A stretch of DNA of 39,581 nucleotides from a virus, in the IMG/VR virus record IMGVR_UViG_3300038856_000054, positions 1-39,581 of that record, one strand, 5' to 3'. Position numbers and translations under genes: made by a program. Below are positions 1 through 39,581 of this stretch, one piece after another. Numbering within the stretch: position 1 is the first letter of the stretch; each line of letters starts with the position of its first letter. The notes beneath the pieces were generated by a model. It searched no databases. It saw only the letters and a program-made list of their open reading frames with translations, and was not told the DNA's origin.

Positions 1-127
1 GCTCTGCACCTTGCGGCGCTTGAAGCCCTTGCCGATCCAGATGCGACCTTCACGCGGCGGGATGAATCGGTGCGTGCCGTCCGCGTACCAGAGCCGGCAG
101 TAGTTCGGAGGCATGAAGATGTTGCCC
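1..127. repeat. Terminal direct repeat, left copy (contig closure)
   Basis: These 127 bases are identical to the last 127 bases of the window (39455-39581). An exact overlap whose length equals a common assembler k-mer size is the usual signature of a circular contig, from a circular or circularly permuted phage genome. A true short terminal repeat is possible but less likely, because a coding frame runs straight through the join. The unique genome is 39,454 bp. Confidence 0.95.
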
Positions 128-330
128 ACCATCGCGACCCCTTCCGGCACCGCTACCATGTGGGCCAAGTCGTGACCCTTCTGCAACGGGGCAGAGCGCT
201 CGATCACGATCGGCACGTCTTCGTGCAGCAAGTCGTTGGCCTGGCGCAGCTCGATGCACCGAAGCGGCGCACCCTTTTGGCTGCGCAGAAACCGGGTGGG
301 CCACGGGGCCCTGGGTGCGGGCTCAGTCAA
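1..330 (-). CDS. Junction-spanning head-region protein, 5' part (TTG start)
   Basis: This is the 5' part of a 139-residue protein whose 3' end lies at 39365 after joining the contig ends. The start is a TTG at 330-328 that overlaps the stop of the preceding gene (TTGA), the same coupling used by most genes here. The frame passes through position 1 into 39454 without a stop and ends with a basic tail. It sits directly upstream of the portal gene (3-nt gap), so a small structural or packaging role is likely. No family was recognised. Only from MPPNYCRLWY (114) onward is a second copy present in the right-end repeat. The frame assignment is firm; the TTG start is inferred from the overlap. Confidence 0.75.
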   Translation of the reverse strand, partial: MTEPAPRAPWPTRFLRSQKGAPLRCIELRQANDLLHEDVPIVIERSAPLQKGHDLAHMVAVPEGVAMVGNIFMPPNYCRLWYADGTHRFIPPREGRIWIGKGFKRRKVQS

Positions 331-650
331 TGCACCACCTTCACGGGCTTGACCTTGCTCTCACGCAGTTGCCTGAGGCACTCGGCGGCGCTCACGTCGA
401 TCGCCTGGTCGAGCTCTCCGCGCCCGTCGCTGTCCGCGAGGTCCTGCGTCGACACCTGGCCGTTCCATCCCCTCGCGTGCTTCATCGCGAGCGTCATGTA
501 CTCGACGCTGACCGCCACGATGGCGCCCGCATGCTCGTCCTCGAACGTGGTGCAGCCAATGCGGGCTTGCGGCAGCACGGTCAGCACCTGGGCGCAGAAT
601 CGCCCGATGAAGTGCTGCATGGCCGGACGGTGGGTCGGGTCGAGCTTCAT
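327..650 (-). CDS. Hypothetical protein, 107 aa, late operon
   Basis: It starts with ATG at 650 that overlaps the previous stop (ATGA) and ends at 327, overlapping the next start. The product is a small mixed alpha/beta-looking protein with a motif-free core (FIGRFCAQVLTVLPQA), an acidic middle and a C-terminal VKPVKVVH. No family is recognised. It lies between the Tat-signal protein and the junction-spanning gene in the terminase-to-portal stretch of the late operon, so it is probably made late with the virion proteins. Confidence 0.7.
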   Translation of the reverse strand: MKLDPTHRPAMQHFIGRFCAQVLTVLPQARIGCTTFEDEHAGAIVAVSVEYMTLAMKHARGWNGQVSTQDLADSDGRGELDQAIDVSAAECLRQLRESKVKPVKVVH

Positions 651-1195
651 CGCTTTTTCTCCCTGTCGAGCACCTTGACCGCCTCTCTCAGCAAGGGACT
701 TGGATCAGCGCGTACCGCGGCCTCGATCTTCGCATCGGCGCGCATCGGATATAGGCGGAATCCGAGACCCACTTCGCCCCGCATGACCGCGTTGGTTCCC
801 GTCAAGTCCGCCATGTCCGCCGCTTGGCAAGCCGCCAAAGCGCTGGGGTAGATCACGCCCGTGACCCTGGAACCTGGCGTGCGCTCGACCCACCAATCGC
901 GCCCGTTGAGCGTGAACACCAGCAGACCATCGTGCCGGCGCACATAGGCCGGATGGCCGCAATGCTTGGTCTCCCGCCACGCATAGCCCGGCATGCCCGG
1001 CACGTTCGGCGGATCGAGATCGAACGTCTCCAGAGTGTAGTCCGGGCCGGCGTAGCCGTGCTCGGTGCTGAGCATGACGGGCCCGTAGATATCGGGCCCC
1101 GCCTCCACCTGCACCGGCTCGGCCGCCGCCTTGCGGCCCAGTAGCGCCGCCAGGGGCGCGAGGCCGATTGCTTGTAGGAATCCTCTGCGCTTCAT
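647..1195 (-). CDS. Exported protein with Tat-like signal peptide
   Basis: The 182-residue protein begins MKRRGFLQAIGLAPLAALLG, which has the layout of a twin-arginine signal: RRGFLQ, a hydrophobic stretch, then an AAA region before ~residue 26 that could be the cleavage site. The rest is a mature domain of about 155 residues with repeated aromatic and Gly/Pro turns, a DGLLVFTLNGRDWWVER strand pair and a basic end (DREKKR). No enzyme family is recognised. The ATG at 1195 overlaps the terminase stop by 4 nt. A Tat signal suggests folding in the cytoplasm and export to the periplasm, which is unexpected between terminase and portal. Alternatively the N-terminus may be only a membrane anchor. 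Confidence 0.75.
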   Translation of the reverse strand: MKRRGFLQAIGLAPLAALLGRKAAAEPVQVEAGPDIYGPVMLSTEHGYAGPDYTLETFDLDPPNVPGMPGYAWRETKHCGHPAYVRRHDGLLVFTLNGRDWWVERTPGSRVTGVIYPSALAACQAADMADLTGTNAVMRGEVGLGFRLYPMRADAKIEAAVRADPSPLLREAVKVLDREKKR

Positions 1196-2826
1196 GCTCT
1201 CGGTCCTCTCTTGGCGCCCGCCTGCCAGCGGCGGGGCTTGTAGACGTCATTCAGGCGCTTGCTCTGTTCCCGCTGGCCCCTGAGGTGCCGAGCCTGCGGG
1301 GTCACCAACAGGCTCTTGTCCAGCACCCAGGCGGGGGGCTTGGGGTCGGTGTGCCAATCCACCATGACGGCAGCATACGCCAGGCATCGCATCGCGTCAT
1401 AGTGGCCGTGCACCTCGGAGCGCGCCAGCTTGCCGTTCGGGCCCCTGACGGCCGCCCGGGTATGCGCAATGGTCGCGACCGCATCGGGATGCAGTTCGAT
1501 CTTGTCGTCGGTAAACAGGCGATTGAGCACGTGAAACTGCGCATCCGGGTCCTTGTTGACGGCTGCCGCAAAGCTCATCCCGAGGCTTGCGAGCTCGGCG
1601 CGCAGCCTCGGTTCGCAGTCCATCACGCGAGCGTACGGCTTGTGGCGCCAATCGTCCTCGGTGCGGTCACGCCCCAGCACCTCGATCCCGTCATCGGGCG
1701 GCGGCGGCGGAACGTCGTTGTTCAGGATCACGTGGCCGTTCCAGCGCCGGGTGCCCTCGAAACACTCCCGCTCGCCCGCCTCTGCGATCTCCGCCACATC
1801 CTTGGTGCCGGCGTTGTGGGCGGTCCAGTCGCTACGAATGCAGATCTTCGCCCGCTCGTAATCCACCCAGCCCCACAGGATGGCGAACAGGTCCGGGTAC
1901 CAGGCCGCGTCCGCGAACGTGTAGCAGAGCGCCCACTCGGGCGTGTCGAATGCGCGCACGTGCCGGGCTTCGTCGAATGCGGGAACGACCACCTTGCGAC
2001 CGCTACGAATGCGCTTGTTGAAGTACTCCCGCTGGCAGTCTGGGTCATCGCGCCCTCCAGCGGCGCGAATGAACTCCTCCCGTTCGGCGTCACTGAGCGC
2101 GGTGTTGTCGTCGATGGTGGCATACCAGTATGCCCCGCGGAGCTTTGCATCCTCTACGAACTCCAGATCGTAATCCGTGTCCACTTCCTCGGGCGCGGAA
2201 CTCTCAAGGCACATACGCGCCCACGGGCGCTGCTGGTACTGGTGGTACAGAACATTCTTCACCGTGTACTTCAGGTAGCGAACGAACGCGGCCTCGGAGA
2301 GATCATCGCCGTCGCAGCCGCGGCCGCGTAGAGCATTCGGGTGCTGATCGAGCCCAGCCATCGCAATGCGACTGCCGTTGGGGAAGTACAGGCCAGCCGG
2401 GTTGCCCCTGTGCGCAGACTTGAAGATCGGGCGAAGGTCTGGGGGGCAACGGTCGAGCAACAATGGGAGCAACTCCCCCACGATTTCCTCGATGTCCTTC
2501 TGATATGCCGTGGTGTAGCGGAACATCCCAGGGCGCCCAATGCCGCCGTCTTCGATGGGCTTGGTACTACGAATACAGTCTTCCATACGAACCACGATGC
2601 GCTTCGACGTCTTTCCCCAACGCTTGCCGATGTCGTCGACGTAGATTCGCGCGTATTGCCCAGGCTCGTTCTGCGGGTTGCGCTTCTCCCATTCGCGATA
2701 GTGCCGGTAGGCGGGCACTTGGTGGTCAAGCAACAACCATTCAAGGTCGCCGATCATCCAACCGACCCGCTCGAGCTGCTCGTCGGTGGCGTCATCGAGC
2801 GTGATGGACTGGGCGGCCTGCGTCAT
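1192..2826 (-). CDS. terL: Terminase large subunit (packaging ATPase/nuclease)
   Basis: The 544-residue protein is the motor that pumps DNA into the prohead through the portal and cuts concatemers. N-terminal ATPase: a terminase-type Walker A, GKRWGKTS at ~67-74; an acidic Walker B-like segment in GCDGDDLSEA (~170-179); and a coupling motif, LESSAP (~207-212). The C-terminal RNase H-like nuclease half has candidate metal ligands in TFADAAWYPD (~303-312), the WVDYERAK strand and a late HYDAMRCLAYA helix. Length fits the family (450-600). The start at 2826 overlaps the previous stop (ATGA). The Walker B lacks the usual DE pair in a clean hydrophobic strand, so exact catalytic residues are uncertain. 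Confidence 0.9.
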   Translation of the reverse strand: MTQAAQSITLDDATDEQLERVGWMIGDLEWLLLDHQVPAYRHYREWEKRNPQNEPGQYARIYVDDIGKRWGKTSKRIVVRMEDCIRSTKPIEDGGIGRPGMFRYTTAYQKDIEEIVGELLPLLLDRCPPDLRPIFKSAHRGNPAGLYFPNGSRIAMAGLDQHPNALRGRGCDGDDLSEAAFVRYLKYTVKNVLYHQYQQRPWARMCLESSAPEEVDTDYDLEFVEDAKLRGAYWYATIDDNTALSDAEREEFIRAAGGRDDPDCQREYFNKRIRSGRKVVVPAFDEARHVRAFDTPEWALCYTFADAAWYPDLFAILWGWVDYERAKICIRSDWTAHNAGTKDVAEIAEAGERECFEGTRRWNGHVILNNDVPPPPPDDGIEVLGRDRTEDDWRHKPYARVMDCEPRLRAELASLGMSFAAAVNKDPDAQFHVLNRLFTDDKIELHPDAVATIAHTRAAVRGPNGKLARSEVHGHYDAMRCLAYAAVMVDWHTDPKPPAWVLDKSLLVTPQARHLRGQREQSKRLNDVYKPRRWQAGAKRGPRA

Positions 2827-3026
2827 CTAAGGCCCAACTCATGAATCGCGTCCTGAATCGATCCGGCAACCCAACATTGCTGCCCGTTAGACAGTGTCAG
2901 CACCACGCCGGAATTCATCTCCTCGACAGCAATCACTGCATCGGGGCGCACTGCCACGACGAGCTTGGTCACTTCGGAGGGGGCGCCTTCGTGCTCCCTG
3001 GCCTTTTCGAACTTCGCCAGCCTCAT
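2823..3026 (-). CDS. Small protein, 67 aa, upstream of terminase
   Basis: ATG at 3026 follows a good ribosome site (GGGAGG, 8 nt away), so the longer upstream reading is unlikely. The product reads as a compact beta-rich domain: KLVVAVRPDAVIAVEEM, then GVVLTLSNGQQCWVAG, then a short helix. The layout is loosely like FlbD-type small proteins, but this resemblance is by eye and weak. Its stop overlaps the terminase start (ATGA), which implies translational coupling to terL. Confidence 0.7.
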   Translation of the reverse strand: MRLAKFEKAREHEGAPSEVTKLVVAVRPDAVIAVEEMNSGVVLTLSNGQQCWVAGSIQDAIHELGLR

Positions 3027-3040
3027 GTCGCTAACCTCCC

Positions 3041-3304
3041 TTATGCCACCAGCCGTAGCCTCCAGCCCACGCATGGCCGGCCGTCATGATCGCCACCGCA
3101 TTCGCACGCCACCGGCCGGAAGCCCGCGCGCTCCAGGTCCATCGTGGTGCGGCCCATGCGAGCCGCTACCTGCGCCATGTACAGGTTTGGCGACAGGCCC
3201 ACCCGCTTGGCGTGCTGGTGCATGGGGTCGTTGCGACGGCTCCACCACACGCGCAGCCGGTCGAGCAGCCGCCACCATGCCAGCCCCGTGTGGTAGCGAT
3301 TCAT
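3041..3304 (-). CDS. Small basic protein with C-terminal Cys pair, 87 aa
   Basis: The start at 3304 overlaps the stop of the 59-residue gene before it (ATGA). An N-terminal Trp/Arg-rich amphipathic stretch (LAWWRLLDRLRVWWSRR) is followed by a helical middle and a CECGGDHDGRPC cluster that could bind zinc. No family is recognised. It is part of the packaging end of the late operon. Confidence 0.65.
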   Translation of the reverse strand: MNRYHTGLAWWRLLDRLRVWWSRRNDPMHQHAKRVGLSPNLYMAQVAARMGRTTMDLERAGFRPVACECGGDHDGRPCVGWRLRLVA

Positions 3305-3480
3305 AGCTTGTCCAGCGGCAGGAGCCGTGCAGCAACTTCGGCTTCCCGAAAAGCGACATTCCTTGCCGCATCACCGTAGGTGCCCCCGGGGAACTCCCCC
3401 GGCCAGCCCTTCCCCCGCACCCATTCCTGGATGCACCAGTGCACGTGCTCCGGCCAGTCGGGTTCTCCTGGTCGGCGCAC
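3301..3480 (-). CDS. Small protein, 59 aa (GTG start)
   Basis: This short frame fills the gap between its neighbours. GTG at 3480 lies 1 nt after the previous stop, and its TGA overlaps the next ATG (ATGA). The product contains PDWPEHVHWCIQEWVRGKG, whose HW-x-IQ-x-W pattern resembles the N-termini of the two small HWNI proteins at 20798 and 21825. The rest is an Ala-rich helix (DAARNVAFREAEVAARLL). Function is unknown. A different, longer open frame on the same strand reads as low-complexity Gly/Arg/Pro and is rejected. Confidence 0.6.
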   Translation of the reverse strand: MRRPGEPDWPEHVHWCIQEWVRGKGWPGEFPGGTYGDAARNVAFREAEVAARLLPLDKL

Positions 3481-3481
3481 G

Positions 3482-4066
3482 TCAGTACCCCAGGCTCAGG
3501 GCGCCATCCTTGACGCGGATCGTCACGCACCCGTAGGCGCCCCGGTACGGGATGCAGTCCTGGCCGAGGCGCTCGAGCAGCTTGCTGTTGACTGGCGCAC
3601 CCAGCGCCAGGCCGTCCGTGTGGCTGGGCCCCCAGTACTCGCCCCTGACCTCGATGGGCTCCGTGATGTACGGCGCCCGGTCGCCCTCGCCACGCCTGCT
3701 CGGGGGCAAGAGTGGCCCGCGCCCGATGCAGAAGCCGGCCGACAGGCGGTCACCCTCCATGAGGGCCGCCATCGGGATGCTGGTCACCGGCACGCAAGCC
3801 GCGTACTTGGTCAGCGCGGCGCTCCGGATGTCCGGCCACTCGTGCGGGTCAGCGACACACACCACGACGTGCCGCCCCTCGCGGGCCAGCACCTGCTGCT
3901 CGATGGGCGCCTGAAAGGTCTGTACGGGCTGCTGGGGCGCTTCTGGCGCCGGTGGTGGCGCGAATGCGTCCGGCGGCGCTTCGGGGCTCTGCGGGGCCTC
4001 GGGCGCCACCGTGGGGGCCTGCTCGGGCGGGGTGCGGTTGGTGAATCGCTGCTTGCTCTTTGCCAT
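3482..4066 (-). CDS. Hypothetical protein with Pro/Ala-rich N-terminus, 194 aa
   Basis: The start is directly adjacent to the previous stop and has a strong ribosome site (GGAGGA, 5-6 nt). Residues ~12-55 are a disordered Pro/Ala/Glu/Gln linker. Residues ~60-194 form a folded, mostly beta-looking domain (HVVVCVADPHEWPD, KYAACVPVTSIPMAALM, CVTIRVKDGALSLGY). No family is recognised. Its place in the late operon suggests a minor virion or assembly protein. Confidence 0.7.
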   Translation of the reverse strand: MAKSKQRFTNRTPPEQAPTVAPEAPQSPEAPPDAFAPPPAPEAPQQPVQTFQAPIEQQVLAREGRHVVVCVADPHEWPDIRSAALTKYAACVPVTSIPMAALMEGDRLSAGFCIGRGPLLPPSRRGEGDRAPYITEPIEVRGEYWGPSHTDGLALGAPVNSKLLERLGQDCIPYRGAYGCVTIRVKDGALSLGY

Positions 4067-4390
4067 CTAGGTCCTCCGTGGGCCCATGCTGGGTAGCGTG
4101 GGGCGGTTTCCGATTTGCTTTACGCGGGCATCCAGGGCCTTGAGCGCCTGGGCGGTGAGTTCGTGGCGCTGGAGCGAAACCTCGGCCTTCGCCGCGATCT
4201 CTTGCTTGAGCTTGCGGTGCGCGACATCGTACGCCAGCCCGGCGCTGTCGATGCGCTTGTCCACCAGCGCGATCTGCTCCCGCAGGTCCGCAAGGTCCTG
4301 CTCCCGGTGGCGCTCGACCTTGCGGCGCGCGATATCGTACGCCAGCCCGGCGCACACCACGACGCTCGCACACGCGGCTAGGATTTCCAT
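4067..4390 (-). CDS. Small membrane protein with coiled coil, 107 aa
   Basis: ATG at 4390 overlaps the previous stop (TGATG) behind AGGAGG. An N-terminal hydrophobic segment (ILAACASVVVCAGLAY, ~3-18) leads into a long charged coiled coil. A block is duplicated: AGLAYDIARRK near residue 15 and AGLAYDVAHRK near residue 51. The DNA shows the same 25-bp element twice with one mismatch (4221-4245 and 4329-4353), 108 nt apart. The topology of one membrane span plus periplasmic coil is seen in inner-membrane spanins and some holins, but its place before terminase does not prove a lysis role. Confidence 0.7.
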   Translation of the reverse strand: MEILAACASVVVCAGLAYDIARRKVERHREQDLADLREQIALVDKRIDSAGLAYDVAHRKLKQEIAAKAEVSLQRHELTAQALKALDARVKQIGNRPTLPSMGPRRT

Positions 4391-4752
4391 CACTCCTCCT
4401 GCGTGGCTTCTACCACGGTTGCGCGCCTGCGTAGACGCTCGCTGACCGGCCCGTCCTCGGGCGACTGGTTGATCGTGATGCTGATTGCCGGCCCTCGCGG
4501 CTCGCCATCTCCCTGAGCGCCCACCGCGAGCTCCAGCAGCTTGCAGGCCGCCTGAAACCGCACGCTGTCACGCCGACAGCCCAGCAGCTCCACGATGGTG
4601 GCGAGTGCCCTGTCGGTGTGCTCGCCCGCCTTGATGGCCAGTTTGGCGCGATCCAGGGCCGCGATGGACGGCACCACCCCCTGGCCCCCCTGCCGGATGC
4701 TCTCGCTCGGCTTGGCCCGCGAGGGTAGTACTCGGGAGCTTTTCACGTCCAC
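4390..4752 (-). CDS. Possible terminase small subunit, first late gene
   Basis: This is the first gene after the predicted late promoter and five genes upstream of terL. The 120-residue product has a basic N-terminus and two helical hairpins (LDRAKLAIKAGEHTDRALAT, then CRRDSVRFQAACKLLELAVG). The second is reminiscent of the helical segment common in small-terminase-like phage proteins. The C-terminus is beta-strand plus a charged tail. The assignment rests on position and helical layout, not on a firm motif. Start: GTG at 4752, or GTG at 4746, which has better spacing from a GGGG stretch. Confidence 0.5.
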   Translation of the reverse strand: MDVKSSRVLPSRAKPSESIRQGGQGVVPSIAALDRAKLAIKAGEHTDRALATIVELLGCRRDSVRFQAACKLLELAVGAQGDGEPRGPAISITINQSPEDGPVSERLRRRATVVEATQEE

Positions 4753-4778
4753 TGCCCCGAGTGTGTCACTCCAGCCAC

Positions 4779-4806
4779 ACTATACAAAATGCCGTTTTCG
4801 TGATAA
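4779..4806 (-). promoter_or_regulatory. Predicted sigma70-like promoter of the late operon
   Basis: Read on the minus strand, TTATCA (4806-4801) and TATAGT (4784-4779) are separated by 16 bp, matching the -35 and -10 consensus at 4/6 and 5/6 positions. The start of transcription would fall near 4772, about 20 nt before the first late gene. It lies in the only AT-richer gap on this strand, directly after two hairpins that could end the early operon. Confidence 0.5.
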
Positions 4807-4857
4807 GAATGCAACCTTAGCATTCTCGGCAGGCGGTAGCAGCGTGCTTTCAGCACG
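4807..4857 (-). terminator. Two stem-loops at the end of the leftward early operon
   Basis: Two perfect inverted repeats follow the last early gene. CGTGCT/AGCACG has a 3-nt loop (4843-4857). GAATGC/GCATTC has a 7-nt loop (4807-4825) and is followed on the minus strand by TTATC. Neither has a long T tract, so termination may be weak or factor-dependent. The stretch 4753-4882 holds no credible gene. Confidence 0.45.
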
Positions 4858-4882
4858 GCCCCCTAGCCTCCCATCAGGGCCA

Positions 4883-5152
4883 TCATGGCCGCACCACCAG
4901 CCGCGACCCGTGCTCCTGCGTGACCGCGCGCTGATTGCTGCGCGCGAACGCAAGCCCGTTCCAGACCCACTTGGGCGCGAGCCGGAGCTCCACCCCGTTT
5001 TCGAGCCAGAACCAGCCCGCGTCCCCAAGCCGCAGCACGGCCACCACGGGCTTTCGCCACAGTCGACCGATCGTCACCTCGACGTCATCGCCACCGATCC
5101 CCCGAAGCACGGTCCGCTTCGGTTCGCCTCGCCACATGATGTCTCCCGTCAT
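4883..5152 (-). CDS. Small beta-rich protein, 89 aa
   Basis: ATG at 5152 overlaps the stop of the hydrolase-like gene (ATGA). The sequence alternates short strands with Trp/Gly (VEVTIGRLWRKPVVAVLRLG, then WFWLENGVELRLAPKWVWNG), suggesting a small beta barrel. The C-terminus is basic. No family is recognised. It is the last gene of the leftward early operon, directly before the hairpin/promoter gap. If the upstream gene is an endolysin, this could be a lysis accessory or inhibitor, but nothing in the sequence shows that. Confidence 0.65.
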   Translation of the reverse strand: MTGDIMWRGEPKRTVLRGIGGDDVEVTIGRLWRKPVVAVLRLGDAGWFWLENGVELRLAPKWVWNGLAFARSNQRAVTQEHGSRLVVRP

Positions 5153-6015
5153 GACCGCCCTCCCGCCACATCGGCCGGCAGCGTGGCCGGACACCGCTCG
5201 CCGGTGGGCGTGCTCCAGTACGCCTGTGCGAGCGCATCGCGCGGTAGCCCGCACCAGACCCGCACCCAGCAGCTCGGCGGCCGGTCGCACGCATGCCGGT
5301 CATCGTCGCAGCGCCCGCCGTAGTGGCGTGCCTGGGGGCAGCGGTGCTGGCCGGGGTCCTGCACCCACCGGCGGGCCAGACGGGCCCTGTGGAGCCACCT
5401 GGGCAGCCAGCGGGCCCACGCGAGACTGCCGGGCCATCCGCGGGGCTCGGCGCCATCGGGGTCGAGGTGCAGAATCCAGGCCCGGGAGCCGCGCGGGCGG
5501 GTGTTGTAGCGCCACACGTTGGCATACAGGCGCTCACCGAAGCGGGCGCGCAGCACGTCCCACATGATGGCGGCCTCGTGGTGGCTGCCCTCGAGGCCGA
5601 TCTCGCCCACGGACTGACGGGCGAGCCGCAGGGCTAGCCGTCCTCCGGCAGCATGCCGAGCTTCACGCTGTACTCGTGCGGGATGGGGGTCACGTTTGGC
5701 GGCAGTATCTCGATCTCGAATGCGGCTAAACGTCGATCGTGCCCCTCCGGCCTGAGACCCTCCGGGAACTCGAGGCGCGCAACGCCATTGTCCCGCATCC
5801 ACGCCACCAGCGCATCCATGAACTCGGCGCGGTCTTTCGTCGCGTATGGCTTCGGCCATTCCATCTCTACCCTCCTCCCGGCCCTCGCCGGTGTTGTCCT
5901 GTGCGTGCGCCTGGTCCACGCAACACCGCGCCAGCACGCCGCAGACCATGAGGCCCACCAGGCAGCACAGCACGACCGCGCGCGTGAAGCGCTCGTCCTC
6001 GGGCCGGTAGGTCAC
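5149..6015 (-). CDS. Putative signal-anchored cell-wall hydrolase (endolysin)
   Basis: The 288-residue frame starts at GTG 6015, overlapping the previous stop (GTGA). Residues ~12-32 are hydrophobic and Cys-rich (AVVLCCLVGLMVCGVLARCC), followed by AHAQ, a possible signal cleavage site. Residues ~128-288 resemble phage cell-wall hydrolase-like proteins: LARQSVGEIGLEG with a candidate catalytic Glu, a helix-rich middle, RAWILHLDPDGAEPRGWP, and a HYGG motif late. The Arg/Gly/Ala-rich middle (~50-125) reads like an out-of-frame shadow and contains another convincing gene (5634-5864) in a different frame. There is no in-frame stop, so initiation at 6015 would give one anchored polypeptide. The alternative is a separate hydrolase starting at CTG 5631 or GTG 5610. 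Confidence 0.5.
   Translation of the reverse strand: MTYRPEDERFTRAVVLCCLVGLMVCGVLARCCVDQAHAQDNTGEGREEGRDGMAEAIRDERPRRVHGCAGGVDAGQWRCAPRVPGGSQAGGARSTFSRIRDRDTAAKRDPHPARVQREARHAAGGRLALRLARQSVGEIGLEGSHHEAAIMWDVLRARFGERLYANVWRYNTRPRGSRAWILHLDPDGAEPRGWPGSLAWARWLPRWLHRARLARRWVQDPGQHRCPQARHYGGRCDDDRHACDRPPSCWVRVWCGLPRDALAQAYWSTPTGERCPATLPADVAGGRS
5634..5864 (-). CDS. Small protein, 76 aa, nested in hydrolase frame
   Basis: It has a strong ribosome site (GGAGGAGGG just before ATG 5864) and a well-behaved protein sequence: EFMDALVAWMRDNGVARLEF, then a strand-rich end (AAFEIEILPPNVTPIPHEYS). Codon third positions are mostly G/C in this frame. It ends with TAG at 5636-5634. It lies wholly inside the 5149-6015 open frame, shifted by +1. 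Function is unknown. If the larger frame is translated through, this is a gene within a gene. Confidence 0.7.
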   Translation of the reverse strand: MEWPKPYATKDRAEFMDALVAWMRDNGVARLEFPEGLRPEGHDRRLAAFEIEILPPNVTPIPHEYSVKLGMLPEDG

Positions 6016-6716
6016 GTGTCGCGCTCCTGCAGCGCCCGCTCGACCTCAAGCATGGCCGCGACGGCGGTCGGGTGCCCTGTCGTGACCTTGCCGCCCCACA
6101 CGACCGCGTTCCATGTGTGATTCAGATTCATGTAGGCCAAGCCGCTGCGACCCATCCTGTAGGACATCGACGTCGGGGACCCGCGCTCCCAGCCATCCCG
6201 ACTGTCGGCCGCGAGTTGCTCGGCCGCCCGCTGCGCGTCCAGGAGGGTCGGAAACCATGTGCCCTTGAATCCATCACCCGCTTGGAGCACTTCGCACAGC
6301 GGCTTGTACACGTAGACGTGGGTGTCTACGAGTTCTACGCAATTGGGGTTGACACTCTGCCGCCACCCCTCCCGGTCCGCGCCCTGCCGCTCGTCCGCCG
6401 TGAGCTCGCGGGCGGCCTGCTGGAGCGGGACCTTCCCGCGTCCACACCAAAAGTCATCGGACGCGCCCAAGCAGCCTGGACAAACGCATGTGTCGAGTGG
6501 GAAGCTGTCGAGCTTCGGCGGACAACAGCAGACGTGGTAGCCGCACGTGTCGCAGTGTCCGTCGGCGCCGTAAGCAGCCGTGTACTCGTGGTCAGACACG
6601 CGCCGCTCACCCACCACTCGCGGTCCGCACTTGGGGCAGATGCGACCGGGCAGGCGCAGCTTGTGGACTGTGCACCACCAGCCTTCCGCGCAACCGAATA
6701 GGCGTAGAGCGATCAT
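6012..6716 (-). CDS. Multi zinc-ribbon protein, 234 aa
   Basis: ATG at 6716 overlaps the previous stop (ATGA). The N-terminal half carries several Cys/His clusters: HKLRLPGRICPKCG, HCDTCGYHVCCCPP, CVCPGCLG and a following C at DDFWCGRG. These are enough for at least two zinc sites. The C-terminal half (~120-234) has no Cys cluster and contains a WFPTLLDAQRAAEQLAADS helix and a late NLNHTWNAVVWGG strand pair. Function is unknown; a nucleic-acid or protein adaptor is a reasonable guess. It could be two fused modules. Confidence 0.65.
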   Translation of the reverse strand: MIALRLFGCAEGWWCTVHKLRLPGRICPKCGPRVVGERRVSDHEYTAAYGADGHCDTCGYHVCCCPPKLDSFPLDTCVCPGCLGASDDFWCGRGKVPLQQAARELTADERQGADREGWRQSVNPNCVELVDTHVYVYKPLCEVLQAGDGFKGTWFPTLLDAQRAAEQLAADSRDGWERGSPTSMSYRMGRSGLAYMNLNHTWNAVVWGGKVTTGHPTAVAAMLEVERALQERDT

Positions 6717-7000
6717 GGCTTGCTCTCTTCCGCCGGCTCCATGTAGTACGTCGGAGCGTCGCGCAGGAGCCTAATCGTGTCGACGGTATTCATCAGTCGG
6801 TCGAGGGCGGCCTGGGCGCCGACAGCGACGGACGCGAGTAGCTCTTCGCCGCCGTGCTCTATCGTCGCCCGCCAGTGTCGGTGTCCGCTGTGCCAGCGCT
6901 GCACCGTGATGTCGCCGTAGCGGTAGCACTCATTGGCCCCATCCCAGTGGAACTCCCGCTCGGTGCGCCAACGCAGCGTCATCATCTTCCTATGTGCCAT
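6713..7000 (-). CDS. Hypothetical protein, 95 aa
   Basis: ATG at 7000 with GGGAG upstream is preferred over an upstream start lying inside the previous gene. An N-terminal beta-rich half with many Trp and His (EFHWDGANECYRYGDITVQR, then WHSGHRHWRATIEHGGEELL) is followed by a helix (AALDRLMNTVDTIRLL). No known family. It overlaps the previous gene by 11 nt and the next by 4 nt. Confidence 0.65.
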   Translation of the reverse strand: MAHRKMMTLRWRTEREFHWDGANECYRYGDITVQRWHSGHRHWRATIEHGGEELLASVAVGAQAALDRLMNTVDTIRLLRDAPTYYMEPAEESKP

Positions 7001-7301
7001 CGGACTCGCTCCCTTCCGCGTACTCTGCATCCAGCAACTCCACGACTTCGACCAAGTGCCGCAACAACGGCAGCATGTGGCGCGCAGGGCCTTCTAGCGT
7101 CAACCCGACGAGCCCGGCCATGCGGGGGTCGCTGGACAGCGACTTGGGCCACAGGTCGATCGTCGCCTTCCAGTCGGTAGGCTTCTCGCCCTTCGGCGCC
7201 GCGTAGCTACTGCCGCCCACCACCGCCTCCCACGGCTCCGTGATCTCGTACACGGTACGTCGCGTACCCCACTGCGGAGTCTCATCGCTATCGTCTGCCA
7301 T
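6990..7301 (-). CDS. Hypothetical acidic protein, 103 aa
   Basis: ATG at 7301 overlaps the VRR-NUC gene stop (TGATG). A preceding GTG at 7304 is an alternative. The acidic product has a short N-terminal strand region (RRTVYEITEPWEAVVGG) and a helical end (HMLPLLRHLVEVVELLDAEY) that could mediate dimerisation. No family is recognised. Its position after the nuclease suggests co-translation. Confidence 0.6.
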   Translation of the reverse strand: MADDSDETPQWGTRRTVYEITEPWEAVVGGSSYAAPKGEKPTDWKATIDLWPKSLSSDPRMAGLVGLTLEGPARHMLPLLRHLVEVVELLDAEYAEGSESDGT

Positions 7302-7648
7302 CACTCGCTCCCCTCGGCGCACTCTATCGCGTCCTCGACGCTGCGCACCACCCGCACCACGTGCTTGTGCCCGTGCGCCCAGGCGTGCCAGGCGCGCTGC
7401 ACGGCGCTCAGCCGCCCGTCGCCAGTCTTGACCTCCAGCCACACGGTGCGGCCGCTCGACGTCGCGACCACCACGTCAGGCGTGCCGACCGGGCAGCCCT
7501 GGACCCACCACTCGCGACCCATCTTGCTGCCGCGGTACCAGCCCTTGATGGCGAGCAGCTTGACCGCGATGTGCCCGCGCGTCGTCAACGCCTTCACGAT
7601 CGCGTTGACGAGCTTGGTGTGGCTGCCGCTCTGGTTGCCGCCTGCCAT
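7301..7648 (-). CDS. VRR-NUC domain nuclease
   Basis: The 115-residue protein is almost entirely a VRR-NUC domain, a PD-(D/E)xK-type nuclease fold. The fold is known in FAN1 and in small phage proteins that cut branched DNA such as Holliday junctions. Visible motifs are GTPD at ~55-58, LEVKTGDG with the E-x-K pair at ~72/74, and the following Q in SAVQRAWH (~84). A glycine- and lysine-rich N-terminus precedes it. In this phage, with an annealing protein on the other strand, it may resolve recombination or packaging intermediates; that role is inferred. ATG at 7648 overlaps the previous stop (TGATG). Confidence 0.85.
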   Translation of the reverse strand: MAGGNQSGSHTKLVNAIVKALTTRGHIAVKLLAIKGWYRGSKMGREWWVQGCPVGTPDVVVATSSGRTVWLEVKTGDGRLSAVQRAWHAWAHGHKHVVRVVRSVEDAIECAEGSE

Positions 7649-8019
7649 CAGTCGCGCTCTTCGTCGATCGGCACGTTTGCCGCAAGCGCTCGCATTGACC
7701 TGGCCAACACGTCAAACACCGACTCTGCGGCCACGTCCTTGCCGGCGTGCTTTTCGGCGAACCGTTCGCTGTGCTCCGCCACGCTCAGGATTCCGGCGTG
7801 CAACCTGTCCCGCTCCCGCGTGGCGGCGCCGAGGGCGTTGACCAGCGTGAACAGTGCCAGCACCTTTTCAGGCTCGATGTCCATTTCGTCATGGTACCTA
7901 TCCATCCACGTGTCGGCATCGATCTGCGCCAGTGCCGCGTAGTCCTCCAGCGTCCACCAGTCGGGATTGCTTCGCAGTGGCTGCACCAGCTCCCACGCGT
8001 GCTTCACGTTGTCGTCCAT
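7648..8019 (-). CDS. Helical protein of the MDDNVK pair, 123 aa
   Basis: ATG at 8019 overlaps the previous stop. The product is helical and acidic, with WWTLEDYAALAQIDADTWMD, an ATRERDRLHAGIL helix and a final SMRALAANVPIDEERD. Its first six residues (MDDNVK) and the 22 bases around its start (8001-8022) are identical to those of the gene at 10182-10556, and both proteins have a charged ERDRL/ERDEL helix. They are probably diverged paralogues or share a transferred start region. Function is unknown. Confidence 0.65.
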   Translation of the reverse strand: MDDNVKHAWELVQPLRSNPDWWTLEDYAALAQIDADTWMDRYHDEMDIEPEKVLALFTLVNALGAATRERDRLHAGILSVAEHSERFAEKHAGKDVAAESVFDVLARSMRALAANVPIDEERD

Positions 8020-8258
8020 CACTTCCTCCCTCGCTGCATGTCGGCCGCGTACTGTCGGAGCGCCGTCACCTGCAGCCCAAGCTCGTGGTGCGCGGCCTCC
8101 AGATGCTCGATGCGCCGCATCAAGCTGTCGTGCTGCGTGTGCATCGTGCAGGTCCATTGCGCCAGGTCGGTCCAGCGCTGGTGCACGGTGTCGGCGCCGC
8201 AAACATCGCAATGCTGCGGATCGGTGTGGGGCTGCGTCTGTGAGCCGTGAGTGGTCAT
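8019..8258 (-). CDS. Small coiled-coil protein with zinc site, 79 aa
   Basis: ATG at 8258 overlaps the ASCH gene stop (ATGA). The N-terminal part has CDVCGADTVHQRW and a following CTMHTQH, a possible zinc-binding set. The C-terminal half is a predicted coiled coil (SLMRRIEHLEAAHHELGLQV). Such small Cys/His plus coil proteins often dimerise, but the function here is unknown. Confidence 0.65.
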   Translation of the reverse strand: MTTHGSQTQPHTDPQHCDVCGADTVHQRWTDLAQWTCTMHTQHDSLMRRIEHLEAAHHELGLQVTALRQYAADMQRGRK

Positions 8259-8866
8259 GCCGCCCCCAGTCGCCTGAAGGCAACCACAAACACCCATGGA
8301 TTCTTATCCCAAGAGCACCCGGGGCGACGCCCATTGATCTCGTCCCAGAGGTTGCGGAACCACGTGACGGCCGTGTACTCGCTGCCGTCGAATCCTTCCG
8401 CGTGTGCGTCCTCCTCGCTGATGTCCCGCACGCGCTCCACGCGGATGTCCGTCACCTCCAGGGTGATGCGCGAGGCCCACTTGGGCATGTAGATGGAAGG
8501 CTTCCACTTCAGCGCCTCCGCATCATTGGGAGCGCTGTCCCACCCTGCCGGGTGATCTTCGCTGTAGCGAGGTGTAGCCCGATAGTCCACCCATCGCTCG
8601 CCACCGTGTTCCGTGTCGTCCACAACACAGAAAGTCTCGCGCACCCACAGCCGATCGCCGGGCTTGCCGTAGGGGCAGAGGACATCGCGCGCGTTCAGGA
8701 TCGCGTGGTCGTGCCAAAAGATGCGCCACCATTCGCCCTCTCCCGGCGCCACTCGCTCCACCGGGTGTGGCGGATGCTTCACCACGCGGCGCGTGATCGT
8801 CTTGCGACCGTCCAGGATGGCGCGGACCATCTCGGCGCTGAACAGAATGGGTCGCTCGTGAGTCAT
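8255..8866 (-). CDS. ASCH/PUA-like domain protein, 203 aa
   Basis: The N-terminus has the ASCH-type opening seen in many phage proteins: ILFSAEMVRAILDGRKTITR, followed by YGKPGDRLWVRETF in the middle and SRITLEVTDIRVERVRDI. ASCH domains are PUA-like beta barrels that bind RNA or modified nucleotides. Length is about that of the phage members with an extra C-terminal extension ending in SWDKNPWVFVVAFRR. ATG at 8866 overlaps the previous stop (ATGA). The substrate is unknown; binding of RNA or a modified base is inferred from the family. Confidence 0.8.
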   Translation of the reverse strand: MTHERPILFSAEMVRAILDGRKTITRRVVKHPPHPVERVAPGEGEWWRIFWHDHAILNARDVLCPYGKPGDRLWVRETFCVVDDTEHGGERWVDYRATPRYSEDHPAGWDSAPNDAEALKWKPSIYMPKWASRITLEVTDIRVERVRDISEEDAHAEGFDGSEYTAVTWFRNLWDEINGRRPGCSWDKNPWVFVVAFRRLGAA

Positions 8867-9375
8867 GAGCCACGCTCCACCCACGGCACTTCGGAGCGCG
8901 GACGAATGTACGTGCCCTCTGCCCGCACGCGGGTGAACTCGGGGCAGTTGGGGCACAGCGGCAGCTGGTGGCGCCGCCACGTCGGCAGGTCGACGCGCCG
9001 ATCGATCCCGCAGTCCGCGCACCGGTAGTGCACGTGATAGCGGATCGAGTGCTTGCCGCGACTGCGCGTGATGGCCGCTACCTCGTGGCGCCCGACGCGT
9101 TGCGGGATGGGGCCGAGCGCCTGGCGGCGGAAGTGGTACGTGCCGTCCTGCAGCTCGGCGTCTACCGGCTCCTCGGGGTCTCGCCGCACCTCGCGGCCAC
9201 CGCTGGTGCTGCGCGGCGGCGCGGGCGGCGGGCGTGAAGCGTAGCCGGGCGTGCGGTACTGGTAGACGTACGGGCCCGAGTGATCGAGATCGATGTAGTC
9301 GAGGCACTGGCCCGTGCACGCCTGTGGGCACGTCGACAGGTGCGTGGTGCGGTAAGCAGCGGGGCGGTCAGACAC
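8863..9375 (-). CDS. Zinc-finger protein, 170 aa (GTG start)
   Basis: GTG at 9375 overlaps the previous stop by 8 nt, with an AGGA stretch about 11 nt upstream. The N-terminus has CPQACTGQC. A long basic Pro/Arg-rich middle follows, then a C-terminal zinc finger: YRCADCGIDRRVDLPTWRRH followed by CPNCP. The finger resembles those in DNA-binding or DNA-modifying accessory proteins, but no family is assigned. A longer N-terminal extension on the same frame is low-complexity and falls inside the previous gene. Confidence 0.65.
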   Translation of the reverse strand: MSDRPAAYRTTHLSTCPQACTGQCLDYIDLDHSGPYVYQYRTPGYASRPPPAPPRSTSGGREVRRDPEEPVDAELQDGTYHFRRQALGPIPQRVGRHEVAAITRSRGKHSIRYHVHYRCADCGIDRRVDLPTWRRHQLPLCPNCPEFTRVRAEGTYIRPRSEVPWVERGS

Positions 9376-9892
9376 GGAAGCCACCGTCCTTGCTGCGCAG
9401 AATCTTGTGGCAGATGGCGCGCAACCGCTCGTCATCGGTCTCGTACCGCGCGCCCCACTCGCCAGCACGCTCCGCCTTGCGCTCCCATACAGCGCACGCG
9501 CGTTCTGTCTTCAGCGCCTCGTACAAATCGGGGTAGCGGGCCGCATCCGGCATGTCGTCCCGCTCAAACGCGACCTCCATGAGTCGCGTTTCCGACACCG
9601 GCCACCAGCGGGTCAGCGCCTCGGTCATGTCGTCGCCTGCTGGATGGTGGCGCAGCTTCACTTTGTTGTAGCGGTCGACCGCCGCGATGAACATGGAAGC
9701 AATCGCGCACGCCTCGCACGACTTCGGCGGCACGTACGGATGCACAGCTTGCGACCGGAACTGCCGCCAGTATTCCGTGTCGGGCGCGCGAATGTAGCTG
9801 CCGCTGCGCGCCGTGATGCGCTTCGCGTCCAGCTGGTCCAGCACGTCTTGCGCAATCCGCTTGCGCTGCTTGATGGCTGTCTTGCTCGTCAC
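9368..9892 (-). CDS. Hypothetical protein, 174 aa (GTG start)
   Basis: GTG at 9892 overlaps the previous stop (GTGA) and follows AAGGTGGAG, a good ribosome site. It begins with a basic helix (KTAIKQRKRIAQDVLDQLDA), has CEACAIASMFIAAVDRYNKV (a possible metal or Fe-S pair, CxxC), and a helical, charged C-terminus ending KILRSKDGGFRV. The cysteine spacing is short of a full zinc site. No family is recognised. Confidence 0.65.
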   Translation of the reverse strand: MTSKTAIKQRKRIAQDVLDQLDAKRITARSGSYIRAPDTEYWRQFRSQAVHPYVPPKSCEACAIASMFIAAVDRYNKVKLRHHPAGDDMTEALTRWWPVSETRLMEVAFERDDMPDAARYPDLYEALKTERACAVWERKAERAGEWGARYETDDERLRAICHKILRSKDGGFRV

Positions 9893-10185
9893 GCGCTCTC
9901 CACCTTTCTGCCGCACCAGTTGCACGACACGACCGACACGTACTGCGGGTTGCGCCGACTGCACCTGCCGCATCGGTGGCGCGGCTCGCCCTGCAGGTGT
10001 CCGCACGGGCAGCGGTACAGCTGGCACGCCTTGCCGCCGCATCGGCACCACGGCAGCTTGTCGACGGTCGATAGCGCGCGCTCGATGGCGTTCTGTTCCA
10101 TCAGCAAGCGACGGCTCGCCACGTAGCCGACGGTCGCGCGGCTCGTCTGGTCGGGTAGCGGCGGGCGGATGGGGCGGGGCTTCAT
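9889..10185 (-). CDS. Cys-rich zinc-ribbon protein, 98 aa
   Basis: ATG at 10185 overlaps the previous stop (ATGA). The C-terminal 55 residues are packed with paired cysteines: CRCGGKACQLYRCPCG, then HRCGRCSRRN, then SCNWCGRK. These are enough for two zinc ribbons. The N-terminus is a basic Pro-rich tail followed by a short helix. It could act as a nucleic-acid adaptor in the replication operon. The function is unknown. Confidence 0.65.
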   Translation of the reverse strand: MKPRPIRPPLPDQTSRATVGYVASRRLLMEQNAIERALSTVDKLPWCRCGGKACQLYRCPCGHLQGEPRHRCGRCSRRNPQYVSVVSCNWCGRKVESA

Positions 10186-10556
10186 GGGGTGTCGTCCTCC
10201 CCGCCCGTGCGGGCGACCGAACCGACAGGCACGAATGGCGCGCACCATCGCCCGCTGAGGAGACACGCACGCTTCCAATCGTCGGGGCCGATCACGTGAC
10301 CGGGGAGCACCGCCGCGTCGAGGGTGGTTGCCAGCAAGCCCCGCAGCTCGTCCCGCTCCCGCTCGGCCGCCTCGGCGCGCTCGTGGGCGGCGCCGAGGGC
10401 TGCTTCTACCTCGCCCATGATAGAGCGGTGCAGTGAGCTGCCGTGGCAGTCGCTCACTCTTCCCGATGTCTCGACGTCGAATGCTTCTGACAGCATGTCG
10501 CCGATCACTTCGGTAGCTTCGTCGAGAATGCGCGCGGGCTTCACGTTGTCGTCCAT
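10182..10556 (-). CDS. Helical protein of the MDDNVK pair, 124 aa
   Basis: ATG at 10556 overlaps the stop of a 21-codon frame (TGATG). The start region (10538-10559) is identical to that of the 8019 gene. The product is helical with an acidic N-terminus, an ALGAAHERAEAAERERDELR coiled segment and a later HVIGPDDWKRACLL. It lies directly after the DnaC-like loader. Function is unknown; a coiled-coil partner of the loader or of its paralogue is conceivable. Confidence 0.6.
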   Translation of the reverse strand: MDDNVKPARILDEATEVIGDMLSEAFDVETSGRVSDCHGSSLHRSIMGEVEAALGAAHERAEAAERERDELRGLLATTLDAAVLPGHVIGPDDWKRACLLSGRWCAPFVPVGSVARTGGEDDTP

Positions 10557-10621
10557 CACCCAGCCTCCAGCTCTGCGAGCCGCCGCTTGGCCGCCGCGAC
10601 GGCGCGCGGGTCGTCGCTCAT
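10556..10621 (-). CDS. Possible 21-codon microgene after the helicase loader
   Basis: The frame MSDDPRAVAAAKRRLAELEAG exactly fills the gap between the DnaC-like gene and the next gene. Its stop overlaps the next start (TGATG). A GGTGGAG lies about 12 nt upstream. It may be a real small helical peptide or only a translational bridge. Confidence 0.35.
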   Translation of the reverse strand: MSDDPRAVAAAKRRLAELEAG

Positions 10622-10626
10622 GTCGA

Positions 10627-11289
10627 TCACGCTCCACCCCGCATGTCCTGGCCGCTGTCCACCAGCCACATGCAAACGCCGGGTTGTGCAAGGCGGCTGT
10701 GCAGGCGCGGGTCGTTGTAGCGAGCCAACAGAGCTGCCTTGCCAAGGTTGCTGATCAGTACCGTTCGGCGTCCGCGCTTACGACGGTCGTCGATCAAGTC
10801 CAGCAGCGCCGCCGTCATACCATCGGCGTCTCGCTCGCGCCCAAGGTCGTCTACCACCAGCATCTGGACAGTGCAGCACCTGTCCTGCTCCGCCAACTCG
10901 TCGCCGTAGCGCGCTGCGAACAGCCGCTCGACCTCGCGCGCGCCGTGGTAGAGCGAATCGGCGTGGCGATGAAACGCCACGCTCGCCGCAAACGTCTTGC
11001 CGCGCCCAACGTCCCCGCACATCACCAGGATCGGCGTGGACCTCGCGAGCCACGCGTCAACCGCCTTGGTGCACCTGGTCGGCTCCACCTCGCCACGCGT
11101 GATGCACTCTATGTCCTGGTCGGTGATCGGCAGATCGCGCAGCCGAAACTCGCGGTCGAACCGGCGAGAATCCTCCGCGGCGCGCTGCTCGCGTGCCCAC
11201 CATTCGTCGTACTCGCGACCGAGATCGCGCTCGGGCTCCTCGCTCGCCACTTCAACCGCCTTCGAGATCACGTCGCTGAGTGTCTTCAT
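10627..11289 (-). CDS. DnaC-like AAA+ helicase loader
   Basis: The 220-residue protein should load the host replicative helicase at the phage origin. Visible AAA+ motifs are Walker A GDVGRGKT (~92-99), Walker B MLVVDD (~143-148), a sensor-type LISN (~178-181) and an arginine-finger-like NDPRLHSRL (~192-200). The N-terminal ~80 residues are charged and helical, as expected for the helicase-binding part. Length is slightly under E. coli DnaC (245). It follows the O-like initiator with a 4-nt overlap, the gene pair arrangement of many temperate phages. No helicase or primase gene was found, so host DnaB and DnaG are the likely partners (inference). Confidence 0.85.
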   Translation of the reverse strand: MKTLSDVISKAVEVASEEPERDLGREYDEWWAREQRAAEDSRRFDREFRLRDLPITDQDIECITRGEVEPTRCTKAVDAWLARSTPILVMCGDVGRGKTFAASVAFHRHADSLYHGAREVERLFAARYGDELAEQDRCCTVQMLVVDDLGRERDADGMTAALLDLIDDRRKRGRRTVLISNLGKAALLARYNDPRLHSRLAQPGVCMWLVDSGQDMRGGA

Positions 11290-12146
11290 GCCAGGTCTCC
11301 AAAGTCGTCGGGCTCAGCGGGAGTGCCGCTGGCGGGGGCCGCCACCGCGCCGGTGCGACTGGCGCTCAGCCACGAACCCGGATCCGATGCCCAGAAGTTG
11401 AACGGGAAGCCGCGCGCCTTGGCACCCTTGTCGGCGTTGCGCATGTAGCCCTGCACGCTGGCCCTGACGGCCCCCTCAGGGTCCTGCGGGCGCTCCTGCA
11501 TCGCCCAGCCCACAGCATCCTCCAGCGCCCGGTAGGCCGTGTGGGTGCGGCGCCAGCCCTTGCCGCCGGCCGCCTGCCGCTCGGCGCTGAAGATCTGCGC
11601 CACGGTCTGGAGGTCGAAGTCGGGAGGGGGGAGCACGCTCTCCTCGCGCGCGCCCGCAGGCCCCGCTGGTTCGGAAGGTACGGCACGGCACGGTACGGCA
11701 CGGCTGGAGTCACCGTCCGTCACCGAACGTCTCGCGCCGTCACCGTCCGTCACCGCGCGTAACGGTTCTGTGACGTTTCGTTGTGGCTCGTCACGTTTCG
11801 TCACGCCCGCGGCCTGTCGGGCTCTCCACTCCCGGGTGCGCTGCGCATTGGACTGCACAGCCTCCTGTGCCTCCAAGTAGTGGGGCATCAGGACCCCAAG
11901 ATCGTCCGTCACAAATACGTGACGTTTCGTCACAGCGTCCCAACCCTTGGACACAACCTCTTCCGGGAGCCCGGTGTGAAGCGCGACAGCTTCGGCTGCC
12001 GTGCAGCCCTCAAAGTCGAGGCGGCCGGCGCGGTCGAGCTTACGCAACAGGTGCATCAGCACGGTCTGCCCCTGCCACCCGAGCAGCTTCCACGTGGTGG
12101 TGTCGCGCACGTACAGCCGGACGTAGCGCTCATTGCTCCAGTCCAT
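11286..12146 (-). CDS. O-like replication initiator (winged helix)
   Basis: ATG at 12146 follows AGAGG and gives 286 residues; an upstream extension lies in the intergenic inverted repeat. The N-terminal ~90 residues look like the winged-helix of phage replisome organisers (LLGWQGQTVLMHLLRKLDRA, then LPEEVVSKGWDAVTKRHVFV), followed by the typical AQRTREWRARQA basic stretch. Residues ~115-160 are a low-complexity linker encoded by the 10-bp phased repeats described separately. The C-terminus (~170-286) carries a helical region and SFNFW-like FPFNFWASD near the end. By analogy with lambda O it would bind the repeats and recruit the loader encoded next. The family call is by layout and context. 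Confidence 0.7.
   Translation of the reverse strand: MDWSNERYVRLYVRDTTTWKLLGWQGQTVLMHLLRKLDRAGRLDFEGCTAAEAVALHTGLPEEVVSKGWDAVTKRHVFVTDDLGVLMPHYLEAQEAVQSNAQRTREWRARQAAGVTKRDEPQRNVTEPLRAVTDGDGARRSVTDGDSSRAVPCRAVPSEPAGPAGAREESVLPPPDFDLQTVAQIFSAERQAAGGKGWRRTHTAYRALEDAVGWAMQERPQDPEGAVRASVQGYMRNADKGAKARGFPFNFWASDPGSWLSASRTGAVAAPASGTPAEPDDFGDLA
11675..11933. repeat. Phased iteron array, candidate replication origin
   Basis: Within the initiator gene, GTCAC/GTGAC-like motifs recur every 10 bp. Exact GTCAC starts are at 11709, 11719, 11739, 11749, 11789 and 11799, with degenerate copies at 11729, 11759, 11769/70 and 11779. A 17-bp unit is perfectly repeated at 11709-11725 and 11739-11755. A second cluster has GTCAC at 11908, GTGAC at 11919 and GTCAC at 11929. 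Next to the array, GGTACGGCACGG is repeated at 11675-11686 and 11690-11701. The 10-bp period does not match codons, so protein repetition alone does not explain it. This is the arrangement expected of an initiator-binding origin (lambda O gene analogy). Confidence 0.6.
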
Positions 12147-12194
12147 CAGGCCTCTGAAACTTCCGCACCTCCCCCCGGTCGCTCTGTAACGGGT

Positions 12195-12255
12195 GTGAGC
12201 CTCGCTGGAGCGGGGTCGGGGGGAGGGCGAAACTGGTTTGGACAGCAAGGCTCAC
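12195..12255. repeat. Inverted repeat upstream of the O-like gene
   Basis: Two 13-nt arms (12195-12207 and 12243-12255) are complementary except for one position, separated by 35 nt of G-rich sequence. They sit in the 119-nt gap between the 100-residue gene and the O-like gene. They could be an operator, an RNA structure or a weak terminator. No clear promoter is seen with it. The rest of 12147-12265 holds no gene. Confidence 0.4.
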
Positions 12256-12265
12256 GATCGGCACC

Positions 12266-12568
12266 CTACCGTGGCCGCTCGGGCGCGTCAACCAGATGTC
12301 CGTGGATGTCCAACGGGAAGAGGGATCGAAGCGCGTCCCCCTCGCGGCGCGAATAGGTCACGTGCAATTCTCGCCCATCGGCGAGCACGATGGAACCGGG
12401 GCGGCGCCCGTGGCCGCAACAGGACGCGATGGTCGATAGCCCCCTTGCATTGAGGGCCAGTACCAAATCTTCGATGCATGGGTCCACGCTCACCGGCTTC
12501 ACAGGGCGTCCGATGTACAGCGTCACGTCGCCGTCGTAGCTGCCTGGTTTGCACTTCTCATGTGTCAT
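12266..12568 (-). CDS. Small phage protein with SCCGHG motif, 100 aa
   Basis: ATG at 12568 overlaps the previous stop (ATGA). The sequence has a helix (CIEDLVLALNARGLSTIAS), then CCGHGRRPGSIVLADGRELH, a motif layout I recognise from small hypothetical proteins in many phages of GC-rich hosts. Cys-Cys-x-His may bind a metal. Function is not known for the family. Confidence 0.7.
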   Translation of the reverse strand: MTHEKCKPGSYDGDVTLYIGRPVKPVSVDPCIEDLVLALNARGLSTIASCCGHGRRPGSIVLADGRELHVTYSRREGDALRSLFPLDIHGHLVDAPERPR

Positions 12569-12825
12569 GATCTGTTCCTTTCAACGGGCTCGTCCCACCG
12601 GCAGTGGCAGTGTTGGCGCCGCAGGCACTCGCGCCCGTCGCCACGCACGCGCGGGCTGTCGTGCTTCTCGAGCACGCGTAGCGCCCAGATGAGCCCGCGC
12701 CGAAAGCCGCTCTCATCCCACCGGATGGCCTCGCCGCAGTTCGCGCAGCAGTCCTCGGTCAGGCAATGCCGCACGACCGCCAGCGGCTCGCCGCACTCGT
12801 CGCAGTTTGGATCGGGGTCGGTCAC
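12565..12825 (-). CDS. Zinc-ribbon protein, 86 aa
   Basis: It carries CDECGEPLAVVRHCLTEDCC followed by ANCGEAIRWD near the N-terminus and a later Cys/His group (ECLRRQHCHCRWDEP), so two metal sites are plausible. ATG at 12825 overlaps the previous stop (ATGA). Function is unknown. It is one of several small zinc proteins in this operon. Confidence 0.65.
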   Translation of the reverse strand: MTDPDPNCDECGEPLAVVRHCLTEDCCANCGEAIRWDESGFRRGLIWALRVLEKHDSPRVRGDGRECLRRQHCHCRWDEPVERNRS

Positions 12826-13400
12826 GTGCGCGCCTTCGTTTCTTCATCCCCAAATAAGCTCAGGTTGGGATCCTTCGTTTTGAACTTCTCATTCTGTGGC
12901 AGTGCTATGTAATCCACCGCTGAGCGCAGCGTCTTGCCCCACCGCGCCTTGGTCACTTTCATGTGGTCACGTTTTACAGCTGGCGTGCGTGTGTTTGCAT
13001 TATCCCAAAAGCTCCGCCCGGTGTTTTCGTCCTCGCATACCCATCCGGCACCACGCAGGCTTGCTCCGCTTTCTGTAGAGAGCGTGTACGTGATGATTCG
13101 GCGAGCTCCGATGGCACGCGCCGCACGCGCGCAAGCTCCCAAAAGCGCAGAGCAAGCGTTTGGTGTGCCGTCGGTCGCGACCCGCAGCACCTCTACCGTC
13201 TGGCGGTCGTCGTTGTTTCTATTGGTGGGGCGTCCCGCTATAGCCGCTCCAATCAACTTCCCGTCGGCCACCGCGCCAACGCACCACCAGGCAAAGCCGC
13301 CGGGGATGGGGGCGTGGTGCCGATGCAGCTGAGCAACTATGTCGTTGGCCACCGGAAAGGTAAGTGGCACCACACGGACGCCGGATCGCGCGTCGGTCAC
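12822..13400 (-). CDS. XF1762-family, GNAT-fold (Mom-like) protein
   Basis: The 192-residue protein matches by eye the XF1762-type phage family: LHRHHAPIPGGFAWWCVGAV near the start, AAIAGRPTNRNNDDRQTVEV, VATDGTPNACSALLGACARA, IGARRIITYTL and GASLRGAGW. The order resembles a GNAT acyltransferase fold, and relatives of this type have been linked to the phage Mu Mom protein, which modifies adenine in DNA to block restriction. DNA modification here is an inference from that link, not shown by a residue I can verify. GTG at 13400 has AGGAGG upstream. C-terminal ~50 residues are charged. Confidence 0.7.
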   Translation of the reverse strand: MTDARSGVRVVPLTFPVANDIVAQLHRHHAPIPGGFAWWCVGAVADGKLIGAAIAGRPTNRNNDDRQTVEVLRVATDGTPNACSALLGACARAARAIGARRIITYTLSTESGASLRGAGWVCEDENTGRSFWDNANTRTPAVKRDHMKVTKARWGKTLRSAVDYIALPQNEKFKTKDPNLSLFGDEETKART

Positions 13401-13465
13401 GTGCGCGCCTCCTGGTCGGGCTCGGGGCGCGCGGTCGGCAGGCTCGGGTGCGGGGCGCGGGTCAT
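13397..13465 (-). CDS. Possible 22-codon leader ORF
   Basis: This frame starts at ATG 13465 overlapping the previous stop (ATGA) and ends with TGA overlapping the GTG of the XF1762-like gene (GTGA). It encodes MTRAPHPSLPTARPEPDQEA followed by two more residues, a Pro-rich peptide. It carries within it the AGGAGG of the next gene. Both overlaps follow the pattern of real genes here, but it may serve only as a translational bridge. Confidence 0.4.
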   Translation of the reverse strand: MTRAPHPSLPTARPEPDQEART

Positions 13466-13779
13466 GCTTGCTTTCGGCGCGTCTTGTCGCGATCCCACTC
13501 CTCCGCCTTCACGACGTCGGTTTCATCTTCGCTCAAGTAGCTGCCGGACTGCGGCCCCTTGGTGATGTGCCTGGTGTAGATCTGCCACACGCAGCGATCG
13601 ACCGGCACGGCGCGGTTGTTGCCCTTCTCGGTGCGCTCGATTCGGTGCTGGTGGATGACCTGGATCGATTTCGACATTTCGCGGCGGCACCCCAGCCGCT
13701 TGCATGCGGGGCACTCGCCCACGATCAGGTTGCGTGCTGGGGCCCATCCGACCCCCATCTTTGTGTAGTCGACGTTCAT
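13462..13779 (-). CDS. Hypothetical protein with CPACxxxxC motif, 105 aa
   Basis: ATG at 13779 overlaps the previous stop (TGATG). An N-terminal segment carries GECPACKRLGCRREM, a possible zinc knuckle, followed by a strand-rich core (SIQVIHQHRIERTEKGNNRA, CVWQIYTRHITKG) and a highly charged C-terminus. No family is recognised. Confidence 0.65.
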   Translation of the reverse strand: MNVDYTKMGVGWAPARNLIVGECPACKRLGCRREMSKSIQVIHQHRIERTEKGNNRAVPVDRCVWQIYTRHITKGPQSGSYLSEDETDVVKAEEWDRDKTRRKQA

Positions 13780-14048
13780 CAGTCATCTCCCAATTGCGCC
13801 ATCGTGTCCTGTAGCGCCGCGAGCGCCGTGCACTCGTACTGCGTGCGCTCGAGCGAGCCGCTCCAGTGCCCCTTGGCGTGCGCGCCGCCGCATCCCATCA
13901 CCACATACCCCGGGCGCCTTCTGCTGTGCCCCGGGCAAAAAACGACAAGCCGCAACACCCCGACTTTGGCAAACACCTCTGTCGAGTCCATGCGCAGCCA
14001 CTGGGCCCGTAGCGGGTAGCGGGGCGGCAGGTGCAGCACGCCACCCAT
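13779..14048 (-). CDS. C-terminal frame of a frame-switching gene pair, 89 aa
   Basis: Over 13783-14048 this frame, not the frame of the longer gene upstream, reads like protein: VGVLRLVVFCPGHSRRRPGY, then VVMGCGGAHAKGHWSGS, then a helix to LGDD. ATG at 14048 lies 3 nt after an in-frame TGA and has no ribosome site. It may therefore be the continuation of the 14325 gene after a +1 shift near 14048, or an internally started overlapping gene. The ATG of the 13779 gene overlaps its stop, as usual for genuine gene ends here. Confidence 0.5.
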   Translation of the reverse strand: MGGVLHLPPRYPLRAQWLRMDSTEVFAKVGVLRLVVFCPGHSRRRPGYVVMGCGGAHAKGHWSGSLERTQYECTALAALQDTMAQLGDD

Positions 14049-14325
14049 TGGTCATGAACCAGTGAAGATCGCGCACCCATTCTCGGGCGTCGTCGTCGAT
14101 GCATTCACAGTCCCGCAGGTGGTGCCCGATGTAGCACGTCTGCATCTGTCGCCCGTTGGCAGGGTAGTCCGCCATGATGGCCGCCACCTCGACGAAGAAT
14201 CGCGCTTGCCCATCATCGTTCATTTCGCAGAACGCTTCCGCGATATCCCGCACCGACAGCTCCACGGTAACGGTGCGCTCCATGACGATGGGCGGTTGTG
14301 CCGCCAGAGTTTTCTCACGCGCCAT
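13783..14325 (-). CDS. Hypothetical protein; N-terminal frame of frame-switching pair
   Basis: ATG at 14325 follows GAGGAG and overlaps the previous stop by 11 nt. Residues 1-92 are convincing: VTVELSVRDIAEAFCEMNDD, RFFVEVAAIMADYP, CYIGHHLRDCECIDDDARE and WVRDLHWFM. After ~residue 92 the frame continues open to 13783 but turns into Ala/Arg/Gly-rich sequence typical of an out-of-frame shadow, while the +1 frame becomes protein-like. Either the annotated tail is spurious because of an indel, or the real product uses a +1 shift. The N-terminal domain is of unknown function. Confidence 0.55.
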   Translation of the reverse strand: MAREKTLAAQPPIVMERTVTVELSVRDIAEAFCEMNDDGQARFFVEVAAIMADYPANGRQMQTCYIGHHLRDCECIDDDAREWVRDLHWFMTNGWRAAPAAPLPATGPVAAHGLDRGVCQSRGVAACRFLPGAQQKAPGVCGDGMRRRARQGALERLARAHAVRVHGARGATGHDGAIGR

Positions 14326-14713
14326 CGGACCGCTCCTCGTCCAGAAGCGCCCTCGCCTGTGCAGCATGACCGCGCATCTCGGCCGCCTTGGCATCGAATC
14401 GCTCGGCCATGTGCGCCTTGGTGGCGATGAAATCGCCGATCGCCGCTGCGCGCGTGGTGTGCCCATCCGCGAGATCGATTACCCGTAGAGAGAGCCTGGG
14501 CGAATAGGAATGCAGCAGATAGGTCTGCGGGCGCTCGCGCGCCCAACGGCTTTCCGCGCGCACTTGCCCCGTGAAGGCCTCGTAACAGAACCACAGCTTG
14601 ACCGGGTAGCCCGCTGGCTCGCACGCGCCGCCCGGGTCATCGCGTCCCGAGCAGGCCCGACCGTCGGCGTACGGGTCGCCGCAATGCACACACTTCGTAT
14701 CGGGTCTAGCCAC
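14315..14713 (-). CDS. Hypothetical protein with Cys motif, 132 aa (GTG start)
   Basis: GTG at 14713 overlaps the previous stop by 8 nt. The N-terminus has KCVHCGDPYADGRACSGRDD and a following C, possibly a zinc site. A middle beta-rich part (YPVKLWFCYEAFTGQV, LSLRVIDLADGHTTR) is followed by a helical C-terminus (DAKAAEMRGHAAQARALLDE). No family is recognised. Confidence 0.65.
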   Translation of the reverse strand: MARPDTKCVHCGDPYADGRACSGRDDPGGACEPAGYPVKLWFCYEAFTGQVRAESRWARERPQTYLLHSYSPRLSLRVIDLADGHTTRAAAIGDFIATKAHMAERFDAKAAEMRGHAAQARALLDEERSDGA

Positions 14714-15044
14714 GACTGGTCTCCTTCGCGCGCCGCTCGGCGCTCTGCTGCATTGCCCGCCACTTGGCCGCCACGCGCGGGAATGCGGGATGCCGCACGT
14801 AGCTCGACAGATCGCCGCCGCGCGTCAGGGCCGCGAGCATCTGATTCATGAGCGCGATCTCGTCGAGCCCGAAGCTGTTGCTGGCCCCGTGGCGCGCGAT
14901 GTGCCCGCGGTACAGCCGCCCGTCCGCGCAGACGCGGCGCGTGTGCCCGCTGCGGCGAGCCTTGGCGTGCTGCTCGAACCCGAGGTGGCAGAGCCGGCAG
15001 ACGCCGTGCACGTGCGGGGGCCGGTCGGATGCGCGGTCAGCCAT
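14706..15044 (-). CDS. HNH-like or zinc small protein, 112 aa
   Basis: ATG at 15044 overlaps the repressor stop by 8 nt. The N-terminal third has HVHGVCRLCHLGFEQHAKAR and a later HTRRVCADG, with Cys/His spacing that could bind one zinc. The C-terminal part is helical (LDEIALMNQMLAALTRGGDL, AAKWRAMQQSAERR). It lacks a convincing HNH catalytic core, so function is left open. Confidence 0.6.
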   Translation of the reverse strand: MADRASDRPPHVHGVCRLCHLGFEQHAKARRSGHTRRVCADGRLYRGHIARHGASNSFGLDEIALMNQMLAALTRGGDLSSYVRHPAFPRVAAKWRAMQQSAERRAKETSRG

Positions 15045-15258
15045 CGGCCCGCTCCTCGCTGCCCTGGTACCAGCACGCCGCGGGGATGCCGTAGACGCGC
15101 TCGATGCCGGCCGCTACGCGCCCCGTAGGGCGCCGCCCGCCCTCGATGGCACTCAGGGTGTCTGGCGTGCATCCGACCGCCCTGGCGGCCTCCTGGAGCT
15201 TCTGACGGGCCCTGTGACGCGCCACCAGCAGCCGCTCGTGCGGATTGAGTTCTTCCAT
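15037..15258 (-). CDS. XRE-type helix-turn-helix repressor, probably leaderless
   Basis: This 73-residue regulator is a single HTH domain: LLVARHRARQKLQEAARAVG, then CTPDTLSAIEGGRRPTG as the turn and recognition helix, then RVYGIP. Such domains bind operators as dimers. It is divergent from the rightward operon and first in the leftward operon, the place of a lambda-like repressor or Cro. ATG at 15258 is favoured over ATG 15267, because the -10 box overlaps the latter and the predicted transcript begins at or next to 15258. No dimerisation or RecA-cleavage domain is present, so it is unlike full-length CI. Confidence 0.75.
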   Translation of the reverse strand: MEELNPHERLLVARHRARQKLQEAARAVGCTPDTLSAIEGGRRPTGRVAAGIERVYGIPAACWYQGSEERADG

Positions 15259-15265
15259 GGTGCCC

Positions 15266-15293
15266 ATTATGCCGGAAACGCAGGTGCCAGCAA
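15266..15293 (-). promoter_or_regulatory. Predicted leftward early promoter
   Basis: On the minus strand TTGCTG (15293-15288) and CATAAT (15271-15266) are separated by 16 bp. The predicted start falls at about 15258, the A of the repressor ATG, giving a leaderless mRNA like that of lambda cI from PRM. The interval to the rightward promoter (15294-15341) is the likely operator. An inverted ACGCA/TGCGT pair lies at 15278-15282 and 15319-15323 but is too short to be decisive. Confidence 0.5.
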
Positions 15294-15341
15294 GCCCTCC
15301 CGGTACGGAATGAGAAAATGCGTGGGCGGCGTCGGATTTCC

Positions 15342-15370
15342 TGGACACGCTACCCCCACCGCGCTACATT
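15342..15370 (+). promoter_or_regulatory. Predicted rightward early promoter
   Basis: TGGACA (15342-15347) and TACATT (15365-15370) are spaced by 17 bp, matching the consensus at 5/6 and 4/6 positions. Transcription would start near 15377, about 30 nt before the first gene, whose ribosome site AGGAGGA is at 15394-15400. Confidence 0.55.
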
Positions 15371-15408
15371 CATCTTGTCGGCACGGAGCCGGCAGGAGGA
15401 CAGAGACC

Positions 15409-15648
15409 ATGAGCACGAATCAAGCAGCAGACAGCTGGGCGCAGTCACAGGCAACCGCACGACAGATCGTCGACGCACTCGACATGCAGGACGGCGAACT
15501 CATCTGCTCGTGGGCCAGCGAGCGCGAGGATGAGACGCAGCTCGACTGCGGCGAGCAGGTCGCGGCCGAGATCCGCAGCTTGCTGCCGGACGGCTGGACC
15601 GCCGACACCGACGAGGACGGGCTCGTTCTGCGCCGCACCAAGGACTGA
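15409..15648 (+). CDS. First gene of rightward operon, acidic 79 aa
   Basis: ATG at 15409 sits 8 nt after AGGAGGA, the clearest ribosome site in the window. The acidic product (ARQIVDALDMQDGELICSWA, EREDETQLDCGEQ, LLPDGWTADTDEDGLVLRRT) has no HTH and no recognised family. By position it corresponds to Cro or an antiterminator in other phages, and it is followed by two GC-rich stem-loops. That is suggestive of control of read-through, but no evidence supports a specific role. Confidence 0.75.
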   Translation: MSTNQAADSWAQSQATARQIVDALDMQDGELICSWASEREDETQLDCGEQVAAEIRSLLPDGWTADTDEDGLVLRRTKD

Positions 15649-15669
15649 CCCACGCACCCGCCGCACCCC

Positions 15670-15719
15670 GCCCCGCCCTGCATAGCTCGGCGGGGCTGAG
15701 GCGGTAGGGGCACGGCCCC
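15670..15719 (+). terminator. GC-rich stem-loops after the first rightward gene
   Basis: GCCCCGCC/GGCGGGGC forms a perfect 8-bp stem with an 11-nt loop (15670-15696). GGGGC/GCCCC with a 3-nt loop follows (15707-15719). No T tract is present. They occupy the gap between the first and second genes of the operon and could act as an attenuator or factor-dependent stop, comparable in place to lambda tR1. Confidence 0.45.
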
Positions 15720-15731
15720 GGGAGGATTGAG

Positions 15732-15992
15732 ATGACCACACCACGCATTTACGAGACCGAGCGCGACCGGCAGAAGCGCCGCTACGCCTGCGACCTGGAG
15801 CGCGCCCAGATGGCGGCAGACCGCGCGTGCGAGTACCTGCGCGGTACCGTGGACGAGCTGGACGCGATGATGGAGCGCGCCGAGCAGCAGCCCGCAGACC
15901 GCCGCGAGGAAGCGCTCCGGCAGGCTGTCGCGTACGCGCGTGCGTCGTTTTTGGAGGCCGCCCAGGACCTGGAGGAGGGCACGACGCCATGA
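15732..15992 (+). CDS. Helical protein, 86 aa
   Basis: ATG at 15732 follows GGAGGA. The whole product is predicted helical and charged (YETERDRQKRRYACDLERAQ, then ADRACEYLRGTVDELDAMME, then REEALRQAVAYARASFLEAA), probably a coiled coil. No family. It overlaps the next gene by 4 nt (ATGA). Confidence 0.7.
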   Translation: MTTPRIYETERDRQKRRYACDLERAQMAADRACEYLRGTVDELDAMMERAEQQPADRREEALRQAVAYARASFLEAAQDLEEGTTP

Positions 15993-16453
15993 GCATCCAG
16001 ACCATGAGGCTACCGACCGCGACCGTGGCGGACCTGTGGCGCTGGGGCCCCTGCGGCGGGCAGGACCGCTGGGGCGAGCTGGTCGACAGCTACGAGCCCG
16101 AGCCCTGGACCGCAATCGACGTGCTGGACTACCGCACGCTACCGCGACGGTGGGTCAGCGACGCGGATCGGCTGTGGGTCGTGCTGCGGCCCGATCTGGT
16201 TCCAGGGCGAGTGCTGCACGAGTTCGCGTGCGTCTGTGCCGAGCGTGCGCTGACCCGGGAGCGTGAGGCCGGGCGCGAGCCAGACCCGCGGACCTGGGCG
16301 GCCATCACGGTCAAGCGACGCTGGCTATGTGGCGAGGCGACTGACGTGGAGCTGGCCGCCGCCAGGGACGCCGCCAGGGCCGCCGAACGGGCGCAGCAGG
16401 TGCGGGACCTGCGGAGACTGCTGCGGCAGTGGAGAGACGGGTGGGGACGATGA
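15989..16453 (+). CDS. Protein with phage 'putative immunity' helical motif, 154 aa
   Basis: The C-terminal half has the pattern seen in a widespread group of small phage proteins labelled putative immunity proteins: FACVCAERALTREREAGREP, DPRTWAAITVKRRWLCGEAT, VELAAARDAARAAERAQQVR. The N-terminal half contains WGPCGGQDRWGELV and two strand-like segments. The label immunity is inherited from annotation practice and is not proof of function. ATG at 15989 overlaps the previous stop. Confidence 0.65.
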   Translation: MSIQTMRLPTATVADLWRWGPCGGQDRWGELVDSYEPEPWTAIDVLDYRTLPRRWVSDADRLWVVLRPDLVPGRVLHEFACVCAERALTREREAGREPDPRTWAAITVKRRWLCGEATDVELAAARDAARAAERAQQVRDLRRLLRQWRDGWGR

Positions 16454-16809
16454 GAACGCCAGACAACATCTGCCCGCACCCGGACTGCGGCAGGCCGGTC
16501 CGCTCGCGCGACGACTCCGTGGTAGACCTGCTGCGTCGCGAGGTCTGGCACCGGCGCTGCGCAGCGAAGGCGAACGTCAACACACAGCTTGTGGTCGAGC
16601 CCGCCGGGGTCGAGGACACGGACGCCATTCCCCCGGCGCCCCCCTCCCCCGGCGGGCCGTCCTCCTACAGGGACGCGCTGATGATGATTCGCGCCCTGGC
16701 AACAGATCAGCTCGCCATGCATCAAAACAACGGCGATCCGCTCGACGTCACGGGCCGTCTAGATGCGATCCTGAACGAGTGCGAAGCAGCGCTACGGGGG
16801 CAGCCATGA
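16450..16809 (+). CDS. Zinc-knuckle protein, 119 aa
   Basis: The N-terminus has NICPHPDCGRPVRSRDDSVV and a later WHRRCAAK, giving a C-x4-C...C/H zinc candidate. A Pro-rich linker follows, and then a helical C-terminus (YRDALMMIRALATDQLAMHQ, LDAILNECEAALRG). The start overlaps the previous stop (ATGA). No family is recognised. Confidence 0.65.
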   Translation: MRTPDNICPHPDCGRPVRSRDDSVVDLLRREVWHRRCAAKANVNTQLVVEPAGVEDTDAIPPAPPSPGGPSSYRDALMMIRALATDQLAMHQNNGDPLDVTGRLDAILNECEAALRGQP

Positions 16810-17015
16810 CTGAGCCCGCACAGCCGCCCACCACCGTGCTGGACGAATACGATGACCTGTGCGCTCGGGCGCGCATGACCGACTGCCCGACGTGCGACGG
16901 CGAGCGCATCATGCCTAGCAGGTGGCGCTACGATTGGAGCGTTGGGCGGCCCGCGCCCGAGCAATGCACGACGTGCAACGGAACCGGCGCAGTGCCGGTG
17001 GAGGACGACGAGTGA
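16806..17015 (+). CDS. DnaJ-type zinc-ribbon microprotein, 69 aa
   Basis: It has CPTCDGERIMPSRWRYDWSV and, 25 residues later, CTTCNGTGAVPVEDDE. These two CxxCxG units form a DnaJ-like zinc site. The acidic N-terminus (LDEYDDLCARARMT) is helical. It directly precedes the annealing protein (GTGA overlap), so it may assist it, but the function is unknown. Confidence 0.7.
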   Translation: MTEPAQPPTTVLDEYDDLCARARMTDCPTCDGERIMPSRWRYDWSVGRPAPEQCTTCNGTGAVPVEDDE

Positions 17016-17698
17016 GCGAGCCCGACACCACAGACACGCTGGAGCGCCTTGCCCGCGTCGCCGCCATGATCGGCAAGTTGGCCAAGGACAAAACCAACAA
17101 GCACAGCAACTACAGCTATCTCAGCGAGGAGGCGATCAAGACCGCCATCAATCACCACCTGCCGGAAGGCGGGGCGTGGCATGACTCAGTGCGATTCGAG
17201 ATCGTCAGCGACGAATGGGTGAAGGGCAAGCAGGGCGACGAGAACCTGATCAAGGTGCGCGCCACCGTCACCTTCGGAGAGCACGCCTACGAGGGGTTGG
17301 GCGCCGGCATCGATTACCGAGACAAGGCGCTCATGAAGGCGCAGACCGCCGCCATCCGCGAGGCGTGGAAGAATGTGTTCGTGATCGCTGGAGGCGGAGA
17401 CCCGGAGGCGGACAGCGAACGCGACGGCGATCGCGTCAACAGCGGACGCGCCCAGGAGGGGCCGCGCGACGCGCCCAGGCGCAGCGGCACCAGCGGCACG
17501 ATCAACTTCGGCAAGTACAAGGGCCGCAAGTGGGCGGACGTTCCGGGCAACTACCTCGAATGGCTGCTGAGCAAGAGCGACAAGCCCGGCATCATCAGCG
17601 CCGCGCAAAGCGAGATGGAACGCCGCCGAACGTCCACGACTGCCGACAGCGGCGACGATGGCCCGCCTCCACCCGATGACGACGATATCCCTTATTAG
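17012..17698 (+). CDS. ERF-type ssDNA annealing protein with DUF3820-like tail
   Basis: GTG at 17012 overlaps the previous stop. Residues ~10-130 follow the ERF layout: LARVAAMIGKLAKDKTNKHS, YSYLSEEAIKTAINHHLPE, a strand-rich core (RATVTFGEHAYEGLGAGIDY) and RDKALMKAQTAAIREAWKNV. ERF proteins anneal complementary single strands in recombination and circularisation of phage DNA. A charged linker (~135-160) leads to INFGKYKGRKWADVPGNYLE and WLLSKSD (~164-188), the hallmark of DUF3820-like modules found in other phage recombination and nuclease proteins. The C-terminus is acidic (PPPDDDDIPY), as in single-strand binding proteins, suggesting partner recruitment. Confidence 0.8.
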   Translation: MSEPDTTDTLERLARVAAMIGKLAKDKTNKHSNYSYLSEEAIKTAINHHLPEGGAWHDSVRFEIVSDEWVKGKQGDENLIKVRATVTFGEHAYEGLGAGIDYRDKALMKAQTAAIREAWKNVFVIAGGGDPEADSERDGDRVNSGRAQEGPRDAPRRSGTSGTINFGKYKGRKWADVPGNYLEWLLSKSDKPGIISAAQSEMERRRTSTTADSGDDGPPPPDDDDIPY

Positions 17699-17806
17699 CC
17701 TGTGCGAGACCCCAAACGAGCAACCCGAAACCTACAGATAGCCGCCCGGCTCCACGACGATCTGCATGTCGACCCATGGGGCCTGAGCGGCGAGGAGACT
17801 AGAGCC

Positions 17807-18019
17807 ATGACCGACAAGACCACACCCAAGAGCAACAGGCCGCCCGCGAGCTTCCGGGCACGATTCGACCGCATCGCGCAATCCCTGAACAACCTGGCGG
17901 CCGACGCCGCCAAGGCGGGCGACGCGCGCGTGCTGCAGGCCGCCATGGAGCTGGCCGAGCTGGTGCGCAGCAAGGGCGGCGACTGCACGGGCGGGCGCGC
18001 TACCCCGGCGAGCGAGTGA
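17807..18019 (+). CDS. Small helical protein, 70 aa
   Basis: ATG at 17807 has GAGGAG 9 nt upstream, so a GTG at 17702 in the same frame is unlikely to be the start. A basic, Pro-rich N-terminus is followed by helices (ARFDRIAQSLNNLAADAAKA, VLQAAMELAELVRS). No family. The gap 17699-17806 holds nothing else that I can support. Confidence 0.65.
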   Translation: MTDKTTPKSNRPPASFRARFDRIAQSLNNLAADAAKAGDARVLQAAMELAELVRSKGGDCTGGRATPASE

Positions 18020-18402
18020 TGGAACAGGGCACGCGAGAGTTGGCCCGCGTCACAAGCGCCGATATCGGCGAGGTGTACAACGGCATGGTCGGGCTGTGCG
18101 CATGCTTCGAGTACGATGACGGCGCCGGTGGACAGTGCCTGACGGGCTACTTCCTGGACGCCGCCATGGTGGTTCGCTTCATGAACGCGATGGGCTCGCT
18201 GAGCCTGGCGAAGTGCGTCGGCAAGTCCTGCTGGGTGACGCACACCCATAGCAAGATCCTCAAGGTGGAGCCGCTCCACAAACAGGACGGGGTGCCGTTC
18301 GACGTGATGGAGTGGGAACGATGGACGCAGGAACGCAACGAGGTCCTGCCCACCTGCTACGCGGACCTCGAAGGCCGCCCGAGGCGCGACAATGACGCGT
18401 GA
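18019..18402 (+). CDS. Conserved-type phage hypothetical, 127 aa
   Basis: ATG at 18019 overlaps the previous stop (TGATG); GTG at 18016 is an alternative. The sequence follows the plan of small phage proteins with a two-layer fold: GMVGLCACFEYDDGAGGQCL, TGYFLDAAMVVRFMNAMG, then LAKCVGKSCWVTHTHSKILK and a Trp-rich end (WERWTQERNEVLP). Cys residues are scattered rather than in pairs. Function is unknown. Confidence 0.65.
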   Translation: MEQGTRELARVTSADIGEVYNGMVGLCACFEYDDGAGGQCLTGYFLDAAMVVRFMNAMGSLSLAKCVGKSCWVTHTHSKILKVEPLHKQDGVPFDVMEWERWTQERNEVLPTCYADLEGRPRRDNDA

Positions 18403-18493
18403 CCTCTGGCTCTGGCTGTCGGTCGGCGGCGCTATCGCGATCACGGTAGGCGGCGCGATGGCGCTGCTGGGCGCGTACCTGGAGTGCATCTAA
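18392..18493 (+). CDS. 33-residue membrane microprotein
   Basis: ATG at 18392 overlaps the previous gene and its TAA overlaps the next ATG (TAATG). The product MTRDLWLWLSVGGAIAITVG and the following GAMALLGAYLECI form a single hydrophobic span of about 22 residues with a short charged N-terminus and a C-terminal Glu-Cys. Both overlaps follow the local pattern, which makes it credible despite its size. Possible roles are superinfection exclusion, a mini-holin or a membrane anchor for a partner; none is shown. Confidence 0.6.
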   Translation: MTRDLWLWLSVGGAIAITVGGAMALLGAYLECI

Positions 18494-18672
18494 TGAGCGA
18501 GCTGAAAGAGTTCACCGTGTATCGAGACCTGTGGTTGCGCGGCAAGGGCCCGGATGCGAGCGGGCTGCTGACGGGCTATGGCATGTGCTGTCTGGGCTTC
18601 GCGTGCCACGCAGCAGGTGTGCCCATGGACCGACTGCGAAGCTGCGAACTGCCGGTAAACCTGGGTGGATGA
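18493..18672 (+). CDS. Truncated CCLG-type phage protein, 59 aa
   Basis: The start overlaps the stop of the membrane microprotein. Residues ~1-40 (EFTVYRDLWLRGKGPDASGL, TGYGMCCLGFACHAAG) match the N-terminus of a common phage family that normally runs on for another 60-100 residues to a ND.G.SF-type C-terminus. Here the frame stops after ELPVNLGG, so it is either a natural short form or has lost its C-terminal half. Confidence 0.6.
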   Translation: MSELKEFTVYRDLWLRGKGPDASGLLTGYGMCCLGFACHAAGVPMDRLRSCELPVNLGG

Positions 18673-19657
18673 CGTGTGGACGGTGACCGAAAGCGACTGG
18701 CTCGGATACTCGCGGACGGATGGGGTGGGCGTGGTGCTGGTGACGCAACTGCGTCCAGAACACGCCGCATCCCTCCGCGCCGCCCTCGCGCGCCCCGAGC
18801 CCGCCACCCCGACGTGCGACCACTGCGACGCGCCCGCGATCGAATCCGTGCTGGACCACGTGTGCGGCGCCCGCATCGACTACTGCCCGGAGCATGCGCC
18901 TGACCCGACAACCACTGCGCATGAGTCGTGGTGCGCGCTCCATACCGACCCTGAGCGCGGTGAATGCGACTGTCGCGATGAGCCCTTCGAGCCTCCGCTC
19001 CCCAAGGCTGTGCGCATCGCTGACGTGGGCCTGAGCGACGAGCAGATCGAGGCCGCGGTCGAGCAGGGCAACCGCGACCGCTTTGGTGGGCCCGCCGAGC
19101 CGAGCCGCGAGGAGCCCGCCGACCTGGAGCCCATCCGCGCGATATTGCGCGAAGTCGCGGATGGCGGCTGGCAGAATGCGGATGGCGTGCCCATCCCGCC
19201 CGCGTCTGCACGTGCGGCCCTCGCGACACTGGAGCCCGCCGAGCCGAGCCGCGAGGAGCCCCGCGATAAAGGCGGCACTGAGGCAATCCTCCAGGACATG
19301 GAGCGCTCTGGTGGATGTTGGCGCGAGTACGCTGCGCACTTCCGCCGCGAACGCGAGGAGCTGGAGCGCGCCCTGGAGGCAGAGGAACGGTGCGCCCAGG
19401 AAAGCGGCGGCATCCTGTCGGACGTGTGCGATATCGCTTTCGGCGACTACGATCGGGCGGCTGTGCATGGCTACCATGGCATCCTGGAGCGCGTGCGGGA
19501 GATGGTCACCGAACGCGAGGAGCTGGTCGCGACGCTGCGGGAGCTGCGGGACGAGGCGTCGGCCTATGCGCGCAAGGACGGGGTCGCAGCGATCATGTGG
19601 AATGGCTCCGCACTAGCCTACACCCGCGTCCTGCAACTGCTCGGAGTCGACGAATGA
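18665..19657 (+). CDS. Modular Cys/coiled-coil protein, 330 aa
   Basis: GTG at 18665 overlaps the previous stop by 8 nt. It is the largest protein of the rightward operon. N-terminal ~45 residues: WTVTESDWLGYSRTDGVGVV, strand-rich. A Cys-rich part follows (CDHCDAPAIESVLDHVCGAR, later CALHTDPERGECDC). Two acidic AEPSREEP repeats are encoded by an exact 28-bp direct repeat (19090-19117 and 19234-19261). The C-terminal half is coiled coil (FRREREELERALEAEERCAQ, VREMVTEREELVATLRELRD). No family is recognised; a scaffold or adaptor is plausible. Confidence 0.65.
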   Translation: MDDVWTVTESDWLGYSRTDGVGVVLVTQLRPEHAASLRAALARPEPATPTCDHCDAPAIESVLDHVCGARIDYCPEHAPDPTTTAHESWCALHTDPERGECDCRDEPFEPPLPKAVRIADVGLSDEQIEAAVEQGNRDRFGGPAEPSREEPADLEPIRAILREVADGGWQNADGVPIPPASARAALATLEPAEPSREEPRDKGGTEAILQDMERSGGCWREYAAHFRREREELERALEAEERCAQESGGILSDVCDIAFGDYDRAAVHGYHGILERVREMVTEREELVATLRELRDEASAYARKDGVAAIMWNGSALAYTRVLQLLGVDE

Positions 19658-19875
19658 GTGAGCCACGAGTGCATCTAGCGGGGCCGTTCGCTAACGGCCT
19701 TCAGTTTTGTGTGGACTGCGGAGAAGTGTTGGCCGATTACCGTGACGTGGGCTATCCGGCGGATCAGCCGCCCCCGGCGGGATGGGAGCCTGGCAGGCTG
19801 GTACTGGTGGCTGGCAATAGCAAACGGGTGTGCGACGAACACGAAGGCGTCCCATGCACGGAATCTATCCAATGA
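19654..19875 (+). CDS. Small zinc-ribbon protein, 73 aa
   Basis: ATG at 19654 overlaps the previous stop (ATGA). It contains NGLQFCVDCGEVLADYRDVG and, 35 residues later, KRVCDEHEGVPC, a possible four-ligand zinc site. Function unknown. Its TGA overlaps the ATG of the lipoprotein gene. Confidence 0.65.
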   Translation: MSEPRVHLAGPFANGLQFCVDCGEVLADYRDVGYPADQPPPAGWEPGRLVLVAGNSKRVCDEHEGVPCTESIQ

Positions 19876-20178
19876 CGCGCCTGCTGCCCCTGCTGCTCGT
19901 CGGATGCGCGTCCTCGCTGCCGCCCAGTGCCGTCCCGCTCTCGAGCGCGGAGCAACAGGACCTCGGGCGCGCCGTCACGCTGTGGCGCGCTGCCGGTCTG
20001 GCTGGACCCCGACACGCGCCCCGTGCTGGTGCTGGCAGCGGGCGCACCCAGGCGCGTCTGGCAGCACGAGGTGATTCACCTGCTGGCGTTCTGCTCGGGG
20101 CTCAGGGGCGACCTGGGGCACCAGGACGGGCGACTGTGGCGTGATGGCGTGCTGGGCGATTGGAGGCGTGATGAGTGA
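19872..20178 (+). pseudogene. Lipoprotein with HExxH motif, split by a +1 shift
   Basis: The 5' frame starts at ATG 19872 (ATGA overlap) with a lipoprotein signal, MTRLLPLLLVGCASS, and continues as protein to about AVTLWR (~19983). There it turns into Arg/Gly-rich shadow running to 20144. The +1 frame becomes protein-like from about 19985: ALPVWLDPDTRPVLVLAAGA, then VWQHEVIHLLAFCSGLRGDL, then GHQDGRLWRDG to a stop at 20178. HEVIH plus a downstream H is a zinc-metallopeptidase pattern. The two halves fit one secreted lipoprotein of about 100 residues. A +1 frameshift, an indel or a decaying gene would explain the split. Confidence 0.55.
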
Positions 20179-20530
20179 GCCGAGCGAGAGGGATGAAATG
20201 CGCTGGCTGCGATTCCAGCAGACATGCGAAAACGTCCAGGGCTATCGCAATCGCGCCGAACTGGCAAAAGTGTTCTACGAACACCTCAACGAGCACGCAG
20301 CCGAGGCGGTGCGGGCCGAGCGGGAGAAGGCCGAGATGTGCGACGGATGCGCCGGTACGGGCGAGGCGCTGAGCGGGCCCTGCGGGTGCGGCGGGACCGG
20401 CAAGGCGTACGACATGCTGCGCCACGTGCGCCTGGCTCTGCATGCGGCCGAAAGGGAGCGGGATGAACTGCGGGAGAAGACTCGATCGCTCCCGCGTGAG
20501 TTGGTGGTGTACTTGCGCCACGTCACGTAG
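20171..20530 (+). CDS. DnaJ-like zinc-ribbon plus coil protein, 119 aa
   Basis: ATG at 20171 overlaps the end of the HExxH frame by 8 nt. A helical N-terminus (ERDEMRWLRFQQTCENVQGY, LAKVFYEHLNEHAAEAVRAE) is followed by CDGCAGTGEALSGPCGCGGT, which is two CxxCxGxG-type zinc units, and a coiled C-terminus (ALHAAERERDELREKTRSLP). Function unknown. The ERERDEL helix recurs in the gene at 10182. Confidence 0.7.
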   Translation: MSEPSERDEMRWLRFQQTCENVQGYRNRAELAKVFYEHLNEHAAEAVRAEREKAEMCDGCAGTGEALSGPCGCGGTGKAYDMLRHVRLALHAAERERDELREKTRSLPRELVVYLRHVT

Positions 20531-20576
20531 ATGCACTGTATCGCAACGAACGCGCCCGCAGCGAGGACGACACCCC

Positions 20577-20801
20577 ATGACTGACGACGACGTGAAGCGG
20601 GCGCGGAAGGTGAGCCGCGTGGAGGTGAAGATTACGGCCGATGAGAAGTGCCTTCGGTGCGGCGGGAGGGGGCTGCGCTGGCTGCGAAAGGCTTTCCATT
20701 CAGCGCCTGAATGGCAGTTGTGCGAGTGCGTCCGACCCGCTCCCCACACGGATGCTGGGGCGCCAGCCATGACGGCCCGCGACGACAGGGGGCGGCGGTG
20801 A
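20577..20801 (+). CDS. Small zinc-ribbon protein, 74 aa
   Basis: ATG at 20577 follows GAGGA by about 10 nt. A basic strand region (KVSRVEVKITADEKCLRCGG) carries the first Cys pair and LCECVRP the second. The C-terminus is polar and probably disordered. The gap 20531-20576 is too short for another gene. Confidence 0.65.
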   Translation: MTDDDVKRARKVSRVEVKITADEKCLRCGGRGLRWLRKAFHSAPEWQLCECVRPAPHTDAGAPAMTARDDRGRR

Positions 20802-21076
20802 GTTGGCGAGACGAGATACAGCACTGGAACATCCGCGAATGGGCTCAGGCAGGCGGCGGAAACTGCGAAGACTGCGGGCATTCGATGAGCGACCACAGGG
20901 AGACGGGCGGGTGCACTGCCATGGATGTGGTCGGGTCGAGCGTACCGGGAGCGATCGGGTCGTTCCGGCGGCCATGTGAATGCGTGCTCGGACGACGTGG
21001 CGAGATGCCGTCTACGTTTGCGCAGCTGCTGGAGGCGATGAACAACCCCGACCCCAGCGGCACAGGGCGGCGATGA
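20798..21076 (+). CDS. HWNI-motif Cys protein, 92 aa (GTG start)
   Basis: GTG at 20798 overlaps the previous stop (GTGA). It begins SWRDEIQHWNIREWAQAG, very similar to the start of the minus-strand protein at 21825-21980 (DWRKQIVHWNIQDWAKAQ). It continues with NCEDCGHSMSDHRETGGCTA and a later CECVLGRR, which may bind zinc, and a short helix (STFAQLLEAMNNPD). Function unknown. Confidence 0.65.
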   Translation: MSWRDEIQHWNIREWAQAGGGNCEDCGHSMSDHRETGGCTAMDVVGSSVPGAIGSFRRPCECVLGRRGEMPSTFAQLLEAMNNPDPSGTGRR

Positions 21077-21270
21077 ACTGGCGTGGGATACGGCGCCGCT
21101 TCATCGAATGGGCCACCGTGCGTTTGCGGTGCCGGTATTGCGGGCAGGAGTACCCGCCATACGTGGAGGGGATGGTTTCCTGGTGGCGCGCATGCCCTGC
21201 TCAGCCCCCGATCGCCATCTACGTCCATGGACAATGGCACCCCGCGGCGCGGCGGTGCGAGCGCTACTAG
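21073..21270 (+). CDS. Last gene of rightward operon, 65 aa Cys protein
   Basis: ATG at 21073 overlaps the previous stop (ATGA). The protein is basic and aromatic: NWRGIRRRFIEWATVRLRCR, YCGQEYPPYVEGMVSWWRAC, then YVHGQWHP. Two CxxC-like elements suggest a zinc ribbon. It ends 21 nt before the converging late operon. No clear terminator is visible in 21271-21291. Confidence 0.6.
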   Translation: MNWRGIRRRFIEWATVRLRCRYCGQEYPPYVEGMVSWWRACPAQPPIAIYVHGQWHPAARRCERY

Positions 21271-21291
21271 GGCCACTCGCGCGGCGTGTCG

Positions 21292-21828
21292 TCAGTCCTC
21301 GGGTGGCGCATCCTCCAGCGGCGATACGTCCGGCGTAACGACGGGCGCGGCGCCTTCCTGCGTTCGGGGTCCTTCCACCGCCGTGCCAGGGCCATCACGA
21401 GATCGCGTGCTGTCAGTCGGAGCAGGTCCCTGATTCGCATCGTCCACCTCCAGCAATCGCAAGATGCTCTTCTCCGCCGTCGTCACGGCCGTCACGAGCT
21501 CGCCCACGCCGCGCATCAGGTCGCCGTAGCCCGCGACGCCCGCATGGACGTCTTGCAAGAGGTCCTGCGCGTCGGCGTACTTGCGCTTGGCCACGTCCAT
21601 GACGGCGCGTGCGTCCCGCAGGTCCTTCGACTCGATGCCCTGGGCGTCCGCGATCTCTTCCGCCGCGAGCATCTGCCCGTCGGCGCGTGCCATCCGCTCG
21701 CCGACCATGTTCAATGTGTTCTGCGCGCTGTTGGCCACGTGCTCCGTTTCGAGCGGCGTCGGGGCGTGCACGCAGCCCACCGCGGTGGCCAGGATGGTCA
21801 GCAGGGTCGAGAGTTTCAGTTGCTTCAT
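21292..21828 (-). CDS. Lipoprotein, last late gene (possible outer-membrane spanin)
   Basis: ATG at 21828 follows GGAGG closely. The signal is KQLKLSTLLTILATAVGC, a clear lipobox (AVGC), with Cys ~19 as the lipidated residue. The mature part is helical and Ala-rich (SAQNTLNMVGERMARADGQM, RDARAVMDVAKRKYADAQDL), followed by an acidic Pro-rich disordered tail (TPDVSPLEDAPPED). An outer-membrane lipoprotein at the end of a late operon fits an o-spanin-like or superinfection role; the family is not identified. Confidence 0.65.
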   Translation of the reverse strand: MKQLKLSTLLTILATAVGCVHAPTPLETEHVANSAQNTLNMVGERMARADGQMLAAEEIADAQGIESKDLRDARAVMDVAKRKYADAQDLLQDVHAGVAGYGDLMRGVGELVTAVTTAEKSILRLLEVDDANQGPAPTDSTRSRDGPGTAVEGPRTQEGAAPVVTPDVSPLEDAPPED

Positions 21829-21980
21829 GCCGCCTCCACAAAGTGGCATCCCGTGAATCGCCGGCTCATGACCGTCATCGTTCCGGTCAGGCACCCGGTG
21901 CCCACGATGCATTGCTGCGCCTTCTGCGCCTTCGCCCAGTCCTGAATGTTCCAGTGCACGATCTGTTTTCGCCAGTCCAT
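21825..21980 (-). CDS. HWNI-motif small protein, 51 aa
   Basis: ATG at 21980 lies 2 nt after the previous stop; its stop overlaps the lipoprotein start (ATGA). The sequence DWRKQIVHWNIQDWAKAQKA aligns with the N-terminus of the plus-strand protein at 20798, and the part after it (CLTGTMTVMSRRFTGCHFV) shares a similar M-S-x-R-x-T-G-C order. No ribosome site is obvious, so it is probably coupled to the gene before. Function unknown. Confidence 0.6.
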   Translation of the reverse strand: MDWRKQIVHWNIQDWAKAQKAQQCIVGTGCLTGTMTVMSRRFTGCHFVEAA

Positions 21981-21982
21981 GG

Positions 21983-22177
21983 TCAGCACCATGGCGTGCA
22001 GCGGCGGCACGAGCAAGAGAGCCAGTACCAGCTGCCGGTCTCCAGACCATCGAAGATGCAGCCGGGGCTGAATGGGACATGAGGGGTGAAGTCGAAATGA
22101 ATCTTGATTGGCCACGGCGCGGCCAAGCCATCATCGCGTCCCGACTCCCAAGTGTTGTCCGTCTTGTTGCTGTTCAT
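21983..22177 (-). CDS. Small aromatic protein, 64 aa
   Basis: ATG at 22177 has GGAGGA 7 nt upstream. The product contains WPIKIHFDFTPHVPFSPGCI, then LETGSWYWLSCSCRRCTPWC, with four Cys at the end. No family is recognised. The ribosome site and tight spacing make it credible. Confidence 0.6.
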   Translation of the reverse strand: MNSNKTDNTWESGRDDGLAAPWPIKIHFDFTPHVPFSPGCIFDGLETGSWYWLSCSCRRCTPWC

Positions 22178-22248
22178 TCTGAGTCCTCCAGGTGGCGCAC
22201 GGGCTGCACGGGGTCATAACGCCCGCGAGGAGGAGGGTCCTCGCCCAT
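22174..22248 (-). CDS. Possible 24-codon ORF containing a hairpin
   Basis: The frame encodes MGEDPPPRGRYDPVQPVRHL and four more residues and ends overlapping the next start (ATGA). It lacks a ribosome site. A perfect 7-bp hairpin (22225-22231 with 22238-22244) lies within its first codons, so this gap (22178-22264) may instead be a regulatory or termination element. Confidence 0.3.
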   Translation of the reverse strand: MGEDPPPRGRYDPVQPVRHLEDSE

Positions 22249-22264
22249 GCGCCGGCTGCAGGGC

Positions 22265-22588
22265 TCAGCGCCTACGCCGTCGGTTGCCCTCCTTGAGTTC
22301 CGCCTTGATCTCTCCCAGCGCTTCGGCCACTACCTGCTTGTACGCGTCCGAGGCTTTGTCAGAAGCGTTCATGCGGGTGAGGATGACGGCCTGTTGTCGT
22401 TCCAGCGCCTGCACGGACTCCCGCATCTTCGTCAACTCTGACCGTGTGGTCTCGTTGCTGTTGGCTGTGGCGTTTGTCATCCATCCCATCGCGGCAACAA
22501 CCACGGCAGCGATACCGCCGCCAGTCGCGGCTGTCTTGGCCGCCGGCCCGCTCATCATGCTTTTACGGAATGGGTCGCTGTCGCTCAT
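22265..22588 (-). CDS. Single-span membrane protein (possible holin or spanin)
   Basis: ATG at 22588 is 5 nt after GGAGG; a GTG three bases earlier is too close to it. A short N-terminus is followed by one hydrophobic segment (TGGGIAAVVVAAMGWM, ~22-37) and a long charged helix (ELTKMRESVQALERQQAVIL, EALGEIKAELKEG), ending RRRRR. One span plus a coiled coil fits an inner-membrane spanin or a class III-like holin. With the lipoprotein at 21292 it could form the lysis membrane unit; this is inferred from order and topology. Confidence 0.6.
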   Translation of the reverse strand: MSDSDPFRKSMMSGPAAKTAATGGGIAAVVVAAMGWMTNATANSNETTRSELTKMRESVQALERQQAVILTRMNASDKASDAYKQVVAEALGEIKAELKEGNRRRRR

Positions 22589-22601
22589 CACCGCCTCCCC
22601 A

Positions 22602-22937
22602 TCACCTCACCCGCGCTGCGCTAGCGTCCCACTCGCCGTCACGCTCCACGCGCCCGCTGGTGTCGATCGTGACGTCCTGGCCCCGCACCTGCACCACCTG
22701 CCCGTCCAGCGCCAGCACGCGCTCCGTCACCGGGTAGGCGTACAGCTCGCGGCTCGGGTGCTTGCGGACGCGTGCATGCCGTATCGTCCAGCCGGGTCCC
22801 GGAATGCTGCGATCGATCTCGAAATGCCGCCCGCCGCCCACGTGGCGCCCATCCCGCACCGGGTAGCCGAGCGCGGTATCGACCGCATCGCGAATCAGCT
22901 CCATGTCGGCGCGTGCGCCCTCGAGTTGCTCTGCCAT
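22602..22937 (-). CDS. Hypothetical late protein, 111 aa
   Basis: ATG at 22937 overlaps the previous stop (TGATG). It begins with a helix (AEQLEGARADMELIRDAVDT) followed by a strand-rich basic part (HFEIDRSIPGPGWTIRHARV, RVLALDGQVVQVRGQDVTID). Its place right after the LamG-like protein suggests a minor tail or fibre accessory protein. No family is recognised. Confidence 0.65.
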   Translation of the reverse strand: MAEQLEGARADMELIRDAVDTALGYPVRDGRHVGGGRHFEIDRSIPGPGWTIRHARVRKHPSRELYAYPVTERVLALDGQVVQVRGQDVTIDTSGRVERDGEWDASAARVR

Positions 22938-23746
22938 CAGATGTCCGTAATGGTGGTCCAGGTGGTGCCGTGCAGCGCCGCCATGTATTCGCCGATCGTG
23001 TTGATGTCGGCTTCGTCCAGTGAGCCGTCCCACAGCGAGAGTTCGGCAACCCGCAGATACGAGTTGTGCTCGAGCGACACGCCCGACGCTCCCACCAGCG
23101 CGCCGACAGAGAACGTGTCGATCGACAGCGAGCCCACGTTGAATGCGGCGCTGATCTCGTTACTGCCGCCGTTCACGTAGGCGCGAATCGCCGTGCCGGC
23201 GGGTGACCGGCGCCACACCACCACGCTCTTGGTGCCATACCCGTTGGTGCCGGTGCGGGTAAACGTCGAGGTGCCGTCGTCGATGACGGCCCGGACCGAT
23301 GTATCGTTGACGCCGCAGTACAAGTAATTGGTGTCTAGATCGACATCGCTCCAGGCAAGCGCCACGCCAACGCCGCTCGAATGGTCGGTGTCGGCCACGA
23401 ACATTGCCGTCCAGGGCTGGTCCTCCCCTGCCGCAAGCGCCACCACGCCTGCATCCGTCGTGGTGAGGTTGTCGGAGTCGGCGATGTCGAAGTACAGGGC
23501 AGGCGTCCCGAAACTAGCGCTCACCCGTTGGGGCCGCTCGGCTTCGGTCGACTGCGCCAGGACCGCGCCGCCGATCTGGTCCGTCCAGGCCGTCACGCCG
23601 CCCGCGCCCAGCGTGACGCCAAGATCGCCACGCCACCATGCCGTGTGGGTGCCGACGTCCGGGATGGTCGGCAACGGCACTCCACCGCCACCACGCGCGC
23701 CAGGGCGCCGAATGAGCCCACTGCCAACCTGTCTGCGATCGACCAT
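22937..23746 (-). CDS. LamG/concanavalin-like tail or capsid-surface protein, 269 aa
   Basis: ATG at 23746 overlaps the previous stop (TGATG). After a Gly-rich N-terminus the chain has the ordered strands of a LamG-like lectin domain: TAWWRGDLGVTLGAGGVTAW, TDQIGGAVLAQ, PALYFDIADSDNLTT, WTAMFVADTDHSSG, SVVVWRRSPAGTAIRAYVNG, and the usual close LRVAELSLWDGSLDEADINT. LamG-like domains in phages bind sugars on the host surface. It probably acts in adsorption as part of the tail fibre or spike, though no trimerisation or shaft region is visible. Confidence 0.7.
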   Translation of the reverse strand: MVDRRQVGSGLIRRPGARGGGGVPLPTIPDVGTHTAWWRGDLGVTLGAGGVTAWTDQIGGAVLAQSTEAERPQRVSASFGTPALYFDIADSDNLTTTDAGVVALAAGEDQPWTAMFVADTDHSSGVGVALAWSDVDLDTNYLYCGVNDTSVRAVIDDGTSTFTRTGTNGYGTKSVVVWRRSPAGTAIRAYVNGGSNEISAAFNVGSLSIDTFSVGALVGASGVSLEHNSYLRVAELSLWDGSLDEADINTIGEYMAALHGTTWTTITDI

Positions 23747-24315
23747 CAGAGCAGCGGCGCACCGCCCCCTGCGTACCACCAGGTGTACTTGAGGGCCGGC
23801 GTGGCGATCAGGTTCATGTGAGTGACGCCCGTCCCGTAGCCGGCGTAGAAGTAGTAGTGCGTTCGCCCTGCGTAAAACCCGCTCTCTGCCGGGTCCGTAA
23901 CGCTGGAGTCGCCCACGTTGACGTTGAAATCGTTGTCGCACACGAGCCCGATCAGGTAACGCACGACCGATACCGCTTCGGGCACCAACTCACCATCCAG
24001 CACGATGTCCGGGTCGCCCCGAAGCGTCTGCAACCCCTCGTCGGGGTAGCGGCACACGTAGCCGGCCGGCACCCAGTGGCCCGGCAGACGGCCGGGGTTC
24101 TGCGCGTTTGCGCCCACCACGTACTGTCGCCCCACCGGGGGGCTGCGCAGCAGGTAGTTCGGCACGGCCGTGCCGCCCGCGATGGGCCCGCCATTGATCG
24201 CCACCGCACCGGTTGCGGTCGCGGCGCTGGCGCTGCCGTCATTCGCGTTGGAGGGCTTGCCGCGCAGAAACGCCACGTCCCTCATGATCTGGTCGCCGGT
24301 CAAGAGCACGCTCAT
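23746..24315 (-). CDS. Structural protein of unknown type, 189 aa
   Basis: ATG at 24315 has GGAG 8 nt upstream. The chain is Gly/Ala/Tyr-rich with a collagen-free low-complexity start (SASAATATGAVAINGGPIAG), then strand-rich segments (GRQYVVGANAQNPGRLPG, HWVPAGYVCRYPDEG) and an aromatic end (THYYFYAGYGTGVTHMN). The composition fits a virion surface protein. It is the first gene after a strong hairpin and precedes the LamG-like gene. No family is recognised. Confidence 0.65.
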   Translation of the reverse strand: MSVLLTGDQIMRDVAFLRGKPSNANDGSASAATATGAVAINGGPIAGGTAVPNYLLRSPPVGRQYVVGANAQNPGRLPGHWVPAGYVCRYPDEGLQTLRGDPDIVLDGELVPEAVSVVRYLIGLVCDNDFNVNVGDSSVTDPAESGFYAGRTHYYFYAGYGTGVTHMNLIATPALKYTWWYAGGGAPLL

Positions 24316-24340
24316 CTGTCCATCTCCGATTTAGGGGGTG

Positions 24341-24372
24341 GCCCCCGCCCGCAGGCTACCACGGGCGGGGGC
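24341..24372 (-). terminator. Strong GC stem-loop between fibre genes
   Basis: A perfect 11-bp stem (24341-24351 with 24362-24372) with a 10-nt loop lies between the decoration-like gene and the next. It lacks a T tract on the minus strand. It may attenuate or process the late transcript, lowering expression of the downstream genes relative to the upstream ones. Confidence 0.5.
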
Positions 24373-24392
24373 TCGGCACCTCAGACCACCGA

Positions 24393-24860
24393 TCAGGTAC
24401 GCTGCACCGAGAACGTGGCAGGCGTCACACACGCGGTGGAGCTGTTGCCGTTCGTCACGACCTCCAGCGCATCGTTGGCCGCCAGCGTGTTGGCCGCGGT
24501 CGCGGTGTCGGAGTCGACGTCACCCGCCGCCGAACCCGACTGAGTTACCGTGATGGAGATCCCGGTGATCGCCACGTCTTCGATCTCCGCCGTCACGGTC
24601 GCGTCAGCAGACGTGATCGCGTTGGTGATGACGGTGCGAAGCTCGGTCACGAGCCCCGCGGCCGGCGCCGCCACGAACGCACTCGATGAGGTCGAGAGAG
24701 TCGCCAGTTGCGTCATGAGGTAGAACTCGCCGATCGGAAACGCGTTGCCGGCGCTGTCGACCTGCTGCAGGTAGCCGTTGGCGTCCACCTGCAGCCGTTC
24801 GTGATCGGAGTCGACCGATGCGCTGGTCGCTTCCTTCTTCAGATTGATTCCGGTTGCCAT
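24393..24860 (-). CDS. Decoration or head-fibre-like protein, 155 aa
   Basis: The sequence resembles a repeated family of phage surface proteins: AFVAAPAAGLVTELRTVITN, AITSADATVTAEIEDVAITG, ISITVTQSGSAAGDVDS, then ANDALEVVTNGNSST. Members are annotated as head-fibre or decoration domains. The N-terminal ~50 residues probably attach it to the capsid. Start ATG at 24860 has only a weak ribosome site. Function in capsid stabilisation or surface display is inferred. Confidence 0.65.
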   Translation of the reverse strand: MATGINLKKEATSASVDSDHERLQVDANGYLQQVDSAGNAFPIGEFYLMTQLATLSTSSSAFVAAPAAGLVTELRTVITNAITSADATVTAEIEDVAITGISITVTQSGSAAGDVDSDTATAANTLAANDALEVVTNGNSSTACVTPATFSVQRT

Positions 24861-24898
24861 CTCTACTGTTCTCTACTTTCCGCGCGGCTTGGTTGCTG

Positions 24899-25480
24899 TC
24901 ACTCCACGAACTCACCGTTCGTGATGAGGTTTCCATCCACCTGCAGGCCGCCCACCACGTGCAGCTGGTAGTCGTCCGGGATCGTGACCGTGCGGTCATG
25001 CGTGATGGTCTTGCGCTGCATCGACAGGTTGACGTCTTCATGCGTGGGCTCGAACTGGAGCTCACCATCGAGCGTCATCTGGCCCTCCAGCGTCATCTCG
25101 CCGCGCTGCACGAGCGTGTCTTGCATCGCGACGTGCTCGCCCGTGTCGTCCTGCCGGAATTCGATCTGCCCGTTGACCGTCAGGGGCGCGTCGACGATCA
25201 GCTCGCCAAACACGATGTGGTGCGTGTTGGCCGTGATCTCAGTTGCGCTCAAGACGTGCTCGGTGTCCTCGCGCAACGTCTGCCCCCAGAAGGCGCGTGG
25301 CTTGAAGGGCCCCGAGACCGTCTCCCAGTTGCTCGGGTTTTCGCCCGTGCCGATTGGCCGCCACAGCATGCGCGTATCGCGCTGGTAGGCGTGGAGCTTG
25401 CCCTCGTGGGCCAGTTGCCACTCGATGTTGCTGATCGGGTAGCTCTCGCGTTCGTTCTTGCTGTCGAAAAATAGCATCAT
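24899..25480 (-). CDS. Beta-repeat tail fibre-like protein, 193 aa
   Basis: GAGG precedes two adjacent ATGs (25480 and 25477). The C-terminal half is built of short strand repeats ending in Gly: LIVDAPLTVNGQIEFR, RGEMTLEGQMTLDGELQFEP, DYQLHVVGGLQVDGNLIT. These recall the beta-helical shafts of fibres. The N-terminal ~75 residues contain Trp-rich segments that may anchor it. A host-contact or accessory fibre role is inferred. Confidence 0.65.
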   Translation of the reverse strand: MMLFFDSKNERESYPISNIEWQLAHEGKLHAYQRDTRMLWRPIGTGENPSNWETVSGPFKPRAFWGQTLREDTEHVLSATEITANTHHIVFGELIVDAPLTVNGQIEFRQDDTGEHVAMQDTLVQRGEMTLEGQMTLDGELQFEPTHEDVNLSMQRKTITHDRTVTIPDDYQLHVVGGLQVDGNLITNGEFVE

Positions 25481-25484
25481 GGCT

Positions 25485-27245
25485 CTACCTCGCTGCGTAC
25501 TGGATTGCGGCGTTCATTTGCTCGACGTCACCCCTCAGGGCCGCTTCTCTAACCTGTGGCGTCAGTTGCCCGAACGCTTCCGGGTCCTGATCGATGGTGG
25601 CCAACACGGTGGCGGGGTCCATGCTGGATCCCGACGGGGCGCCTGCGGTTGCGGCCACACCACGACGCAAGGGGCTGGAGGCCGCTGTGGGTACGCGCGT
25701 GCGCGCCAGGCGGGAAAGGCCGCGCTCGGCGCCCCGTAGACCCGTAGCGGTCGCGGCGTTGCCGTAACGCTTCACTCCCTCCGACGCGAGCGCCGCGCTT
25801 GCGCCGCCCACCAGCCCTTCCACGGGGTTTCCGGTCATGACGCCACCGCCACCGACGGCCGTTCCGCTGATTAGTGACTGCATCGAAAGCGCTTGGTTGC
25901 CGGCCTCCCGTGCGGTGCGCTTGCTGGCCGCGTTCAGCGCGAATGCGGCCGCCTCATACTCCCGATTGGCTGCCTGCAGGGCCTGGGCCACCTCGCCCTG
26001 GCCGGCGTCCTGCAATCCCGCGTCCATGCGGCCACGCAACTGACCGGCGAGCTCCCGGTACCGCTCTGCAGCGGCCCCCGCCGCCGGGTCCGCGAAGCTT
26101 GCTTTCTGGTTGCTCCATACCTTGGAGTCGAGCCACTTGCGCAACTGGTGCGCTTGGGCAAACGACAAATCTGCGTCCTGCATGAGGGCCGAAGCCGTGC
26201 GGGAAAGCTCGTCGGCCTCGTTCTGCACACCCGGCAAAGAACTCATGCTGCGCAGCTGTTGCGCCTGCGCATCGATCGCTTCGGCGACGGGCTTGAGGTT
26301 GACCCGTACGCCTGCCTGGGTGGCAGCCTCGTTCAGGTCGCCAATTTGCTGGCCGGCCCGCTCCACCACAGGAGCCGCGCGCTCTGCTGTGGCCTGCCAC
26401 GACCGGATGCCACCAAGCCCCGAATCCTCCATCTGACGCGCCATCTGGTCGGCGCGTGCAGGCCCCTTGGATTTCATCAAGTGCGCCACATCAGATCCGT
26501 ACGCGCCCGTAGCGCCCAGCCGCCGCCGGGAAGCTTGCTGGCCCACGCCGCGCCTGAGCGAATCCAGCCCCCGCCCCACAGCCTGTGTGGCGCCCGGAAT
26601 AAGCGGGTTCAGCGCCGCCCCGGACACCATCCCAAACGCCGTGTCACCGGCCAACTGCAGGGGCGTCTCGGCCTCGCTGGCCCCAGACGAGTAGGCGCCA
26701 CCCAGTAGCCCGCCCTCGGCCATCAGGGCGGCTGTCGCGGTCGGCGCGGCCGCAAGGCTGAGCGGCAGCGTGACGGCACCAGCCGCGCCGGCCTCCAGCA
26801 GCGGGCTCGCGACCGGATGGGCCTGCCGCTCCTGCTCAAGCTCCTGCTGGGCGCCCGCGCGCCCGACCCGATAGTCCTCGCCCTGGCCACCGGTGGTCTG
26901 CTGGGCGCCCGTGCCGCGCTCGAGCGTGCGGGGGGTGCGGGTAGGGATAGGTAGGTTCGGGTCGCCCGTCATCTTGCGAGCCAACCTGTGAAACCACGGC
27001 ACACTGGCGGCCACCTCGGGCGCCTGCGCGTAGCCCTCGCCCGTCATCTCGTCTGAGCGCGCCAGAGAGGCGCCGTGCAGCACGGAGGCCCCAAGCCCCG
27101 GGTCTGCCGATTCGGGGGCCTGAGCGCGCCGTGGGGGCGTACTGGGGGGCGCAGTGGTGACCTGCGGGGCCGTGACCGGCTCCACCTCCCACTCGCCGTC
27201 ATCCGCGAGCGCCTCGACCTCCCACTCGTCATCAGGATCCGGCAC
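25485..27245 (-). CDS. Ejection/internal protein with hydrophobic segments, 586 aa
   Basis: GTG at 27245 follows GGGAGG and overlaps the previous gene by 14 nt. The N-terminal ~150 residues are acidic and Pro-rich. Two glycine-rich hydrophobic stretches (AGAAGAVTLPLSLAAAPTAT, then LISGTAVGGGGVMTGNPVEG) flank a long helical coiled-coil middle (~255-440). This plan is typical of internal virion proteins that are ejected with the DNA and form a channel through the envelope in podoviruses (for example P22 gp7/gp16/gp20-type roles). No sequence-level homology is claimed. Confidence 0.6.
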   Translation of the reverse strand: MPDPDDEWEVEALADDGEWEVEPVTAPQVTTAPPSTPPRRAQAPESADPGLGASVLHGASLARSDEMTGEGYAQAPEVAASVPWFHRLARKMTGDPNLPIPTRTPRTLERGTGAQQTTGGQGEDYRVGRAGAQQELEQERQAHPVASPLLEAGAAGAVTLPLSLAAAPTATAALMAEGGLLGGAYSSGASEAETPLQLAGDTAFGMVSGAALNPLIPGATQAVGRGLDSLRRGVGQQASRRRLGATGAYGSDVAHLMKSKGPARADQMARQMEDSGLGGIRSWQATAERAAPVVERAGQQIGDLNEAATQAGVRVNLKPVAEAIDAQAQQLRSMSSLPGVQNEADELSRTASALMQDADLSFAQAHQLRKWLDSKVWSNQKASFADPAAGAAAERYRELAGQLRGRMDAGLQDAGQGEVAQALQAANREYEAAAFALNAASKRTAREAGNQALSMQSLISGTAVGGGGVMTGNPVEGLVGGASAALASEGVKRYGNAATATGLRGAERGLSRLARTRVPTAASSPLRRGVAATAGAPSGSSMDPATVLATIDQDPEAFGQLTPQVREAALRGDVEQMNAAIQYAAR

Positions 27246-28875
27246 TGGCCTCCCACGTCTTTCCGCCGTCGTAGCTCACCTGCACCTCACCGGTGCGCTT
27301 GTTGGTGCGCCTGTGGGTTGGGGTGCGGGCATCGCTCTGGCCATCTTCGAACAAGCCGCGAGCGCCGGCTTGCTCGGCCACCTTGCGGGCCTCTGCCTCG
27401 CGCCCCACCGCCTTGGCGCGCGTATCGGATGTCACCAGGTCCTTCAGGGTTGCCATGGCGGTCCGGATTTGGTCCGGAGTGGCGTTTTCGTCGGTACCGG
27501 CCTGCATCTTGAATGCCGCATCTTCGCTGATCGACACGGCTGCGCCGGACTGAAAACGCTTCCACTTCTCGTTCAGAAGCCGCAATGTGGCTCGGTTTTC
27601 GAGTCCTTCCTTGCCCGTGAACATGTCGGGCTTGTAGCCCTCGACCACGCCCACGCCTTCCATGTCGGCGACGTCAGCGTTGCGCTCTTCGAAATCCTCG
27701 ATGAGCTTCAGGATCGACAGGTTAGGGCCCGCGTCCTTCATGAACTCCCGAGCGTCCTTGCCGGATTCCTTCTCGACCTGAAGTTGCGCCTTGCTTTGCG
27801 CCAAATCGCGCTTGCCGGCCGACGCCAACTCGTCATCGATGTCTTTCAGGATGCCCTGCCAGGCCTTGAGCCGCTGCTTGTGCGGCATGCCGTCCATCGC
27901 CTGAGCGCGCGCCACCAGTCCCGGCGGCGGCTGTCGGCCGGCCCGCTCGAAGCTGCGATTGACCAGATCGGTCACGCTCGCGCTGCTGTACTGCTCGCTG
28001 CCGCGCGGCATACCGCCGCCGCCTCCACCGCCGCGCCGCAGGCGGGACAGTTTGCTGGCCTGGGCGCCATACAGGCCCCCGCGGGCGCCGTACATGTCCG
28101 CCTTGGCCATCTCGGACGCAATCCTTGCGCGCTTGAGCGGGTCAAGCTGCCTCGGGCCCGATGGAGCGCCGGGCAGCATCTGCAGCGCCTGCCGCTGCTC
28201 GGGCGAGATGCGCGACAGACTCGACAACGCCCGCTCCCGGGCCTGTGGGTCCATCTGGAGCGCCTGCGCGTAGCTGCCCGGCATCCGCATCGGGGGCCTG
28301 CGGTCGCTCGGCAACGCGCCTCCGGCGCCCCGCAGCCCCAGGCTCTGCATGTGGGCCGCGATGTCCTGACTCGACATGCCGGGCACGCGCCCGGTGCCAT
28401 ACTGGGGTGCTGTCTCGGGGCGGTCGCGCTCGGGCGTCGCGATGGCCTGAAAGCCCGCCGGCATGCTGGACAGTTGCGCCGGGGTCATCGCCTGCGTGCT
28501 GGGCGCCGGCATCGGGGGCCGTGCCATGGAGGCCTGCTGGGGAGCCTGAGCGGACGACGGCGGCGTGGGTGAGATCTCGGGCATGGCATCCAAGATCGGA
28601 GCCATCTGGGCCTGTAGGTCCGGCTCGGGCCGGACGCCAGTGCTGGTGGTGTCGAGCGTGGCTGGCGCCTGCGACATGCCGGCGAACGTGGGAGCACGGC
28701 TCAGCGAGTCATCGAGCGCGGTAGCAATCTGCTCGGCGTATTCGTCTGCGCCCGGTTCGTACTGCAGCTCTGCCGTGCGCACCACGGGCTCCCCCGCGTC
28801 ATCGTAGGCGTACGACGGCGTCTGCTTGAGCCGCTCCTCTTCTTCCAATTCTGCGATGGTGTCAAATAGCGCCAT
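27232..28875 (-). CDS. Second putative internal/ejection protein, 547 aa
   Basis: ATG at 28875 follows GAGG. The sequence is dominated by Ala, Gln, Pro and Met (AQAPQQASMARPPMPAPSTQ) in the first ~200 residues, then a helical core (ANDVADMEGVG-type acidic turns, KDLVTSDTRAKAVGREAEAR) and a Lys/Gly/Trp-rich end (GKTWEASAGS). No transmembrane span is obvious. It lies between two other large low-complexity proteins, consistent with an ejected or internal capsid protein. Identity is inferred from layout only. Confidence 0.6.
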   Translation of the reverse strand: MALFDTIAELEEEERLKQTPSYAYDDAGEPVVRTAELQYEPGADEYAEQIATALDDSLSRAPTFAGMSQAPATLDTTSTGVRPEPDLQAQMAPILDAMPEISPTPPSSAQAPQQASMARPPMPAPSTQAMTPAQLSSMPAGFQAIATPERDRPETAPQYGTGRVPGMSSQDIAAHMQSLGLRGAGGALPSDRRPPMRMPGSYAQALQMDPQARERALSSLSRISPEQRQALQMLPGAPSGPRQLDPLKRARIASEMAKADMYGARGGLYGAQASKLSRLRRGGGGGGGMPRGSEQYSSASVTDLVNRSFERAGRQPPPGLVARAQAMDGMPHKQRLKAWQGILKDIDDELASAGKRDLAQSKAQLQVEKESGKDAREFMKDAGPNLSILKLIEDFEERNADVADMEGVGVVEGYKPDMFTGKEGLENRATLRLLNEKWKRFQSGAAVSISEDAAFKMQAGTDENATPDQIRTAMATLKDLVTSDTRAKAVGREAEARKVAEQAGARGLFEDGQSDARTPTHRRTNKRTGEVQVSYDGGKTWEASAGS

Positions 28876-28896
28876 GTCGTCCTCAGAAGGGCCCGC

Positions 28897-30021
28897 TCAA
28901 AACCAAGTCGTCGGGTCCGTGAGATTGAAGCCGTCGTCCTCCAGCGAGCTGGCCGCGCGCTCCGCCTGCTGGGCGCCCCAGATGCTCTTGAGCGCATCGG
29001 TGGTGGACGCGGTGTCGGGCTTGCGGGGCGACAGGTACCGGCCTGCCGATTCGGTGCCCCAGATGGCCGGCGCCACGTTGTACTTGTAGCGCTGCCGGCT
29101 GGCCTCCTGGCCCTCGCTCAGGACCTCGCCACCGGCGCCCCACTGTTGCTCACGGTTGGCCAGCTGGGTGCCGGTCACGTACTGATCGTAATCAGCACGC
29201 AGATTGTTGTTGAACTCGCTCGCCCGGTCGCGCGCCTGGCCGCGCTGGTAATCCTGCCCGAACGCCTGCTGATCGATTCCGAGGCCCAACTGACCCGCCT
29301 GGCCAAGCGCTCGATCAGAGCGCTGCTGGGCGCCCGCCATCGCGGCCTGATTCTCCAGCGCGCGTCGGTTTGCTGTCTCCTGCTGGGTGCCGAGCAGCGC
29401 CGCCATCTCCATGCCGGAGCCCCCGAAGCCCCGCGAGCGCATGTCCCGAAGGGCCGCTTCGCGCGATGAGCGTTGCTGGGATTCCTGGTCACGCCGCGCC
29501 ATCTCCATCTGCAGCCGCTCGATGGGCGTGATGCCCTCCTGACCACGCTCCCGCAGGTCCTGCAGGGTGTCTCGAGCCTGACCCATCGCCCACTCATCGC
29601 CGCGAGCGCGCCCGGCTTGGCTCGAATAGTCACCTACGTAATCGGCGGCCTCGATGTCCTCCCCGAACAGGTCTCCGAACAACTCCCGGTAATCGCCGAC
29701 GAGCCCGGTCTCCTCCTGGGAGCCGATGAATCCCGACGTCGATAGCGCGTTGCTGCCATCCGCGATGCGGCGCAGCATGTCGGCCCGATAGGCGTCCCAC
29801 TCGGCCTGAGTGCCTTCAAAGCTCTCTTCGGCAAGCGCCAGCAACTGCTCTGCAATTTCGTTGTCGCTCATGCCTGCGCTTCCTTCGCTCCCGCTGCCGC
29901 GGCCACCGCCCGCGCTGCTGGTGCTCTCACCAGTTTGGGCATTGACGTGCTCGGTCGTGATGGTGGGGTCACGATTGCGTTCCGCCGCCTCGGCGCCAGT
30001 GCGTCTGCGTGCAGGAGGCAT
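28897..30021 (-). CDS. Third putative internal/ejection protein, 374 aa
   Basis: ATG at 30021 overlaps the previous stop (TGATG); a longer reading is low-complexity. After a Ser/Gly-rich N-terminus the protein is helical with many Gln/Ala/Arg repeats (MEMAALLGTQQETANRRALE, NQAAMAGAQQRSDRALGQAG), a composition common in podovirus internal proteins just downstream of the tail hub. It probably fits inside the capsid or tail and is released at infection. Confidence 0.6.
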   Translation of the reverse strand: MPPARRRTGAEAAERNRDPTITTEHVNAQTGESTSSAGGGRGSGSEGSAGMSDNEIAEQLLALAEESFEGTQAEWDAYRADMLRRIADGSNALSTSGFIGSQEETGLVGDYRELFGDLFGEDIEAADYVGDYSSQAGRARGDEWAMGQARDTLQDLRERGQEGITPIERLQMEMARRDQESQQRSSREAALRDMRSRGFGGSGMEMAALLGTQQETANRRALENQAAMAGAQQRSDRALGQAGQLGLGIDQQAFGQDYQRGQARDRASEFNNNLRADYDQYVTGTQLANREQQWGAGGEVLSEGQEASRQRYKYNVAPAIWGTESAGRYLSPRKPDTASTTDALKSIWGAQQAERAASSLEDDGFNLTDPTTWF

Positions 30022-30359
30022 CAGCCCGCCTCCCTGAGCGCGAAGAATGTGAGCGTCACGCTGGTGCCGCTGCTGGGCGCTACCGCCAGGCTCTGCACCT
30101 GCGCTTCGCCGTTGCGCCACTTCCAGGACGCGAGCGTTGCGTACTCGGTCTCTTGATCCGTGTAGGTCGCCACCAGCAAGAGGGGCTTACGGCCCCCTAC
30201 GTCGAGCCCGAAAGGCAACCGCACCACGCCCCTGTACCGAAACGGGCCCGCGACTTCGATCCGCTGGCCGTCCCGCACGTCACGCGCCAGCATCGCGACT
30301 TCGCGCGCGAGCACACCGGGATCGGTCGAGTAGTTATCCACCTTGCGGACCGTCGTCAT
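30021..30359 (-). CDS. Small tail protein, 112 aa
   Basis: ATG at 30359 overlaps the tail hub stop (ATGA). It has a helical start (DPGVLAREVAMLARDVRDGQ) and a beta-rich end (IEVAGPFRYRGVVRLPFGLD, APSSGTSVTLTFFAL). No family is recognised. Its order after the tail hub suggests a tail-tip, chaperone or adaptor role. Confidence 0.65.
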   Translation of the reverse strand: MTTVRKVDNYSTDPGVLAREVAMLARDVRDGQRIEVAGPFRYRGVVRLPFGLDVGGRKPLLLVATYTDQETEYATLASWKWRNGEAQVQSLAVAPSSGTSVTLTFFALREAG

Positions 30360-32821
30360 GTGCGGGCCCCCGTGCGGTCCACGAGCGCCTCGGCCCGCAC
30401 CACGATGCCCTCCAGGGCCCAGTAGACCGAGCCGTCCGACTGCATCTTGATCTGCAGCTGGTTACTCATCCCGCAATTGCGCGGCACGTGCGTAACCGCC
30501 TCGGTCGGGTCGGAAGCATCGACCGCGCGACTGACTGTCTGCTGCACGCTCGCTCCGCCCGTCTGCGCGTCGCACACGGTCGTCATGCTCATCGTGGGCG
30601 TGACGGCAGCACTGGGCGCGTACAGCCACACGATCTCTCGCCACTTCTTCAGAATGCCGGGCTCCCCCAGGTCCAGGCGATTGAGCGTGAAGGTTCCGGT
30701 CTCACGCGATGTGCTGGTCCAGGCCAAAAACCGCCGCGGGTAGTAGGTGCCGCTATTCAGATAGCTGTAGTACATCAGCAGCTCGTCGGCGCTGTAGACC
30801 GGCAGCCGCACGCTGGACGCGTCACCACTCGGGTTGGTGTATTCGTAGAACTCATCGGTCTGGACGTTGTAGAGCAACGGGTCCCCACCCTCGGCGGTCG
30901 TGAGCCACAACTCCCCATGGAAGGCGTCAAAGGCCATCTGCCCATCGCGCGTCCAGTTGTAGGTCTCGCCCCAACTGCTCACCAGCGCATCGAACGCATC
31001 CTTGAAGTAGTCGCTCAGCCGCCCGCCGCTCAGGTTCACCAGTTGTCCACCCCGAAGCGCCATCAGGCCTGCGTCGCCCCAGAAGTAGACCGTGCCGCCG
31101 TAGCTCACCACGGCGTGTGGGCTCACGAGCAGCACATCCTCCGCCACCAGATCGGACCGCCAGTCATCGCCACCGGTGCCGGTCACGGCATAGATTTTCC
31201 GCGCCCCGCCATCAAACACATACATCACATCGCCAGCAGGCACGATGCGGACAATCTCCCCTTGGCCGATCTCCAGCCGATTCACTAGCGGCCAGTGTTC
31301 CGGCTGATTCGGCTCGCTGTAGGCCAAGCGAGTGAAGCGCTCGGCCGCATCGCTGTTCACGACCGTCTCGCCAATCTCCGGTAGCGCGGGCGAGTAGTTC
31401 GCACCGTTGGTGGCCCGTAGCGTGATGGGGTTGCCGGTGCTCTCCGGGTAGTGACGCGACAACGACGCTTCAAACCCCACGATCAGCTCGTTGTCGGTGG
31501 CGCCATCGTACGGGAGCGATAGCTGCACCTGCACATCGATGCTGTTGGAGTCTAGCTCGAGCAACATCCCCTTGGGGTTGCCCATGTCGATATCGGTGCC
31601 GTCCACCTCCAGCACATCCTTGATCGTAAACGAGCCGCCTCCGGTCGTGCCGGTAGCGGCCTGACTGAGCGTGATGACGCTGCCGCCCGGAAGAGCCGCG
31701 ACCGTGGTGCCGGCCGCAATGTCGGTGCCGGTGATGGTCTGGCCCACCACGATGCCGGTCATGTCGCTCACGTTGTCGAGCGTGGTGTTGCTGTTTGTGT
31801 CGCCGGTGATTGACCGGATTCCGATCCCGTTGGCAAGGTTCGTCGAGTCCAGCGTTCCCCACTGAGCCGGGATGCGAAAGTCGAACGAGTGGCGCTCACG
31901 CGATGCGATCACCCACGCGCTACCCTTGAACCACGCAATGTCCCTCGCTTGCGGTGGCGGGTAGTGCGCTTTCAGTAAGCCCTTCTGTCCAGCGTTCGTG
32001 TACAGCTCCTCGCCCGACAGATCGTCGTCCGTGTTGGCGTCCAACACGGTCACATAGCCGTTGCTGATATCGGTGGAGTCGATCTCTTGCTCGACCGCCA
32101 GCCGCATGTAGTCGTCGACTTCCTTGGTGGCAAACGCGACCGTGCGGTACACCCGCACCTTGTCTCCCGCAATGGCCGTCAGGCTGGGGTGAAGCGAGCA
32201 GGAGACCGATACGTTACGCGTGGCTCCAGCACCATTCTTGATGAATGCCGGTGAGCTCGGCGCGCTCTCCACGAACGTGCCGTCCGTCATCTCACGCACC
32301 AACGTGGTCCGATAGGCGACGTATTTGGTATCCGCCACGGCGCGCACCGTGCCGCTGGTGGAAAGCGTGAGGGCCAGGGTTGGCGGCTGCAGGCCCGCCT
32401 TGCGACTGGTAGTGTCGGCCTGTGAGTCCAGCACCACCACACCGCCCGTCGTGGTGAGGTACCAGCGATCGTCGCGGTAGCGCATCAGGTGCTCGCGTCC
32501 GGTCTCGTACTGGTCGGAGTTGCTGTCGGCGTTGAGGATCTGCGTCTTGGCGCCAGCGTTGTACCAGCGAGTGGTGTGCGAGCCGCCGCTCTCCTCGACG
32601 TAGATCAGATAGCCACCGCCCGCGTCCATGACCGCCACAGGCTCGTTGGTGTGACTGACGGTGCCTTCTAGGTCGAGGTCTTCGGAGCCGTGAATGGGCT
32701 CCAGGACGCCCTGACGTCGAATCACCATGTTGCGGGCGACCGACATGGAGCCCGGCGGGTTCAGAAGCTGGTTCTGGTCTCGCCACAGACCGCGCAACGG
32801 CTTGATCGGGTACTCGGCCAT
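30356..32821 (-). CDS. Tail hub / stabilisation protein, 821 aa
   Basis: The favoured start is ATG 32821 (MAEYPIKPLRGLWRDQ), 19 nt after the adaptor stop with GGGA upstream; a longer reading overlaps the adaptor gene. The chain is beta-rich throughout, with repeated strand-turn units (RAVADTKYVAYRTTLVREMT, VKVYRTVAFA-type pairs, SVITLSQAATGTTGGGSFTI near residue 400). It matches the size and composition of podovirus tail stabilisation/needle-hub proteins that sit under the portal. It may bear a receptor or enzymatic part, but no catalytic motif was seen. Confidence 0.7.
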   Translation of the reverse strand: MAEYPIKPLRGLWRDQNQLLNPPGSMSVARNMVIRRQGVLEPIHGSEDLDLEGTVSHTNEPVAVMDAGGGYLIYVEESGGSHTTRWYNAGAKTQILNADSNSDQYETGREHLMRYRDDRWYLTTTGGVVVLDSQADTTSRKAGLQPPTLALTLSTSGTVRAVADTKYVAYRTTLVREMTDGTFVESAPSSPAFIKNGAGATRNVSVSCSLHPSLTAIAGDKVRVYRTVAFATKEVDDYMRLAVEQEIDSTDISNGYVTVLDANTDDDLSGEELYTNAGQKGLLKAHYPPPQARDIAWFKGSAWVIASRERHSFDFRIPAQWGTLDSTNLANGIGIRSITGDTNSNTTLDNVSDMTGIVVGQTITGTDIAAGTTVAALPGGSVITLSQAATGTTGGGSFTIKDVLEVDGTDIDMGNPKGMLLELDSNSIDVQVQLSLPYDGATDNELIVGFEASLSRHYPESTGNPITLRATNGANYSPALPEIGETVVNSDAAERFTRLAYSEPNQPEHWPLVNRLEIGQGEIVRIVPAGDVMYVFDGGARKIYAVTGTGGDDWRSDLVAEDVLLVSPHAVVSYGGTVYFWGDAGLMALRGGQLVNLSGGRLSDYFKDAFDALVSSWGETYNWTRDGQMAFDAFHGELWLTTAEGGDPLLYNVQTDEFYEYTNPSGDASSVRLPVYSADELLMYYSYLNSGTYYPRRFLAWTSTSRETGTFTLNRLDLGEPGILKKWREIVWLYAPSAAVTPTMSMTTVCDAQTGGASVQQTVSRAVDASDPTEAVTHVPRNCGMSNQLQIKMQSDGSVYWALEGIVVRAEALVDRTGART

Positions 32822-32840
32822 CTGTCCCGCTACCCCGTCC

Positions 32841-33800
32841 TCATGAGCTTGCCACTGGCCATCGAGTTCCGAAGCGGCCCCGCACCCCAGGGCGCACGCG
32901 AGGAATGAGCTTGCGAGCATTGTCCTTGACGCGGGGCTCAAGCAAATCGATGAAGCGCTTGTAGTCATCGCCAGCCTTTCCGGTGAGGCCGCCCGCCTTC
33001 TGGACTGCGCCGATACCTCCAGCCAGGATGACGGCGCCCGTCACATCGGCAAGCGTACGGTGGAATTCCTGCGGCAGCATGGGCCAATCGGTCTGCCCGG
33101 CGGCCCGCACCGCGTCACCCACCACGACGCGCGACAGGTCGGTCCCGCTCGCAAACGTGACGCTCGTGTCGCTCGCGACGGCCGAAAGCGAAGCGCCCAC
33201 CAGATGGGTTTCGTGCGCGCCCACCGTGCTCACCACATCCACGGTGGAGCTCGACGTAATGTCGTTGCCGGTGTCGCGGTCGGCCGGCGTGAGGGCCATC
33301 AGGGCCACGCGCGTGCTGGTGTTGAGCGACGTGATGATGCCCGAAGTAGTCTGCTCCTCCACCAAGTCGGCGGGGCGCAGGTAGTACCACATCCGAAAGT
33401 CGTAGTTGCTACTGTCGGGCTTCGGCACGATGCGGACGAAGTCCGTGTAGACCACGTACTTGGCGGGCTTGCCGCTTCGGGTGTCGTAGCGGCCCGCCAT
33501 CTCGAATGAGATTTCGTCCAGCGGGTAGTAGTCATCCGTGCTGGACTGCCTGACCTCGATGCTCTTGAGGCCCTGCGCCATCGAGCGGCCCGGAATCTGA
33601 TAGACACTGGTGCCGCTCACCATGTCGCCCGTGTGGGGCTGCAGCCAATAGCCCGCCTTGGCCTTGACGATCGGCACACCGAACACGGTGCGAAGCGTGT
33701 CGCTGATCTCGATTCTCAGCCGCGCGTCATCGTAGTCCGGGTGGCTATCCGGCAGCCCAGTGGCATGCCGGACCGCCTCCAGCATCTCGGAGTCGTCCAC
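32841..33800 (-). CDS. Head-tail adaptor (connector) protein, 319 aa
   Basis: GTG at 33800 is next to the TAG of the preceding gene. The N-terminal ~50 residues form helices (DDSEMLEAVRHATGLPD, DARLRIEISDTLRTVFG), like the adaptors that dock below the portal. The rest is strand-rich with a long Thr/Ser/Val insertion (RVALMALTPADRDTGNDITS, SVTFASGTDLSRVVVGDAVR), followed by a C-terminal helical end (DDYKRFIDLLEPRVKDNARK). Its position between capsid and tail hub supports the role of gp4-like adaptor. Confidence 0.65.
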   Translation of the reverse strand: MDDSEMLEAVRHATGLPDSHPDYDDARLRIEISDTLRTVFGVPIVKAKAGYWLQPHTGDMVSGTSVYQIPGRSMAQGLKSIEVRQSSTDDYYPLDEISFEMAGRYDTRSGKPAKYVVYTDFVRIVPKPDSSNYDFRMWYYLRPADLVEEQTTSGIITSLNTSTRVALMALTPADRDTGNDITSSSTVDVVSTVGAHETHLVGASLSAVASDTSVTFASGTDLSRVVVGDAVRAAGQTDWPMLPQEFHRTLADVTGAVILAGGIGAVQKAGGLTGKAGDDYKRFIDLLEPRVKDNARKLIPRVRPGVRGRFGTRWPVASS

Positions 33801-34046
33801 CTACTGGCCCCCGGGGCTGTTCAGGTATCCGAAAAGCTGGTTGAACATCTGCGTGCGGTCGCGGTCGTTTTTCTGCCGCTGGTCGCGGTTGAACTCGGCC
33901 GCATCCACGTTCGCGGTCGGGGCGCCGAGCTGCTGCGCGGACCGCTGACGCATCTGCGCCGCCGCACGCTTGCGGGCCTCCTGCTCCTGCTGGCGCTGTT
34001 GGAGGTAGTTCATTGCCATCTGACCAGCGAACAGGGCGGGGAGCAT
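33801..34046 (-). CDS. Small Gln-rich protein between capsid and adaptor, 81 aa
   Basis: ATG at 34046 with GAGG 5 nt upstream. A short hydrophobic start (MLPALFAGQMAMNYLQQ) is followed by a coiled, Gln/Arg-rich helix (QEQEARKRAAAQMRQRSAQQ) and FNQLFGYLNSPG. Such small helical proteins after the capsid gene are often head-completion or internal proteins. Family not recognised. Confidence 0.6.
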   Translation of the reverse strand: MLPALFAGQMAMNYLQQRQQEQEARKRAAAQMRQRSAQQLGAPTANVDAAEFNRDQRQKNDRDRTQMFNQLFGYLNSPGGQ

Positions 34047-34125
34047 GTGGACCTCGTTGGGGCAAAGGGGTAGGGGCCCGACTGCCAGCGCCGCGTAGGC
34101 TGACAGCCGAGCCCCAAACTCGTCA

Positions 34126-35394
34126 TCACGCAGGCGTCGTGTCGCCGTTGTTCTGGATGTTGTTCACGATCGCGCAGTGGTACGGCACCGTCAGGATCGG
34201 CGCCTGGTTGCTGAAGACACGGACCTGACAGCCCGCGCTCGACTCCAGCTCGACGTAGAACCACTTGTTGGTTCCCGGCAGGCTGAAGGTGTTGTCGGTC
34301 GAGCCGACCCGCTTGCCGATCCCCTTGGCGAGGAAGTACGCGAAGCCCTGTTGCTGGAACTTGTGGACCGCGACGTCCACGGGTCCCGCACTGGTCTTGA
34401 CCAGCAGGTTATAGTGACCGGTCTGCTTGGCATCGGCGCCCGGGTTGTTGTACCGGTCGTCCGCCTGCAGTTCCGCCACCAGATCGGCGAACGTGGCGGC
34501 GCTCACGAACAGCTTGCCGCCGCTCGTCAGGCCGTTGTTGGCCAGCTTGGCGCCCATCTGCTGGATGGTCGCGATGCTGAGAGTCGTGGAGCCCGCCGAG
34601 TGAATCAGCGAACGCCACAGCGGGTAGGTGGCGGCCGAGATGCCGAACAGGCTCCCGGTGTTCTGCAGGATGCCCTTGACGCCCACGCACTGCTTGGCCT
34701 TGGAGCCGCGAGCCACCAGCACGTCACCAGTCGCCACCGTGGTGGACGAGCCGCTCTTGGTGAGGGTGATGCGGTTCTGGGTCGGGTCGATGGCGGTCAC
34801 GGTGACGCCCGTCGCCCGCTCGGTGGAGCCGTCCGACTGGTAGATGTCCACGATGCCGTTGACCATCGTGTTCCAGACGCCTGGGCTCCATGTGGCGCGC
34901 GTCAGGTTCACGACCTGCGGGGTTCCGAGGTCGGCGCCCGAGACGCTGGCGCTGACGGTCCCGAGCTCGGCCAGCAGGGTCGAGTCGGTGCCGCCGCCGT
35001 ACATCAGGTTGAGCTCCCGGTAGAGCTCCGCCGATTGCGTCAGGGCCTTGATCTTGTAGTCCATGGCGGGGAAGTAGGCGCTGTCCCCGTTCATGGCCTT
35101 GCTGATCACGTCGTACGGGATGTTTCCCGCGATCAGGACGGTCGAGCCGTCCAGGTTGGCGATCCCGGTCGTGGAGTCGATGACGCTCGAAATCGTGAAG
35201 GCCGTCTCGTCCACGTTGTGGGTGACGCCGTGCTCGAGAGTCAGCTGGACCGGGAACCGGAAGTCTTCGCCGGGCCGCAGGTTCTGCGGGACGAACGACA
35301 TGTATTGCGCGATCGTGTTGTCGGACGGGATCGGATTGACGTACGGACCGTAGCGCCGCTTGAAAAGCGACTGGATGTTGGAATAGGCGCTCAT
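34126..35394 (-). CDS. Major capsid protein
   Basis: The 422-residue protein is the expected coat: located two genes after the scaffold, acidic-basic balanced and strand-rich. It has an N-terminal helix (YSNIQSLFKRRYGPYV), a spine-like segment (AMDYKIKALTQSAELYRELN), repeated strand-turn units typical of the HK97 fold with insertions (VTAIDPTQNRITLTKSGSST), and a C-terminal IVNNIQNNGDTTP. Size is near that of P22-type coat proteins (430), but homology to them is not claimed. GAGG precedes ATG 35394 by 8 nt. Capsid assembly is expected to need the scaffold at 35868-37097. Confidence 0.75.
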   Translation of the reverse strand: MSAYSNIQSLFKRRYGPYVNPIPSDNTIAQYMSFVPQNLRPGEDFRFPVQLTLEHGVTHNVDETAFTISSVIDSTTGIANLDGSTVLIAGNIPYDVISKAMNGDSAYFPAMDYKIKALTQSAELYRELNLMYGGGTDSTLLAELGTVSASVSGADLGTPQVVNLTRATWSPGVWNTMVNGIVDIYQSDGSTERATGVTVTAIDPTQNRITLTKSGSSTTVATGDVLVARGSKAKQCVGVKGILQNTGSLFGISAATYPLWRSLIHSAGSTTLSIATIQQMGAKLANNGLTSGGKLFVSAATFADLVAELQADDRYNNPGADAKQTGHYNLLVKTSAGPVDVAVHKFQQQGFAYFLAKGIGKRVGSTDNTFSLPGTNKWFYVELESSAGCQVRVFSNQAPILTVPYHCAIVNNIQNNGDTTPA

Positions 35395-35609
35395 GGGCGC
35401 AACCTCGTTACAGGCAAGTCACGGCCGAATGGCCGCTACGTTGTCTGCCTCGCTTCGGTTGCGCCGGGATGGTTCGCTGGCTGGTTGCGCCGCGGGGTGC
35501 GCCCTGTCGGGGGTCCTGCGGGGTCCAGACGCGTGGCCTACCGGGGTCCTACGCTATGGCACTGTGGCTAGTTTGCTACGGTGGTCTCGCGAACGCAAGA
35601 GTTGCGTTC
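35395..35609 (-). promoter_or_regulatory. Leader of the capsid gene with a perfect hairpin
   Basis: About 213 nt separate the small Cys protein from the capsid gene, the longest gap in the late operon, and it holds no credible gene. At 35591-35609 an 8-bp perfect stem (GAACGCAA with TTGCGTTC, 3-nt loop) overlaps the upstream stop codon. GGGTCC occurs three times (35511, 35521, 35544). No clear sigma70 promoter is visible. The block could be an mRNA processing or stability element that raises capsid expression. Confidence 0.4.
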
Positions 35610-35871
35610 AGGCGATGGGATCCGAGCCCGCTAGGTCCGGGCTCCAACCACCAAGCTCGGTGGCGAACGGCTGCACGTTGCGGAGCAATTCCGTGGCGTC
35701 CGCCGGTATATGCGTCGGCGAACTAGCCCACAACACCCCACCCGACATGTCCTCCCACGGCCTCTCTTGCTCCGGGTCGAAGATGAACACGTGTGGGCCG
35801 GTGTGCCCATCGCGCAATTGGCATCGCCGTTTTCGAGCGTAGGCGACCACTTTGTTGCTGCATCGCGTCAT
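35608..35871 (-). CDS. Small Cys/His protein after the scaffold, 87 aa
   Basis: ATG at 35871 overlaps the scaffold stop (ATGA). It contains CSNKVVAYARKRRCQLRDGH followed by TGPHVF, a C...C...HTGPH arrangement seen in small zinc-binding phage proteins, and then PWEDMSGGVLWASSPTHIPA and an acidic end. Its role between scaffold and capsid genes is unknown. Confidence 0.65.
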   Translation of the reverse strand: MTRCSNKVVAYARKRRCQLRDGHTGPHVFIFDPEQERPWEDMSGGVLWASSPTHIPADATELLRNVQPFATELGGWSPDLAGSDPIA

Positions 35872-37097
35872 CGCTGCTTGGCGAGCCAATCGTCGAAGTT
35901 GTCGGGCGTGGCCTTGAACTTGCCGGGCGCGCGCTGCCGCCCGCTGGCGGGCCCTGCGGCCCCCCTGGACTGCGGGCGAGGGCTCAGGCCACGGCGCTGC
36001 TGCTGGGCGGGCGCGGGGCGCTGAGCGGGCTGCTGGGGCGCCTGGCCGGTGGTCTCGTGCTGCATGCCCAGTTCTTTGAGTTCCTGCTGGGTCGCCTTGG
36101 CGGCGTCGGACACCAGCTTCTGCGTGATGGGGCCCTTGCGATCCCACGAGGCGCCCAGGTGATCGGCGAACATCCGCACGCTGGCCTTCGTCTCGGGCAG
36201 CTTGATGGCCTTGAAGGCGGCGGGGCGCAGCTTGCCGATGCTATCCTGAATGGCCTGCCGGCGCCGGTCCGCATCGGTCTGCTGGCCCTGTTGCTGCTTC
36301 ATGGCGAGCTCTAACTTCTCGGCCTCCAGCTTGCGCCGCTCCTGTTGCTGCCATTCGTACGCCTGTTGTTGCTCCGGTGTCAGAGTGGCCAACCAATCGG
36401 CCTCTTTGATCATGTCCTCTGCGATCGACACCAACGGCACGCCAAGCTTTTCCAGCTCCCGTCGCGTCTGCGCTCGCGCCTTGGGCTCGTCTGTCTTCCA
36501 CACGTCCGCCATGCCGATGAAGTCCTGCTCTGCTGCCTGAAACTGCTTGCGGGCATCGGCGAGCTCCCGGCTCTTGCGACTGTAGTCCAGCTGCCGCATG
36601 CCGTTTTCGCGCAGCTCCTGGATGGTGGTCGGGATCTCCTCGTCCCCATGCTTCTGCGTGACCGTCAGGTGCTCGAGCAGTTCGTCGGGAAGCTTGCCCT
36701 CCTTCAACGCGGCCAACAGGTCCTCTTGCTTGAGCCCGTAGATCTCTTCTGCGGGCGCTTCCTCGGCCGGCTCGGCCTCGAGGTCCGGGTCCAGCTCATC
36801 GGGCTCTGGCGCCGCTTCTGCGGGGGCGGGCTCGCCGGGCTCGCCTTCCTCACCCTGCTCGGTGGGCAACTCGCCCGGCCCGTCCATCGCGCGGCCCGTC
36901 ACGGGGTCGATACCGGGCGCCGGGTCATCACCATGGATGACGCTGCCGAGCGATTGTCGCCCGCCGCCACCCGCATCGGTGGGTTGCTGCAGGGCTTCGT
37001 CGCCCTGTGGCTCGGCCCCTCCCCCGTCGTCGCCGAAATCCTGCGACCCCACGATCGCGTCGAAGTTGTCTACGCTTGGCGCGGCTTCATCACCCAT
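35868..37097 (-). CDS. Scaffold / capsid assembly protein, 409 aa
   Basis: The protein is strongly acidic at the N-terminus with Pro/Glu runs (ELPTEQGEEGEPGEPAPAEA), and the middle and C-terminus are helical and Gln/Lys/Arg-rich (QQERRKLEAEKLELAMKQQQ), ending in a basic Pro/Gln/Arg tail and DNFDDWLAKQR. This disordered-acid, coiled middle, basic-tail plan and the position between portal and capsid are those of a scaffold that directs prohead assembly and leaves the mature head. Start ATG 37097, or GTG 37100, both overlapping the portal stop. Confidence 0.75.
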   Translation of the reverse strand: MGDEAAPSVDNFDAIVGSQDFGDDGGGAEPQGDEALQQPTDAGGGGRQSLGSVIHGDDPAPGIDPVTGRAMDGPGELPTEQGEEGEPGEPAPAEAAPEPDELDPDLEAEPAEEAPAEEIYGLKQEDLLAALKEGKLPDELLEHLTVTQKHGDEEIPTTIQELRENGMRQLDYSRKSRELADARKQFQAAEQDFIGMADVWKTDEPKARAQTRRELEKLGVPLVSIAEDMIKEADWLATLTPEQQQAYEWQQQERRKLEAEKLELAMKQQQGQQTDADRRRQAIQDSIGKLRPAAFKAIKLPETKASVRMFADHLGASWDRKGPITQKLVSDAAKATQQELKELGMQHETTGQAPQQPAQRPAPAQQQRRGLSPRPQSRGAAGPASGRQRAPGKFKATPDNFDDWLAKQR

Positions 37098-39361
37098 CAC
37101 ATCGCTCCGTCAATCTCCGCCTGGCCGGGCGGCTGGGCGGGCTTGGGCAGGTCGGTGCCCGTTTCGTCCACGGGACCGAGCGTCCCGGGCTTCTTTTTGC
37201 TCGCCTTGCTCATCTCACCGTCACCCCCTGGGCTGGTGATGTTCGGCATGGGCGCTGCCGGCGCCACGGGCGCAAAGCCCCGAATGGCCGCCATGTCGGG
37301 CGGGACCTTCCGGTAGAGCCGCATGTGCTCCTCGATATGGGCGTCACGCGCCATCGTGACCTCCTGGGCCTCGTTCGGGTCGTAGTCGGCCAGGTGCTCG
37401 TTGATGTGCACCCAGGGGTTGTCGGTCAGCTTCGCCGGTACCTCGGGCACGCGTCGCTCGATCGGTGGCGGCACCAGCATGCCGGTCATCGGGTCCAGTT
37501 GCGGCATGCCGGTCATGGGGTCGATGGGCTGCGGGCCAGGCTGCTCCTCGACCTGCGGGCCCTGGCGGAGTCTGCTGTTCTCCTGTTCGACCTGGCGGAT
37601 CTCTTGCGCGGCGCTCTTGTACAGCGGCTTGACCTGCCCGGTCGTGAATGCCTGCACGACCTGCTGCGGGGTCTTGATGAGCCCCGGGATGTCCTTCATG
37701 AAGTTGGCCATCTCCAGAATGCCGCTACGCGCTCGCATCATCGGATTCTGCGTCTCCAGGTAGACATCACGCACCGGCTCGAACACGGACGCCTCGAAGT
37801 ACTGCAGGTGCCGCTCCTCGTCCTCGCCCACCACGGCGGCCAGAAACTGGCCCTCGGCGTTGTCGCGCATCATGTCGACCAGCAGCATGCACATGCGACG
37901 CCGGAAGTCGTTGAAGGCGGCGGCGCGAATGTGGCCCGCCTCCAGCGCGATGGCATGGAAGAGCGCTGCCATCGTGCCACTCTTGATGTTCTCGTCCGGC
38001 TGACCGCGCGTGACGCTGTTCTGCCCCGCCAGCACCTGGTGCACCTTCTGGAGCCAGTCGAGAAACTGAAACGCGCCTGGCGCCACCTGCGTCAGGTTGA
38101 GCCCGACGGGCTTGTCCTCCATGGAGGGCACGTAGAGCGCCGTGACACCGCTGGCGATCTGGTCGGGCGTGATCTCCGAGCCCTGCGGCAGCACGACGAG
38201 CGAGCGCGCCACGGCCGTCAGGTTGGTGGCCAGGTCGCTGGTGAGCTGCGTGGTCATCTGCTGAATCGGCAACGTGTCCCACGCCTCCGAATAACCGAAG
38301 CTCGTCCCCACCATGGGCTCCGGCTGGTACGGGATCAGCGGCATGTCGCCACGTCGATGCCGCTCACGCAACGTCCCGCGCTCCAGCACGTGCTCACCCA
38401 GGATGACCGCGTAATGGCCATCCGGCATGACGCCATCGCAGTCGTGGTACAGGTGGTGTACCAACACGTCTTCGTCGGTCGCGAGCGTGTTGTCGAACGC
38501 GAAGCTCAACTCGTACGCCTGTTCGTCGTCGAGAGTCGCGCCTTTGATCTGGTCGCGCATCTCCGGGTAGACCGCGACGAGTTCAAACTTGTTGCGACGC
38601 TCTCGCACGATGCGCCACGCGTGGTCGTCCTCGTCCTCGACGGTGGGATCGCTGATCACGTCCCACGGGCACTTGACGCGCGCCACCGGCTCGCCCGTCT
38701 TGACCTCTTGCACGAACGTCTGCCCGGTCATCGGGTCCTGCTGCTGAACCTGCTGCACCTCGCCACCATCCGGATCCCATCGGCCCCAGCCCCACATGGT
38801 GGCGAACAGCTCCGCGCGCTCGACCAGAAGCCGCTCCCGCTTCTCGCCAAAGAACTCCTCGTAGGCCCAGTTGGCCAGCGTATCGACCATCTCGGTTTGG
38901 CATGCGGCCGTATAGTTGGTGCTGAGCGTGCCGGCCTTGAAGCTCGGCCGCTCCTTGGTGGCGCCCGTCACGGTCTGCCGGATGTAGCTGTGAAGCTCAT
39001 TGACCCTGAAGCGCACCAACTCCCCGTCCTCGCCCTCGAACTCGATGCCGGACGCCTCGAAACCGCTGAACGTGCTGGGGTCGCGCCCGTAGAACTCGCT
39101 CATCATGGCGAGCCACATGTCGATGAATCCGTGCTGGAGCGCGTACTCATAGTAGAGCCGCTTCTTTTCCTTCACGTCCGCGACGAGCGAGTCATCGGAG
39201 CGCTCGCACCAATACAACTCCTCGTCCGGGATGGTCTCGCCCATCTCCTCGTCGACCTCTTGGAGCGTGGAGCCCAGCGGCTCTAGCGCGTCTTGTGGCG
39301 GCAGCGGTGGCAACTCGCCCTCGGCAAGCTCCTCCAACTCTTCGTCCCATTCAGTCGCCAT
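37097..39361 (-). CDS. Portal protein, 754 aa
   Basis: This large P22-sized portal forms the dodecameric DNA gate at the capsid vertex. Segments typical of the family: SYIRQTVTGATKERPSFKAG near residue 135, an acidic strand region (DYDLEF-like WDVISDPTVEDEDDHAWRIV), VGTSFGYSEAWDTLPIQQMT, the hinge-like NSVTRGQPDENIKSGTMAAL (~490), and a long C-terminal helix-rich crown with DPMTGMP/DPMTGML repeats and a lysine-rich end. Start ATG 39361 is 3 nt after the previous stop. The ribosome site is weak, so coupling is likely. Confidence 0.8.
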   Translation of the reverse strand: MATEWDEELEELAEGELPPLPPQDALEPLGSTLQEVDEEMGETIPDEELYWCERSDDSLVADVKEKKRLYYEYALQHGFIDMWLAMMSEFYGRDPSTFSGFEASGIEFEGEDGELVRFRVNELHSYIRQTVTGATKERPSFKAGTLSTNYTAACQTEMVDTLANWAYEEFFGEKRERLLVERAELFATMWGWGRWDPDGGEVQQVQQQDPMTGQTFVQEVKTGEPVARVKCPWDVISDPTVEDEDDHAWRIVRERRNKFELVAVYPEMRDQIKGATLDDEQAYELSFAFDNTLATDEDVLVHHLYHDCDGVMPDGHYAVILGEHVLERGTLRERHRRGDMPLIPYQPEPMVGTSFGYSEAWDTLPIQQMTTQLTSDLATNLTAVARSLVVLPQGSEITPDQIASGVTALYVPSMEDKPVGLNLTQVAPGAFQFLDWLQKVHQVLAGQNSVTRGQPDENIKSGTMAALFHAIALEAGHIRAAAFNDFRRRMCMLLVDMMRDNAEGQFLAAVVGEDEERHLQYFEASVFEPVRDVYLETQNPMMRARSGILEMANFMKDIPGLIKTPQQVVQAFTTGQVKPLYKSAAQEIRQVEQENSRLRQGPQVEEQPGPQPIDPMTGMPQLDPMTGMLVPPPIERRVPEVPAKLTDNPWVHINEHLADYDPNEAQEVTMARDAHIEEHMRLYRKVPPDMAAIRGFAPVAPAAPMPNITSPGGDGEMSKASKKKPGTLGPVDETGTDLPKPAQPPGQAEIDGAM

Positions 39362-39364
39362 CGG

Positions 39365-39581
39365 TCATCGCTTCCCCGCGGCTGAAATCACTCGCTTGCC
39401 CAGGTAGTGGTGCCGATAGTCCTGCACGTACGGGACATCGATACTCACGTCGCTGCTCTGCACCTTGCGGCGCTTGAAGCCCTTGCCGATCCAGATGCGA
39501 CCTTCACGCGGCGGGATGAATCGGTGCGTGCCGTCCGCGTACCAGAGCCGGCAGTAGTTCGGAGGCATGAAGATGTTGCCC
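39365..39581 (-). CDS. Junction-spanning protein, 3' part (through right-end repeat)
   Basis: This is the C-terminal part of the protein that starts at TTG 330. The frame enters at the right edge and includes MPPNYCRLWYADGTHRFIPP, then REGRIWIGKGFKRRKVQ, a basic strand pair, and ends at AAGKR. Positions 39455-39581 duplicate 1-127. Placing the coordinates on a circle gives one 139-residue product directly upstream of portal. Confidence 0.8.
   Translation of the reverse strand, partial: GNIFMPPNYCRLWYADGTHRFIPPREGRIWIGKGFKRRKVQSSDVSIDVPYVQDYRHHYLGKRVISAAGKR
39455..39581. repeat. Terminal direct repeat, right copy
   Basis: Identical to bases 1-127. Trimming one copy gives a circular sequence of 39,454 bp in which the gene upstream of portal is intact. 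Confidence 0.95.

Follow-up and report, generated by a model that had tools for sequence, protein, structure and literature searches.

A phased array and adjoining 5-bp tract inside phage initiator genes: very probably the start site of viral DNA replication

The initiator gene and its neighbours

The window analysed here is the whole 39,581-bp stretch of a viral record in IMG/VR (IMGVR_UViG_3300038856_000054), and the part of it that concerns us centers on a predicted replication initiator gene. The genes at the locus, and the parts of the initiator protein, are as follows:

11286..12146, minus strand: initiator gene, 286 amino acids (a prediction; relatives match initiator profiles)
10627..11289, minus strand: DnaC-like helicase loader gene (PHROG 50, E = 5.9e-16), which overlaps the initiator gene at its end
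12822-13400, minus strand: Mom-like DNA modification gene (PHROG 1384, E = 9.8e-32), close to the initiator gene
Initiator residues about 20-95: predicted winged-helix domain (AlphaFold, pLDDT about 96)
Initiator residues 100-112: basic helix
Initiator residues about 120-175: disordered linker, encoded by the phased array and pentad tract described below
Initiator residues 179-244: helical C-terminal domain

The window protein itself has no significant Pfam or PHROG match, and several of its relatives match the PHROG "replication initiation protein" family, the Pfam family Phage_rep_org_N, and DnaT and DnaD-like loaders. An AlphaFold model of the protein, built on an alignment of 40 sequences, is confident for the N-terminal domain and places its elements in the order of a winged helix. 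The best viral structural neighbours of the model include replisome organisers and replication initiators, and a fold search of the PDB returned only winged-helix transcription factors and similar folds, all with E above 0.1 and none a close relative. In ten relatives that were sampled, the next gene encodes a DnaC-like loader in four and a DnaB-like helicase in one more. The layout of a replisome organiser or O-like protein is therefore met, with a predicted N-terminal winged helix, a separate C-terminal domain and an adjacent gene of the DnaC/DnaB type. The initial annotation had called the gene O-like, and this description fits, down to the array-coded linker between the two domains and the adjoining DnaC-like loader.

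The phased array and the adjoining tract

Three DNA elements are found within the initiator gene:

11709..11804, no strand assigned: one-turn array of ten GTNAC-type slots (six GTCAC, one GTGAC, one GTAAC and two degenerate)
11677..11704, minus strand: pentad tract, GCCGTGCCGTACCGTGCCGTGCCGTACC on the coding strand, with a 5-bp period, immediately downstream of the array as the gene is read
11908..11933, no strand assigned: satellite group of three GTSAC sites inside the part that codes for the winged helix

On the plus strand, exact copies of GTCAC start at 11709, 11719, 11739, 11749, 11790 and 11800, while the slot at 11770 holds an inverted copy (GTGAC). The other slots read GTCTC at 11729, GTAAC at 11759 and GTTGT at 11780, with 11729 and 11780 forming the degenerate pair. 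Eight of the nine steps measure 10 bp and the remaining one, from 11759 to 11770, measures 11 bp, so that the "exactly 10-bp steps" first described hold for all steps but one. The six exact copies in that description were recovered; its four or so degenerate copies included the inverted site at 11770 and the GTAAC at 11759, which is probably a real site. The satellite group, noted from the outset as three sites at 10-11 bp steps, was found as GTCAC at 11908, inverted GTGAC at 11919 and GTCAC at 11929, with steps of 11 and then 10 bp.

GTCAC as such is not enriched in the window (103 occurrences against 104 expected), and it is only the clustering that is unusual. Seven same-phase sites occur within 130 bp, compared with a maximum of four in 200 Markov sequences of equal length. 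Of 5000 synonymous-codon shuffles of the window gene, however, 13 attained the same clustering, and the single gene, taken alone, is therefore merely suggestive. The paired motif GTSAC-N5-GTSAC has four occurrences in the 39,581-bp record, every one of them within the initiator gene, and its reversed control has none. Autocorrelation and a tandem-repeat search, which were among the checks proposed in the initial annotation, were both run and both gave a period of 10 in the array region: the autocorrelation function for 11705-11810 has maxima at 10, 20 and 30 bp, and Tandem Repeats Finder identified a period-10 repeat at 11709-11755 and a period-5 repeat at 11680-11704.

The gaps in the array have a simple explanation in the reading frame, beginning with the following slot:

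11729..11733, minus strand: degenerate slot, coding GAGAC, where GTGAC would be an in-frame TGA stop

The TGA frame also falls at 11759-11763 (coding GTTAC) and 11780-11784 (coding ACAAC). The coding strand of the window carries mostly GTGAC, and a 10-bp run of GTGAC necessarily puts an in-frame TGA at every third slot; 11729, 11759 and 11780 are exactly these slots, and the array resumes in phase beyond each of them. The GTGAC orientation and the 10-bp step thus account for the copies first called degenerate, with the inverted site at 11770 being the fourth. As statistical proof the TGA-frame positions were dropped, since they are an arithmetic necessity once both flanks are GTGAC, and they serve here only to account for the gaps.

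Across the whole window, the 36-mers with the strongest 5-bp periodicity are those covering the tract at 11677-11704. Paired GGTACGGCACGG units had been noticed beside the array, and these are real (11677-11703, 15 bp apart); the description needs correcting in that they belong to a conserved tract with a 5-bp period. No AT-rich tract lies beside the array, and the 60-bp segments at 11646, next to the array, and at 11706, inside it, are 77% and 70% GC, respectively.

Conservation among relatives and in other phages

DNA and protein searches with the window gene gave no match in named phages, and relatives were therefore drawn from IMG/VR and GTDB contigs, where a four-sequence profile gathered 42 viral and 5 cellular-contig loci (47). 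A 10/11-bp phased array is present in nearly all of them, mostly just past the winged-helix part at about nucleotides 340-460 of the gene. The linker protein is not conserved among the relatives whereas the 10/11-bp lattice is retained, which is the opposite of the outcome (linker kept, phasing lost) named in advance as a refutation of the origin reading. Orientation varies, with the coding strand being mostly GTGAC in the window and mostly GTCAC in most relatives. In two relatives (L466:4001-5341 and L485:4001-5248), a long insertion separates the winged helix and the array. T5orf172/MUG113 domains, which we take to be GIY-YIG-like, occur in two members of the window's initiator family.

In 40 non-redundant genes of the family, 160 of 335 GTSAC sites have a downstream neighbour at 10 or 11 bp, compared with a mean of 16 and a maximum of 26 in 300 protein-preserving synonymous-codon shuffles of the same genes. 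Together with the use of all three reading frames, this upholds the earlier assertion that a 10-bp period does not follow from codons. Pair distances pile up at 10 (142), 20/21 (131), 30/31 (104) and 40/41 bp with few between, and the pairs at 10 bp are oriented ++ in 73 cases, +- in 46, -+ in 16 and -- in 6. Strict phased chains of at least four sites were found in the gene in 30 of 45 relatives (the other 15 failed this test) and nowhere outside it in 346 kb. In these GC-rich genes, serine is coded as TCA at 67 of 216 positions in the array region versus 59 of 584 elsewhere. The flanks of the GTCAC core show just a mild preference for G after the core. The core itself is less strict than GTSAC, as one relative (L458, 4001-4996) lacks GTSAC altogether and instead carries GTTAC/GTAAC at 10/11-bp steps, and another (L476) fills its lattice slots with a mixture of cores; it is for this reason that the core is better written GTNAC and that the GTAAC at 11759 is considered a probable site.

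The pentad tract is also found in most relatives. In 38 family genes, lag-5 identity in the 39 bp after the array is 0.527 versus 0.269 with permuted codons (z = 22), and in 78 other genes with 10-bp arrays, among the matches listed, it is 0.439 versus 0.306 (z = 17). The pentads are mostly CCTAG and CCGTG in the family and GAGAA- or TACAG-like elsewhere, and by sequence comparison the period of the tract is conserved more than its sequence. Tracts that follow 11-bp arrays (loci L126 onward) tend to show lags of 6, 10 and 12 rather than 5, and the array step and the tract period seem to be coupled.

Arrays of this kind extend well beyond the family. Scanning IMG/VR for four exact copies of GTCAC at 10-bp steps returned at least 120 stretches, and an 11-bp step gave 106 of the same kind, as compared with 21 stretches for a 13-bp step and 22 for the scrambled pentamer CACTG at 10 bp, the controls being largely near-perfect tandems. 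Among the matches listed, perfect tandems make up 11% of the 10-bp arrays versus 40-68% of those in the controls (12 bp, 13 bp and scrambled). The spacers within a 10-bp array thus mostly differ from one another, and the arrays do not meet the criterion for a slippage-type tandem repeat, i.e., near-identical units including spacers. Non-redundant 10-bp arrays in ORFs of at least 120 codons, again among the matches listed, use the three frames 30, 27 and 34 times out of 91, and this three-frame use, taken with the differing controls, indicates that the signal is the helical turn and not a codon multiple. Some of the 10-bp arrays among the matches listed lie in non-coding DNA. A 12-bp step also gave many matches, considered as possible counter-evidence to phasing and rejected, as they are mostly VTGN/VTPP/GDGE repeats of structural-type proteins, on either strand.

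The 10-bp GTCAC arrays encode a 10-amino acid pattern, VTxxHxxSxx, and many of the proteins that bear them match PHROG families of replication initiation, primosomal, replisome-organiser or O-like proteins; some initiators of this wider class have a DnaT-like DNA-binding domain. For example, the E. coli phage Evi and phage pAEv1818 (L498:3221-3526 and L499:2493-2777) each have a pair of phased GTCAC arrays in a single initiator gene, that of "primosomal protein I", with one array in the winged-helix part and the other in the linker. Profile comparison of the "primosomal protein I" family with the window's family gave a probability of 92%, to which the linker contributes part of the score, and its helices and strands are predicted to follow one another as in the window protein, albeit in a weaker model. 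This comparison and the order of elements in the models suggest that the two winged helices are related. Some other array-bearing families have N-terminal domains without a shown relation to that of the window (e.g., DUF6291), and recognition specificity shared by such domains would be remarkable and needs explaining. The site, originally regarded as unusual, is no oddity of one phage and represents a widespread design in many phage initiator genes.

The ydaU gene of the Rac prophage (oriJ region) has no phased GTSAC; by eye, its linker carries a different repeat with GTTCAAACA. In a satellite-like chromosomal island of E. coli that carries capsid and terminase genes (L497:8194-8238), five intergenic GTGAC sites lie close to the island's end, every step between them being exactly 10 bp, and 618 E. 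coli genomes match, at least in part, a 401-bp query spanning this array region. It is possible that the island's array is a satellite origin that borrows a phage initiator.

Origin activity, rival readings and known systems

The features observed here are a phased array conserved as DNA rather than as protein, a conserved 5-bp tract following it, and a loader gene next door. From these, in the absence of binding or replication data, we infer that the array and tract form an intragenic replication origin, with the initiator assembling on the phased array of its own gene, and we regard this reading as probable. Counting against it are the lack of an AT-rich tract such as lambda has, the 15 of 45 relatives without strict chains and the array-bearing families whose N-terminal domains have no shown relation to the window's, and GC skew lends it no support. 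In the mechanism we envision, the N-terminal winged helix, itself a prediction, would contact a single GTNAC core, in most cases GTSAC, in each helical turn, and up to about ten protomers could in this way align on one face of a stretch of approximately 100 bp. As GTSAC is nearly identical on both strands, either orientation would serve. The assembled complex would then bend or underwind the adjoining DNA, and the 5-bp tract would provide a second contact, in our preferred view as the site at which the C-terminal domain opens the strands or binds single-stranded DNA. Finally, the C-terminal domain would bring in DnaB by way of the neighbouring DnaC-like loader. Binding to the array, the order of these events and the opening role of the tract are all inferences, as is origin activity itself.

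The most serious competitor is that the array is an operator through which the initiator or a repressor controls transcription of the replication genes, with the origin lying elsewhere. Phased arrays would suit cooperative repressors, and non-coding copies do occur in satellite-like islands such as the E. coli island with five GTGAC sites. In nearly all relatives, however, the array is found 340-460 nt into the gene and not at its promoter, and it is mostly followed by the 5-bp tract; an intragenic position with such a tract is what one expects of an origin and not of an operator, and we think the operator reading unlikely. The presence of the same core in initiator families of little sequence similarity, from phages of many environments, could instead point to a host nucleoid protein or host initiator as the reader of the array, which would still be an origin or a bending element. 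Yet the array is confined, within these loci, to the initiator gene, the suggested relationship between two of the winged helices (by profile comparison and matching helix/strand order) speaks for a phage-encoded reader, and no host protein specific for GTNAC is known to us. A host reader is accordingly rated as quite improbable, below the operator.

Two further readings have very little to recommend them. It could be argued that the codons of a low-complexity linker happen to yield GTCAC, given that the array does code for a disordered linker and that 13 of 5000 shuffles of the single gene match its clustering. Such a coincidence is hard to credit when a 10-bp step is no codon multiple and all three frames are used, when shuffles across the family reach at most 26 neighbours against the 160 observed, when TCA serine codons are concentrated in the array region (67/216 versus 59/584), and when arrays occur in non-coding DNA too. 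GTSAC is also a known type of restriction site, and a DNA modification or restriction function, possibly tied to the Mom-like gene at 12822-13400, might be entertained because that gene is nearby (PHROG 1384, E = 9.8e-32). Across the window, GTCAC is neither enriched nor depleted, and modification would leave the one-turn phasing and the 5-bp tract unexplained; this reading, too, can be given hardly any credence.

Returning to an intragenic origin as the preferred reading, it is quite possible, though slightly less likely than not, that the arrays define an undescribed but widespread class of phage origin. Such an origin would consist of two coupled elements overlaid on the coding sequence of the initiator: a one-turn GTNAC array usable in either orientation, with one winged helix per turn, and a variable half-turn (5-bp) tract that stands in for the AT-rich unwinding element and serves as a strand-opening or single-strand site. 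The linker (VTxxHxxSxx, SLAVPSRAVP) would be a by-product of the DNA code, and stop avoidance would shape the slots. No GTGAC/GTCAC arrays in phage origins were found in the open-access literature, a result that argues only weakly for their absence. For most environmental phages the origin is unknown, and a signature that combines GTSAC at 10/11-bp steps with a 5-bp tract in an initiator gene would let it be located from the genome sequence itself. It would also be a clear case of a DNA-binding code overriding a protein code, with linker residues, codon choice and reading frame all bending to a helical array. Moreover, if the tract does replace an AT-rich element, it bears on how initiators open GC-rich origins.

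Several known systems share parts of this design. The origins of iteron plasmids have direct repeats that bind monomers in helix phase, and the phasing is needed for function (PMC5043065). Their iterons are longer, generally lie outside the rep gene and sit beside an A+T-rich region, unlike the five-base core of the window array, which occurs in either orientation within a gene. In Bacillus subtilis oriC, a short-period tract beside double-strand sites is read as single strand by the loading protein DnaD (PMC10201434). The window likewise has a short-period tract adjoining its sites, and some relatives carry DnaT- or DnaD-like domains; the B. subtilis element, in contrast, is made of TnnT motifs opposite DnaA-trios in a chromosome origin, whereas the window tract has a period of 5, is intragenic and varies in sequence.

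The closest published case is gene 18 of phage L. Intragenic repeats in gene 18 of phage L/ST64T and of P22 have been proposed as an origin, those of phage L being six imprecise 11-bp repeats (TGTCCAACGGA) (PMC8022706). Units of about one turn are common to this gene and the window array. The sequence differs, the repeats belong to one phage lineage with no comparison across families, and no 5-bp tract is mentioned in the portion of the paper available.

Finally, the origin of phage lambda has its initiator sites in the middle of gene O, followed by the helicase-loading gene P, and consists of four inverted-repeat iterons of about 19 bp, bound by O dimers, with an AT-rich tract (PMC7466680, PMC5043065). 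As in lambda, the window array lies inside the initiator gene, between the predicted winged helix and the C-terminal helices, although its role as a set of initiator sites is inferred. Unlike lambda, the window has 5-bp cores at one per turn (10/11-bp steps), up to about ten of them, with no inverted repeats of about 19 bp, and its tract is GC-rich with a 5-bp period instead of AT-rich. With neither the iteron form nor the AT-rich tract of lambda met, the window element is best described as one that would work like the lambda origin, and not as an origin of the lambda type itself.
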